From Agelas oroides (lineage: Eukaryota; Porifera; Demospongiae; Agelasida; Agelasidae), in contig OX422185.1 in assembly GCA_949130485.1 (NCBI GenBank), positions 835,501-899,500 on the forward strand: a stretch of DNA of 64,000 nucleotides, read 5' to 3'. Numbering within the stretch: the first letter of the stretch is position 1; each line of letters starts with the position of its first letter. Positions 1 to 64,000 of this stretch are shown here, in pieces. The position numbers and the translations under genes were made by a program. The notes beneath the pieces are model-generated. The model did no database searches. It was not told the origin of the DNA and saw nothing but the letters and a program-made list of their open reading frames with translations.

Positions 1-462
1 AGGAAGGGGGAAGACAAGGGAGAAAGAGAGGAGGAGGAGCACAGACAAAGGAAAAGGAGAGGAGGGGGAGAGAAGGGTGAAATAGCATACAATAATGACC
101 ACCACTGTAGCTGAGAGTGGACAGGGGAAAGTGGGGTCTGACACTGTGTATGTTTGTCTGTGTACATCCATTTTGATTTTCAACTACATGTGATAATCGA
201 CAGTGCCATTGCAATTCACATAAACAGTACAAGGAAATGTACAAGGCTACCTGATACATGTACCTATGGCACAGAGTTTCATACAGAGGGGGCGAGGGGT
301 GGGGGTGGGGCACTAGGGGCACAAGGATCCCCACCCCACCCCCAAATTTTTGTCATAATTACCTGAACAGGTATACAACACAGTAACAAAGTACAGCATA
401 AGTATAAGTACTGAAGCTGGGTTGTTTTCTCCTCCGCTAACAAGTTTATAAGTTCCCCTCCT

Positions 463-560
463 TCCTCTCTCTTCTCCTCTCCTCTCCTCTCCTCTCCTCT
501 CCTCTCCTCTCCTCTCCTCTCCTCTCCTCTCCTCTCCTCCCCTCCCCTCCCCTCTCCTCC
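463..560. repeat. (TCTCC)n pyrimidine tract
   Basis: About 100 bases of almost pure TCTCC/CCTCC pentamers. They lead directly into a CACAG acceptor-like site at 561-565, so the run may act as an oversized polypyrimidine tract for the short possible exon that follows. The rest of 1-460 is purine-rich low-complexity DNA in which I see no gene. Confidence 0.85.
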
Positions 561-565
561 CCTCA

Positions 566-608
566 CAGCAGTGTGGTCCTAGCAGCCTCCACCTTGCTCA
601 GACCTGAC
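566..608 (+). CDS. possible short internal exon, unknown gene
   Basis: A CAG acceptor follows the long pyrimidine tract, and a GTGAGC donor lies about 43 bases later. One frame is open and reads SVVLAASTLLRPDW. It could belong to the same plus-strand gene as the PDZ exons downstream, but nothing proves it. From 609 to 3129 I see no other coding signal, only repeat-like DNA. Confidence 0.2.
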
Positions 609-2767
609 TGGTGAGCTAGCTCCACTTTGTCATAGTCAAATAACAACAGTTGGTAGGTGTGTACTTGTATGTGTACATTTATGTGTATGCGTGCATGCGT
701 GGGTGTGTGAAGGGAGGGGAGTGGAAGTAATCAGAATGTGTGGCAACAAAATAACCACCTCTTTTTTCTCTTTTTCTCTATTCTTCTGCCTCCTCCTCAC
801 CCACTCCCACCAACTCCCTCCTTCTCTCCCCAGAGGAGGTAGGACATGGTTGAACTTTAATGGCTGAGGTCATCACTAATTGATTTCCATATCTCTGCGG
901 ACAAGCTCTCCTGTCTTTTACTGACAGGGGTCCCACTTCTCAACTCAAGATTAAAGGCTGGGTCCAGTCAGAGAAAGGGCTCAAGAAGGTGCCGTTTTGA
1001 ACTATCAAAGATCAATTACCGTACTCACTCTAATTATCTGAACGGTCTATTAATACGGTCGTTCGGCGTTAAATAGAAAGCAAATAAATCTCGCATGTGG
1101 CTTGTTCGAGTGCAATTAGAACAGATTAGTACGTTGTACATCAAGGAGACAGCTGAGAGAATAGGCCTACCTCTCGTGGTAAGTAGGTCTATCGTCGAAA
1201 TCCTCGTCAGCTCGTGTCACTGTGCTCTCGCAAAACGATCTTCAGCGTTTCCATGTTCCCTTTCCACACTTAGACGCTGTCCAAGATGTGGTAATCACAC
1301 TCTGCGATAAACATGGAAACCTGTAACAGCTGCAGTGAAGCTGAACTCCGAGCCGTCTTCTTGAGCTCCTGCCATACTTTAATACTTGTGTACACCGCGT
1401 GGCGTGGCCATTCAGTGTTAAATAGAATGGGTAAGAAAATTCGCAATTCACCATGTTCAATGAATTAGGAAGGAAACAAAATTATCAAACATGCTGTTCG
1501 AGCTATTAGAATGTTCGGATAATTAGAGCGAGTAGTGATGACCCAAGTTGATTTAATTACCAAAGGTAAACCATGTCCTACTTCCACCCTCCACCATAAT
1601 TTACTCGTGCCCAGACCACACCAGAAAAGAGAGGGTCTACCCCCCACCATAATTTACTCGTGCCCAGACCCACCAGAAAAGAGAGGGTCTACCCTCCACC
1701 ATAATTTCTGGTTCTTCCTTCATTTCCTCTCTCTCCCATCCACCCTCCCCTCCTCAACCTCGAGTCTAAATCCTCTCTCCCTCTCTTCTCACCTTCCCAA
1801 TGCCACATGGTCAGCATGGTGCACTCCCGAATACGCTCATATAGTTATCAACAATGCCCATACGCTTCAGAGCCATTAGACAACTGTGTGGATGTGTGTG
1901 TACATCTTATGAGAGGGTACTCTCAATAGCCACACCCCTCACAGCCACTCTAGGAAGACATCATCAAACAAGCCAAAAGAATGATGGCATCCTCACAAAA
2001 TCCTTCCTTCCATTAGTACATGCAGAACTCTTCATCAATACCAACGTCATTCCAGCACTCAAGTCACTTCCAACAAAGTTTTACCCTTTGCCTGTTCAGA
2101 ACACTGTGGGGGTAGGGGTGGGCGATACTGGCTATAGATGATTTGGTACGATACTGAGTAATTGCATGGCATTTCGATACGATACAATACAATACCAAAC
2201 AATTCTGTCCCATCCCCAAATCTAAATGCAGTACCAAACTACTTTCAAACAATGCTATTCGCAAGGCTCTTTCTCCTTGCTAAGGCCAGGCAAAGTAGAT
2301 TTAAATATTATTTCGTACCAGCCATTAACTCGATCGGCCGACAGTCATTATTCATTACTAGCAAATGCTATATGTATGCTTGGCAAATGTATGGCACTAC
2401 AGGTTTAGAAGGTGATAATGACAGTTGAGGTGGTAGGTCTCAAATGAAGTGGGCGCTGATGCAAAACAGTAAACCGACTTTGCGTGGCGTAATGACACTG
2501 TTTCCTATTAATGGCTGCCAATGCCTGCATCAAAATGAGTACCGAGACAGAAATAAAATTCTTCAATGAACTTTGACCTTTGATGCCGTGGTTCCAAACC
2601 GTGTGCAAGCATTGTTTCATGCAGACCCTGGGGAGGCTAGTGTGGCAGGCGGGCATTTGTATAAGGTGACAAAGATTGATGATACTGAGGTGAGTATTTT
2701 AATTCCGGTATCAATAACTGTGGTATGGTATGACCGTGACTTGTTCTAGGACCCAGACTAAACAGTA

Positions 2768-2863
2768 GCCTCATTCTCAGGCCTTCCCACCTTCCAGTAT
2801 TTGATCACTTACAGTTTGCGGGGCTACCGTAAGAGATCAAAAGGGAAGGCCTGGGAATGAGGC
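2768..2863. mobile_element. 96-bp foldback MITE with TA flanks
   Basis: Inverted ends GCCTCATTCTCAGGCCTTCCC and its near complement GGGAAGGCCTGGGAATGAGGC are separated by about 50 bases and flanked by TA on both sides. The end motif (G)CCTGGGAAYGAGGCTA recurs at about 15255, 24845, 26335, 46148 and 58330, so this is a dispersed family. Confidence 0.65.
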
Positions 2864-3129
2864 TAACTAAAAAGTGAATCTGTGCTTCAGATGCACACGT
2901 GGTAACAACAAATTCTCTTAGTAGCAAGCACATACCTTCATCTCTGCTTCTACTGAAGGGGGATGAGTCTTCATGGTCTTGCTGGAAGGTGCCTGGATAT
3001 TCTGCCATCACGATCAAGCGATCAAACGGTATCAGATGTGAAACACCTTCCTGTTCAAACGCGGCGTTTATTAGAATATCGATGACGTCATTATAACCTC
3101 CTTGGTCAGCCCCTCCCTCCTGACTGCAG

Positions 3130-3160
3130 CTCCAGGTCCATCTGTTGCAGCTGACAAGAG
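3130..3160 (+). CDS. PDZ-domain gene, penultimate exon (partial)
   Basis: A CTGACTGCAG acceptor and a GTGAGG donor bound 31 bases that read LQVHLLQLTR in phase 0, ending in phase 1. This joins in phase to the exon starting at 3324. The result resembles the middle of a PDZ domain just before its GD.IL.VNG core. No upstream exon of this gene can be identified with confidence. Confidence 0.45.
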
Positions 3161-3323
3161 GTGAGGTTCATAACTTGCTAGGACAAGTCATTGCTACCCT
3201 GGCCTGGCTTTGAGGGCCGGGGGTAGAATTAAGGTAGTTAGGGAAGGAGAGAGTGGGATCAGAAAAGGAAGGAGAGCTAAGAAGAGAAATGGGTTTTGGT
3301 TCAGTGCTACCTCCTCCTCTCAG

Positions 3324-3469
3324 GGTTGTTTCCAGGTGATGCTATTCTGGAGGTGAATGGTGAGAGGGTAAAGTATGCTCCAGTAGAGGTGATGGAAGCC
3401 ATCACAAGAGTTCCTTCAGACAGCAGAGAAATGTCAGTGAGACTCATATACCACTATAGTCTTAGTTAG
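3324..3469 (+). CDS. PDZ domain C-terminal half, last exon
   Basis: The exon follows a CTCCTCCTCTCAG acceptor. It reads GLFPGDAILEVNGERVKYAP, then a helix region ending ITRVPSD, then a final strand MSVRLIY, and stops at a TAG at 3467. The GDAILEVNG core and following helix are the classic second half of a PDZ domain, a module that binds protein C-termini. The stop right after the last strand suggests the PDZ is C-terminal in the protein. The parent gene is not recognised. Confidence 0.6.
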
Positions 3470-3681
3470 TGTATATACCACAAATGATAGTTGTACCAGC
3501 TACAGTACGTGTGACAATCCTGTGTAGAATCGAACCCGAAGTTTGTGAAGAGCAGAGCTCACATCTCCTTTGTACACATACTTATGCATCAAAATACACA
3601 CGACAGAGTAATCATTGATTTCTGCATGCAACTACCACCACACGTGTGTATATGATCACGTACACACATTCTTCTCTTACA

Positions 3682-3926
3682 GGTGTCAGTGAGACTCATA
3701 TACCACTAGCCTTAGTTACTGCGGTAAAATTAGAGTTGTAGTTGTACTGGGTAGGTCTGGTAATAGTGTGGTATGTGGCAGCAGTCCCGTGTACTGTGAA
3801 GTGCACTTGAATATTTCTATCCATATTCCGTATTCCGTAGGGTTTAACTTTGTTCTGCATGGAAAGGTTCAGGCAAACTACATGACTGGGCCGGAGTTAC
3901 ACCAAGCCATCACAAGAGTTCCTTAT
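3682..3926 (+). pseudogene. decayed duplicate of the PDZ last exon
   Basis: The tail of the PDZ exon (GTCAGTGAGACTCATATACC) recurs at 3684. At 3839-3926 a TAGGG acceptor-like start leads to a diverged copy of the exon that still ends with the shared AAGCCATCACAAGAGTTCCT. The PDZ core GD.IL.VNG is lost. The order of the pieces differs from the original, which suggests a tandem duplication followed by decay. No gene is seen from 3927 to 4171. Confidence 0.5.
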
Positions 3927-4171
3927 CATCCTCTCTAGTTCCTCAGTGAAGAGTTGGTACATACATCAATTATTGTATGTACACAAATACTGTAAGAGAT
4001 GATATACTACACACTATTATTTGACAACAATACAAGCAATCAAACTATGTGTAAGAAGAATATGGTAATGAAAACTAACACACCATATATGGTCATACAC
4101 TAACCACCTCACATAATTGTGACTTACAAAATAATGTGTGCATGTGTGGCAAACATATACAAAATATGTGG

Positions 4172-4384
4172 TTAATCAAGGAGGTTTCTATACAATACTA
4201 CGTAAAAATATAAAATGCAAATAATCAAAAAATATATGTTGGAAGGCAAATATAGGGTTTGTACAGTAACAGAGAGCCAGTAATAGAGAGCCACATTGTG
4301 ACGGCCCATGGTTACAGCCAACCAACAAGGTGTTGCATTACGTTCACCTCTTATGTTAAGAGGACACATACCTGCACCACACAT
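4172..4384 (-). pseudogene. remnant of ankyrin gene C-terminus, copy 1
   Basis: The reading frame includes CPLNIRGERNATP and MGRHNVALYYW. These match the final ankyrin segment of the neighbouring genes (CPPNIRGQHDATP and MGHHNVALYLQKF), but the end is altered and only about one repeat remains. The DNA flanking it also resembles the 3' flanks of the other two copies, so it looks like the oldest of three duplicates. Confidence 0.6.
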
Positions 4385-4562
4385 AATTATGGCTTAATTA
4401 CAGAAAAATAATGTGCATGTAGGCAAAAGAAATTAAGGCAAGTCAAGGATAAAATGCTTGCAAAGAGCTACTGTGTATATAACAACAATGCTCTTGTATA
4501 CAACACAAAAATAATTGAAGTCGAGCATGCCTAACAAGCAGTGTAACATAATGTAGTGACCG

Positions 4563-5858
4563 CTAGTCAGTTGAATGCTTAAACTTCTTTAAATACAGAG
4601 CCACATTGTGATAGCCCTTGGCTAGAGCACACTGATGTGGTGTTGCATTATGTTGACCTCTTATGTTAGGACACTTCAGCTCCTCACCAAAGAACTGAAC
4701 TACTTGCAGGTGGCCATTTACTGCTGCATAGTGGAGGGGAGTGTTCTTCCAAATGTCTCTTTGGTTTGGATTGCAGTGTTTCTCTAAGGTGAGGAATTTA
4801 GCAATATCCAAATGACCCTTGGCTGCAGCGCAGTGAAGTGGTGTTACTTTGTCACTATCCAAACATGATGGGTCACACCCTTGTTCATCAATCAAATACT
4901 TCATAATGTGCAGATGACCCCTCTCAGCAGCATAATGAAGAGGGGTACGGCCAAACTGGCCTGGAGTGTTTGGATTGCATTCCAGATCAGTGATGAATAG
5001 TTGAAATATTTCTAAGTGGCCATTCTGTGCTGCCACATGTATTGGAGTGTTGCCACAAAAGTTCTTAGATATTGGATTACAGTGCTTTTCAAAAACAAGG
5101 AATTTCACAATATGTAGATGTCCATTGGACGCAGCAGAATGAAGTAAACTCTCTTCATTTCTATTCATACATGATGGATCACACCCTCGTTCATTAATCA
5201 AATACTTCATAATGCGCAGATAACCCCCCTCAGCAGCAGCACGAAGAGGGGTATGGCCATACTGGCCTGGAATATTTGGACTGCATTTAACATCAGTGAT
5301 AAAGAATTTAAGTATTTCAAAATGGCCAAAGTATGCTGCCACATGTATTGGAGTGTTATCATCAGTGTTTTTAGATGTTGGATTACAGTGCTTTTCCAAG
5401 GTAAGAAACTTTACAATATCAAAATGTCCCTTGTATGCAGCGCAATGAAGTGGTGTATTTTTGTATCTATCCAAACATGATGGATCACACCCTTGTTCGT
5501 CAATCAAATACTTCATAATGTGCAAATGACCTTGCTCAGCAGCATAATGAAGAGGGGTAGAGCCGTGCTGGCCTGGAATGTTTGGAGTGGATTTCGTATT
5601 AGTTATGAAGAATCGAACTATGTCTATGCAGCCATTCAGTGCAGCTAGGTGTAAAGGAGTGCTCTTGTTCTTTGTTGTCAGAGAAGACATGAGGTCCCTC
5701 ATTGGTTTGTATTTCTCAATCTCCTCAGTTAGAAATTTGACAATGTTGAAATGACCACTTTCACAACTAACGTGTAATGGAGTCACTCCATGCTCATCTT
5801 GACACAGAGGTTCTACCTGCTGCTCAGTAACAAGATACTTGACTACATCAAGGTACGT
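4563..5858 (-). CDS. ankyrin-repeat protein, 5'-truncated
   Basis: The frame is open from a stop near 5877 down to 4563 and encodes about 12 ankyrin repeats (TPLH.AA..GH..I.KFL pattern), ending KKFKHSTD. Ankyrin arrays are protein-binding surfaces. The first in-frame methionine-like start is a GTG at 5786, but ankyrin homology continues upstream (YLDVVKYLVTEQQVEP) to about 5858, so this is a C-terminal piece rather than a complete gene. It shares its end (FKHSTD against FQHSTD) and its 3' flanking DNA with the large NLR-type gene next door. It abuts a beta-helix pseudogene on the other strand at about 5880, which looks like a duplication breakpoint. It may be the last exon of a gene whose earlier exons are lost. 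Confidence 0.7.
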   Translation of the reverse strand, partial: TYLDVVKYLVTEQQVEPLCQDEHGVTPLHVSCESGHFNIVKFLTEEIEKYKPMRDLMSSLTTKNKSTPLHLAALNGCIDIVRFFITNTKSTPNIPGQHGSTPLHYAAEQGHLHIMKYLIDEQGCDPSCLDRYKNTPLHCAAYKGHFDIVKFLTLEKHCNPTSKNTDDNTPIHVAAYFGHFEILKFFITDVKCSPNIPGQYGHTPLRAAAEGGYLRIMKYLINERGCDPSCMNRNEESLLHSAASNGHLHIVKFLVFEKHCNPISKNFCGNTPIHVAAQNGHLEIFQLFITDLECNPNTPGQFGRTPLHYAAERGHLHIMKYLIDEQGCDPSCLDSDKVTPLHCAAAKGHLDIAKFLTLEKHCNPNQRDIWKNTPLHYAAVNGHLQVVQFFGEELKCPNIRGQHNATPHQCALAKGYHNVALYLKKFKHSTD

Positions 5859-5889
5859 CTTTGTACAGTTCCTTACTCAGTTCAGATCT

Positions 5890-6960
5890 ATGCTGCACAA
5901 ACAAAGCGAAACATTCAAACAAAATTTTGGAGTACAAAGTTTAAAAATCATGTAATTAGCAACTCGGATCATTTTGCAGTTATGAAAATTAAATCTTACG
6001 TAAATGTTACATTTTCAAGCTGTACATTTTTGGACAACAAAGCTGCTGCAATTCGTGCCTTCCAGACTAATGTGATATTCAGGGGAAACAATACATTTCC
6101 AAACAACAGTAGTGGTTCTGGTGCAAGGTTAGCATTGTTCATGAACTCCTACATGTATCTTAAACCTTCCACCAACCTAATGTTTGTTATAACAACAATC
6201 AAGCACTGTCAGTTGGAGGTGCAGTATACACAGATCTTGCACTGGAGTTACCAGGATTAACTCTTCCATGCTTCTTCCAGGTATCCACTATAAAGAAGTC
6301 ATCAGTACAATTTCAGTAGAGTATTGTAAATAATACAGCTGCTGGAGTTGCTGGGAACTCTTTGTATGGTGGTTGTATTGATGGTTGCCAAGGTTTTTAT
6401 CGACTTGATACTGGTGGTATAGCAGCATTCAGGAAGATTTTCCATTACAACACATCAAATCCCTCAGAGGTATCTTCTAATCTGGTTGGTGTCTGTTTCT
6501 GCTCACTGACAAGCTCAAATACTCTAGAACCAAACTGCCAAAACAAAAAGTCTTTGGTCACGGTCTATCCTGGGGAGTTGTTTCATATCTTGATAGGTCA
6601 GATGAATGGGACTGTTCCTGAAGTAGTGCACTCTTAACTCAACAATGCACATGGTGACAACACTGCATCACTCGGCAATGTTCAAGAGTCACAGACAATT
6701 AATGTTGATCGTACACTTCTCAACTGCTCAATATTTACAACTGATTGTTTGGCAACTTTTATACTGCATGGGTCCAAGTTTTGAGTTTCAAGATTTTGAA
6801 ACAGCACAGTTTTATAATCAATGTACATACCAGTTAACTGTGGGGTGTGGTACTAATCTCATGCCCAGACTGCATGTGGGATGGACATGAGAGTAGTGCA
6901 GTACTGGGTTCAATGCAGCATGTACCAGTGGCCACAGAGGATTGATTTTCAAGAACTTGG
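5890..6960 (+). pseudogene. decayed beta-helix-type extracellular protein gene
   Basis: Three frames in succession (about 5890-6260, 6362-6637, 6645-6890) read like one protein. They give strand-and-turn repeats such as FSSCTFLDNKAAA and VIFRGNNTFPNNSS, then SLYGGCIDGCQGF, VGVCFCSL, VTVYPGELF and GTVPEVVHS. I recall a large sponge/cnidarian family with the same order (N-N-T turns, YGG.ID.C, CFC, VYPGE), probably a right-handed beta helix on the cell surface; that recognition is from memory. Frameshifts and stops between the segments mark it as a pseudogene. Confidence 0.5.
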
Positions 6961-7259
6961 TGCAATATTGTTACAATGGAAGGTACACAGCTTTTAGGGG
7001 AAAGCTAGTCAAGGTTTAATATTGGTATGTACATCAATTATAACTAAGAACCAATGCACCATATATGGTTGTGCAATAATCATCTCCCAATTATGACTTA
7101 CAGAAAATAATGTGCATGCAGGTGATAGAATTTTAACACGTTTGATAAACAATTAAAGGTAAATCAAGGATGTAAGGTTGTACACTACATACAAATTACA
7201 TGAGTAACGAGCAGTACAATAATACAAGTTTGAGGTATAAAGAATTACTTTAGTCACTG
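6961..7259. other. 3' flank of the NLR gene, duplicated segment
   Basis: Non-coding. It contains CACCATATATGGT, AATAATGTGCATG and GTCAAGGAT/ATCAAGGAT stretches that also occur downstream of the ankyrin fragments at about 4080-4140 and 4395-4450. The 3' flanks were therefore duplicated together with the ankyrin tails. Confidence 0.5.
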
Positions 7260-10200
7260 CTAGTCAGTTGAATGCTGAAACTTTTGTAAATAGAGAGCCA
7301 CATTGTGATGGCCCATGACATCAGCCAACTGATGAGGTGTTGCATCATGTTGACCTCTTATGTTAGGAGGACACTTCAGCTCCTCAACAAAGAACTGAAC
7401 TACTGGTAGGTGGCCTTTTCTGGCTGCAAAGTGGAGGGTAGTGTTGTTCCTAATGTCTGTTTGGTTTGTATTGCAGTATTTTTCTAATGTAAGAAATTTC
7501 ACAATGTCTAAATGTCCATTGTGTGCAGCACAATGAAGTGGTGTTTGTTTCCTACTATCTAAACATGATGGGTCACACCCTTGTTCATCAATCAAATACT
7601 TCATAATGTGCAGATGACCCTTCTCAGAAGCATAATGAAGAGGGGTACCACCATACTGGCCTGGAATGTTTGGACTACATTTAAGATCAGTGATGAAAAG
7701 TTTAAGTATTTCCAAGTGACCAAACTGTGCAGCACAATGGATGGGAGTGAGACCATAAGAGGTTCTAGATGTTGGATCACAGTGCTTTTGCAATGTAAGG
7801 AATTTTACAATGTCTGTATGTCCATTGGCTGCAGCACGATGAAGTGGTGTTTGGTTGTCTTCATCCAAACATGATGGGTCACACCCTTGATCATCAATTA
7901 AATACTTCATAATGTGCAGATGACCCATCTCAGCAGCATAATGAAGAGGGGTACGGTCATACTGACCTGGAATGTTTTGACTACATTTCAGATCAGTGAT
8001 GAAAAGTTTAAGTATTTCCAAGTGACCAAACTGTGCAGCACAATGGATGGGAGTGAGACCACAAGAGGTTCTAGATGTTGGATCACAGTGCTTTTGCAAT
8101 GTAAGGAATTTTACAATGTCTGTATGTCCCTTGGCTGCAGCATTGTGAAGTGGTGTTTGGTTGTCTTCATCCAAACATGATGGGTCACACCCTTGTTCAT
8201 CAATTAAATACTTCACAATGTGCAGATGACCCCTATCAGCAGCACTACGAAGAGGGGTACGGCCATGCTGACCTGGAATGTTTTGACTACATTTCAGATC
8301 AGTGATGAAAAGTTTAAGTATTTCCAAGTGACCACACTGTGCAGCACAATGGATGGGAGTGAGACCATAAGAGGTTCTAGATGTTGGATCACAGTGCTTT
8401 TGCAATGTAAGGAATTTTACAATGTCTGTATGTCCATTGGCTGCAGCACGATGAAGTGGTGTTTGTTTCCTACTATCTAAACATGATGGGTCACACCCTT
8501 GTTCATCAATCAAATACTTCATAATGTGCAGATGACCCTTCTCAGAAGCATAATGAAGAGGGGTACCACCATACTGGCCTGGAATGTTTGGACTACATTT
8601 AAGATCAGTGATGAAAAGTTTAAGTATTTCCAAGTGACCAAACTGTGCAGCACAATGGATGGGAGTGAGACCACAAGAGGTTCTAGATGTTGGATCACAG
8701 TGCTTTTGCAATGTAAGGAATTTTACAATGTCTGTATGTCCCTTGGCTGCAGCACAATGAAGTGGTGTCTCTTTGTCTTTATCCAAACATGATGGGTCAC
8801 ACCCTTGATCATCAATTAAATACTTCATAATGTGCAGATGACCCATCTCAGCAGCATAATGAAGAGGGGTACGGTCATACTGACCTGGAATGTTTTGACT
8901 ACATTTCAGATCAGTGATGAAAAGTTTAAGTATTTCCAAGTGACCAAACTGTGCAGCACAATGGATGGGAGTGAGACCACAAGAGGTTCTAGATGTTGGA
9001 TCACAGTGCTTTTGCAATGTAAGGAATTTTACAATGTCTGTATGTCCCTTGGCTGCAGCATTGTGAAGTGGTGTTTGGTTGTCTTCATCCAAACATGATG
9101 GGTCACACCCTTGTTCATCAATTAAATACTTCACAATGTGCAGATGACCCCTATCAGCAGCACTACGAAGAGGGGTACGGCCATGCTGACCTGGAATGTT
9201 TTGACTACATTTCAGATCAGTGATGAAAAGTTTAAGTATTTCCAAGTGACCACACTGTGCAGCACAATGGATGGGAGTGAGACCATAAGAGGTTCTAGAT
9301 GTTGGATCACAGTGCTTTTGCAATGTAAGGAATTTTACAATGTCTGTATGTCCATTGGATGCAGCACAATGAAGTGGTGTTTGTTTCCTACTATCTAAAC
9401 ATGATGGGTCACACCCTTGTTCATCAATCAAATACTTCATAATGTGCAGATGACCCTTCTCAGAAGCATAATGAAGAGGGGTACCACCATACTGGCCTGG
9501 AATGTTTGGACTACATTTAAGATCAGTGATGAAAAGTTTAAGTATTTCCAAGTGACCAAACTGTGCAGCACAATGGATGGGAGTGAGACCATAAGAGGTT
9601 CTAGATGTTGGATCACAGTGCTTTTGCAATGTAAGGAATTTTACAATGTCTGTATGTCCATCGGATGCAGCACGATGAAGTGGTGTTTGTTTCCTACTAC
9701 CTAAACATGATGGGTCACACCCTTGTTCATCAATCAAATACTTCATAATGTGCAGATGACCCTTCTCAGAAGCATAATCAAGAGGGGTACCACCATACTG
9801 GCCTGGAATGTTTGGACTACATTTAAGATCAGTGATGAAAAGTTTAAGTATTTCCAAGTGACCAAACTGTGCAGCACAATGGATGGGAGTGAGACCATAA
9901 GAGGTTCTAGATGTTGGATCACAGTGCTTTTGCAAGGTAAGAAACTTCACAATGCCTAAATGTCCACAGGATGCAGCACAGTAAAGTGGTGCTTGTTTGC
10001 CTTCATCCAAACATGATGGGTCACATCCTTGTTCATCAATCAAATATTTGATAATGTGCAGATGACCCTTCTCAGAAGCATAATGAAGAGGGGTACCACC
10101 ATACTGGCCTGGAATGTTTGGACTACATTTAAGATCAGTGATGAAAAGTTTAAGTATTTCCAAGTGACCAAACTGTGCAGCACAATGCATGGGAGTGAGA

Positions 10201-13200
10201 CCATAAGAGGTTCTAGATGTTGGATCACAGTGCTTTTCCAATGTAAGGAATTTTACAATGTCTGTATGTCCATTGGCTGCAGCACGATGAAGTGGTGTTT
10301 GTTTGCCTTCATCCAAACATGATGGGTCACACTCTTGATCATCAATTAAATACTTCATAATGTGCAGATAACCCATCTCAGCAGCACTATGAAGAGGGGT
10401 ACGGCCATACTGACCTGGAATGTTTGGACTACATTTCAGATTAGTGATGAAAAGTTTAAGTATTTCCAAGTGGCCAAACTGTGCTGCCCGATGGACGGGA
10501 GTGGTACCATCAGAATTTCTAGATGTTGGATCACAGTGCTTTTGCAAGGTAAGAAACTTCACAATGTCTAAATGTCCACAGGATGCAGCACGATGAAGTG
10601 GTGTTTGGTTGTCTTCATCCAAACATGATGGGTCACACTCTTGTTCATCAATTAAATACTTCACAATGTGCAGATGACCCATCTCAGCAGCACTATGAAG
10701 AGGGGTACGGCCATACAGACCTCGAATGTTTTGACTACATTTCAGATCAGTGATGAAAAGTTTAAGTATTTCCAAGCGGCCACATTGTGCTGCCCAATGG
10801 ATGGGTGTGTTACCATAAGAGGTTCTAGATGTTGGATCACAGTGCTTTTCCAAGGTAAGGAATTTCACAATGTCTGTATGTCCCTTGGCTGCAGCACGAT
10901 GAAGTGGTGTTTGTTTGCCTTCATCCAAACATGATGGGTCACACTCTTGTTCATCAATTAAATACTTCACAATCTGTAGATGACCCCTATCAGCAGCACT
11001 ATGAAGAGGGGTACAACCAAGAGATACCTTCACACCACTGTCATTCAGTGCTCTGAAGAACTCCACATACTTCTCAGGAAACTTGTCATTTATGTCATGT
11101 CTAACATACCATAAGATTTCTTCATCTGTCTTTACCCTTCCCACTCCCAGGACATTCACCTCAGCCGAGATACTCAGAGTGGGATGATTGGTCATCTGTT
11201 GGAGTAGGGGCACAGCACACTTGACACTTAGTGTGCATGATCCTATGTTAAGGTTCATGAGTGATATGTTTTTGGTCAGTCCAGTTAGAATATGTTTAGC
11301 TATTGGATCTGTAACTTGACAACCATTTAGATTCAATACTTTGAGCATTCTGTTCACATTCAGCATCCTCTCAATTGCACAACCCACTGCCTCACTGTCA
11401 CCCTCTGCTAGTTGACTGTTCTCTGATAGGTCAAGTTCTTCCAGGCTGGTGTTGTACTCTAGTGATGTGAAGATGCTCACTGCCCCAGCACTGCTGATAC
11501 TGTTTCCTCTTAAGTCCAATGCTTTAAGCTGACTTTCAGCTAGTCCAAAAGCAAAGTGCTCAGCTGTTGGGTCTGTGAGATCTACTACATTCAGCCTTGA
11601 GACTGTCCTACAACTGTCATTTAGAGCTCCGAAGAATTCCACACACCTCTCAGGAACTGTGACACCTATAATACACCATACAGTTCCTCTGTCCATCCTA
11701 ACCCTCCCAACTCCCATGACATTCAGCTCAACTACAGTAATGTTCAGAGTGGGATGAGTGGTCATCTGGTGGAGGAGGGGCACAGCACAGCTGCTACGTA
11801 ATTCACTAGATTGTATGTCAAGTGTCATAAGAGATGTGTTCTTGGTCAATCCAGATGCTATGTGTTTAGCTACAGGATCTGTGACATTACAACCACTTAG
11901 GTTCAATACTTTGAGTGTTCTGTTCACACTCAGCATCCTCTCAATTGCACTACCCACTGCCTCATTGCCACCCTCTGCTAGTTGCCAGTTCCCTAGCAGG
12001 TCAAGCTCCTCCAAGTTGGAGTTGTGTTCCAGTAAACTGAATATACCAACTGCATCCTGACTATTGCCATTTCTACATTGCAGTACACTTTCATGTAATG
12101 AGTACCCAACCTCACTAGAATCTAAAACTTCCTTTACTGAAATCTCTAGGGTGGTCAAGTGTCTCATGTTCAGTACACAGTGGAATGCAACCTGGTCATG
12201 ATATACTCCCTCCGGATACTGTAGGCCTTGAACTGTCAACTTTCTTGTATGCTCAAACATTGGTAGTTTAGGAAGTAAAGGAACCATCGTGATTATCTCG
12301 GGATTATAGCTCAAGTTCACTTCTTCAATCTGTGTGGTCCCATGGTGCTCTAAGTTCACTCTGTACATTACCTCAATAGAATGGTTTGTGAGACCACATG
12401 CACGAAGGTCCAGCAATTTCAATGAGCCATCACACCATGCCAGGAAGTGAGCAAGCATCAGGCAGTCAAATGGCATCATGTAACACCATGCAACGGATAG
12501 TTTTGCTCCATCTATTGCACTGGCTAGGTTGTGAAACAAACTGAAATTCTGAGATTCATATATCAGGTGGGAGAGGAAGAGAAATTCTTTCACATAGTGA
12601 TGTTTGAAATGCAATTTATCTGCAGAGGGAAAGTTCAGCCGTGAAATCCCAGCTAGAAACAGCAGCACCGTTCTATATCGCTCTTCCCTCAAGTGGTCTT
12701 GAAAGAATTCGAACAATTCATCAGCTGAGAGCTGAGATGCAGCCCACCAGGCTGCTAAGAACTCCTGAATGGTGAGGTGCAGGAACTGGTAGCTCAGCTC
12801 CTCACCAGTGCTAGTGAACCCCTTAAAAGCAGTCATCATACCTAGTAAGCTACCCTCTATATCAAGATCCCCACAGTCTGGAAACACTGCTTCTAAATTA
12901 TCAATGCTAAACACCATCCTATCTGCAACAAGGCCATCATATGCTAGCTTGCTCAGTGCAATAAGCTGCTTCTGAAATGTCTCAGGAATTGTTGCAAGAG
13001 TATGCAATCTTCTGATGCTTCTTGGGTCATTACCTGTGATGCTGGCATGTCTTTTCACAGCATTTAGAATAAATGTCTCATACAGTTTAGTCAAGCTGTG
13101 GGGCAGAGTGCACTGTTCCCTCTCATACACATAAAGCACAATAGCACAGTTGAGAGGGATGTAGCAGAGTGAGGCTATGTCCTGTCGTTCTTTGAGTGTT

Positions 13201-14044
13201 TGCACCAACTCAGTTGCCTTGGCTTTGTCTGGTATATTTTCCATGATGCAATGCTCAATCTGCTCTTCTGTGAACCCCAGTACCTCGATATGGCGATTGA
13301 CACTCTGCAAACGTTGCAGGTAGTCAGAAGCATACGGACGTGAGGTCACTAGCATAGAACATTTGGGAAACTTGCTTCTTCTAAGCATGTCTAAAATGAG
13401 AGAATTCTGTGTTCTGTCTTCATAACTAAGTTCATCGTAGCCATCTACAATGAGCAATACATGTTCTCCAGAGGTTTCCTGAATGTGGTGCACAACCTGC
13501 TGTTTAAGATCTGGATCATCAGCCTCAATCAAGCCTTCAATATATGTGGCCTCCCTGATACTTGTCTGTCGCAGTTGCAATAAGATGACTAGATGGTACT
13601 GCTGGAGCAACACCCCATTAGCCCAGTCCTTGCAGATCTTTCTGCTCAGTGTTGACTTACCCACTCCTGGTGCACCATCCATGAGGATTTTCAGCTGTTG
13701 TCCACCTTCTTCAGTTGGCAAGAAAGCCTCGTGCAGTTGAATTGCCTTCTTTCTCTTGACTATGTTATCAATGTTACCATGGATATAGTCTCTCTCCATT
13801 GTGGCAACCAGCTCTGCACCAGGCAGTTCTCTCTTTCGCTCAATCATGGCTAGTCGGGTGTAATGCCTCCCAAGGGAGGGGGGCCAGTCACCATCTGGTA
13901 GGGTGGGCATTCCCTCATACATGTCTTTGAGGTACTGTGCATACCTTGACACATACTCAGGAGGGTCAGGGGGTGCTGAGGGTGTTGGTGGCAACGGGTC
14001 CACTGTTGCTACTGAAACATCATTTAGGACTGTCAGTGGAATCC
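7260..14044 (-). CDS. NLR-type protein, main exon: NACHT, LRR, about 36 ankyrin repeats
   Basis: A TTCTAG acceptor at 14045 opens a single uninterrupted exon ending in a TAG at 7260. Numbered from the GTG at 14003, the NACHT ATPase has Walker A GAPGVGKST at 110-118, Walker B LLIVDGYDEL at 183-192 and a sensor TSRP at 220-223. A helical region follows, then leucine-rich repeats at about 515-975, then some 36 ankyrin repeats from about 995 to 2235. STAND NTPases of this kind act in the cytosol as ligand-triggered oligomerising sensors; LRR and ankyrin arrays usually provide recognition or autoinhibition. The phase-1 acceptor joins the Death-domain exon upstream, giving a protein of roughly 2,360 residues. 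The ankyrin part is built from 306-bp three-repeat units arranged in 918-bp higher-order copies. All catalytic motifs are intact and no stop interrupts 6.8 kb, so the gene looks functional. The ligand is unknown. Confidence 0.88.
8000..11010. repeat. ankyrin-coding tandem array, 306-bp unit, 918-bp higher-order repeat
   Basis: Coding repeats inside the NLR exon. Shifting by 306 bases aligns each unit of three ankyrin repeats with the next. Shifting by 918 bases aligns blocks that look identical over hundreds of bases (for example 7981-8160 against 8899-9078). The array extends down to about 7480 with more divergent units. Copies near 10.3-11 kb are older and less alike. Confidence 0.9.
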
Positions 14045-14224
14045 CTAGAATAAGGGTATTGTTGTTTTAGTTTGTGAGCATGCAACATTCACAGTTACTC
14101 CTACATTAACATTACAATCAGTATCACATTTCTGTCCAGCTACCATCATTCCCTACTTCAACCACCGCAGTACAGTAAACAATATAGCATACACATGAAC
14201 TTTCCAGTGCTGTGACCTTCCTAC

Positions 14225-14522
14225 CTCTTGCATTGCACATTGCCTCAGCAAGGTTCCTCTTCCCAACATTGACCAAACTTCTGGCTAACTTTCTGTATGA
14301 TGCACTAGTGTCCATCCTTAGCCAGGCTCCAAACATCTTCACTTTACACATGTGGTTATCTCGAGGGTAGTTACTCTCAATCACATCCAGCTCATCAGCA
14401 CTGACCCCCAGTTGCAGACCAAGGAGGTACCAGTTGGGTACAGGGAGAAGGCTTAGGTCACAGAGTGTGGGGATCCCACCTTGTCGAGGGACAGGAAGAG
14501 AGTCGCAGTGGGTAGGGACCAT
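14225..14522 (-). CDS. NLR-type protein, Death-domain exon
   Basis: The frame encodes a Death-fold module with WYLLGLQLGVSADELDVIE, a central WLRMDTSASYRKLARSL and a final helix NLAEAMCNA. The exon ends AGA G followed by GTAGG (donor at 14224). Its phase 1 fits the acceptor at 14045, fusing Death to NACHT in one gene. Death domains recruit partner adaptors by homotypic contact. The 5' border is uncertain: acceptors at about 14480 (CCTCGACAAG) or about 14532 (CTCTCCACCAG) are both possible, so the true first exon may lie further upstream. Confidence 0.7.
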
Positions 14523-14770
14523 ATCTTCTGGTGGAGAGTAGGATCATATGTAGGAGAAGTCATAGTAAAACTATTTTCCCATTGGGGTCTGCACTTATAA
14601 CATTTCCCATTTATACAGACAAAACTGTCAAAATAGAGTATCCTTGGACTGTGACCTAACTCTTGCCATATATACACAATCTCTAGCTGAAATCCTACAC
14701 AATAGCCTTGTGCTAAGGCACTTGACAACAATATGGAAATGATTTGGGCCTGTGAGTTGATTTAACACTT

Positions 14771-15213
14771 TGGGCTCGTTCATCACGTGATGTGTGCTGC
14801 AGCTTACGTCACGTCCACTCTACTGGAATCAATGATGTCATAGATGAGCTAGCGCCCAGTTTAGCGTTGAAAGAGGCCCACAGAGATCACGGTAATGGTT
14901 CGTGTGCGAACTTACCTAAGTGTTAAAAGTCTCGGCAGCGAAAGAGCACGAGTTGCCATGTTTAGCTGGATAGTAGACATCTATATTCAGATATCTTGCC
15001 ACATCGTGTTACTAGGTCGACCCTGGATTTCGACTCCTCGTCTTCTTCAGCTCGAGTTTACTATTGTAGTCTATCGTACGCGCGTGACCTGTTTCAGGTT
15101 CTTCCAACTCCATTTGTGGTTATCTCTACAACCAATGCTGCAACACGGCGCGGCCATATCTGGTGTGACGTAAAATTACGGCTGCGGCACACATCACGTG
15201 ATGAATGAGCCCA
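14771..15213. mobile_element. 443-bp non-autonomous DNA transposon
   Basis: Imperfect terminal inverted repeats of about 33 bp (TGGGCTCGTTCATCACGTGA and TCACGTGATGAATGAGCCCA) enclose 443 bases with no coding capacity. Inside lie TGACGT/ACGTCA sites. No clear target duplication is visible. Confidence 0.65.
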
Positions 15214-15945
15214 GGCCCTCTGCGCGAATTTCGTACTGCAAGCGACGAACGCGCAGGGCCTGGGAACGAGGCTAGGCAAAACGTCCGTTAAAATGAGGTG
15301 TCTGCATTTGGAATAGCGGGGTTCCACTGTAGCTATACCTATTTCCTTAATTTACAGGGTCATAGGCAAATCTATTTACTGCACTAGGGGTCTACGACTG
15401 GTATGAAATCTCAGAATCTTGAAATTCCAAACTCTGAAGTAAATGTAGCAATGTCTCTATACAACCTTGAAATCTTATGTACCCTCAGTATACTAGGCTA
15501 GCTTTGAAATCTCATATACCGTACTCACTCGAAGTTACGCCCCCCTCTTTTTTCTGATTAGATTTAGCTACAAGTAGGAGGGGGGGCTTATAATTGAATA
15601 AGGGTAATTAGTCTCTTTTATACACCCCCTTTCCTGGATACACATTTGTGGGTAGGTAATAACGTCATAGTAAAAACAAAACGTGGACCCGCGGTTTTTC
15701 CTGGTGATAAACACTCTGCGTCCACTCGCCCTCCGCACACTAACGGGATTAACTTTGTTCACCGATTCTGAGGTCAGGCATGTGCGCTGTGATTACGTAA
15801 TGCATCACTCGAGTGTATGTAAGAGGGAAAGTTGGCGTGTCCGAAACACAGAAAAGCAAGGTGAGGGCGAAATTTATGTAAAGCTAGTCTAAAGTTCCCC
15901 TGCAAAGTGATAGTCTGATAGTTGAGGTAGAAATATGGGATCTGT

Positions 15946-16010
15946 GCCTGCCGGTGGCACACATGTATGTAGAATGATTTCTATAAGTTACATGTGTGCC
16001 ACTGGCAGGC
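15946..16010. repeat. 65-bp foldback element
   Basis: Arms GCCTGCCGGTGGCACACATG and CATGTGTGCCACTGGCAGGC (two mismatches) surround a loop of about 20 bases. Probably a miniature transposon. Confidence 0.6.
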
Positions 16011-16193
16011 TACATACTCTTGATGACACCCCAGCTTGAAGTGCTCAAGCATCTTGGCCATGCAAACTTTGATGACAACAGATCAGCAGAATTGAAGCGA
16101 TTTTACCGCTGTTTGGGATGATGTTCGAATGAAGTATGGCCTTAGTTCAGATCAGAAGAAGCTACATGAAAGCTACCAAATTGTTTATCAACA

Positions 16194-16252
16194 GAAAATG
16201 GCAATCCCAACAAACTCTGCATTATGCAGAGTTGGTTGGGATTGCCATTTTC
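16194..16252. repeat. 59-nt near-perfect hairpin
   Basis: Arms begin GAAAATGGCAATCCCAAC and close GTTGGGATTGCCATTTTC, with AACTCTGCA/TGCAGAGTT continuing the stem to a tiny loop. It could be a foldback transposon or, if transcribed, a small-RNA precursor. Confidence 0.7.
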
Positions 16253-16856
16253 TCCTCACGGAGCTGGAATAACTCCATGGTGGGTGTCATTAACTTTATC
16301 CCTTGGCTGATGATCACGTAAGCCAGACCAAACCAACCACAGCACAGATTGTGTTCAGTGTCATGCACAGGGAAGGGTCAGGTGGCTTCTCAGAGGGTTT
16401 GTGTGTTTGTGGAATGCACTCAGAGGAAAAGCTGATTGCTAGCTTTTAAAATTGGTAATGCTCACTCTTTAGTTAAACCCACCCTTTCACCAAAAAGGGT
16501 CTGCTGACACAAGCCAAATACCTAATTGGGCTTACTCCAGATTTTTAATCAGTAATATAATGTAGTCTCACAGGCCCGACCCACTTCCGCAAAAGAAGAA
16601 AGGGTCTGGTGAACTGCGTATACAAGCCATGTCCCACTGGAATGCAATTAGCTGGATGACGTAACCAGATATCAAATACCTGTTGCAGAGTACACTGCAT
16701 TTCAAGTCACTTGGAACATACACTTAAAAATAAAACGTAAAACCGTGGGAAAGGAATTTGCCGGAAGCACTTACCTTTGCGGTGGCGGCGCGCGCGTTGC
16801 TGTTTGTCTCGCACATGCAAGCTAGTTACCAATCATTGTGTTGTGCGAAGTCTATC

Positions 16857-17819
16857 ATGGGCGAGCCTGGACGACGCAAAAGTTACAGTGAAGATTTGCG
16901 CTGGAGAATTGTCTACCAGAGACACCTGATGGGACTGAAGTACAGGGAAATTTCACAGAATTTGACGGTTTCAGTCTCCACTGTTGCGAGAATTGTGGAC
17001 AGGTTTGAACGCACCGGAGAAGTAACTCGGAATGTAAAACCTGCTACTGAACGTATACTTCATGAACACGATGTGTTCGTTTTGATGCAGATAGTTTTGG
17101 AAAGATCCAGCGTTTATCTACACGAGCTACAGCGAGCGCTTGCACAGACTACAGGAATGTTTGTCTCTGAGGCTACAATCTGTAGGACGCTTAAACGCTT
17201 TGGATTTTCCTGGAAGAAAATGAAGTATACTGCTCTGCAGAGATCAGATCTAATTAGGGCTGAATATCAGGCAGAAATAGCGATTTATGATCCAAGTATG
17301 TTAGTGTTTGTAGATGAATCAGGCACTGACCAACGCAATGCTATACGACACTTTGGATATGCTTTAAGAGGCTACAGTCCACGATCCTTCAAGTTCTTAA
17401 GTAGAGGAAAAAGACTATCTGCTATTGCTGCCCTCACTGTTTCGAAACTGTTATGTTATGAGTTACATGAACAAAATGTGGATGGTGATACTTTCTACCT
17501 ATTTGTTCAGAGAACCCTGCTGCCAACACTGCTGCCATTTAATGGATATAATCCGAACTCAGTGGTCGTAATGGACAATTGCAGTATCCACCATGTACCT
17601 GAGGTGATTGAACTGATTCGTAGTGTTGGAACTATTGTTGTGTTCCTTCCCCCATACAGTCCTGATTTTACACCTATTGAGGAGATGTTTAGCAAAATCA
17701 AGAACTTTGTTCGGCAGCCTGTATTTGAGGCAGCCCCCAAAGAAGTACTTAGTGCTGCGTTTGCTTTAGTGACTGAACAGGACTGCATTGGCTGGTATAA
17801 AGACTGTGGATACATGTAG
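16857..17819 (+). CDS. DD34E transposase, IS630/Tc1-mariner superfamily
   Basis: This enzyme cuts and pastes its transposon at TA sites. From the ATG at 16857 it is 320 residues. A helix-turn-helix DNA-binding region spans about 14-58 (LRWRIVYQRHLMGLKYREIS and following). The catalytic triad is D153 in FVDES, D240 in VVVMDNCSIHH and E275 in LPPYSPDFTPIEE, with 34 residues between the second D and E. The frame stays open upstream to a TTG at 16758 inside the terminal repeat, and another ATG lies at 16815. I prefer 16857 because family members usually begin close to the basic KSYSEDLR segment. The tail EQDCIGWYKDCGY matches my memory of this family in fungi and marine invertebrates. Confidence 0.92.
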   Translation: MGEPGRRKSYSEDLRWRIVYQRHLMGLKYREISQNLTVSVSTVARIVDRFERTGEVTRNVKPATERILHEHDVFVLMQIVLERSSVYLHELQRALAQTTGMFVSEATICRTLKRFGFSWKKMKYTALQRSDLIRAEYQAEIAIYDPSMLVFVDESGTDQRNAIRHFGYALRGYSPRSFKFLSRGKRLSAIAALTVSKLLCYELHEQNVDGDTFYLFVQRTLLPTLLPFNGYNPNSVVVMDNCSIHHVPEVIELIRSVGTIVVFLPPYSPDFTPIEEMFSKIKNFVRQPVFEAAPKEVLSAAFALVTEQDCIGWYKDCGYM

Positions 17820-17918
17820 CTTTTATTGGCATGCAATTATTTTTGTTTGATTTCCCTGTGGGACTTGGTGGGATATCATGATATAACCTACAAAAGTCAG
17901 TTTATATATAAGTAAAAG

Positions 17919-18893
17919 CTACAGGCTGTGAATTTTCTCCAAAATGGGGGCCTTCTGGCTGTTGTACTCCTCCAGGCTAATAGCGCCAGCTTCAAGTAGC
18001 TCATGAAGTTGTTTGATTTGGGTAATCAACTGCCCTCTCAGTCGTACCTGTTTGCCTGGAGATACACCCACACATGTAGTACTGGTAGATTGAGAGCGAA
18101 CTGATGCATGTGTAGGTGACTGAGTTCCGGAATGTGGTTTCAAAGCCCTAACAATACCCTCTGCAATTCCACTTAAAGCATCAACAACTTCCGAGCGTTT
18201 TTCATACCTCTTTTTACCACCACCAAACATAGGGACATCAGGAGGCATACTGTAATCTTTATGGGTCCCTATCTGCAACATGTTAGCCCATAGACGCAAC
18301 TGTGCAGGTGTGTATTTGTCAGCATGTTTTTCTTTCAATTTCAGGTGAATCTCTTCAACCTCCTCTTGTATTGCTGATCGTTTACTGTTGCATGTATCTT
18401 GCCTAGATCTCTTTTTAGGTGGCTCTACAGAGTCAGTATTGTCCAGTTCGTCACATCTACCATCACACCACAGTTGTATCTCTTGGGCTTCAGCATACTG
18501 GGAATACATGGTATCCATATCGTTCTCATTGATAAGGAATATTTTGCTATTACCACGCCCCTTTTGATAATAGCCAAGAGAAAAGTTATCCGACCCTGGA
18601 ACAACCGTTGAGAATTCCTCCTTTATACATGACCTAAGCTCCCCCGGAAATTGAAACTGGCTTTCAGACGTAAACTTTTTCATTTCAAAAAGTGACTTTC
18701 TTTTGGGGTTTATTACTCTTAGGGAGTATATGTACTTCTTGCCCCGGTCACTTGATACGGGCCGCGGATGTGCTAGATGTGGTCCTTGCACACTTCCTGA
18801 AGTTACAAGGGAAACACCATAGTTGTAGTAGCCGTACTGCTGTGAATCGCCGCTGGTAGATCCACGTGGCCCTCCATACCAGTACGGCTCCAT
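17919..18893 (-). CDS. transposon-encoded accessory protein with SHOCT-like tail
   Basis: 324 residues, ATG at 18893, just inside the right terminal repeat and convergent with the transposase. I see a Gly/Tyr/Ser-rich start (1-50), a compact region at about 52-145 with a PB1- or ubiquitin-like look (YSLRVINPKRK through IQLWCDG), a basic stretch PPKKRSRQ at 158-165 that could be a nuclear signal, and a helical segment YTPAQLRLWANMLQIG at about 194-209. The C-terminal 35 residues (QIKQLHELLEAGAISLEEYN and following) resemble a SHOCT oligomerisation tail. No enzymatic motif is apparent. Its place inside the inverted repeats and intact frame imply a role in transposition, targeting or host interaction, but no function is known to me. 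Confidence 0.75.
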   Translation of the reverse strand: MEPYWYGGPRGSTSGDSQQYGYYNYGVSLVTSGSVQGPHLAHPRPVSSDRGKKYIYSLRVINPKRKSLFEMKKFTSESQFQFPGELRSCIKEEFSTVVPGSDNFSLGYYQKGRGNSKIFLINENDMDTMYSQYAEAQEIQLWCDGRCDELDNTDSVEPPKKRSRQDTCNSKRSAIQEEVEEIHLKLKEKHADKYTPAQLRLWANMLQIGTHKDYSMPPDVPMFGGGKKRYEKRSEVVDALSGIAEGIVRALKPHSGTQSPTHASVRSQSTSTTCVGVSPGKQVRLRGQLITQIKQLHELLEAGAISLEEYNSQKAPILEKIHSL

Positions 18894-19416
18894 AGTGACC
18901 TATATATCTAGTCAGTAGCAAAATGGAAGACTGGGTAGCAATCTGAAAGAGCTAGCACCGTCGTACGTATTTGCAAATGGCAGAATTGCTAGAATAGCAC
19001 AATATTGCTTGGCACAGAAGCGTCACTATCCGCTGATTAGCACTTGCTCTGGAGCACGCGCCACATGCACGTGCATCTATTCTGGTAAATTAACTTCCGG
19101 AAAATTCCTTTCCCGCGTTTTACGTTTTACTTTTTTACACGTGGTGTTCCCAGTGACTTGAAATGCAGTGTAAGCACACTCCCTGAGAAGTATAGTCGAA
19201 GCGTTTATACAGCTTCTGCAGTAGTGGAAAAGATGCCCCAGCTCTCTTTCACCATTTTCAAGACTGCTATTGCTATTCAAACAGTCATGTAATGCATCAT
19301 GTGACAAAATACTGCAATGTGATTGTACCGCACTGTACAGTGCGGTGGGACATAGCTTGTGTACGCATTTCACCAGACCCTTCCCTTTTTGCGGAAGTAG
19401 GTCTGGCTTGTGAGAC

Positions 19417-21928
19417 TAAATATAATGCAGGAGCAAGTAAAAGTACTTCAATTGTGCTGCTAAAAACTTGTGATTCTTCAACACAAAGCATTTATTTGTC
19501 CTTCATCTAAATTACAAAGCTTCAGCACAAGGATTCTGGCTTTTGTCACAAGACCCTTTCTCTGTTGGTTGGGTTTGGGCACGAGACTGGTAGCCGGACA
19601 ACAAAATTAAGTAGCTGAGTGATTTACAGCCATCTGTCTAATTGGCCGCACTCAACACACAAAAGCACAAAAGCTCATCAAGTCACCAGACCCTTATCTG
19701 TGAACAGGAGGGAGACATGACGTCACATCATAGTGGCAATTAATGTGCTGTGATGACATTCCAAGGGCAAGAATTGTGAATTAGTGCTACAAACAAGAGT
19801 GGTTCTATGAATGAAGTCATGATGAGTGCATTCAGTTTTCAACTGTGCTGAAGCCATCTGACAGTCTAGACCTGTACATTGCTAGTTTAATGGTCGGTTG
19901 TTCATGAGAAGTAATTTTGACTAGCTAGGCGGCTTCAGTTTTGTTGAAAAATTCATGTGCCCACATTGACTTCGTCCATAGAGCACTGGTTGTAGCTTGT
20001 ATTCATGGTTGTTGCTCTTGGAATATCGTACAGCACATTGTCAATGCCACATGATCACCATGGGCCAGTGTGGCAGTACGTATTATGTCATTGCTGAATG
20101 CTAAGAATTTCATTCTCACTAATGTGATGTTTACTATTCCCATTGTTCTCTTTAGATGCAAAACACAAAGATCCAAGTTTCCGAGACTGTCACAGATCTC
20201 GACCAAATTTGCAGACACAGTAGCACTTTGCTTGTGTCACTGTTCTCATCTTCAGCTAGATAATATGCATCTAAAATTTTGCATGATTTCATTTCAGTGA
20301 ATCTTGTGTAATCAGAGGGTTTAGTACTTTTCTTCTACATTGGCTGTGATTTCCATTAGCTTGCATGAAGACTTCATTCTGCAAAGCCAAACCCTACATA
20401 TTGGCATGTGTAGCCTGTACACTGCCAGTGCCTGCTTAAGTTCAGTTCGGGGCGCGCGAATGCATGCATCAGCATATTCTGTCTCGTGGTAATCATGTGC
20501 CTTCTGTCCTCAGAGTCGGTGAACAAAGTGAATCCCCACACTAACAGCTGCCGCAGCGAATGTTGCCACCTCAGCGATCCTCACAGGCAGCGATCCTCGC
20601 CCGCTCAGCCATCCTCGCTGTTTCGCGGCGACCTTCCCTCCTGGCGACCTTCACTCTCTTGGAGACTCACGCACTTTAGGCATTGTCTGTACCCTTGCAG
20701 ACCTTGCGCTCTTTCGCCGTTCATCGCTCACTCACCGACGGGCTGACTCTCTGCGCTCACTTGACAGTCATCACTCACTCTAGCGACTTGCTTGATTGCT
20801 TGTTCTCGCTCCCAAGCTTACCGTCTCTCGCTCCGATCGTGCTCCTTCGATCGTACTTCCTCCAATCGCGTGCTCACTCCACCCTCTGCTGCACACTGCT
20901 TTTGTGGGCCGATCCCACCGCTGCCACCAAATATAACGGACCGACCTCGACACACGATAAGCCAGTATCTCAACTCTATGTCATCAAGGGGGCGGGCTTA
21001 AATTGGAGATAAATATAACTCCGCAACAAATTTGTGCAAAAAGCAAGGGGGGGGGAGGGGGGGTGGGGGCTTATAATAGAAGGGGGTGTAATTTCGATTG
21101 AGTACGGTATATATAAGCTTGGAATCCTGTACACCCTCTGCTAAAATGTCTGTTGATAATTCCTTGAGATTTTGAAACTTTGTACACGACTGTAAAGGAC
21201 TCCTCAACATACAGTGCTTATGGGAGTGATCATTCCATTGTTCTACCTCTTATATTTCAAGACAGAGAGAAACAAGATTCAGACTCTACAAACCACCCGC
21301 ACTTAAGTTAAAATTTAAACCCTATAGTACACTCCAGCTGGTGCCAACCATGGCCTTTTTACAGCCAAGCCTAGCAGCTGCCATGTGCACAGCACCCTTT
21401 GGGTGACCCCACCCACCTCCCCTTGTCCCACGCTTTCTGCTGAGCAAAACCTGTGCATCAGCGTGCAGAGACTAATTTTTCTGCACAGTGCGCAGTATCA
21501 CCCTGGCTGCATGAGTTAGACACATGCTGTCGTCGCTGCTCCGCTACGAAAACTGTGTCCGGTGTAGTTCCTTGCATCCACCCCTAACCCTAACCCTAAC
21601 CTTAGAAGACACTATTCTCACATTTTAGGGGGTTGATTTCTGGCAGGGAAGGCTTGTTGGACTCCAAGCGACTATTGCATGCTCATTAACGAGTGGCCAT
21701 GGTTAAAGTCACGAGTCTGCATATTAAGCCTGAAAGTGCACTTGAGTTCAGTTTTGGAGTAAGAGCTCAGACAGAAATGAAGGCGTGTGTATGCTAAAAG
21801 TAGTCTCAAGTGAAAAAAATTTAGGTGTTAAATTAAGAAACAGTATGAAAAAGCACACATATAAGGCATATGGTTTGAAATATTTACCAAACGGAGGGCT
21901 AAATGTGTTAGAAAGGCACCATCCATTC
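19417..21928. other. no gene seen; repeat-derived DNA
   Basis: Contains fragments of the same transposon ends (TTTGGGCACGAGAC at about 19575; CACCAGACCC at about 19685), a G-rich block at 21040-21070, and a short telomere-like run of CCTAACCCTAAC repeats at about 21578-21601. No open frame has recognisable content. Confidence 0.5.
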
Positions 21929-23403
21929 ATGTTTACGGTGGCCCTGGAGTGCAATAAGTTCAGTTCAGAGCTCATTCTAAAGTTCAATTCAAAGGTCCAA
22001 AGCTTGATTCGCAGATCTGTAGTTTGATTCGTAGCTCGGTTTGTAGCTCAATTCACAAGTCCGAAGCCATGGCCAGATTCACAGACCCGTAGCTCGATTT
22101 GTAGTGTGACTTGTAGCTCAATTCTCACAGCACATGCCTAGTAGTCGCTCCAAGCTAGGTTAACTATGTGCTGCGAATACAAGCAACACTCGGCCCACTT
22201 CTACAACCCTACAAGCAGCAACCATTCTGCTGCTTTGTTGACAAAATCGAGTTAGGGTGAGTGAATCTTCATCAGGCACTGGAACTGAAGAAAGGGTGAC
22301 TTTCAACTGCTAAACTCAACTGCTAAACTCGAGTGGCCAGACCCAACCTTAGAGGTACTACGTGAGACTAATGGACCAGATGAGAAATAGCCTATATCTG
22401 AGTTTATTTGACTGTACACAGGTTTCTTCTGCTTAGCGAGAGCAAGAGTATGTGCAGAATTCTCCACAGGGTTTCCCAAGAAAATACTCAAATGCTTTGT
22501 GTATAAGGAAGAGCTATAGCAGTCAATCTAGAGCTCACCTGACAGTATCCACTGACTGAGTTTCGTCCCAAACAAACGAAAGCTGTTCGTGTAAATCGAG
22601 TTCACCTTTCACTATGGGCCTCTATGACAGGCAGTATGATTATGTCATCATGTAGCACTAAATGCTAAAACGCACGTGTTACTAATTACTAGCTTCCATC
22701 CTCGTCTGGTGCTGCGCATTACACATGCCCACCTGTAGGGTGTGGCCTTCATTGCACCCCTTATTTAGCACATATCCTCTATTAGGCACGTATTTGCTTA
22801 CCACTTACACTTATAAGCGTCTTCGCCTATCAACCACAGTCTACGGCAATGCACTCTACAGAGCTAAGATTAACTTCCAAATTAGCTTGCAGATGAATGA
22901 TATCACCAGAAACCACATTGCTGAGCTTACCCGTGAGCATATAGTTTGATGTTGAAAAGTAGCATAATATACTGATGTGATTTCTGTCGCTACAAGTCAT
23001 GTCTCAATAATTGGGCCTACACATCAAAACAAGTGTTGTTTACTGCCTTATTTTACAAAAACATGGTGACATGCGCATTCTATCCATCATTTCTTTTACA
23101 TATGATCTACCCGTCAGTCTCCAATCAATACTCAATCTTGCTTTTGATGAGGAGAAACCTGGGCAACTTACAGTCACTAAATTCAGCCACCCATCCGGTT
23201 GTTCATAGCACGTTTTCAAGGACACCTTTTCTTCAGCTCCCATGCATGTTGTATAGTAGGGTGTCACTTGTATTCTCAGCACATGGTTCGTGAGCTACGA
23301 ACCAAGCTACGAATTGAGCTTCAGACCTGTGAATCGAGCTGTGAATTGAGCCTTAGAACAAGTTGTGAACCGAACTTATTGCACTCCAGGGTCACCGTAC
23401 ATG
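21929..23403. mobile_element. 1.5-kb inverted-repeat element
   Basis: Left end CATGTTTACGGTGGCCCTGG with GAGTGCAATAAGTTC is matched in reverse by GAACTTATTGCACTCCAGGG with TCACCGTACATG at the right. Next to each end are degenerate repeats of TAGCTCGATTCGTAGCTC (21960-22140) and their complements (23285-23370). No transposase is visible, so it is a non-autonomous or decayed DNA element. Confidence 0.6.
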
Positions 23404-23628
23404 TTAGAATTCCGTGGCAACCGTGTTCGTACGTGTACGTACGTATACTAGTGACGTCATAAACTCGCCGTATTGATGTGCCAGTTGGTGTTCTGTTCGA
23501 GTGAGTTTTATATCGCGCTGTTCTAGGCCTTCTGATAGCTAGGTACCTCGAGATAAAGCTCACGAAAGAACAGGTTGCCTCCAATGAGTGCGTTTACCGA
23601 GGAAACGTACCTTTATACGGTTATCCAC

Positions 23629-23679
23629 CATTTCCGGTAAGTCGATTCCTACCATTTCCGGTAAGTCGATTCCTACCAC
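23629..23679. repeat. two tandem copies of a 25-mer
   Basis: ACCATTTCCGGTAAGTCGAT plus TCCT is repeated twice in tandem. Each copy contains a good splice-donor string (GGTAAGT). No gene can be attached to it. Between 23680 and 27700 no coding region is supported. One weak possible gene start is ATGGCAGCTTCTGGAGGGAA at 23988 with a GTAAAA donor 30 bases on. Confidence 0.5.
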
Positions 23680-24575
23680 TGCCTACCAGACATTTCTCTT
23701 TGTATCCGACAGTATAAAACTAGGCAGAGCGTGTAGCAGCGATGTTTATAGCGTTCTAAGAACAAAAGCTGAGGTATTTTTTATGACGGTTTATGCTATT
23801 CACGTGAACCGTTGATCGTCATATTAGTACACGCCCCAAATTTTACCACATGGCCTTGCCTATAATTACGTGCATGCGCAAACAGTGTGTACCAGGCGCT
23901 CTTTCTCCTCCCCCTCCTCCACAGTCGTTTCGCCAACGGAAAAGTCATGTGAATTAATTTCCAGAATGACGTCATATTTCAGGCGTAATGGCAGCTTCTG
24001 GAGGGAATGTCAGTGAGAGGTAAAAACGGGGGCCAAGGTTGGTTGGAGCAAATGGGAAGTTAGCGGTTTCTGTGAGCTATGGATTCCCTGTTACATGGAC
24101 GGAAGGGGTAAAAGGCGCGTTTGCTGAAGCAAGGGTGAGTTGAACGCACCGATGTGATTACACAAATCTATCGTGAAATATATAAAAGTAGCTGTTACTC
24201 TATGGTGGAATGCCAGAACACGCTGATTTTTGAGCATATGTTTGGTAAACATACCCTACATAAACATGTTATTACCTCTAGAGCCATTTCAGCTAGATCT
24301 ATATCTTCTCTCCCTCCCTCTTTGGCATGTTCAAGCAGTTGATATGTCCTACAGAGCATTGTGTGTTGCTCCTTTTGGTCGTGCAAGAGTAAATGAACCC
24401 TCTGCTTCCATGTGCATTTCTCAGAGAACATTCAGCTCGTCATAAGTGTCAAGCCCTACTCGGTGATTGACTTGTTGCAGTTTTTGACCGCTTACATGCC
24501 TTACAGTATGCAAAAATGAAGGGGAAAGGCCTGTGAGATCTTGTCATGAGTGGTGACATCGGGCAGTGTCAGGTA

Positions 24576-24767
24576 GCTAGACAGAAAGTAGACACATGGG
24601 GGTGGTGTGGTGCCCGACCACAATAAGTTCACATTGATCTGTGCCCAGTGTCCCAAACCCTATTGATGTTTTATGAACGCTCTGGCCTCCTCCTTTACTA
24701 GCATACAAGAAAGGGGCTTGAGATCCTTTGTGGGACATCACCCCCATGTGTCTACTTTCTGTCTATC
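24576..24767. repeat. foldback element
   Basis: AGACAGAAAGTAGACACATG followed by GGGGG (24580 onward) is mirrored by CCCCC then CATGTGTCTACTTTCTGTCT (24741 onward). Weaker inverted similarity continues outward to about 24530 and 24800. Confidence 0.6.
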
Positions 24768-25426
24768 TGATGCTACCCACTGTCACTGTACCTGATGAGA
24801 TCTCCTCCCCCCCCCCCCATTTTAGCACAATAAAGCTGGGGAGGAGCCTGGGAAGAAGGCTAGCAATTAACTACATAACAGTCACTGCTCTTAGTTGAAG
24901 ACTTGCTGGTATCTTTTCTCCATCATTTAAGGTATACATAATAGTTCGACGCTGAGTCTGAGGGATCTGTGAACTTTAGAAAGCTGAGGGCCCAAGGCTA
25001 TAGCGACCCGAGCGTAGCAAGGTCGCTACTAAGGGCCAAGGGTTTCTAAAGAGTGTAGATCCCATTGGATGTAAGCATTTAACTTAGAGTATAGCAACAA
25101 TAACCACGATACATTAATTTTGGTTTATCGGTGGCCGTAATGCTGTGAATCTGTAAAACAAGACGCATGTAAACGACAGACTACTATATGCTCGCTGCTC
25201 TGGTAAGTGCTTATGGCATGTGGGAGGGCACGCAGCTTGCTCCACCCAGTGAATAAGCTAAACCGCCACTCCCACAGGTGCCGTTATCGGTAAGGATTAT
25301 CCAATAAAGCTTCATCTCACAGACTCCATAGCAAATTAGGCAGAACAGATATCAACCTCCATTTTTAAAAATTAATGTTATCTTGGATTACTGTTGCTAT
25401 AACATATAGTAACTGTATATAGCTGG

Positions 25427-25457
25427 AGGGAAAGCATCTATCATAGATGCTTTCCCT
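25427..25457. repeat. perfect 15-bp hairpin
   Basis: AGGGAAAGCATCTAT, one C, then ATAGATGCTTTCCCT. Isolated; no adjacent gene. Confidence 0.7.
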
Positions 25458-26343
25458 GAAGTTTCTATGAGATTTAGTTACTTGGTATTGACCAATCAAA
25501 TGTCAGTATTCTTGGTAGCTATACTCTAAAACAAGGGTTGACTAATGACATCATGCCTACACAGACAACATACCAGAGACGCCAAGGGAACACCACATGT
25601 TATGAGTGTGCTTGTCCTTGCATTGGTGATGACAGATAACTGCAGATACTGGCAAAATCAATACCTGGAAATCACAGCTGTCTTCTACTACTTGATCTTT
25701 TGTCAATGCAGTATTCAGTTCTGTCGTACCGTAACGATTATGTGCTCTTTTAGTTTGTGTCAAACCATTTTTATAACACCCATAATCCACACCCACTTGC
25801 TATTCTCACTCCTGCTGGCTTAAAAAAAAAAGAAAGCTGTATTCTGGCAGTTGTCAAAGTGCACTGTGTGGGGAGCTACTGGTACACCTGATAAAATAAT
25901 ATTCAAGATTTTTTGAGAGTCCATATCCCAGCAACTATACCCGTGAACAGCTTCAATTTTTTTTTGCTAAGCTCGGACCAGGAGTCTATTCATAGCTCAA
26001 GAAGTTTCAAATTTACCGGGCAATGACAAAATAGTTTCCTTACTCGTTTTACGGTACCACCGCAAGTATACATTAGTCAGTACTGACAGCTCTGGAGCTC
26101 TGCTGCAGTAAGATTACTGCTTGCAACTTGGTAAATTGAAAGTACGATGTTCACTCTTCTTGTAACTTGAAAAGTTTTAGCGAAGCTGGTACACCGAAAA
26201 AAATATAGACGTTTGAATTAGGATAGACAATACTTAGCGGCCTCTAAGTGGAAGTAGCGCTTCTGTTGCAAATAAATTTACACGGCGCTTAGTTACTTCC
26301 GTTCCGTTGGCGGAACAAATGTCCGCGCCTGGGAACGAGGCTA

Positions 26344-27120
26344 GGTAGTCAGGTTGCCTTGCATGTTGGCCCTATATGTAGCTAGTGTTAAATGTGTGTC
26401 ACGTTTTAGGTCCCCGCAAATCTATGGGTAACATGTAATTATCATCATTGCTGAGCATGAGCATGAGATTCAGTTTGACCTTCATTGGTCATGATAGCGC
26501 TACTAAGCAAGTGAGCGAGTTCAAAGTGAACATTTAACTCGACTTCTAATGCTTATCATAGGCATTGTACCTGGGAGGTCAGGGGGGCCATGAACTTTTT
26601 TAGCCCTCAAAGTAGGCGTGGTCTTGCAGTTAATATTAATTGGCTACCTAGCTAGACGTTGTCGATCGATCAATCGATTATTGTACTGTCTTGCAATTCT
26701 TGGACGAAGGATACTTGGTTTAAGGTTGCTGAACTTTATGGACCTCGCGCTAGTGCACTTTTTGGGAGTGTGGCAGGGGGTGTGACCTCAAATCTTTCGC
26801 GCGCACTCACTGTAAACTATAGCCCCCCCACTCTCAATTTGCTTCCAACGCTTATAGTTAGTCGCTTGTAGAAGTGCTTGTGACCAGGGTCACCAGAGCT
26901 TGTGCTCAGACTCCACCCTTTCACCAAAAAAGAAAAACGGTCTGGTGCAGCAAGCTGAATTTCTTAGGCTAGTGCGGGCTTAGGTCTGGTCATCAGTATA
27001 AACATAATTTTTCAATACACTCACTAAAAGAATGCAAAATATTACTACAGGAAGTGTTAGGTATCAATTGCAAATGTAGCCGAATTGTATCGCTCCTTAC
27101 CACATTCTAGAAATAAATGA
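26344..27120. repeat. dispersed repeat, copy A
   Basis: Shares long similarity with 35933-36365, including TAGGTCCCCGCAAATCT, CATCATTGCTGAGCATGAGC and a tail CAATACA.TCACTAAA through ATTCTAGA.ATAAATGA.CATG. Copy A has an extra insertion around 26500-26870. No coding content is recognised. Confidence 0.6.
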
Positions 27121-27727
27121 ACATGAAAAGTATCATGGTGTACGGTAGTACGCCATATGTAGGGATGACCCCGAAAAAAAATGGCCGCCACATTAAAAGT
27201 GCACAAATAACACGCTCGAAATGTCTTCGTTAGATTAGTCAAAGGCCTGTATGAGCCATATCAGGCATTATCGAGTGTTTTCATGAGCAAAAAGACTGTT
27301 AAGTTTGCTGGAAAGTATCGCTAAGCACCAGACCGGCAAGTCGCCAAAACGGACAAATCGTCTATCTTCTGACTTTCTTTCTTCTTCTTCTTCTGCCTCT
27401 CACCGCGATAGCACGATATCGGCTGGAGCTTTTACAACGATTCAAACGCAAAACAACAGGATAAATCACTAGGTATTGCACCTGCCACTTATCGGTCTAA
27501 AAGAAAGAACTCAAACTTGTCGGCGATTCTCAGGTAATCTCACACTTACGCTAGCTGCTACACGCCATTTTGCTCGAATTAAATATTACTCATAATTACG
27601 TCACCAGGGTTCAACTGAGCACGTGGTTCAGTACTTCGTAGAGAAGGTGCGTTGCAGTTTGCAAATCTGATTTCGTGGATCAGTTGACGTGGTTGTGCTG
27701 CACTTTACATCGAATGCAATATGTGTA

Positions 27728-28228
27728 ATGTCCGCAAGAAACGAGCGCAGGACAAGCAGAACTACCTGCGAAACAAAGGAAAAAAAAAGGCAAGCGTCCC
27801 GTAATATTTACTGGAAGGACTCGGAGAAACACAGGGCATCTTCCCGGGCGTCCTCCCATGCCTGTTATTGGAAGGACCCTGAGACGAAAAGGGCGTCCTC
27901 CCATGCCTGTTATTGGAAGGACCCAGAGACGAAAAGGGCGTCTTCCCATACCCGTTATTGGGAGGACCCTGAGACCAAAAGGGCATCTTCCAGGGCATCC
28001 TCCCATACCCGTTATTGGGAGGACTCTGAGAAAGGAAGGGCAGCTTCCCGCGTATCCTCCCATACCCGCTATTGGGAGGACCCTGAGAAAGGAAGGGCAG
28101 CTTCCCGCGTATCCTCCCATAGTAGTTATTGGAGGAACCCTGACAAAAAAAGGGCAGCAGCTCGTATGACTAATTTGAAGGCTGCAAAAGCCAAGCTCAA
28201 GTGGTATAGACGGTACTATGCCAGCTAG
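27728..28228 (+). CDS. basic tandem-repeat protein (YW.DPE.KRA repeats)
   Basis: 166 residues from the ATG at 27728. After a basic start (MSARNERRTSR) come about seven copies of a module of 15-19 residues, such as SSHACYWKDPETKRA and SSHTRYWEDPEKGRAASRV, ending in KAKLKWYRRYYAS. The protein is strongly basic with Tyr-Trp pairs at fixed spacing. I recall similar KRA-repeat arrays as N-terminal parts of Helitron-type or other mobile-element proteins in marine invertebrates. No nuclease or helicase follows here, so this may be a stand-alone gene or a decayed element. Repeats are conserved at DNA level, showing recent expansion. Confidence 0.5.
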   Translation: MSARNERRTSRTTCETKEKKRQASRNIYWKDSEKHRASSRASSHACYWKDPETKRASSHACYWKDPETKRASSHTRYWEDPETKRASSRASSHTRYWEDSEKGRAASRVSSHTRYWEDPEKGRAASRVSSHSSYWRNPDKKRAAARMTNLKAAKAKLKWYRRYYAS

Positions 28229-28985
28229 TGTTTTAACCATCAAGTACTTCATATGACTTAGAACACTAGCCACTGATATTCAATTTTTTATTGTCAACTT
28301 TCACATTTCAAATTTGCTTGTTATAGATGCATATAGTACACATACAATGTTTACTGCGAGTTGATGGTAGCACTTTGGCTGGTGTCTTCTTAACATCCTC
28401 CTTTTGTGTTGTGCCTGAGTCTTCATATTCCTCCAACGAAGCAAGTGGCAGCCTATTGGTAGCTTGGTATACTTAAACTCTAGTAGCACTGAGTCAACAG
28501 TGCATGGCTTCATTCCAAACTTCTGCACTAGAGGTGGCCACAGAACTGGCGGTTGTTCAGCTCCACAGACCCCTATGCGTTCGTTTCAAACCGATTTAGA
28601 CTATAGCTACTCACCATCAAACAGTTCTGTAATGGGGTCTTACGACTCAATACTCTGGTGACAGTCTATGGAGAGTTTTTCGGTGAACCCATTAGTAGTC
28701 CACGTGAAATGAGCACAGGATTTATAAGCTTGCATGCAAAGCCTTATTAAACTCATCTGCTTTTCACTTGGTTTTTATGAGGCTTTGCTTGGACTGTACT
28801 TCTAAACCCCCCAAAGTTTGATGTTTGGATTGATGATTTCACTTCAAAGCATTTGAATTTATGACAATTCTTAGCTCTTTCTACTATCATACTGTACACA
28901 CCATGCATCTTCCCCTCGGCCTACCCTCCCATGTCACTTCTCTCTTACCATTCCTAAAAAGCAATACAAAAAAAAAAGAGCAGGA

Positions 28986-29789
28986 ACAAGTCACAAAAAA
29001 GTTTTCTGAATGAAAACAAGTGCATGTAGGGATGGAACCCTCAAAAACCAACCAAACTAGATGGGAATGACACCAGAACAATTTCACACCATCCCTACAT
29101 CTTGTGCCATTTTGCCAACTATGCACACCAGTAAACTCTCTAGCCTATTCACACCCACTAAATGAATACTAGCTGTAGTTAGCGCTGCTCACTCCACAGC
29201 CTTTTACATAAAGACAATCCATATCTGCCATGTTTAGCAGCAATAAAATTTCACAACGTAACTTACTCCAACAGACCCAGCTCATGCACTCGACAGTTTC
29301 TGCATTCAAGACTAGTCTCACAAGCCAGACCCTTTCCTTTCAGTATCGGCACGCAGAGGAAGGCACTAAGAATCGTCATAAATGCTTTGAAGTGAAATTG
29401 TAAATCCAAACATCAAACTTCTTCCCTCTGTGTGCCACATACTGAAAGCGATCGGTGCTGCGCAGAAAGGGTCTGGCTTGCAAGACTAATTCAAGACAGA
29501 CCATACCTGCCATTCTCAGCATAGCAACTACATCACAGCCATCCACAACATAACTCACCCCCCATGCACATCAACATGCACTCCACACCCAGCACTACCC
29601 ATCCCACTGCCTTCCACAACCCTCCTATGAACACAACTAACAAACACAAAGCATAGTTGGCAAAATGGCACAAGATGTAGGGATGGTGTGAAATTGTTCT
29701 GGTGTCATTCCCATCTAGTTTGGTTGGTTTTTGAGGGTTCCATCCCTACATGCACTTGTTTTCATTCAGAAAACTTTTTTGTGACTTGT
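28986..29789. mobile_element. 804-bp element with about 140-bp inverted repeats
   Basis: The left arm ACAAGTCACAAAAAAGTTTT, through CATGTAGGGATGGAACCCTC and ending near CAACTATGC, is repeated in reverse from about 29655 to 29789. The interior has no gene but contains a nested TA-flanked MITE. Confidence 0.8.
29315..29486. mobile_element. 172-bp MITE with ends of the two-gene transposon
   Basis: Flanked by TA (29313-29314 and 29487-29488). Ends GTCTCACAAGCCAGACCCTT and AAGGGTCTGGCTTGCAAGAC match the termini of the element at 16565-19416, so that transposase probably mobilises it. Nested in the larger inverted-repeat element. Confidence 0.8.
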
Positions 29790-29835
29790 CACTAATTAGC
29801 TCACAGGAAATACAGATCACTATGTACTTACATAC

Positions 29836-29892
29836 CCAGTGGGGTGGAGTCAACTTCCAAACCATCGCTGATATCATGAGAGCTCAATGCAG
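29836..29892 (-). CDS. possible exon of the SH3 gene
   Basis: 57 bases between a TTTCTCTCTCCAG acceptor and a GTATGTAAG donor read ALSSHDISDGLEVDSTPLG, phase 1 to phase 1. The phase fits the SH3 exon at 34664-34745, the next recognisable minus-strand exon upstream. Linkage is inferred only from strand and phase. Confidence 0.35.
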
Positions 29893-30094
29893 CTGGAGAG
29901 AGAAAAATGACCATTGGTTTTGAGATAAACATGCAATCATGTTCTCCATGTGTGGGAAACATGCAGATTGATGGCCAGCCTTTCATATCCTGTGAGTCAC
30001 AGGAATTCAAGGGAAATATCTTAAGGACTCAGTGTGAAGTAAACACGCACGCAATGGTATGAGGTGAATAAGGGAAAAGTGAAATGCCACCAGT

Positions 30095-30420
30095 CACTAT
30101 ATGGGTTCTGAACTGGTGATATGGTGAAATAGAGAATAGTGAAAAGCTGACAGTTGCTAGAGCTGCCATTACTCTGACTACTGAGCTATGAACAATCTCT
30201 ACAGTACTGCCGACAGATGGCACTGTTTCAGTCTCCCACCAGCCAATCAGTAGGTGCATAGTCTTGTTCCATGACTATGTGCTGCACATCTACAATTGTA
30301 CACCCTCTTTTGTAGCTAGGCCCCCACTCAACTTCCATCATTTTGTAGTAACAAACAACACAAGACTACTGAAGTAGACATATGCTATTTTGATATGTAT
30401 TCATGTTCCCACTAGCCCAT
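30095..30420. repeat. dispersed repeat, copy A (partner 36390-36745)
   Basis: Both copies contain GGTGAAATAGAGAATAGTGA, TGACTATGTGCTGCA / TGGCTATGTGCTGCA, TTGTACACCCTCTTT and TCCATCATTTTGTAGTAACA. Same orientation, about 6.3 kb apart, no coding content. No gene is seen in 30421-31898. Confidence 0.65.
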
Positions 30421-31898
30421 GAACACCGATACATATTTACATACCAATATTCAATACCAATACCCCTTTTCATTGCAGGTGTGGAGAACAAGTACCACAT
30501 TTTTTAAAACAACTACACTGCTTGCATTGTGGTCTTGTCTGCTTGCTGAATGTGCAAAGTGACAGGGTCAATTTGCTTCATTAGGCTAGCAGTCAACTGG
30601 AACTTTGGCTCTGAACTGTCTAGAAGAGAATTGATATAGCTTTGATCCCCACAAAACAGTTTAACAAACCTGACACAAAGACAAGAGGTATTGCACTCTT
30701 TCTACCTGTATAGGTATTCAATTCAAGTGTTTGAATGTTGAACATTGATTTAGCCTTGCGCACTTCGTGTGAGTGGCAGAGCAAAAACATGATGGCTCAC
30801 AAACAAAATCTTTATGGCCATTTTGGCCACAATGGCTTCTAAGGCTCTGATCTTAATGCAAGTATGTTTCACCTAAAAAAGACCTCTGAGATTACAATTT
30901 AGCTGTTAAAGGGTTAAAAGCTCATTAATGAATGAGTGTGGTTAGAGTCACAAACCTACACAAGATGGCTGAAAGTGGTCTTGTGTGAATGCTAGTACCT
31001 ACACGCCTAACCATAAGTACGGTGTTGAAGTGATGTATAGCCTACAAGTAACCTTTAAATATTACTAAAGTCAGGTGTTAATATAGCTTTAATGGATGTC
31101 CACACTGTGAAATGCTGCATAAATCTTCCAGACCCCATGCACTTTTTATTATCTATTACAGTGCCTTTGAACTTGTCACAGCAGAATATTATCTGTGTCT
31201 TGTAAATCAGGATATGTAACAGCATATGTTACATTCAATGTTCCAATAAAGCAACAATACGTGAAAACTGCTCCAAGTTTTTTTTAGCCCTATGGACATG
31301 AATATTACCTGAATTCATCCGCAAACATACAAATATAGCCAGAGTCCCATCCCTAGTCACATGAATAAAATTGTATGTTCATTTTTATTATGGAACGTTG
31401 AGAAGAAAAGGGATAAAAGTACTAAACCAATAGATCAGAAACTGAGATATTTATTTATTTGTCCACAGGTACAGGTGAAATTGTGCAAAGCCATAGTAGA
31501 ACTCACCTGACAGTATCCAGTGAATGACTTTTGTTCAACTTATAAAGGGCCATTATGGCAGTCCACATGGTTAAACCAATTGTCTGATATTCATATTCCC
31601 ACTAGGGCATTAATACCATGACACATCCAATGTTGCTTCAGGACATGTGGTACTGGTACAGGTTGATTTACTGGTACAGGTCCAATCAACCTGTACCATG
31701 CATGTACCCCTGATCATTCTCCATACACCATACAACAATGTACGTACCGTACTGTCCCAGGCAAGTGCCCACCCCCACGCAAGCGCCCACCTCCCAGTAT
31801 TGTGGTTTTTTGAGGTCCTCTGTGTAACCGCCCACCATGGTAAAGTCTTGCATAGTGAATCGTAATGAGTGGTAATACAAGTAATACAAGAAAATGAA

Positions 31899-32477
31899 AG
31901 GCACTGAAGTGCCAAACCCTCGGCGCAGCAGTGTATGTGATTGTACTTGTGTGTTAACTAGAATCGATCACTGTCTCATGAACAATAGTATCATGACGTT
32001 TGCTCTCGAGTTGATGTGGCATGCCTTTTGATATCAATTCATTCGTAGCATCCAAAACCGTAACGATAAATTACAGGTACAGCAGCTTTACACTGCGGGC
32101 ATACCTTTGTTGGATCGAGGCATACTTACTGCAAATGGCCAATAATCGAACTCGCAAAGAACGTCTCTCCCAAGAACAAAATGGCCGCTAGCCACGTGGT
32201 CCAGATTCATACGCATGCACGTTTTCCGCGGAGTAACAAAATGTCCGACTTATCATGTAGCCGTACCAACAGGAAACGCTCTAGCTTCGCAACGAAGCAT
32301 TTTCAGAGAAAATCGCTTAAAATTTTCGACCTTCATCCGCCGCTGAGAAGGTTAGTATCGTTTGTGGTACGAATAATCACGTGAAAAGTGAGATGTTGAG
32401 TAACAGACACACACACAGACAGACAGACACACAGACCAAGTACTGTAACCCTCGCTGCGCATGTGCGCCGAGGGTTA
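31899..32477. mobile_element. Helentron-like non-autonomous element, copy 1
   Basis: At the left a short hairpin GGCACTGAAGTGCC (31900-31913) lies next to AACCCTCGGCGCA. At the right the complementary GCGCCGAGGG is followed by TTAATA (32465-32480). Asymmetric inverted repeats with a hairpin outside only one of them are the hallmark of Helentron/Helitron2 elements. No coding capacity is apparent. Confidence 0.6.
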
Positions 32478-32489
32478 ATAAGAAATGTA

Positions 32490-32586
32490 AAAAAAGATGT
32501 AGGGATGGCATGCCAAAAAGTATGCAAACAAGGATGACATAAAAGTGAAGGCAAATATACAAAATCCCTATCCCTACATCTTTTTC
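32490..32586. mobile_element. 97-bp foldback MITE
   Basis: AAAAAGATGTAGGGATGG is mirrored by CCCTATCCCTACATCTTTTT. The ATGTAGGGATGG end recurs in the elements at 28986 and 34430. Confidence 0.55.
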
Positions 32587-32632
32587 CACTACAGTTGTAT
32601 ATACTCTAGCCTTGTGTGAAAAATTGTTCACA

Positions 32633-34385
32633 GCAGAGTTTCCAAGCATCTCCAAACACATCATCTACTCTCTAAACGCCAGTTTCGCTTCAGGTCTCAG
32701 TGGCGGATTTAGGGGGGGGTAAGGGGGGTGCAAATGCACCCCCCTTTGGCAGCTAGTAATGTACACGAGTCCATCAAATGATTATGCAGCAGTGGCATGC
32801 AACAACAACAACCAGGCACAGTTACACACTCACGTATCAGTTCCTTACTGATCTCCAGACGTTTGACTAGGCCTAGAGTTGCTTCGAGATATTCAGTTCA
32901 GCCCGAGGGGTCCGCCACGGCGCGCCTCAGCGTACGAGATTTCGAAATCCACTGGATTTGACGTGGATTTCGGATTTCAGAGTGGATTTCTGGATTTCAC
33001 AGTGGATTTCTGGACTTCAGTTTGGATTTCTGCCGACAGGTTTCTTCTTGTATGTTCTTGGATATTTTAGTTATAGTTCCCAGCTTAGCAAAAAATTTTT
33101 AGTTAGTTGTAGTTTTGGTTAACTAAATTTTAAAAAGGCCATACTAAAATGTACTTAGTTAAAGTTATAGTTAACTAAAACAACACTGTCGGACAGTGTA
33201 CGAGATTTCTTTTGTGACGGACCCCTCGGTTCGATCGGCCTTCCAGCTATGTAATGCGTTCACGTGACCGAAAGTGGGTGTGGCAACCCAAAAAATTTTC
33301 GCGCCAGTGACTGAACCCCCCTTTCGAAATTTCTAGATCCGCCACTGGGTCTGGTTCTTCTACCCAAGAAGCTCTCCTCTCAATCACCAACGATTGGCAT
33401 CAACATCTATCCAAAAGCCACAGGTTGGAGCCATCTTCTTTGACGTCAAAAAAGCTTTTGACTTAGTGCTTCACAACCATATTCTATCTTCTCTTCGTAA
33501 ATTTGGTATCTGTGGCTCAATCCTCTCCTGGTTTTCCAGCTACCTGTCAGATAGGTCCCAGAGAGTTGTTGTTGATGGAGTCACATCAAATGCCTGCCCT
33601 GTAACTTCAGGTGTGCCACAAGGCTCCATCCTTGGCCCACTGCTATTCTCAGTCTTCATGGACTCAATCACTAATCTTTCCCTTTCCCTAAACAGCAAGC
33701 TTGCCCTACACGCTGATGATATTGTATTGTACAAACTCATCAATTCAACTGACGATGTCAGCTCCTTGCAAGAAGACATAAATATGATCCAACAGTGGAC
33801 AAAGCTCATCCTGAATTGCAGCAAGACATGCAATCAACAGATCCTCCCACTTGAACTCTATATTGGTGGTACCTCTATCCCAAAGGTAACACAAGTAAAA
33901 TACCTGGGAGTGATAGTGAGTCCAACCTAAACTGGTCTGAACACATCCTAAACACTACTAAGAAGTGTAAACAACAGATTGGGATGATTCATAGAAAGCT
34001 CTTTCTAGCCACCCCTTCAACAAGAGCCAAGATCTACAGTAGTGTGGTGTTACCCAAACTGGACTACTGTGGAGCAGTGTGGGACCCCCATCAGCCTACT
34101 CTGATTAATGAACTCGAGAGTGTACAAAAGTTTGCTGGGAAAGTTGTCTGCAAGGACTGGAAAGCATCCTACTCCTCTCTCCTCAATAAATGCAAATGGC
34201 AATCTCTGTCAACACGGAGAAGATTACAAAAACTAAAGGTGCGCTACAACATCATGAACAACTTATCAATCATTTCATCTTCCACATTCACCCTTCACCC
34301 CTCACCCTCCCCTAGACACCCCCATAACCGTATTTTGCTTATGCCACTCACTAAGACAAATAGTCATCATTTAGCACTTTTGTGA
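32633..34385 (+). pseudogene. CR1/L2-like LINE reverse transcriptase, truncated and interrupted
   Basis: Non-LTR reverse transcriptase sequence. It starts with RQFRFRSG just before 32698, is broken by an inserted element (32698-33347), then resumes GSSTQEALLSITNDW, AIFFDVKKAFDLVLHNHIL, SGVPQGSILGPLLFSVF, an ADD box in LALHADDIVLY, and YLGVIVS. Frameshifts near 33418 and 33930 separate the open frames. The last part (33984-34385) has CR1-like PKLDYCGAVWDPHQ. The endonuclease and 5' half are missing. It is not functional. Confidence 0.8.
32698..33347. mobile_element. 650-bp non-autonomous transposon nested in the LINE
   Basis: Ends CAGTGGCGGATTTAGG and CTAGATCCGCCACTG are inverted repeats, and CAGTGGCGGAT is a familiar hAT-type terminus. 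It is flanked by GGTCT on both sides. Removing the element and one GGTCT restores the LINE reading FRSGSS exactly. A 5-bp duplication is short for hAT (8 bp usual). Confidence 0.78.
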
Positions 34386-34663
34386 CCAAGTTATACAGCT
34401 TTTCCTTAAGTATTGCATATATTGCGCATCCGTGCCATCCCTACATGGAGAGTCTACCGACTCTCTGGCAATGGATACTAGTTTCATAAAATATGTATTC
34501 ATTATCATGACTACCAGCACAAGATTGAGACACTGCTGTCAGTTTCCACACTTTAGTGTTTTCTACTTTGCTCTACTTTGTTTGGTGTCGGTATCTCAGG
34601 CTACTCTATCAGATCCTGACAATAAGGGATAGTCATTTGCATTCCCTATTGTTGGATCCTTAC

Positions 34664-34745
34664 CTCTTGAAAATTGAACATAGTTTCTAGGGAATAGCCC
34701 TCGTCTTCCATTGAGCACACCTTCACACCAACCATCTTCCTCACT
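34664..34745 (-). CDS. SH3 domain, second-half exon
   Basis: Between a TGTCTACCACCAG acceptor and a GTAAGG donor it reads SEEDGWCEGVLNGRRGLFPR and then NYVQFSR. This is the diagnostic SH3 end (GW.EG..NGRRGLFP.NYV). It joins in phase 0 to the exon at 35722-35807. SH3 domains bind proline-rich ligands. The parent protein is not identified. Confidence 0.75.
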
Positions 34746-34943
34746 CTGGTGGTAGACACAAACATACATGAGGATGAGAGAGTTGGAACTTGGGATCCTC
34801 AGTAACATGGTTTTACCGCTCAGCCCCACTTCACTGTGCTATTAGTGGTCCCCACTTCCTTGACATTAAACTGAGATGGCTAAAATAAGGATGTACACAG
34901 GTGATGTAGACTAGCACTTGAAACAACAAAGCAAATTCAATGA

Positions 34944-35684
34944 ACAGCACTGAAGTGCAGAACCCTCGGCGCAAGCTAGATGATAAGTGTTTATGCTTGC
35001 CATATGTGTTCGGTTCTGTTCTTGCCTGTGCAAAGTCTGCTCACGTGTTTCAGAAGCTTTATTACTCACTTTGCGGACTTTGTCTCTCTCTTTCCTCACT
35101 AGTAACTCTTCCTCAGACAGTAAGGCTTTTCTACGTTTCATTGCGTTCTCAGGCTCCACAACAGCAGTACACCGTGCTTTCCTTTTCTTCGATGCGAAGG
35201 CATGGCCAGTGGCCACAGTCACTGTGGGCATACCTTTCTCAGATGCATAGACCTATAGCACTCCGTTGCATGCACTACGATATTGCACTGTGGGCATACC
35301 TTTCTGAACCTCTCGTAAAAGACAGTCATAAACGTCTAACAGGTCTAAGTTCGACGGAAAAACCACATTATACCGCGTGCTCCAAGTTACATGATCACAC
35401 ATTACCGTTACGTACGTGTTACGGAGAGGTACACGGAAACATTGCACGTGAAGAAAATGGCTGACTTAGTCGCGGTAAGTTTATAACGCTTCTAACTTTT
35501 GAACTAAGCAATTTTAGAGAAAACGGCTTTTTAATTTTACTGCATTTCCGCGCTGTACCCGCTGATACCTCTCGTTGGACGCCTAAAAGCGCAAGAAGGC
35601 AGAATAGAGAAAACGGACAGACAGACAGACAGACACACAGGACAACTACTGTAACCATCGTCGCGCATGCGCGCCGAGGGTTAA
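34944..35684 (-). mobile_element. Helentron-like element, copy 2, with relic ORF start
   Basis: Same architecture as copy 1: hairpin GCACTGAAGTGC then AACCCTCGGCGCA at 34947-34973, and GCGCCGAGGGTTAA at 35671-35684. On the minus strand (35231-34911) it carries an open frame with KRRKALLSEEELLVRKERDK and VSNKASETREQTLHRQ, like the basic coiled N-terminus of Helitron replication proteins. This sets its 5' end at 35684. It sits in the intron between the two SH3 exons. Confidence 0.62.
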
Positions 35685-35721
35685 TTATGCCTGGAAGCTC
35701 CTAGGCTTGTCATTCACACAC

Positions 35722-35807
35722 CTGCTTGATGCCTGTGATAACATCTCCCACTTTCAGACAGAGCTCGTCATCCTGTTGCTTCTCATAGTCAAACAAAACC
35801 ACTGCTT
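35722..35807 (-). CDS. SH3 domain, first-half exon
   Basis: Between a CACACATCAG acceptor and a GTGTGTG donor it reads AVVLFDYEKQQDDELCLKVG and then DVITGIKQ, phase 1 in and phase 0 out. This is the ALYDY...DELSF..GD.I half of an SH3 domain. With the exon at 34664-34745 it completes one intact SH3 domain. Confidence 0.75.
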
Positions 35808-35932
35808 CTGATGTGTGTGCGTGGGTGTGGATGAGAGGGGAGTGGGGAGAGAAGGGAAGAGGAGGATGTGGTGAACATATAATTGCCGAGTGCAGGGAAG
35901 CTCGTTAATTGTGACAAGCGTAGTGAGACCTG

Positions 35933-36365
35933 GTAGTCAAATTGCCTTGCATGATAGCCCAATATGTAATGTTAAAAGTATGTCATGTTTTAGGTCCCCG
36001 CAAATCTGTAGATTATCATCATTGCTGAGCATGAGCATGAGCAAGCGAAGCATTCAGTTCGACGTCCATCACTCATGAACATTCAGCTCGACTTCTATCA
36101 GTTATATTAAGTCACTTACAGTGTCACCAGTATTAACCAGTAGAGCTTATACTCAGACTCCATCCTTTCACAAAAAGGGTACAGCAAGTTGAATTTCTTG
36201 GGCTAGTGTGGGCTTAGGTGTGATCATGAGATTTTTGTAACCAAAAAATTTTCAATACAATCACTAAATAAAATATTACTAAAGGAAGTGCTAGGCATTA
36301 GTTACAGACGTTGCTGAATTGTATTGGTCCTTACAATATTCTAGACATAAATGAGCATGAAAAAT
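35933..36365. repeat. dispersed repeat, copy B (partner 26344-27120)
   Basis: Direct-orientation partner of copy A. Immediately followed by the partner of the 30095 repeat, suggesting a composite older repeat. Confidence 0.6.
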
Positions 36366-36389
36366 TACACTTGGTGCATCACTAATTAG

Positions 36390-36745
36390 CCACTGTATGG
36401 GTACTGAACTGGTGGTATGGTGAAATAGAGAATAGTGAAAAGCTGGTGGTTGCTTGGGCTGCCAGTATTCTGATTACTGAGCAATGAACACTGGTACAAT
36501 CTACAGTATTAAGATGGTACTGTTTCAGTGGCAACTAATTCACTATGTACCCAGTCTTGTTCCATGGCTATGTGCTGCATACCTATGATTGTACACCCTC
36601 TTTCATAGCTAGGTCCCCACTCAACTTCCATCATTTTGTAGTAACAAACAGCAATACATTGAACTAGGCATACATAGTGCTACTACGATTACATATTCAT
36701 ATTCCCACTAGGCCATGAATACCGATACAATTTACATATTCATAC
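36390..36745. repeat. dispersed repeat, copy B (partner 30095-30420)
   Basis: Same content as the 30095 copy with about one difference in ten by eye. From 36746 to 38247 I see no gene. Confidence 0.6.
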
Positions 36746-38247
36746 AGGTCATGTGACATAATTAAGGTCTACACCAACCCCCCCACACCACATAGCAGTC
36801 CAAGCAGTTAGTGTGTTTGTACATGCAGTCAATCCACCCAGGCTCAGGCCAGATCCACAGGGAATTCCACTATGCTGTTTAAGCAGACTCTGGTCAAATG
36901 GCTCAGTGGTAAAAGTGTGCAACTAGCATGCATCCAGAAGGTCATTGCTTTATGAGTTTCAGATTTTGGCAGACATCTTTCTCTTCATACTTTACAAATA
37001 CTGTTATCACAGTGTTTAGAATAGACTGGGTATGAAACTATGTTTTTGCACTTGTGTTCTGTTAATTGTGCATCCGCCCACACTGATGTTAAGCTACTTC
37101 CAGGATATTCTGCTGCCTGCTACAAAGTTTGCATTGAGACTCTGTAAGGGCCATGCTTCCTCAGCGAGTTAGAACATGACCACTCTGGATACTATAGAGC
37201 TAGAGAGCTTACAAGATACTCATAAACATCAATCTGGACTCTTTGGTTATGGACTGAATTCGTGTAAGGTTAAGCAATCAGTTCTGTCTGTCTGTTAGTC
37301 AAGTACATCATGACTCCAACAGTTGAGATTGTGACATACAGAAAGTAGTTAAGCCACAGGACGCAAAGGGCTTCTGCACTAAGTGCAGAAGTATCAAGGG
37401 AAGTCTGGGGGCAGAATATAATATTTAGAGTCCCTCAGGTGGTTCAGTGGCTACTTTTGGTGATTGCCATCTGATTCTGTCCTACACTCCCCATGGCATT
37501 GCAGTGGTGATGCGAGTTCATTCCACTGTAAGCGTACATGCAAATTAAGTACTAAAATTACACACAGTCTCGTTGTAGTATTCAAGTTAGTCGGCCTTGC
37601 CTGACTAGCTAGGCCCATTCCTAACTGATTTGATATCATGACATTAATAATGTATAAAATTTTAGTATCTTTAAATTAATAGTGCTGCACCTGATTTGTG
37701 AGCAATTTAGAATGCTGTTAGCGACAGAACATTATCATCTATATCCTATATTGTACTTCACCCTAACCTAACACTAACGATACAAACCCATACCAAGTGG
37801 TGTATATCTTACGGACGGGTAAACTTGTGTTGCTGATAGTACAGGTATATGATATTTATTCAACATCAAGGACAGGCACAGTTGACAACTTGTTGGTAAA
37901 CTTGACTTACAACATAGCTACCTGAAGAAATTGCCGCAGTGTAGCTACAAATTGCAAAACGATGTTTAGCCAATTATAGAGAACACTGAAAGTGTATCAT
38001 TGTTTATCACTGTGATAATTATTATAAACTGCATCACAGTGGCACCATCTTCATGCAAGCGCTTTTTACCTTCGTTTCTGCTCGAGGGAGGTGGGTCTGG
38101 CTGACCGAAAGACGCGCCAGGAAACTCCGCCATAGCCCTGACGAGAATGAAGGTAAGTTATATCCGCTTCTGGATCTCCCCCTCAAATCAAAGTTCTAGC
38201 TTCTTTGCGCTTCTTCGCTTCAGTTTTTCTGCCAGAGCAGCAAATTA

Positions 38248-38569
38248 TGCGCCTATCAATATTATGCCCCACTACCCCCCGTACGGGCAGATGGCGGGCA
38301 ATATAGGGGCTTTGACCGAAGGAGGCTGCCCCTATAGTCGGGCATTTGATTACCTCTGAAGACATCTTGAATACGGCAATGGTCTCCGTATACTGCACAG
38401 TTACACTGAGTGTGTCAAATCCCCAGTAATCCCCCACCTTCTGCAAGGGGATTTGATTATAGGGTATGTCCCGTATATTGGGGCAATTGATATTTAAATT
38501 AGTCAAATCCCCACCTTGCCCCACTATAGCCCGTACAGGGGGTAGTGGGGCGTAACATTGATAGGCGCA
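38248..38569. mobile_element. 322-bp PIF/Harbinger-type MITE
   Basis: Inverted ends TGCGCCTATCAATATTATGC and GCGTAACATTGATAGGCGCA are flanked by TTA on both sides (38245-38247 and 38570-38572). A 3-bp TWA duplication is typical of PIF/Harbinger. No coding region. Confidence 0.75.
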
Positions 38570-38963
38570 TTAGGAGTTTATCAGTGACGTCATTCATTCT
38601 ACTTGAACGGAAGTAGCTGCCCCGCCCCCCTCCTCTCCAGGCCACTGCAGGGTCATAGGCGTCGTCAGGGGGGGCCATGGTCCCCCCACTTTTTTAGCCC
38701 GAAAAGTAGGTGAGCGAGCCCCACACTAGTGAGTTGAACGGCGGAATTTTTCTGATATATCAGAGAGTCGGTAGACTCTCTATGTAGGGGATGGCGCCGA
38801 CGCGCAATATATGCAATACTTAAGCAAAAGCCGTATAACTTCACCACAAACACGCAAAAAGTTTATTTAAGCATCCAGGCTTCCTCTTTGAGTGCCTTTG
38901 TGATCAGCAAGACTCATATAAGTGGCCAAAAGCCACGCGGAAGACAGCTAAACGCAAAAGTGT

Positions 38964-39095
38964 GCTATGAATTTTTAATGAAGCCCGAGGAATCAGCTGG
39001 ATGTCACCAGACCCTCTCCTCGCAGGTACAGGTGGGGTCTGGGCACGAGACTACAAAGTCGTCGGTCCGTCGGAGCAGTCACGTACAATATTTAA
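38964..39095. repeat. 132-bp direct repeat, copy 1 (copy 2 at 39492-39623)
   Basis: Nearly identical to 39492-39623 at an offset of exactly 528 bases. It contains a MITE end (CCTCTCCTCGCAGGTACAGG then GGGCACGAGAC) plus flanking host sequence, so the duplication happened after the MITE was in place. Confidence 0.8.
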
Positions 39096-39132
39096 TTGTC
39101 ACCGAGCATAATACAGGAATAATCGGAAATAC

Positions 39133-39275
39133 ATGGCGGAAACTGGTGAATTCAGCGGGGAGGAGTCGTCACCTGTTGAACTCGTGGAGTCAGATGAAGA
39201 GTCTGGAGCGCAGAGTTCAAGCAGTTCTGCTACCGCAAGCAGCCTTCTGAACCGTTTGCGTTCCCCAAAGTCGTT
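39133..39275 (+). pseudogene. N-terminal fragment of a hAT/ZBED-like transposase
   Basis: An ATG starts MAETGEFSGEESSPVELVES, an acidic-serine tract, then SSLLNRLRSPKS, which I recall as the start of some hAT transposases (LL.RLR.P..S). The frame runs directly into a MITE at 39277. No BED finger or catalytic part follows. Confidence 0.4.
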
Positions 39276-39276
39276 A

Positions 39277-39579
39277 GTCTCGTGCCCAGACCCCGCCCTC
39301 TCACGAGGAAAAAAAGGGTCTGGTGACCTTCAGCCGATTCCTCGACTTCATTAAGTTGATTGCTTTTCGACGAGTAATTGCCAATCACGTTGTGGTTGCA
39401 ACACCGGAAATTCTTGACTACTTCAACACGATGACACAGCACTTTTTTGGCGCGTAAATTAGTTATCAGTTCGCAACTATGCATACAGTAAGCTATGAAT
39501 TTTTAATGAAGCCCGAGGAATCAGCTGGATGTCACCAGACCCTCTCCTCGCAGGTACAGGTGGGGTCTGGGCAGGAGAC
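39277..39579. mobile_element. 303-bp TA-flanked MITE
   Basis: Ends GTCTCGTGCCCAGACCCCGC and GGTGGGGTCTGGGCAGGAGAC, TA at 39275-39276 and 39580-39581. Subterminal GGGTCTGGTGAC matches the two-gene transposon family. It interrupts the hAT-like fragment. Confidence 0.7.
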
Positions 39580-39716
39580 TACAAAGTCGTCGGTCCGTCG
39601 GAGCAGTCACGTACAATATTTAAACCGTTAACTCCCTCTGGACTGTATGTGTGATGTCATTCGTGTGTCATTGTAAAGTGTCTGTTTTTCTCTATGCATG
39701 ATGCTAGTCTCGCCGA

Positions 39717-39997
39717 GCCAGACTCTCGCACGAAAAGCGGGAGAGAGTCTGGTGACACTCGCATATTGAGTTGGTGTTGCACTGTCAGCAAGTCAGTAGG
39801 TAATTAAGTGGGTGCGAACAAGTGTGCGTTTGACAAGGAAGTCATGGAAGTGACATTGAAGCCAGACTCTCAAACGGGAACCTGCTTATGGTCAATTATC
39901 GCCCCCAGAAATTCCTGGGCCTATTAGCACCAACTCAATATGCGAGTGTCACCAGACTCTCTCCCGCTTTTCGTGTGAGAGTCTGGCTCCGCGAGAC
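39717..39997. mobile_element. 281-bp MITE with about 75-bp inverted repeats
   Basis: Flanked by TA. Arms from GTCTCGCCGAGCCAGACTCT through GCATATTGAGTTGGTG are almost perfectly mirrored. The flanks (ATGCATGATGC and GCATGATGCAT) are also mirror images, so it may have landed in a palindrome or carry an older repeat. Same family as the 16565 element by its GTCTCG..CCAGAC and AGTCTGGTGA motifs. Confidence 0.85.
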
Positions 39998-40404
39998 TAG
40001 CATGATGCATGGTATAATGAGAATAATAGGGTGATGTTGTGGGAATAATTGGATAAATTGTTAGGAATTTCCAGAAAGAAAAATAGGTCCAATCTTGAGC
40101 ATAATAGGCTCAGGCCTAACATACGTCCATTGCACGCGTATGCGCGCCGCGTACGGACAATATGCGCGTGATCAACAACTTTTTTAAAAATTTTTCTATT
40201 TTTATTTTTTTATTTTTTTACAAAGATAGACAGTAAGATAGAAGTGATATAGAAATAACAATAGTGCGGACCTAAACACTTACAGTTCAGTTATACGCGG
40301 TTGTTTTGGTATTTGTAGTGAACATAGATACTCTGAATACTTCCAGAAGAGCACCAAAACCATCGCAAGATGAGCAAGACAGGCTACGCTCATTACCGAA
40401 TGCT

Positions 40405-40489
40405 GGAAAGAACGAGAGAGGGCTCGACATGCGGCAGAGACAGCCGAGCATAGGCAGGAAAGATTAATGAAGCACAGGGAGAGATAGAT
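40405..40489 (+). pseudogene. Helitron N-terminal relic at the LINE 3' end
   Basis: The plus strand reads RERARHAAETAEHRQERLMK HRER and then a stop, the repeated heptad-like motif of Helitron protein N-termini (compare 47950-48431). The LINE ORF2 frame runs antisense through it, so the last 70 or so codons of that frame are not LINE protein. Confidence 0.6.
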
Positions 40490-43390
40490 AAGATTAACCT
40501 TCTTATACCATTTCAAGCTACTTTTCCTGTCCACCTCTTCTTGCCAGTCTTCCCAGTTCTGTTTTTCTATTTTCCTCTTCCAGGCTGCTGCTGACCCTGA
40601 CTCTTCCTCTTCGGCTTCCTCCAAGCCATACTTTCTTAGCAACATCTCATATTCTTCCCTCCAGCCTACTCCACCTGACTCTTTCAATTTTTCTACTATC
40701 AGCTTCACCAGCCTCTCTTCGCCTAGCTCCCAGAATCTCCGCCCATACAACATCTTCTTCTCCTCTCTTCTTTCTTCTAACTTTCTCCATCCCATTTCCC
40801 CACGGATTGCCTCCCCTGCCACTGTTCTACTAGCTCCCAACAGTTTTCTTCCCAACCTATCCTGTACAGCCTCCAACCTCTTTCCTACTGTCTTCCCTCC
40901 TGGCCACCACACCTCTGCTGCATGTTCCAGGCCAGGCCTTGCTACTAGGTCCCATATCAATCGACCTCGCTCTGCCTCTAGTTCCCCATCCACCCTTGCC
41001 ATCCATTCAACTTTGCCTGCCCATTCCTCAGCCTGTTCCACCACCTTCTCCAGCTGCACATTTCCCCTCATCCTCTGGTCAAACCATACACCCAGGTATT
41101 TGAAGGACTCTACTTCTTCCATCTCTTCATCACCAATTTTCCACTTCTCACCACTGTTCTTTTTACCTACCACCATCACCTTACTCTTCCTTGCATTGAA
41201 CCTGAACTTCCACATTTCTGCATATCTTCCTACCATATCCAGCATCTTTTGCAACTCCTCACCTGACTCTGCTATCAGCACAATGTCATCAGCATATAGT
41301 AATGCTCCACACCATACCCCAGACACTTTCACCCCTAAGTTTTCTCTCTCCAACTCTTCCACCATTCCCATAATATAGACACTATACAAGAGTGGTGACA
41401 GGGGGCAGCCTTGCCGGAGTCCCTCGTCTACTCTAAACCACCTTGACTGTTGCCCATCTACTTGAACACTAGCTTGCACCCCTTCATACAGCCCCTCACA
41501 CAAACTAACAAATGATTCTTCCACACCGTATTCCCGCATTTTCCTCCACAGCCCTTCCCTCCACACTGTATCATATGCTTTACTTACATCCATAAAACCC
41601 AGCCAGGTACTTTTCTTCTTTCTCTTCCTCAACTCACATGCACCCCTCAAGATCATAATCTGGTCTGCACACCTCCGTTTTGCCCTGAAACCTCCCTGGG
41701 CATCTGTCAATATATTTTCTTCTGCATACTCTCCCAGCCGAACTGTCAAAATCTTTGCCCAAACTTTGGCAACACAGCTTCCCAGTGCAATGCCTCTGTA
41801 GTTGCTCGCACTCTCTGGATCGCCATCCTTAAACAGGGGTATGACAAAACTACTCTTCCAATCCTGTGGGTATACTTGGTTTCTCCTCGTTACATTGAAC
41901 ATGCACCTCATACTTTCCACCATCCTGCTCCCTCCATAAATTAACATCTCATTTAGAATTCCATCTGGGCCTGGCGCCTTCCCCCTCTTCAGCGTCTTCA
42001 AAACCCTGACCACTTATTCCCATCCTATCTCTTGGCACAGGTCTGAACTTTCATGAACTAGCTCTGGTTCCTGCTCTGGATCCAAACTATTACGACTCTT
42101 CCCTAGCTCCTCCCAATGTTTAGCCAACACCTCCAGAATCTGTTCTGTTTCTTCAACTACTGCTCCGTCCTTCCCTCTCATCCTTGTGATCCTCCGGTTT
42201 TTCTTTTTCCCTCGCAAGTCTGACCAGAATAACTTGCAACTTGGCCCTCCTTGTTCTTTGATTTTCTGCAACTTGTTCTTCCTATTTTTCTTTTTCTCCT
42301 TTCTAATCACCTTCTTCACCTGTCTCCTCTTCTCTCTGTATGTTTTCCAGCATTCATTAACTGCCTCTCCTCTCCTCCTAGCCTGTCTTAGCCGTTTGCA
42401 AGCTTCCCTTCTTGTTTGGATTGCTTCCTCCACTTCCTTCGACCACCAACCCTTAGACAGCTCTGAAATCCTTTTCTTACCAATCCCTCTTTCCGCTGCT
42501 GACATCACCTTTGTTTTCCATTCTCCCCATACTCTCTCAACTAGTTCTTCTCCTACTTCCCTGATTTCCACATCTCTCACCCAGGCCTCCCATCCTTGAA
42601 ATTCCTCCTCAATTGCTTCCTGAAACTCATCCCAGCTGCTTCTCCCATCAACCCTCCACTTGAACCTTTCTTCTCTCCTCATCTCCTTAGGGTTTCCCAC
42701 CTTAAACACACCCCAAACAACATTGTGATCTGACCCTGTATCGATAACCCCCCTGTCTTCTACTATCATTTCCACCAACTCATGCCTATGCTCTTGTGGG
42801 AATAACATATAGTCAATCACCGATTTCTTGTCTCCACATTCCCAAGTCCACCTTCCCTTACATACAGGCAGCTCGTTACTAATCACCATATTTCCTACAT
42901 ATGCTAAATTTAGTAACCTCCGTCCATTCTGGTTTGCGACTTCCTCCTCTCCTCTGCCAATATGTGCATTGAAGTCCCCCATTACCACCACTTTGTACCC
43001 CAATCTACGCCATTCCAGCAAATCAGCTCCTACCTTTTCAAATTGCACTTCAGTTTCTTCACTCCTCACACCCTCAGGATTTGCATAGACCACTCCAACA
43101 GCTACCTTCCCCTCATCTTCCAGTTTTACTTCTACCCAAAGAACCCCTTCAGTCTCATCCTTTAAGGTTCTAGCTTGCAAACCATCACGAACTAATAACC
43201 CCACACCTCCACTTGCCCTCTTACATGCCTTCCTGTTGTTTCCATACCACTTATATCCACCCACCTGAGGCTCCTCTCCCTTCCGTAGAAATGTTTCTGC
43301 CAAGCCAAATATGTCAAGATCTAGCTGCTGCAACACCAAGTTGACATCAACTTCTCTTGACCACCACCCTCTACAATTCAGGAATCCCAA
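40490..43390 (-). pseudogene. LINE ORF2: endonuclease and reverse transcriptase, one in-frame stop
   Basis: The endonuclease part (43390-42017) has GFLNCRGWW, GLAETF, the catalytic GDFNAHIG and SDHNVVWGVF. A TAA at 42014-42016 interrupts the frame between GWE and VVRVLKTLKRG. The frame then continues with RT motifs KAPGPDGI, GFRAKRRCADQI, MDVSKAYDTVW, LRQGCPLSPLLYS and YADDIVLIAES, and a C-terminal region to about WYKKVNLIYL. These enzymes nick target DNA and reverse-transcribe the element RNA. The first codon at 43390 is TTG. Upstream, poly-G runs at 43417-43460 separate it from an ATG, so a one-base slip may hide the real start. Codons below about 40490 belong to other DNA. Confidence 0.85.
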
Positions 43391-43470
43391 CCGAATTACA
43401 CCTACCTCTAGCTCTTCCCCCCCCTTTCCCCTTCCCCCGGCGCGACCCTCCCCTCCCCCCCTCCCATGAC

Positions 43471-44763
43471 TTACAGGGATTCTTGCTGGCTCAGTAGGGG
43501 GAGTGGTTCCCTCTGAGCCATCATCGATATGCAGTTCCAGAGGACTTGCTGTAACATCATCTGCTGAGCTGGATTGCAGTAAACTTGCCCCTGTCCATAA
43601 CTGGGAACCCCTCCTTCGATTCCAGGTGACTCCACTGCTTGACCTCTCACTTCTGTTGCTTGTACTCCTGGCTGCCTCTCCACTGGCTTTTGCGCACTTG
43701 TTTTTGCTTGTCCGTTTTTTGGAGTCTCCCCCTGTGCAACTTGAATCTGTGACTTTACCACTGATGTCTTCTCTTGCGCTCCCCCGTTTTTTGGACTCCC
43801 CTGTGCCTTCCTTCCGCCTTGCCCCTGCATGTTTTTATTTGGTCCTTTAGCAACCCCGTTTATTGACTTCCTACCAGTCTTCTCAGGCCATCCACTCGTG
43901 GTCCTGTACGGCCTCCACCCTTTCCGTTCCCTTTTTAAAATGATGGGTTTGCCAATCAAGTTACTGACGTCGTTTCCTGTGGTAGAGACCTGCACTCCTA
44001 GCGTCTCATGTATTTTCACTGGTGACTGTGCTTGAGCTTGGTTTTCTGTCTGGTTCTCCAACTGAAGGATTTTTCTACTGAGCACCTCCAACCTTCTATC
44101 CCTGTGTTCAACGTCTCTTTCCAGAACTTCTATCCGCTTCATCAGATGAAGTAGCAGCTCCACCATCTGAGGGGGTTGTTCTATCAGCGACTGTTCAACG
44201 ATGAAAACGTCTTTGCACTTCCTTGCCCCCAGCTGCGTCATAACTTCCTCCTTCATACTCAGCACCGAATTTGACACGTTGGTATCTGTCACTTCTCTCT
44301 CACTTCTCGCTTCTCTGTACCGTTCTTTTATCGCCGCCTCAACCTCCTCCCCAGTAAACACGCCTCTCTGTGAGCGAAAATTCTCGACGACGTCTCTCAC
44401 AGCCTGTTCACGCGCCGCTTTCCTTTCAGCCCCACCCTTCTTGCTCTCTACTGTTCGCTCAGGGCCGTCACTCTCTCCCTCGCTGAACTTCTGGCGGTCT
44501 TCGCTCACCATCTCATCTGCTCTCCGGTCACTACAAGCTTCCTCTATTCTCTTTAGGTCTTCCTCAAACTCCTTCGCACACTTTTCACACCTCCATTCTT
44601 CATCCGAACTCCCAAGCTGGCATAGCTCTCCTTCGCTCAGGCCACCACACCCACAATGGTACCATTTCTGACATCTTCCTTCGCAAAAGATACCATTCCT
44701 CACCGTCTTATTGCACTTTCCACACTTTCCACACGAGTTCACCTGCTTCGCCATGTTCGTCAA
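43471..44763 (-). CDS. LINE ORF1 with PHD finger
   Basis: 430 residues from an ATG at 44763. Residues about 11-62 form a PHD-type zinc finger (CGKCGKC, CEGRCQKWYHCGC, WRCEKC). Then comes an acidic, charged region, a coiled coil around 205-245 (LLHLMKRIEVLERDVEHRDR), and a long basic K/Q/G/P-rich tail likely to bind RNA. ORF1 proteins package LINE RNA. PHD fingers occur in ORF1 of CR1-type elements. The frame is intact and lies about 80 bases upstream of ORF2. Confidence 0.8.
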   Translation of the reverse strand: MTNMAKQVNSCGKCGKCNKTVRNGIFCEGRCQKWYHCGCGGLSEGELCQLGSSDEEWRCEKCAKEFEEDLKRIEEACSDRRADEMVSEDRQKFSEGESDGPERTVESKKGGAERKAAREQAVRDVVENFRSQRGVFTGEEVEAAIKERYREARSEREVTDTNVSNSVLSMKEEVMTQLGARKCKDVFIVEQSLIEQPPQMVELLLHLMKRIEVLERDVEHRDRRLEVLSRKILQLENQTENQAQAQSPVKIHETLGVQVSTTGNDVSNLIGKPIILKRERKGWRPYRTTSGWPEKTGRKSINGVAKGPNKNMQGQGGRKAQGSPKNGGAQEKTSVVKSQIQVAQGETPKNGQAKTSAQKPVERQPGVQATEVRGQAVESPGIEGGVPSYGQGQVYCNPAQQMMLQQVLWNCISMMAQREPLPLLSQQESL

Positions 44764-44864
44764 TTAGTTGCCGTATTAAAGGCAAAGAGAGATCCATGGG
44801 TCTTTCTGAATTCCGGTCTGTACCAACTAGCTGAGCTCTTGCATTGGAGCAGAGGATATAGGTA

Positions 44865-45353
44865 TCCAACCTGAAATATGAAGTGTGCACATTGATTCCA
44901 AAACAGTGATTTCATTAAGAGCCAACCCAGGTAGCTAAGAACGAAACAACAGACGGATCAGGTTCACATGACGTGTCAATTTTATTTGGAAACAGCGCAC
45001 TTTTCTGGAAGTGGTAGGTCACAAATAATGGTATACGTGACCAACATCAAGGGTCTAGTTATTCAAAGGAAAAACTTACCCTCACAGATGTATTACTCAC
45101 TGTCATGTTAACAGTAGTCTCACTTGCAGTGGTCAGTGGTCTGGGAGCGAAGTAATTTTATCGGTTACGGCAAACTTACATTTTTGGGTCACATACCATT
45201 TATTGGAACTTACCACTTTCGGAAAAGTGCACCAATCCTGAAAAAAATGACATGCAAACCCGATTTGTCTGTGGTTTATTTCTTACTTGGGTGGGCTCTT
45301 ATGAAAAGCACTGTTTTGGAATTAATGTGCACACTTTCATATTTCAGGTTGGA
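44865..45353. mobile_element. 489-bp foldback element
   Basis: TCCAACCTGAAATATGAAGT at the left is mirrored by CTTTCATATTTCAGGTTGGA at the right, and similarity continues inward over about 110 bases (GTGCACATTGATTCCAAAAC against GTTTTGGAATTAATGTGCAC). The LINE 5' end abuts it. No coding content. Confidence 0.75.
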
Positions 45354-45439
45354 CACCCTAACGTTGTTCATTTCTCAAAGCCTTTACTTTGCATAGTGAG
45401 TAAGAAGTACCCACAGTCACATACTGAAGTACCTGCTTA

Positions 45440-45501
45440 GTCTCGTGAGCCAGTCGTATTATCACTGGAAATAAAGATAAAATACAGCTGGCTCGTGAGA
45501 C
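45440..45501. mobile_element. 62-bp micro-MITE
   Basis: GTCTCGTGAGCCAG and CTGGCTCGTGAGAC arms around 34 bases, flanked by TA on both sides. A minimal member of the GTCTC family. From 45502 to 46670 no gene is supported. Confidence 0.7.
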
Positions 45502-46022
45502 TACTCCCTGCTCTACCATGAATATGACAGCAGTCAATCTATGAGTAAAGGACTAGCAACCAACAAGATCTATTTCATACAAGGGGATTAGTTGGGTGCT
45601 TGTCCAACTGCAGGGAGAACTCGTCAGTCTCACAGGGTTCAGAGGTATGTATAGGGCTCTCACTTCTGACACCATCACATCTCTCTCACCCTCCCTTTCA
45701 CATTCCTCACAGGGTATTCAATGTAATGTTTACTCTCTCTCTCCATTGTCTCTCCCTTCCTCTGTGTTACTGAGCTGCTGAGTGATGCCCCTTTGTCTTC
45801 ATAAGAAAGGGAACAGCAAGTGATACTAGGGGGAGAGGTAAAATCTGTTCATATCATGTCCAACCGAAGGTGACAATGCTCAGCAGGTATGACATGCATG
45901 GCTGGTTTGCTGGTTCAATTTGTTCATGTAATAAGTCACTCTGTCACTGACACTCATTAAGATTTAGTCCCTCCCTGACACACCCTCACACACTCTCAGT
46001 CTCCCTCGGCTCTAGTTTCCAG

Positions 46023-46079
46023 GAGTCCCTCACTTTTCATCATGAGCAACATAACAGGATGGCACATCACAACTCCCAG
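46023..46079 (+). CDS. possible 57-nt internal exon
   Basis: A CTAGTTTCCAG acceptor and a GTGAGC donor enclose 19 codons in frame (ESLTFHHEQHNRMAHHNSQ). Nothing nearby confirms it. Confidence 0.2.
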
Positions 46080-46670
46080 GTGAGCAGGCTACAATGGCAT
46101 ATGGTTCATACCAGCCACCCAACATATACATTGGAAAGGCTTTAGCCTGGGAATGAGGTTACTTGTGTATGCAGCAGCTAGCATGTGTTGACAGCTAGTG
46201 ACAAACTCAGATTATGTGTATATACATACACGTTGCCCAGAGACACATGTACTGTATAGGTTTGTGCATGGTGTTTGAGAGTGCATATACAGACATAGAG
46301 ATCAACAACGTGAAGAAGAGGGCTCAAAGATGGCATGTAAAGCAGGAGGGAGGAGTAGGCCCCAACCAGATCATGCTGTTGAAGAGACTGCCACATATTG
46401 CTTACCCTTTCTCCCTGTCTCATCAACATACAATAGTCTTCTGAGTGATTCTTATCCACACACTGAGGGGATTTCTACTCAGAACCAACCCCATGAGAGA
46501 TTCCTATGTATTACCTTCCCTTTCTTCCTTTTTCAACTTGCTGGGATCAACATACACTAGTGTCTTGGTGATGTTCACTCCTCCTCCTCCTCTACATGTA
46601 TGTGCCTCTTTCAATGGTACAGTTCATAATGTGTGATGTGTCAATATCACTTAGGAATTTGATTGTTATG

Positions 46671-47834
46671 CAGGGCCGTAGGAAGCTAATTTAGAATGGT
46701 CCGGCCACAAATGAGGGATCATGACACCACAGTTTCCACACAAAGTGTGGAGTGCTAGTGGGGTCCCGCCCAGGAAAATTTTGAGATTTTTATGCTTCGT
46801 GATCAGTTCTGAGGTTCACTTGAGCTTAAATTACAAAATGTATTGACCTTAGCAAGACAGAGACGGCATGCACGTTATGGCAATACACACCTGACTAAGT
46901 GATGTGCAGGTAGCACACAAAAAGAATAGTTAGTTATAGGCTTACAAGGTCTGATTCACTTAAGTCTGTGTTCGCGGTTAACAAAAGTATTTGCCACATC
47001 AATTAAATCCAAATTATCAGTTTTTGCTTTGTGAACATGGAGCACAATTAGATGGTTTAGTCTTTCCTGTCCCATAGTGGCCCGTAAGTAGCTCTTCACT
47101 CTTCTCAGAACAGAAAATGTCCTTTCACTTCCTCCAGCCACTGCTGAACTCTGGAGTCATCTTTACCTCTGAGCTTAAGCACTTGTACAAAGTTGCTCTC
47201 AGATTCTTTATTGTCACCTCTTAGAGCAATATTTTGGCAAGCCAGGAATCTAATGTTTTGGAGGATTTTCAATAGCAGCCTGTTGTCTCTCTTATCACGG
47301 GAATGAATTTCAGATAGCTGCTCACCAATGTCTCTCGTTGTTTGAGGACGTACTATCATACCCTGTACAGCTTCTTTGTGACAGTCACTACTCTCATGCC
47401 TTGACATGCTGATTGTGCCATCCTTCCAGTTCCTAAATCTCCTATAGATGAAGGCAGCGTCCTTGTGGCTCGTTATCAGCTTATTTTTTGGTCTGCTGCA
47501 CACCGACAAACGTGGCAAAAAGCGGTGTCTTGTGCTTCATCGTAATGCAGCCATTTGTAGTGGCCGAACCAGCTAGGGTTGAAAGATCGCTTTATAACAG
47601 TCTTTTTTCCAAACTCTCTTTTTGGAAATTTAAAAGTCCTTGGGTTGATGAGGCTCTGCTGCAAATGTACTATCATGCGCATTACTACTAGTCATGCAAT
47701 TTACTGAAAGGTAGCTACGAGCAAATGAACCTCGTGTTTACGCACGTCCATGTACATGTCAATTTACCCGAGTAGTCGCTCGCAAAAAAGGTCCGGCCAA
47801 AACCGGACCGGCCGGACCGGTTCCTACGGCCCTG
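46671..47834 (-). mobile_element. 1,164-bp deleted hAT element
   Basis: Terminal inverted repeats CAGGGCCGTAGGAA and TTCCTACGGCCCTG enclose remnants of a hAT transposase gene. A GGACCGGCCGGACCGG palindrome lies near the right end. An 8-bp duplication is not clear (TTGTTATG against TTATATCA). Confidence 0.75.
46956..47682 (-). pseudogene. hAT transposase relic: TTF zinc finger plus dimerisation tail
   Basis: The N-terminal part reads FPKREFGKKTVIKRSFNPSW, then WLHYDEAQDTAFCHVC, a TTF-type finger of ZMYM/hAT transposases, continuing in a shifted frame with KDAAFIYRRFRNWKDG and H...C-like residues. It then jumps to the C-terminal hAT dimerisation motif ERTFSVLRRVKSYLRATMGQ with RLNHLIVLHVHK. 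The whole catalytic middle is deleted. Confidence 0.75.
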
Positions 47835-47949
47835 TTATATCAGTATTGCAACAAATATAACTAGGTGAATGCACAGCATTGTGGGGGCGAGCGTGAGCTC
47901 GAATGCGATGGATGCGCAAGTGCGTGCAGCAGAGTGTGAGCGAAGCTGA

Positions 47950-48431
47950 AGGCCTGGGAACCGCTCCGAGCATGTAGTACATTTCTGCATTTCCAATGCA
48001 GCAATCTCTGCATGAAACTTCCGCATCTTAGCCTGAACAGAGGGCTGTTCAAACAAAGGCAGCTGTGACTGTTGTCCTCTTTGCCCTTCCCTGTTACGCT
48101 GTAGTCTGGCCTCTCTCTCACTGCCAGTCTCAGCAGCCAACCTGTCCCTCATCCGCTGAAGCCTAACTGCTCTCTCCTCTTCGCTTTCAGTTGCCAGACT
48201 CTGACGTCGGTTATCGCGTATTTGCCGCAATCTGGCGTCTCTCTCTTCGGCAGTCTGTGAGGCGCGTCTAGCCCTATCTCTTGCTCTCCGCACTCTCAGC
48301 CGTTCCTCTCTCTGTTCCGCGGTTTCAGAGGCGCGACGAGCTCTCTCTCGCTCTCTTCTACGTTGCAGTCTGTCTTCTCTGTTCCGTGATGACTCGGGGA
48401 CTCTTGCTGAAGAATTGCTGTACGACTCCAT
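47950..48431 (-). pseudogene. Helitron replication-helicase protein, N-terminal fragment
   Basis: An ATG at 48431 opens MESYSNSSARVPESSRNRED, then repeated units such as RRERERARRASETAEQREER and RLRVRRARDRARRASQTAEE, then FHAEIAALEMQKCTTCSERF PGLQL. I recall exactly this order (Arg/Glu coiled repeats, then a CTTCSE..PGLQL zinc-binding motif) at the start of Helitron proteins in animals. Homology ends near 47950; the Rep and helicase domains are missing. The frame itself runs on to 47835 through unrelated DNA. Confidence 0.72.
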
Positions 48432-48585
48432 TGTAGAACACGTGGCGTCTGCACTATTATTGACGTTACGTGCGTTAAATTGGATAAGTTTAGGATATGC
48501 GGCACGACGTACGACACATAATATATAATAATATATATATATAAAAGAAAGTCGCCGTTAGCATCGCTAGACTCAGGCGCGTTAA

Positions 48586-49432
48586 GGACTGGGTCCAGCT
48601 GTTTTGCGCGCGCTGCCTAAATTACCCTTGAGGCGGGCGTTATCTTACCGTAAACAGGAAGGCGGTTGTATCTATGTAAACAATGCGGAACCTTGGAATG
48701 CAATTAAGTACCTTCGCTATCACTGTACAGATGCACCGTTCAAGGCGTGTACTCTTCCTAACGGTCTTGTTCTTACCTCGTTCGACTAAACGTGATGCGA
48801 TACGCACGTCTGTAACACTAAAAGTCATTCTAGAAAGCGCTTCCAGCAATTTTCAAAGCGGCTGTAGTGGAGTCACGTGCACCATGTAGGTAGCACGTGC
48901 CAGCTACTCTTGAATAAGCCGCATAATGGCCGCTTGGCAGCTCTTTTTCCGGAAGTAACTCATGCGGAATTCTACAGAAGAGAGCTGGAGTGTACTATTG
49001 GGTTTGATGGAGAAGAAATCTAATTGTCTTTGATTTCACCATGGGAAAAGTTCGTAGCTTACCGCTAAAGGTACGAAGTGAAGCTTTAAATGCCCGGTGG
49101 GCGTGGCATATTTGCCAGTTCTAGCGCTCTAGAAAGCGACATCGACTATTCCCACGGATAAAAAGTTGGGCCAGTTGAAATAGAACGTATTGGTGCAAAA
49201 AGAATCGTGAAATTTTGCTCGCGCGAATTCCGCATATCACGTTTATTGCATTGATATGCCCTGAGGGAGGGGCTTGGTACAGCTAAGTTTGTGGGCGGGG
49301 CCTAAAATTATGTCCCAGTAAACAATAAGGGTGGGGCTACATGTAACAATACTAAACAATTACTTCTTCATTTGTCATAAAGTTGATTCAAATTTTGCCA
49401 TAATATAGCCTCAGAAGCCCTGGACCCAGTCC
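48586..49432. mobile_element. 847-bp TTAA-flanked non-autonomous transposon
   Basis: TTAA at 48582-48585 and 49433-49436 flank inverted ends GGACTGGGTCCAG and CTGGACCCAGTCC. TTAA targets are used by piggyBac and Kolobok elements. A similar end (TTAAAGGCTGGGTCCAG) occurs at about 951. No transposase inside. From 49437 to 50035 no gene is seen. Confidence 0.78.
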
Positions 49433-50035
49433 TTAATGCTCCTGAGGAAGTGGGCTCGCTCACGCTCGCCCCGATTATCCCACCCTGCCTCTTCATCTTT
49501 CCCCCCTTTCCCCCACTCTTCCTGTCTACTCCCCCTTCTCCCCCTCCTTTCCATTTCCAAAAGTGAAATGGTTAACTACTATTACATCATTCTTCAGAGT
49601 TACTGTTCATGTAAATAGAACATTATTGGTTACATTCTCCCCGGACAGAGCAGCATGAGCCTGAATGCTCAACATCAGTGGGGAGTGTAACGTTAATTAT
49701 TTGATATTACCCAATAATTATTGTTGGACCTCGCAACCTGCTGCCATATCCCTTATCACCTTCACCCTCAACGTTCAAAGATAAATATGTAAGCTTAAGC
49801 TCAGATTTCACCTGAACCATTATACCAACAGTACTAATAATGGGGAAGTCAGTTGAGAAATTACAAACTTAACAATCAGAATTAGTTTTTTTTCCACACA
49901 ACATGTAATGAAGCCCTCATCATGTACAATCATCCAGTATGCAAATTGTAATCATCATGTACCAACAACTCATATTGAAGAATGTACAATCATGCAGTAT
50001 GACAGTAACACACCACTAGTCTTACAATGCTACAT

Positions 50036-50352
50036 TTACAGTTCATCTTTGACAGTGGTAGAGTAATCTATGTGTTGCATGTGAGCAATGTTGTTAGCAA
50101 GTCTAGCATTATAGAAAGGATAGTCAGCTAAAACCTTCACTACTTGCTCCCAGCAGGCTCTCCCTGTGTCTAGGTATGCCTCCAGGCACCTCCTTTTCTT
50201 TATGGTACTGTCTGTGTCTATCATGTTACGAAGTCCGTTGATAACAGCTTTTTCTACCCCTAGGTTTTCACAGAGGGTTTCCCAGTTTCCAATCTCTGCC
50301 ACTGCCTTTCCAAGTTCTTGCTTGTTTGAGATACTGTGACAGCCCTCTGCAG
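50036..50352 (-). CDS. GTPase-Ig-Death gene, last exon: Death domain
   Basis: A TATTCCTCTAG acceptor (phase 1) opens an exon ending in a TAA at 50036. It reads ELGKAVAEIGNWETLCENLG, VINGLRNM, LEAYLDTGRACWEQVVKVLA and LANNIAHM. These are the six-helix pattern and two conserved Trp positions of a Death domain, which recruits signalling partners. Its phase fits both the Sushi exon (A|CT) and, if that is skipped, the membrane exon (T|CT). The protein ends in KDEL, a sequence that acts as an ER-retrieval signal only if it is luminal. Confidence 0.72.
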
Positions 50353-51032
50353 CTAGAGGAATAAAAGTATAGGAGAATTTCATTCGTGGTGGCCAAATCC
50401 AGTTTAGCCATGCATTTAGGTCATTGGAAACTGGCAAGTAGCCAAGTAAATGACAAAAAAATTATTTTCACCACTGTACCCTAATTGGTTAACGATCTCA
50501 TTAACCTTGCCTTTCTGCACTGCAAGCAATAGAAAGCAAGGCACAGCCTAGAAATGGAGCTTTTCTTCTCTCCTGTTCAGGGTCATTGAGGCCAGGTTCA
50601 GTCTCTGCTTGTCATAGATCTACATACCAGCAAGATTTCTCTAACCAGCTTCAAACTTAATGTGAGCATGCATGAACAATCAACGAACCACATCTCCCTT
50701 ATAAAAACAGGCCTAGATGTTATGCAAAGTCACCCACTGCGCAGGACACGTTTCGGCCAATACCAGGCCTCATCAGCTGCGCTGGGGTGACCGGGAGATG
50801 GGGACTGCCATATCATGCACAGAATGGAGTCAGGTGGCTGGCCTTATTCAAAAGTCGGTAGAGACTCCACATGTCAGACCTTCCTCTGACTTGAATACAA
50901 GTATGAACTAGAATTTGACAACCTGTGACTTTCATGCATAAAAAAATGCCAAGGAGTTGCAAGACCCATTATAACTATGATCTACTCTACGCAGGATGTG
51001 GGTAGCAATGTATCAAGGCCACAGAAGAGTAG

Positions 51033-51480
51033 CCCTGTGGGAGATGGTAGTACCAGCCTGGACCAGCCTGGTCTAGAGAAATCTCTATGGTACATGTATG
51101 GTAGTACCAGCCTGGTCTAGAGAAATCTCTATGGTACATGTATGGTAGTACCAGCCTGGACCTGCCTGGTCTAGAGAAATCTCTATGGTACATGTATGGT
51201 AGTACCAGCCTGGTCTAGAGAAATCTCTATGGTACATGTATGGTAGTACCAGCCTGGTCTAGAGAAATCTCTATGGTACATGTATGGTAGTACCAGCCTG
51301 GACCTGCCTGGTCTAGAGAAATCTCTATGGTACATGTATGGTAGTACCAGCCTGGTCTAGAGAAATCTCTATGGTACATGTATGGTAGTACCAGCCTGGA
51401 CCTGCCTGGTCTAGAGAAATCTCTATGGTACATGTATGGTAGTACCTGCCTGGTCTAGAGAAATCTCTATGGTAAATGTA
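51033..51480. repeat. VNTR, 45-60 bp unit, in an intron
   Basis: About eight copies of CTGGTCTAGAGAAATCTCTA TGGTACATGTATGGTAGTACCAGC. Some carry an extra CTGGACCTGC. The unit contains a small palindrome AGAGAAATCTCT. It lies between the Sushi and Death exons. Confidence 0.9.
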
Positions 51481-51669
51481 TGCATGTACGTAGTGGGCCA
51501 AGCATTAATTTCTGTCTGGAATACGCTATCCGAGTATCTGTTTACACATAGTTATCAACAAAACTCCCATTAGTACACTGAGTACACACGAATGTCTACA
51601 CTAAGTGTGTGGCAGTGTGAACTGGACCCCAAAAATTGTTCAAAGGGTAATAGGCAGTTTGCAACATAC

Positions 51670-51846
51670 TTTGACAGGTAGGTCCACTCCCAGACCACAT
51701 TCCCGTAGGTTGACATGTGCGAATACTGTCTCCCAACAGGTTGTAGCCGGTATTACAGCTGTAGGTAGCTGTCCGTCCAAATGTTGTTCCAGTAGGGTGA
51801 CTAACTCGACCATTGGCTGGGCTGGACAGAGCACCACAGTCCACAA
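51670..51846 (-). CDS. Sushi/CCP module exon
   Basis: 177 bases between a CATTTTGACAG acceptor and a GTATGT donor, phase 1 to 1. It reads DCGALSSPANGRVSHPTGTT, ATYSCNTGYNLLGDSIRTCQ and MWSGSGPTCQ, with the four cysteines and Trp of a complement-control-protein module. Such modules are extracellular and disulfide-bonded. It lies between the membrane exon and the Death exon on the same strand with compatible phase, so it may be a cassette exon of that gene or a stray module. Confidence 0.8.
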
Positions 51847-52004
51847 CTGTCAAAATGAGGAACACAACATGTACTTGTAATGTGCACGTGTGAAAAGTGG
51901 AATAGATGAACTAATGGTAGCCATTGGCTGTGTTAGCCAACACTACATACAACTGTCAAAATAACGTGTTACAAGATGCAAGGGAAAGGCAATGATATAC
52001 TGTA

Positions 52005-52530
52005 GGCACTGGTTGTTAAGTGCAGCTCTTTATAATTTATTGAGGGTTTTAGCCATCATGTGTTAGGTGCATGCGCTTAATAAATGAACTTTGAACTTTA
52101 AGCGAACGTGTCGAGCAAAACGTGTCAAGTAGTACGAAGAACGAAGAGAATGGCTGAACTAGCACTGGGAAGTAGTTTAGTCAGGAAGCGAAAAAGCTAC
52201 ACAAGAGAAGAGAAACTGAAGATAGTAAACAACTACTACAACAATGGAAAGAACCTATACCAGACGTGAAAGAAGTTCTCGCAAAATATGAAGAGTGTTC
52301 AGTGCCAGATCTGCTTGTAAATGTGATGGCCATGAATGACGCTCTCTAAAGTACTTGCTTGACGCTCTGCCCTGTTGAACGAGCGATATAACGGAAGCAG
52401 CGAAAACACCGCCCACAATTTTCACACCCATTTAATAAGCGACTATTTGTTGTTAAGCACACGTCCACTGTTAAGCGCATATTTCCTTGCTGTCAGCTGT
52501 TATAAGCGCATGTGCTTAACAACCAGCACC
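52005..52530. mobile_element. pogo/Tigger-like deleted element
   Basis: Inverted ends GGCACTGGTTGTTAAGTGC and GCATGTGCTTAACAACCAGC surround about 525 bases. The plus strand (52150-52269) opens MAELALGSSLVRKRKSYTRE then EKLKIVNNYYNNGKNLYQT, the start of a pogo/jerky-type helix-turn-helix, followed by a stop. The catalytic part is missing. It sits in an intron of the GTPase-Ig-Death gene. Confidence 0.6.
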
Positions 52531-52749
52531 TCTGGTATATTAAGCCACACTCGGGTGTCAAGTCAAGTGCATGTGTGCGTTGTACTTCAGGTACATCAAA
52601 ATCTAATGGTAGTCCATTTTTGGGAGGCATGTTCGTAATGTATAAGAAGGAAGGGAGGGAGAGGTATGTTGAACGCAGAGCCATATGGTGCTGAAGCTTT
52701 AGTCTTAGTTTAATATGTTGTGTCATTTCTAAAGTAAGCCATGACTTAC

Positions 52750-52830
52750 ATAAAGTGCCAAACAGTGCCAACACCACAGCGGTGATGAGGAAGCCACAGA
52801 TTTTGAGTAGCTTCCAATGGCATCTCTCAT
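52750..52830 (-). CDS. GTPase-Ig-Death gene, membrane-segment exon
   Basis: 81 bases between a TTTCTACAG acceptor and a GTAAGT donor, phase 1 to 1. It reads ERCHWKLLKICGFLITAVVL and then ALFGTL. A basic stretch followed by about 18 hydrophobic residues is a clear single transmembrane helix. Confidence 0.8.
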
Positions 52831-52960
52831 CTGTAGAAAGAACACAGTGGTGATCAATGATTGCAAACTTTATTCCTTACAGGAAGTATATCCACCAAAC
52901 TAACTTATTATTCCATGACTAAATTAAGAATACACACATTGTTAATCTGATGAAACTCAC

Positions 52961-53236
52961 ACACAGTAAGCTGAGCTTCCTCTGAAATTTCCCCATCTTC
53001 TTTCACCTCATTCTTCACTACACATTTGTAGCGACCAGCATCACTCTTGTTCACTTGTCGAATCGTCAGTGTATGGGTGGTAGCTCCATTGTGTCTACTG
53101 TCATTGGGCACATTACTGCCATTCTTCTGCCATTGATATGTAAGATTATCTCCACCAGCTTTAATGGAAAATGTTGCTTCTTCTCCAGTAGGTATTTGCT
53201 GGTTTTCAGGGTGCTGAGTGATCACGGGTGGATCAA
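52961..53236 (-). CDS. GTPase-Ig-Death gene, Ig domain 5
   Basis: 276 bases, phase 1 to 1, acceptor TTTCCCCTCAG and donor GTGAGT. I-set-like Ig fold: TFSIKAGGDNLTYQWQKNGS with the core Trp, then SDAGRYKCVVKNEV. The B-strand position that normally holds the first cysteine is Ile, so the standard disulfide cannot form. Confidence 0.85.
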
Positions 53237-53305
53237 CTGAGGGGAAAGAGGGCAGTATTTATAAGCACCAAAAATGCAAATGTTGACAAATCTGATGAAA
53301 CTCAC

Positions 53306-53581
53306 ACACAGAAAGTTGAGCCTCCTCTGAAATTTCTCCATCTTCATTCACCTCATTCTTCACTACACATTTGTAGCGACCAGCGTCACTCTTGTTCACT
53401 CTTTCAATCGTCAGTGTGTGGGTGGCAGCTCCATTGTGTCTACTGTCATTGGGCACATTACTGCCATTCTTCTGCCACTGATATGTAAGATTATCTCCAG
53501 CAGCTTTAATAGAAAATGTTGTTTCGGCTCCAGTGGGTATTTGCTGGTTTTCAGGGTGCTTGGTGATCTTGGGTGGATCAA
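53306..53581 (-). CDS. GTPase-Ig-Death gene, Ig domain 4
   Basis: 276 bases, phase 1 to 1. Nearly the same sequence as domain 5, with small changes (GAETTFSIKAAGDNL, IERVNKSDAGRYKC). The flanking intron is about 70 bases and also conserved, so exon and intron were duplicated together. Confidence 0.85.
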
Positions 53582-53650
53582 CTGAGGTGAAAGAGGGCAG
53601 TATTTATAAGCACCAAAAATGCAAATGTTGACAAATCTGATGAAACTCAC

Positions 53651-53926
53651 ACACAGAAAGCTGAGCCTCCTCTGAAATTTCCCCATCTTCTTTCACCTCA
53701 TTCTTCACTACACATTTGTAGCGACCAGCATCACTCTTGTTCATTTGTTGAATCGTCAGGCTGTGGGTGGTAGCTCCATTGTGTCTATTGCCATTGGGCA
53801 CATTACTGCCATTCTTCTGCCACTGATATGTAAGATTATCTCCACCAGCTTTAATACAAAATGTGGTTTCTCTTCCAGTGGGTATTTGCTGGTTTTCTGG
53901 GTGCTGAGTGATCACGGGTGGATCAA
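53651..53926 (-). CDS. GTPase-Ig-Death gene, Ig domain 3
   Basis: 276 bases, phase 1 to 1. Differs from the others by TTFCIKAGG: one cysteine appears next to the B-strand core, giving this copy two cysteines. Otherwise the same YQWQKNGSNVPN and DAGRYKCVVKNEV. Confidence 0.85.
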
Positions 53927-53995
53927 CTGAGCGGAAAGAGGGCAGTATTTATAAGCACCAAAAATGCAAATGTTGACAAATCTGATGAAACTCAC

Positions 53996-54503
53996 ACACA
54001 GCAAGCTGAGCCTCCTCTGAAATTTCCCCATCCTTGTTCACCTCATTCTTCACTACACATTTGTAGCGACCAGCATCACTCTTGTTCACTTGTCGAATCG
54101 TCAGTGTATGGGTGGTAGCTCCATTGTGTCTATTGCCATTGGGCACATTACTGCCATTCTTCTGCCACTGATATGTAAGATTATCTCCACCAGCTTTAAT
54201 AGAAAATGTGGTTTCTCCTCCAGTGGGTATTTGCTGGTTTTCTGGGTGCTTGGTGATCTTGGGGGGATGCTTTCCCTCTATGTAATTCTTCACATGGCAC
54301 CTGTAGCGACCTTTGTGAGTCTTCTCTGCATCTAAGATACGTAAAGTGTGAGTGTTAGTGCCACGATATCCATCACGATCAGTGATGTCAACGCATTCCT
54401 TTTGCCATTGGAACTGAAGCTTATCTCCCGTCGCTTCAACCTTGAACACTGCTTCTGCTTCAGAAGGCACTAACTCTTCTTCTGGATGTGACTGAATAGT
54501 TGG
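53996..54503 (-). CDS. GTPase-Ig-Death gene, Ig domains 1 and 2 in one exon
   Basis: 508 bases, phase 0 in and 1 out, acceptor TTTCCTTTCCACTAG. Ig1 (VFKVEATGDKLQFQWQKECV, then HKGRYRCHVKNY) is diverged. Ig2 (TTFSIKAGGDNLTYQWQKNG) belongs to the recent tandem family. The phase-0 start fits the GTPase exon exactly. Confidence 0.82.
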
Positions 54504-54640
54504 CTAGTGGAAAGGAAACAATGCTCATCTGATGTATACAGTAGATTTATGTCAGCAGAGTATCCCTAATAATCACAATTCTTAACATTAGACAAAAATG
54601 GGATGTGCACATTTTTGTCAGCATACAATTGTCTACTCAC

Positions 54641-56847
54641 CTCTGGAAGCCATGCATACCAGCATAGACTTGGCTCCACTTTCTCAAGGGACTGATTACA
54701 CTGAAAGGAATGGACTTTTAATAAGTGTTCAAACTTTAGAACCGGTTGTAGCACAACTGGGTGACATTTCTTGCATTCATTGCACCAGCCTTCAAATGAA
54801 AGAAAGTAGTCTTTATGCGCTTTCAGCGAGTAATGTAATGTCTTACATGCTCTGTCAATATTTTCAAAAATCAGTTTGCGAACACCATTACAGAGGATTG
54901 ACAGGGTTGACAGAGGTACATTTGGGTGGCAAGGGATAATTTCAATGTAGACATGGGTGGCTCTGACTCTCAAACGAAGAGTACCCTCATTCATTTTGAA
55001 ACAGATTTGATCTCGGAAGATTTTTGATTTATCTAAATCAAGTGTAGAATTCACCACTTGTTTGTTTGCAATACAAGCTACAAGTGATCCAAACAGCCCT
55101 TTAGGGCAGTAGCCACACTTGAATGTTATCAGCAGAGGAGGGATGGCACCTGATTGTGTGGAATCACTGGAACTGGCTTCTTCAAGGTGAGTAATGGCAC
55201 AAGGCATGAAATACTTTTTCTGGTCACCATTTTTATTTTCACCATCACCAAGTGGTACAATCACATTAAGGTGCTCAAGGAGGTCTAGCAACATTGAGGG
55301 AGTCAGCTTACTACGAGATCCTTTAGTAAGTCTCACATAATCTGCTCTTGTAAATAAACCCCGATTGAAATATTCAGTACATTGGCCAGAAAGAGTCTTT
55401 TCAAATACGAATGTTCTTTCAACTAATTGATTCACCATGCTAAAAACATACTGTGGGTCTCGGATCACAATTGCATTGAGATCAGATGGTTCAGTGTAAT
55501 AATGAAGCACTCCAGTTTGCTTGTGAAGAAACTGGAGAGCTGCTTCAAACTCAGTTGGAGATTTGATGCCACATTCACGGGCAACCTCGAAACAATCATG
55601 CTTGCTGATGACACTATCTTTTGCAAACTCATGCTGCATTAGTGTGCTAAAAATTAGCCATGGAGCAGGAGTGTGGACCTTAAAATCATCAGAAATTATT
55701 TGTAAAGCATCACGTATCTTTTTTGCATCTTTGTCAGATTCATCATCAGAGGCATTGTTTATAGTAAACACCATCTGTGTTTCAGAGGCATCCAATATCA
55801 TACCCTTACTGTAAGCATCCGTTTTTTTGACCAGTTCTTTAACATCGTCTATTTTTGCCTGACATTCCTCCTGTGAGACTTTGTCTTTGAAAGTGGCAAC
55901 AAGCATCACCCTTGGTTTGATTTTGTTTCCATCTTCATCCTTGTACTCAGTAAAAGCAATGCTTCCAAGAGATCGCAACAGATCTTCTTCTACAGTGAGA
56001 CTGGAAAGATATTTTCGCATGCACTTCTGTTCATCTGGTCTCACATACTCTACTTCATATCTACTCTTTAGGTCTTTATCAAGGGGAAAGACTATGAAGA
56101 AAACACAAGGGCCTACTACTAGTGCTGATAAGAGCTCTTGAAACTCAGGTTGGCCCCCCGAGTCAGTTAGGTACAGGGTCCGTTTGTTATCTACATGTTC
56201 TTTCAATCCAGAAACACCTTTTTCCTTCAAAACCTTTCGAAAGAAATCCATGCTCATACTGTACTGGTGAGTTGGAGAATCAGTGCTGAGTTCAGATGAA
56301 TTCCCTCCTTCTGCAGGCGAGTAGATCTCAGGGCTATCACTTCGTATTTGTTTGGATACTTGTTCTTTCTTGTTGCTCCCCACGGAATCATTTCCTTGGA
56401 ATACATTTTCCTGTTGTGCAGATGCTTGTTGTACAATTGAATCATCTATTCGTTTTGTAGACAATTGCCTCATTAGTCGAGATTTCCGTGAAATTGAATT
56501 CTTTCTTTTCATCTTCTGTTTTCTAGAGAGCTGCCCAATTAGTCCAGAAGCCTGTGTCTTTGGATCCTCAATTATTTTCCAATCAAAATCTGACACTTGA
56601 GCAACAGTTGTTGAAACATCCCTGATGATTTCAACTTGTACTGACCTTTCTGCTGCTTGGGTACTAGTGCGTATCTGATTCAACTTCATGCGAAGTAAGC
56701 GTTTTAGTAACGAACTCTTCCCCACTCCAGCTGGTCCCACAAATATACAATGCATGATAGTTTGATCCATTGTTCCAGACTGACGCATTACTTGCTCACA
56801 TACGGATAAGTAATGATCGACATCTGCATTAAAAGTACATATATACA
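54641..56847 (-). CDS. GTPase-Ig-Death gene, Roc-COR-like GTPase exon
   Basis: 2,207 bases, phase 1 in and 0 out (acceptor TTTACTTACAG, donor GTGAGT). Near the N-terminus it has a P-loop VGPAGVGKSSLLKRL. A long charged Ser/Lys insertion follows, then the switch-II-like LTDSGGQPEF and a G4-like MLVATFKDK. A COR-like winged-helix region comes next (PAPWLIFSTLMQHEF, FEAALQFLHKQTGVLHYY, VIRDPQYVFSMVNQLVERTF). A Cys-rich patch GWCNECKKCHPVV lies near the end. Roc-COR proteins (LRRK/ROCO type) are GTP-switch dimers. No LRR or kinase is present. No signal peptide precedes it, so this part is cytosolic. Confidence 0.85.
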
Positions 56848-57237
56848 CTGTAAGTAAACAAGGGAATATACATCATTTTTCAGTCCCACTTCAGGCTATA
56901 GTAAGTAGATCAATACTTTCACCGTACCCATCACTGGAATTTTGTGTTAACTAGTGGGATGATTCATCATCTTGGGGCGAGCCTGAACAAGCAGCACACT
57001 GTTGTTTTACTAATTTGTCATGGCATATAGCAGGATTTGCCACTATAGCCAAATTTCAAAACACACAAGTAGCTAAGTCCTCACCTGAGATAGCCAAGTA
57101 TCACATATGCCAGCCATTTCTCCAGCCAGGGCAGCTAATGTAGCTACATATGCATGGACTATAGTTTACAATGAAATCATGAGCTGAATTTCTAGCGTTT
57201 ATGAGTGCCGTTCATGCCATGCATGACTGACTCTTAC

Positions 57238-57292
57238 CTGAAGCGACCTCAACCACTGTCCATATTTTTACCACCGGTGAGCAGCCTGCCAT
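57238..57292 (-). CDS. GTPase-Ig-Death gene, first coding exon
   Basis: An ATG at 57292 starts MAGCSPVVKIWTVVEVAS and meets a GTAAGAG donor in phase 1, matching the acceptor of the GTPase exon at 56848. The frame is also open upstream to about 57397 with only a GTG, so an earlier start is possible. The short hydrophobic stretch is too weak to call a signal peptide. Confidence 0.5.
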
Positions 57293-57650
57293 TGATAGCA
57301 CAAACCAGAAGTAAGTTGCCACATGCGCTTTAACTTCGCTCCGGGTCAGTGAGCTGCACTCGGGAATGCAGTAGCCCTCATAACATGCTTCGCGCACGAG
57401 ATATAGAGATCAATCTTCATGAAGTGTTTGAATGCACTCATTTAAAATGTAGGTATATGGATGCAAGCAAGCACATACGTACATAAACACACTTCCGCAA
57501 TGCAGTCCCGCTAGGGTGGGGCTCGCTCAGGCTCTAGCTAGAAGCATTCTGCTCTTGGTGTTTATAAGCCCCTGGCTCTATTTGTTCTCATCTTTGAATA
57601 TTGTTGGGATATATGTCTGTAACTAAACTATGTTTTGAGGGCTACCGTGG

Positions 57651-58170
57651 AATAAAGTATGATGCTACTTCATAAAGTATGATGCTACTTGTTAAAGTAT
57701 GATCCTACTTCATAACGTATGATGCTACTTCATAAAGTATGATGCTACTTCATAACGTATGATGCTACTTCATAACGTATGATGCTGCTTCATAACGTAT
57801 GATGCTGCTTCATAACGTATGATGCTGCTTCATAACGTATGATGCTGCTCCATAACGTATGTTGCTGCTCCATAACGTATGTTGCTGCTCCATAACGTAT
57901 GATGCTGCTTCATAACGTATGATGCTACTTGTTAAAGTATGATGCTACTTCATAACGTATGATGCTGCTTCATAAAGTATGATGCTACTTCATAATGTAT
58001 GATGCTACTTCATAACGTATGATGCTGCTTCATAACGTATGATGCTGCTTCATAATGTATGATGCTACTTGTTAAAGTATGATGCTACTTGTTAAAGTAT
58101 GATGCTACTTGTTAAAGTATGATGCTACTTGTTAAAGTATGATGCTACTTGTTAAAGTATGATGCTACTT
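57651..58170. repeat. 20-bp minisatellite, 26 copies
   Basis: Unit CATAAAGTATGATGCTACTT in perfect 20-bp register, with variants CATAACGTAT, GTTAAAGTAT and GATGCTGCTT grouped in blocks. It lies just upstream of the GTPase-Ig-Death gene. No coding content. Confidence 0.95.
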
Positions 58171-58499
58171 TATTGCTACTATGTAAACTATGTAAAATAA
58201 TCTCCACTTTACCTGTGTACCTTTTACTGTTTCTATAGTAACAGGTGGATATTAAACCACAAAGTTCGTTTCTTAACCTTGTTTCATCGTCTCCCCACAA
58301 TCTAATGCAAGCAATGGAAAGCTGGGCGGGACCTGGGATTGAGGCTAAATGTTTAACAGTAGCAGAGTCAGGCCTCATAATTCAGTATCCCTGTAGCATG
58401 GTATAGTAGTCTGAGTTTAGCTGCGAAGTGACCTGTACGAATAAAATCACCTCAAACTCAAATTCAGTATTTGCGGGATGTGCTGGGTTTTCGTTCAGT

Positions 58500-58625
58500 G
58501 GGTAACAATTCCTGAGATCAGCAGTGAAGAATTTTCAAGTGGCCTTGCTGTGCTGCCCAATAAATGTGAGTGGCACAAGGAAATTTTTTGATGTTGGATT
58601 ACAGTATTCCTGGCTTACCAATGCC
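58500..58625 (-). pseudogene. isolated ankyrin-repeat remnant
   Basis: The bases match the antisense pattern of the NLR ankyrin unit (GATCAG.AGTGAAGAATTTTCAAGTGGCC, TGTGCTGCCCAATAAATG, TTTTTTGATGTTGGATTACA), now with many changes. One and a half repeats survive, 45 kb from the array. Confidence 0.55.
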
Positions 58626-59355
58626 TTCTGGTTCAGCTTGCTTCTCATCTCCCTATGAGTGAGAAAAGAAAACTATGTATGTAGTGATGCCGAACATTCA
58701 AAACTTCTTTCATAAAGCACTAGCTATGGTCTTTGCAAAAGTTCTATCATAATTTCAGATGAAAGCTTTCGGCGAGATCTATTGAGTGTTACCACTTTCC
58801 AGTTGTGCATTCAATGTATGTGGAAGTAACACCCATTTAACTTTTTACCGTACAAATTTCCATTGAACAAAAATGCAAAGGTGCCCCCCTTGTACAGCAC
58901 TAATTATCCATGCGTCAGTCCGTTCCAGTTAAGTGCTACGGCACATGACTGACATAATCTTTCCCTTTGAAGTTTACCAATCGTCTTGAACGAGGCAATG
59001 CTAACAGTTACTGTCAAAGCGATATTATTGTTTCTGACTTCAAAACCGCCCAAAGGTGTCTCACAGGCAATATAACTCGGCAGTGTGGCCTTTCAGCGCC
59101 ATTGATTTTAGTGTAGCGGAGTACAGTAAAACCTCCGAACAAAGGACACATTGGGGACGGGGCATTTGTCCCTTGTACAAAAGTTGTCCTCTTCTCGGAG
59201 GTTATCTTTTAAACTTATTGGAAACTTTAAGTCATTAAAGACAAAAAAACTGAACACTTAAAGGCTTTAAAATATATTCTGTGCATATATTTTTCATTTT
59301 GATTGCAAGGTGGCAAGAGCAATACTACTTGCATAAAAAATGCAGAATGATGCAA

Positions 59356-59649
59356 TTATGACATATGGTTATACAGTAAACACTCGATTGATATTTGTAC
59401 GTAGCTAACCGAAAGTTTTCGTTTGCGAGTACAGTGGAAAGGACCACTGTTGCGTATGCGGAACATTTGGTATACTTCCAGTAGGCGTGGTAATGCGTGA
59501 GGTCGCATTTTCAGACTTCTCCGTTGCTGTACCATGGTGAGAAAGGCTAGCGTGATGAGCAACAGTGCTAATATAATGCCAGGTCTTTGAATCCAGGGAC
59601 GGTGGCGCACAATCTTACGTAACAATGACAACAATGATGCTCCCCAATT
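59356..59649 (-). CDS. possible last exon of a small membrane protein
   Basis: A TTTTCATTTACAG acceptor leads into 97 codons: a basic amphipathic start (SLLSLLRKIVRHRPWIQ), one hydrophobic segment (PGIILALLLITLAFLTMV) and a basic tail. No family is recognised and no upstream exon is certain. An ORF with ATG at 60152 is the nearest candidate but has no good donor. The rest of 58626-60816 shows no gene. Confidence 0.3.
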   Translation of the reverse strand, partial: NWGASLLSLLRKIVRHRPWIQRPGIILALLLITLAFLTMVQQRRSLKMRPHALPRLLEVYQMFRIRNSGPFHCTRKRKLSVSYVQISIECLLYNHMS

Positions 59650-60219
59650 CTGTAAATGAAAACAATTTGTTGTCATGGCAAGTAATTAACAGCAGCCGCA
59701 CTCATGTATACAAGCCGTTTGTAGCAATAAATACAGCAAAATGCAGAACTGAAGACGTAGCCTGAGAGCTAAGCCACTGTAGCCACTATTACTCATGGTC
59801 ATGGTCTAACAGAAACACAGTGGCATGAAACAGCAACCTTTTTACGGCTGCTATATAATTGAAAATAGGCAAAAATTGGGGCATATTCGGGTAGTCCTTA
59901 ACATTTAAACATTAAGGCTTTCACAGCACAGCATTAACAGCACAAATGCCACCTGGTTATGACAACTTCAACTCCTTCTGTACACAGAAAAGCCATCAGA
60001 TCTTGGTTCCAAGGCTGGCGAGTGTTCCGCATAAACCGCCAAAGACGATTGGTCTTCGTCGCTCGAAATGACTTGAGCTTTACTTCTCTCTTCTGCTCGC
60101 AGAAACACGCAGCTCTCGGTCTCAGTTCAAAGGGACCGAAACCCGTGGTCATGCGAGGACCGGAAAGGGTACTCCCCTGAAGACCAGTATTTTTTGAGCA
60201 TATCTCCCCAAAAAACAGT

Positions 60220-60365
60220 AACTAACCGCCCCATCCATTTGAGCCATAAATGCCCCACCCATTTAAGTCATAAATACCACACCCATTTAAGCCATAAAAT
60301 GCCCCACCCACCCATTTAAGCCATAAAATGCCCCATCCATCTAAGCCATAAATGCCCCATCCCCA
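60220..60365. repeat. 30-bp minisatellite, about 5 copies
   Basis: Imperfect copies of CCATTTAAGCCATAAATGCC followed by CCACC. Confidence 0.8.
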
Positions 60366-60816
60366 TCTCCCTTTATGTTTTAACTTCACACTTTATGTAT
60401 GTGTGAAATTTTGAACATCGATGTGCCAGCGGTGTTGGTGCTCCCCCACTCGACATACAACTTCTGAAATTCGGACATACCTACTTCACAATCAGCACTA
60501 AAACAAAGCTATACAGGAAAGACTAACAGTCAGAATAACAAAGCTAAGAAACCTACACTCGGCAGCCATTCACCTTCCGTAAACTATTGCGTACTTCCGT
60601 GTTACAAATAATAAATTTAAGGCCGCCTTAACCGTTCTGAGTAGTTTGATTAGGCTACAGATTGAAATTGTCACTTTAGTTTTAGTTTTGATTACTAAAT
60701 CTAGTATTTGGTTAACTACCATTTTTGGATGATTTCAAATGGTTTTATGCCTTACTAAAATGCATTTTAGTTTTGGTTTTAGCTAACTAAAACAATGCTG
60801 TCAATGGAATGCGTAC

Positions 60817-60956
60817 CTCAGTTGAAGCCCTGGCTCCCTCCTCATCCTTCCTTCCTTTGATGGAGGAGTGAGTGGTGGGGGTAGAAGTGAGGGAGGGGAA
60901 AATAGTCTCCCAGCGGTTTACTCGCTTCAGCATCTGTGGTGACATTCCAGGCATTC
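60817..60956 (-). CDS. MYPT/PPP1R12-like gene, downstream exon
   Basis: Acceptor ACACAGCCAAAG and donor GTACGC. Reads MPGMSPQMLKRVNRWETIFP, then a Ser/Thr/Pro stretch and SIKGRKDEEGARASTE. It follows the ankyrin exons on the same strand and looks like the disordered, phosphorylatable linker of MYPT proteins. Its phase with the preceding exon is not settled. Confidence 0.5.
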
Positions 60957-61049
60957 CTTTGGCTGTGTGTGTGAGTTGTGTATACATGTATGTAAAGCAC
61001 CAATTCATGTTGAGAACTCATTTTTCCCCCTGCCCCCAAACACGTACAC

Positions 61050-61093
61050 ATCTGTGAAGATGAGGCCTTGTGTCCCTGACGATTGTTATATTC
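61050..61093 (-). CDS. MYPT/PPP1R12-like gene, small linker exon
   Basis: After a CCTCCTCCACAG acceptor it reads EYNNRQGHKASSSQ. The donor is unclear (GTGTAC is the best candidate). It is in phase 0 with the exon at 61183-61254. Confidence 0.4.
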
Positions 61094-61182
61094 CTGTGGA
61101 GGAGGAGGAGGAGGAGGAGAGGAAGAGAGGGGCTCAGTAAGAGGGGAAAGGATCAAGACAGAAATCAGAAGAGTGCATGTAC

Positions 61183-61254
61183 TTCTCTGAGCTTCCTGAG
61201 ACCATCCAGCTCCTCCTGAATATCTGGGTCACACAACTCCTTGACTGTGTCACC
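61183..61254 (-). CDS. MYPT/PPP1R12-like gene, end of ankyrin domain
   Basis: 72 bases, phase 0 to 0, acceptor CACCCTGCAG complement (CTGCAG) and donor GTACAT. Reads GDTVKELCDPDIQEELDGLR KLRE. This corresponds to the segment after the last ankyrin repeat in MYPT1 (GQTAFDVADEDI...LEEL). Confidence 0.65.
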
Positions 61255-61277
61255 CTGCAGGCAAACAACCAGCATCA

Positions 61278-61278
<1 letters not shown>

Positions 61279-61310
<32 letters not shown>
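61279..61310. repeat. (CA)n microsatellite
   Basis: About 15 uninterrupted CA units in an intron of the MYPT-like gene. Confidence 0.95.
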
Positions 61311-61314
<4 letters not shown>

Positions 61315-62000
61315 GAGCAGTAGTAGGAATGCGTGATGGTTCTTTCTTACTCAGATTTCAACCAACCAAGACATCTCAAAAGTAAGCAACTAGGCAATTA
61401 CTGATACCATTTCACTCGATCGTTGCCGAAGCCCCGCTCACTAACTTATGGCCACCTGAAAGTAACTTATTTCTAGAAAGATTTCGCTACTGTAAATCGG
61501 GATATTAAGCACTGGTGCCTATTTTCGAAATTAGCAGCCAGAAGGGATGCTTATTTTCATGGGATGCTAATAAACGCATGTAATTTTCTGATAGTGTGCA
61601 GTTGTGTGGGAACGAGCCTAGAGGTTCTTTTCCTGCTAATTTCTGTCCAATGTTCTAGAACCAGAGATACAGTCAGCAATCGATCGATCGTTGCCAACCC
61701 CCGCCCACCAACATAAAGCGCTTGAATCCGTGAGAGGTTTTTGCTAATTCCTGGATATGTTTTATCAAGAGGCCTTGCCTAGATTTTGGTTTGTATCCCG
61801 TGTCGATAGCTTGCTTACAATATTGCAGATAGATACTGGTGAACATTAGCAGCTATGTTCGAATCAGCAAATTCACTTCCGTTTGCACGGAACGGGTGCC
61901 TTTCATGTGGGGTGCCTATTTTTGTATGGGTGCTTATAAACGGGCGATGTGGTTGCTGAAATCAAAATGGGTGCTTATTTTGTGTGGGTGCTTATTATTA

Positions 62001-62310
62001 GTCTCGTCACCAGAGCCCACCCTCTCACGAGGAGAAACGGTCTGGTGAACCAAGTCAAATTTCTTGGGCTAGCGCACGCTTTTGCGACAACGTAACCTAG
62101 CAACAATCAAAACATTTTGCGGCCAACCCGTTCAAAAAAGGTACGGATACTCGAATGGACATGAACTGTTGCAAGGGAAGTGCTACGTAATAATTACCGA
62201 TCTCGCAATCTCATTGGTCATTACCACTTTTGGGTAATAAGCCCAAGAAATTCAACTTCGTTCACCAGACCATTTCTCGCTAGGAGGCACGCGTGGGCGG
62301 GGCACGAGAC
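62001..62310. mobile_element. 310-bp TA-flanked MITE in an intron
   Basis: Ends GTCTCGTCACCAGAGCCCAC and GTGGGCGGGGCACGAGAC, TA at 61999-62000 and 62311-62312. Subterminal ACGGTCTGGTGAAC and CAAATTTCTTGGGCTAGCGC are mirrored. Related ends lie at about 26895 and 36150. It belongs to the GTCTC family. Confidence 0.8.
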
Positions 62311-62507
62311 TAGCTTATTATCCCGATTTTACGGTATGTGTTTTACTGAGAGGACCCAGCTACATACTAGTATTTATCCAGTGTCTACAGCATACTTGTA
62401 ACCAAGGGCGCATCGAGCTGCTGTTCCGGTGGGAGGGGAGACGAGTACCTTTACTTTCGTTTCCTCTTATCCACCAAACACACACACATGCATGCACACA
62501 CACTCAC

Positions 62508-62661
62508 TGCCTTTGTCACAGCATCCATGTCTGCCCCGTGCAGTACCAAAATCTCAGCAGCGTCCATGTTGCCCCAGTACACAGCAGCGTGCAGCGGAGT
62601 CCAACCATCATCATCTCGAGCATTCAGCTGGACCTGAGAGTTCTTTATGGAAAAGAGCACC
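62508..62661 (-). CDS. MYPT/PPP1R12-like gene, ankyrin exon
   Basis: Phase 2 in and 0 out (donor GTGAGT). Reads [40 protein letters not shown] and [11 protein letters not shown]. It aligns with the MYPT1 segment where [12 protein letters not shown] is followed by a DMEAVNK-like end. Confidence 0.85.
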
Positions 62662-62858
62662 CTGCACACGTGTGCATGTGTGAGGGGAGGGGGTGGGAAT
62701 ATAGAAAAATGTACATGTGATTTGTAAATAACTACATACATGGTAAGTAGTACATACTGTAGTAGCCACCTCAGACTTTCTGTCAAGGAATTTATCCAAA
62801 GCTGTGAGACAATCTAAGACAGAAAGTCAGGATTCAAGGTGGTCAAGCCACATCTCAC

Positions 62859-63016
62859 TTGAGCACTCGGAGGTAATTCTTTGCTGCAGCGATATGGAGG
62901 GGTGTAGCTCCACCCACACTGATCAGTGGCTTCAGAGAGGGGTCGTTTTTGAGTCTCTGGGCATCCTCCAACATGGCTGCCTCCTCCACACCCTTCATCT
63001 CCTCCACATCAATACC
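62859..63016 (-). CDS. MYPT/PPP1R12-like gene, ankyrin exon
   Basis: Phase 1 in and 2 out. Reads GIDVEEMKGVEEAAMLEDAQ, RLKNDPSLKPLISVGGATPL and HIAAAKNYLRVLK. The helical spacer GVDIE..R..EE..ML.DA followed by G.T.LH.AAAKGY is a signature of MYPT proteins between ankyrin blocks. Confidence 0.88.
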
Positions 63017-63151
63017 TGGGGAGGGGGAGGGGTAGGACAGAGGAAGGGAAGAGAGGGAGGAAGGGTAGCTTCTTTGAAATGATTCCTTCACTGCATATGT
63101 ACGCATCTCTCCCCCCCCCCCTCCCTCACACACACACTCCCCTATACACAC

Positions 63152-63270
63152 CTAGCTTGTCAATCTGCTGTTTGATCATGTCCACGATGTTTTCATCTTC
63201 AGCGAGGTCAACAGGTGTGTCTCCGTCACTGTTCACTGGGGCAGGGAACGCCCCACTTGTTAACAAAAAC
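63152..63270 (-). CDS. MYPT/PPP1R12-like gene, ankyrin exon
   Basis: Phase 2 in and 1 out. Reads FLLTSGAFPAPVNSDGDTPV and DLAEDENIVDMIKQQIDKLG, equal to the MYPT1 segment with VNSEGDTPLDIAEE. Confidence 0.88.
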
Positions 63271-63471
63271 CTGGAGTGAGGGGAGGGGAGCAAGCCAAGG
63301 ACATGAGAAGAAGGAATGCACCACTTCATTTACAGTATAAAAATGCACCTTGTGCAAGTATCTTAACATTTGTTATCCTCCCCAACCTTCTTCTTACTTC
63401 TCCACTCTCCTCCCTCCTTTAATTCCCCTCAATCTTCTCTCCCTCCCCTTCTCTCCTCCTCCCTTCCCTCA

Positions 63472-63687
<216 letters not shown>

Positions 63688-64000
63688 TTATGACAGGTTA
63701 CTGAGTGTCAACCAGGAATGCATAATTGACCAACACTCATTCCAACATTGACTCTGACTCTAAGGTGGAGACTAGCCTACAAAAGGTATATACATGCTCT
63801 TGGGCCCCACCATGCAAGCCAGTTTCCACACATGCACACACCATGGTTTCCCAAGATTTTGATTCTCACACGCTAAAGTGGCTACCCATGCCAATTTGTA
63901 CTCACAATCAGTACATTCCAACTTCACATACAATCCATACACATGCAGGAGTCTCGTTAACACGTCACACACTGTTCTAGACAGAATAAGCTACTGAAAA

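Follow-up and report, generated by a model that had tools for sequence, protein, structure and literature searches.

ROCO proteins such as LRRK2 and DAPK1 are known as cytosolic switches, and the input upstream of them is poorly understood. IRE1 and PERK, the ER stress sensors, consist of a lumenal sensor, one helix and a cytosolic enzyme. We know of no lumenal Death domain. Within the ROCO family, the DAPK1 group is described in PMC6337361 as marked by an additional Death domain, C-terminal to Roc-COR; the same paper describes the group as confined to animals and active in cell-death signalling.

The locus studied here lies on the minus strand of a 64,000-nucleotide stretch of the Agelas oroides genome (contig OX422185.1, positions 835,501 to 899,500), hereafter the window. 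Like the DAPK1 group, it encodes a C-terminal Death fold after Roc-COR, but it differs in having Ig domains, a membrane helix and a Sushi module between COR and Death, and a KDEL-type end. A sequence-only reading of the window had stated that ROCO GTPases carry LRRs or kinases, which misses the Death-bearing DAPK1 group (PMC6337361). Its statement that it knew of no described protein with such a domain order agrees with our search of the open PMC literature, a collection that mostly leaves out subscription papers and preprints: Roc-COR with Death is already known from DAPK1, and Ig-TM-Sushi between the two appears in no described protein that we found.

With LRRK2, LRRK1 and the bacterial Roco proteins the locus shares the Roc-COR fold, including COR-A and COR-B, but its model has no LRR, kinase or WD40 and is predicted to span a membrane. 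Neither a kinase nor ankyrin repeats, both features of DAPK1, were found among the best 25 of 32 Pfam rows of the joined model, the 5' end of which is unsupported. The death receptors Fas, TNFR1 and DR3 also have one membrane helix and a Death fold; here, in contrast, the GTPase lies N-terminal of the helix, the protein is predicted to be type II, and it ends in KDEL. The best 25 of 32 Pfam rows include no TNFR cysteine-rich repeat, and the charge bias around the helix points to a non-cytosolic Death fold, so that the TNF-receptor layout of repeats outside and Death inside does not apply. Sponge NLRs and other Death and Ig immune genes likewise form large lineage-specific families built from Death, NACHT, Ig and Sushi domains. 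The nucleotide switch of the window gene is Roc-COR instead, and no NACHT domain occurs among the best 25 of 32 Pfam rows. NACHT-LRR and this Roc-COR are fused in some ORFs (P0007), and some sponge NLRs are reported in PMC12909245 to have TM helices.

Gene model and Roc-COR GTPase

Exon order, phases, domains and folds are supported by computation. In brief, nine minus-strand segments are joined through eight AG/GT junctions to a stop-free model of 1382 aa, and the phases are 1, 0, 1, 1, 1, 1, 1 and 1, as first proposed. Exons 2-9 of the proposed set recur in the same order elsewhere in the genome. The proposed exon 1 (57238..57292, 18 aa) is open and phase-compatible but unsupported, because no counterpart was found within 1.5 kb upstream of two near copies, and because the point at which these copies and five diverged paralogues become similar to this gene lies from 38 bases ahead of the exon-2 acceptor to 5 bases past it. 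The true first exon may lie farther upstream, and there may be an N-terminal signal peptide ahead of exon 2. Ankyrin exons at 62-64 kb, which we take to resemble MYPT, were provisionally rejected as a DAPK1-like N terminus, as Pfam gives ankyrin only.

Exon 2 (54641..56823) encodes the predicted P-loop GTPase, with the motifs GPAGVGKS and DSGGQ, followed by COR-A and COR-B. In the joined model, Pfam COR-A scores 40.7 bits (2.8e-10; cut-off 35.3) and Pfam Roc 26.7 bits (7e-6), 0.3 bits under its cut-off of 27. In the predicted structure of exon 2 the COR fold directly follows Roc and runs to the end of the exon. This structure matches LRRK2, LRRK1 and the C. tepidum Roco across Roc-COR, its Roc part matches the Roc domain of LRRK2, and the best 25 rows of a Foldseek search are all Roco proteins. 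Exon 2 is a ROCO GTPase, with both Roc and COR present. The genome contains 67 stretches that match it (62 of 233 candidates were scored), and pN/pS against the near copies is 0.17 and 0.35.

The two near-identical copies (L009 and L010/L032) keep the order of exons 2-9 and have extra Ig and Sushi exons, with two Sushi exons each. Most exons show few nonsynonymous changes between the copies, the substitution counts being small. The last exon is broken by a 5-nt insertion in L009 and a 2-nt insertion in L032, so that of the three copies the window alone retains an intact KDEL end. Three diverged paralogues, L012, L013 and L017, give phase-matched GTPase-Ig-TM-(Sushi)-Death models with introns below 800 bases; GTPase identity is 55-61%, their Ig and Sushi counts differ and they have another type of Death exon. 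The intron before the TM exon of L013 is 103 bases long with an acceptor matching that of L029, and a 28-base alternative gives the same phase.

The window could instead harbor two genes, one for Roc-COR-Ig and a separate one for Sushi-Death downstream on the same strand. A Sushi-Death arrangement with no detected GTPase does exist (L030/L034). The collinear models of L012, L013 and L017, with short introns and every phase matching, argue against this, and the TM-exon frame of the window lacks a Met ahead of the helix, which means that this exon cannot start a gene alone. In the TM-less loci L023, L024 and L025, moreover, Roc-COR is joined to Death within about 0.4-1.2 kb. We regard two genes as improbable; judged from the sequence, Roc-COR, Igs, TM, Sushi and Death fold most likely form one gene.

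A GTPase and Igs are present at L014, L018 and L019, where the 10 kb stretches read showed no Death exon of either type. For L028/L029 and two further TM loci (L037, L039), we found no confirmed subfamily GTPase upstream among the 62 of 233 candidates scored.

Ig array, membrane helix and Sushi module

The five Ig stretches, the single hydrophobic helix and the Sushi module that had been proposed are all recovered. Exon 3 (53996..54503) encodes Ig1 and Ig2, which match Pfam Ig_3/I-set. Exons 4 (53651..53926), 5 (53306..53581) and 6 (52961..53236) encode Ig3, Ig4 and Ig5, each supported by Pfam and by the exon join, and for exon 6 there is also a 345-bp tandem unit. Exon 7 (52750..52830) encodes the helix and exon 8 (51670..51846) the Sushi/CCP module (Pfam 3e-10). 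All exons from 4 to 8 are phase 1-1.

The B-strand cysteine of the usual Ig disulphide is missing in 26 of 27 Igs, as would suit a cytosolic position. We rejected this as proof of cytosolic Igs, since all nine Igs located away from any listed GTPase show the same loss, which may reflect lineage history. Of 19 N-glycosylation sequons, 14 fall within the Igs and the part after the helix has none, a distribution that would suit lumenal Igs. Bacterial Ig proteins among the protein matches were taken as repeat similarity only.

Exon 7 shows 0 and 1 nonsynonymous changes relative to the two near copies. Loci L012, L013, L017, L029 and two more have TM exons at the matching place. Lys/Arg residues are present on the N flank of the helix, as in exon 7, and none on the C flank in four of the five TM exons counted; this charge bias suggests that the N side is cytosolic.

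A second membrane helix before Death was rejected. A splice-aware scan of seven loci (the window, L009, L029, L030, L012, L013 and L017) found no helix exon of phase 1 with acceptable splice sites in this place. Hydrophobic stretches with no splice support are seen between Sushi and Death in the window, L009, L010/L032 and L029, and in L012 and L017 unspliced ones come after the TM exon. Weak hydrophobic candidates in L011, L016, L024, L025 and L026 either do not match in phase or fall within simple repeats.

Death fold and C-terminal motif

Exon 9 (50036..50352) had been read as a Death domain. This holds for the fold and does not extend to the sequence profile. AlphaFold gives a Death fold of six helices (pLDDT 91), and the nearest solved folds are the Death domains of FADD, DR3, RAIDD, RIPK1 and TNFR1. 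Pfam gives no match for exon 9, with none to its Death family (PF00531) at E 1, and of 70 homologues one matches that family (E 0.033). We therefore rejected exon 9 as a Pfam-recognised Death domain and accept it on its fold. The exon carries four conserved cysteines; in the alignment of this KDEL-type domain Cys 27, 55 and 66 are found in 70/70 rows and Cys 4 in each of the 56 rows extending that far. Seven Death exons of the second type were compared with Pfam Death: three reach the cut-off (L013, L017, L025), three fall under it (L012, L016, L023) and L031 gives no match.

The window protein ends in KDEL (codons at 50039..50050, immediately before the stop), and EL is also the ending of 61 of 92 homologous ORFs. 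By its translation, it carries the C-terminal tetrapeptide of proteins retrieved by the KDEL receptor. Ends of the form xx[DE][FLM], corresponding to the ER-retrieval pattern xx(DE)(FLM) of Raykhel et al. as cited in PMC8276033, are found in 67/92 homologous KDEL-type Death ORFs, in 27/43 second-type ORFs and in none of 120 listed comparison proteins, a rough background, since many of these are bacterial proteins or extend into introns. The linker before the motif varies in length and the motif is kept. Its best kept positions are -1 and -2, those given in PMC9220330 as mattering most in KDEL-type signals. Some ends are not classical (KDEF, RIEL, HPEL); ADEL and DDEL are reported in PMC8248988 to fail in human cells, and KDEL receptors may bind poorly to ends with residues such as S at -4 or G at -3. 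Death ORFs in the protein collection were not accepted as cDNA, as the longer ones inspected run into intron-like sequence and look genomic.

The TM exon is associated with xxEL ends, as supported by computation. Such ends are found in seven of nine TM-bearing loci (KDEL in the window, KHEL in L029, RGEL in L012, SEEL in L013, SGEL in L017, SKEL in L037 and SDEL in L039), versus none of eight TM-less Roc-COR-Death loci of the same genome, four of which (L024-L027) are from one close subfamily. The two TM-bearing loci with no xxEL end, L009 and L010/L032, are the near copies with a broken last exon. Fisher tests give p=0.0023, and p=0.007 for 5/7 versus 0/8 when L037 and L039 are left out, two loci in which a TM exon was looked for on the strength of their ends and neighbours; as the loci are related, both values are a guide only. 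It should be noted that ends were taken up to the first stop codon in the exon, that the tail of L023 has a possible donor, and that the Death-like exons of L011 and L020 have weak profile scores only. Further second-type Death exons were sampled: in the upper class (10 of 18) six end in xx[DE]L and four do not, and in the lower class (6 of 129) none ends in xx[DE][FLM].

This association bears on the possibility of alternative splicing. Because the Ig, TM and Sushi exons that follow exon 3 are all phase 1-1, splicing could skip the helix. Skipping the TM and Sushi exons would give a soluble, cytosolic, DAPK1-like Roc-COR-Ig-Death protein, and keeping them a membrane form. L016 and L011 read as Roc-COR-Ig-Death with no in-phase TM exon, and brown-algal ROCO genes are reported in PMC11378527 to combine exon shuffling with alternative splicing. 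However, a mainly cytosolic Death domain is not expected to keep an xxEL end, and these ends track the TM exon. We consider this alternative unlikely, if worth keeping in mind.

KDEL is also compatible with a class III PDZ ligand. The KDEL-like ends might therefore not be ER signals but due to chance, descent or PDZ binding, with a cytosolic Death domain and a helix that is no true anchor or is followed by a second one that was missed. The non-classical ends and the unspliced hydrophobic stretches are in line with this, as are KDEL-type Death exons for which no partner domains were recognised (L031). On the other hand, positions -1 and -2 are kept, not -1 and -3 as for PDZ ligands, the ends occur on two distinct Death types, and the scan of seven loci found no phase-1 second helix exon. 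We find this explanation rather doubtful.

Proposed topology and function

A plain membrane-tethered death receptor, as suggested by the sequence-only reading, is a poor fit. The single helix parts the GTPase from the Death domain and so places them on opposite sides of the membrane. Together with the charge bias, the KDEL end and the association of xxEL ends with the TM exon, this leads us to read the product as a type II protein and not as a surface death receptor. The charge bias and the TM-exon association are the grounds for the presumed lumenal location of the C terminus.

We infer the topology, ER residence and signalling as depicted here. In brief, the Roc-COR GTPase and the Ig array would be cytosolic, a single type II signal-anchor helix would span the ER membrane, and the Sushi module and Death fold would reside in the lumen, the KDEL-type signal retrieving the protein to the ER. 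Binding of a ligand by the lumenal Sushi/Death part, or its oligomerisation, would alter the dimerisation of the cytosolic Roc-COR, with the Igs as a spacer or docking array. The protein would thus be a sensor of the ER or the secretory pathway with its output in the cytosol. We hold this reading, jointly with the view that the gene belongs to a ROCO family that has expanded in a sponge-like animal, tentatively and at just under an even chance. The existence of a whole class of ROCO receptors that cross the ER membrane, with a KDEL-held lumenal Death fold signalling via one helix to Roc-COR, is a somewhat bolder proposal, and we put it forward with less confidence still.

If this topology is right, the protein would share with IRE1 and PERK the lumenal sensor, single helix and cytosolic enzyme, but with unrelated domains and in the reverse (type II) orientation. 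It would, to our knowledge, contain the first lumenal Death domain and be the first single-pass ROCO receptor. A Roc-COR wired through the membrane to a lumenal domain would be a physical form of ROCO input, and a Death fold residing in the ER lumen would be an exception to the rule of cytosolic action for Death domains. The core Roc-COR-Death unit resembles DAPK1, with the phase-1 Ig, TM and Sushi exons placed between COR and Death. This suggests that receptors may be assembled exon by exon, from Ig, TM and Sushi cassettes placed between a GTPase and a Death domain.

Domain order in related loci and the start of the gene

The order GTPase, Ig, membrane helix (TM), Sushi and Death that the sequence-only reading proposed for the gene at 50036..57292 (minus strand) is found again in the same genome. 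It recurs in two near copies (L009 and L010/L032) and, phase-matched, in the diverged paralogue L017, and the paralogues L012 and L013 have the same order without Sushi. In brief, the near copies encode a GTPase, six and seven Igs, a TM exon, two Sushi exons and a Death exon. Between the window gene and the two near copies pN/pS, from small substitution counts throughout, is 0.17 and 0.35 for the GTPase, 0.00 and 0.26 for Ig1, 0.00 and 0.16 for the TM exon and 0.00 and 0.09 for the Death exon, with the Sushi exons less constrained (0.19 to 1.02). The last exon is broken in both, by a 5-nt insertion in L009 and a 2-nt insertion in L032. The near copies represent a segmental duplication and are not independent.

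The diverged paralogues are more telling. L017 encodes a GTPase (55% identity), four Igs, TM, Sushi and Death, L012 a GTPase (61%), one Ig, TM and Death, and L013 a GTPase (58%), two Igs, TM and Death; all three are stop-free, with phases 0 then 1. Paralogue TM exons were found by scanning for phase-1 hydrophobic exons. The TM exons have in common a Trp close to their start, and Lys comes after it in four of five. The L013 intron before this exon is 28 bases as computed, or 103 bases with an acceptor matching that of L029, the phase being unchanged. In locus L028/L029 an Ig array is followed by TM, Sushi and a Death exon of the window's type (KDEL-type) ending in KHEL; a GTPase upstream was not established. 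In L030/L034 (G000 C4:5106200-5122199), at least 12 consecutive single-exon Sushi modules precede a KDEL-type Death exon, and a candidate TM exon lies upstream. About two dozen related Roc-COR copies are clustered within 360 kb at G000 C20:6345683-6705847.

The GTPase exon, exon 2, is 99% alike in the window and in the near copies at C3:760 kb and C3:572 kb. Compared with these and with five diverged paralogues, similarity starts from 38 bases before to 5 bases after the exon-2 acceptor, and no counterpart of exon 1 was found in the 1.5 kb upstream of the near copies. The proposed 18-aa exon 1, and with it the N terminus of the model, is thus not borne out. Exon 2 is accordingly a portable unit, and the sequence upstream of it differs among relatives. 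NACHT-LRR precedes an exon-2-type Roc-COR unit in some ORFs of other sources (P0007). P0007, P0013 and P0017 carry NACHT and the same Roc-COR unit in single ORFs, with LRR too in P0007 and P0013, a fused NLR-ROCO protein.

A 20-bp tandem repeat (57652-58170; 26 copies, 93% matches) lies immediately upstream of the gene, and a 44/98-bp tandem array (51044-51482) within the Sushi-Death intron. Further upstream, on the same strand, ankyrin-repeat exons (62450-63690, minus strand; Pfam Ank), which we take to resemble an MYPT-type phosphatase regulator, are probably a separate gene. Strong GC skew (-0.38 to -0.46) extends across about 4 kb at 40001-44000.

Membrane topology and C-terminal tetrapeptides

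If there is one helix only, the GTPase and the Death fold have to lie on opposite sides of the membrane. The window helix is flanked by three Lys/Arg and one acidic residue on its N side and by no Lys/Arg and one acidic residue on its C side; L029, L012 and L013 agree, and L017 is uninformative. Four cysteines are conserved in the KDEL-type Death fold, the B-strand cysteine is absent from 26 of 27 Igs (not counting the near copies), and the window protein ends in KDEL. Against an N-in, C-lumenal protein, 14 of 19 N-glycosylation sequons lie within the Igs, the part after the helix has none, and Ig cysteine loss is also seen in related Igs elsewhere (9/9). A signal peptide could be carried by a further first exon, which would also speak against N-in. 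The balance favours a predicted N-in, C-lumenal topology with ER retrieval. ER signals of two kinds, cytosolic and lumenal, are described for one type II ER membrane protein (PMC2799409).

Among 92 homologous KDEL-type ORFs, 31 end in KDEL, 61 in EL and 67 in xx[DE][FLM], those failing this pattern including ORFs cut or running into introns. The pattern xx(DE)(FLM) comes from Raykhel et al. (cited in PMC8276033). ORFs of the second Death type (that of L012, L013 and L017) end in EL in 21 of 43 and in xx[DE][FLM] in 27 of 43 (e.g. SEEL, SDEL, REDL), and their tetrapeptides sit after linkers of differing length. As a rough background only, xx[DE][FLM] ends occur in 0 of 120 listed proteins.

The TM-bearing loci found first end in KDEL (window), KHEL (L029), RGEL (L012), SEEL (L013) and SGEL (L017). 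Both near copies, L009 and L010/L032, have the TM exon too, but owing to the last-exon insertions they end in SVKT and MQHI. The ends of the eight Roc-COR-Death loci that lack TM are FILE (L016), FAKL (L020), AGPV (L023), ELEP (L024), ELDR (L025 and L027), ELGP (L026) and FAID (L011). In the upper score class of second-type Death exons, 10 of 18 others were sampled, six with an xx[DE]L end and four without; in the lower class none of six sampled ends in xx[DE][FLM]. Two of those six xx[DE]L loci were traced upstream (L037 and L039), and each proved to have an Ig array and, behind it, a TM exon. xxEL ends thus occur in 7/9 TM-bearing vs 0/8 TM-less loci (Fisher p 0.0023; loci not independent). 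Receptor binding is dominated by positions -1 and -2 (PMC9220330). Some sponge xxEL ends may be weak signals, because human receptors give no response to ADEL and DDEL (PMC8248988).

Two Death exon types and relation to known proteins

The KDEL-type Death exon is present in the window, the near copies, L029, L030 and L031, with 18 matching stretches genome-wide. The second type, with Pfam E values of 2.8e-4 in L012 (under the cut-off), 1.1e-4 in L013 and 8.2e-6 in L017 (both over it), belongs to a much larger genomic set of 150 scored matches. It likewise comes after Roc-COR in TM-less loci, L016 having Ig and L023-L027 lacking it, and therefore Roc-COR-Death looks like the family core, as in DAPK1, with the Ig, TM and Sushi exons as an insert. 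L020 and L011 have further, lower-scoring Death-like exons; that of L011 (coding-strand 3645-3932), a third kind, follows a GTPase and two Igs, ends in FAID and has no in-phase TM exon. In L031 (G000 C3:12989600-12996599) a second-type match lies upstream of the KDEL-type exon on the same strand, as do other ORFs that are Death- or CARD-like by eye. At G000 C3:12924161-12924499 a second-type exon is directly followed by a KDEL-type one (C3:12925038-12925307); these are perhaps alternative last exons.

By the features tested, the window protein is a ROCO GTPase. The DAPK1 group is nearest by its C-terminal Death fold, but the window protein adds the membrane cassette, and a kinase was not detected in its model. 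The tested features of TNFR-type death receptors were not found, and neither were those of NLRs. Roc-COR with Death is itself already known (DAPK1). The complete architecture appears, from sequence comparison, to be a repeated one, not described before as far as searched: the open PMC literature searched yielded no description of it, in keeping with the earlier claim that no protein with this order is known, and none of a lumenal Death domain. Brown-algal ROCO genes offer an exon-shuffling parallel (PMC11378527). In Amphimedon 357 TRADD-N proteins are reported, and most of the architectures include Death-like domains (PMC8195603).

A cycle through monomer and dimer states has been proposed for Roco proteins (PMC6337361). 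We suggest that binding or clustering of the lumenal Sushi/Death part could control oligomerisation of the cytosolic Roc-COR, and that the Igs could serve as an effector docking array. Placement in the ER would suit a protein that monitors the secretory pathway or engulfed microbes. The novelty may be greater still if an ER-lumenal Death fold is confirmed.
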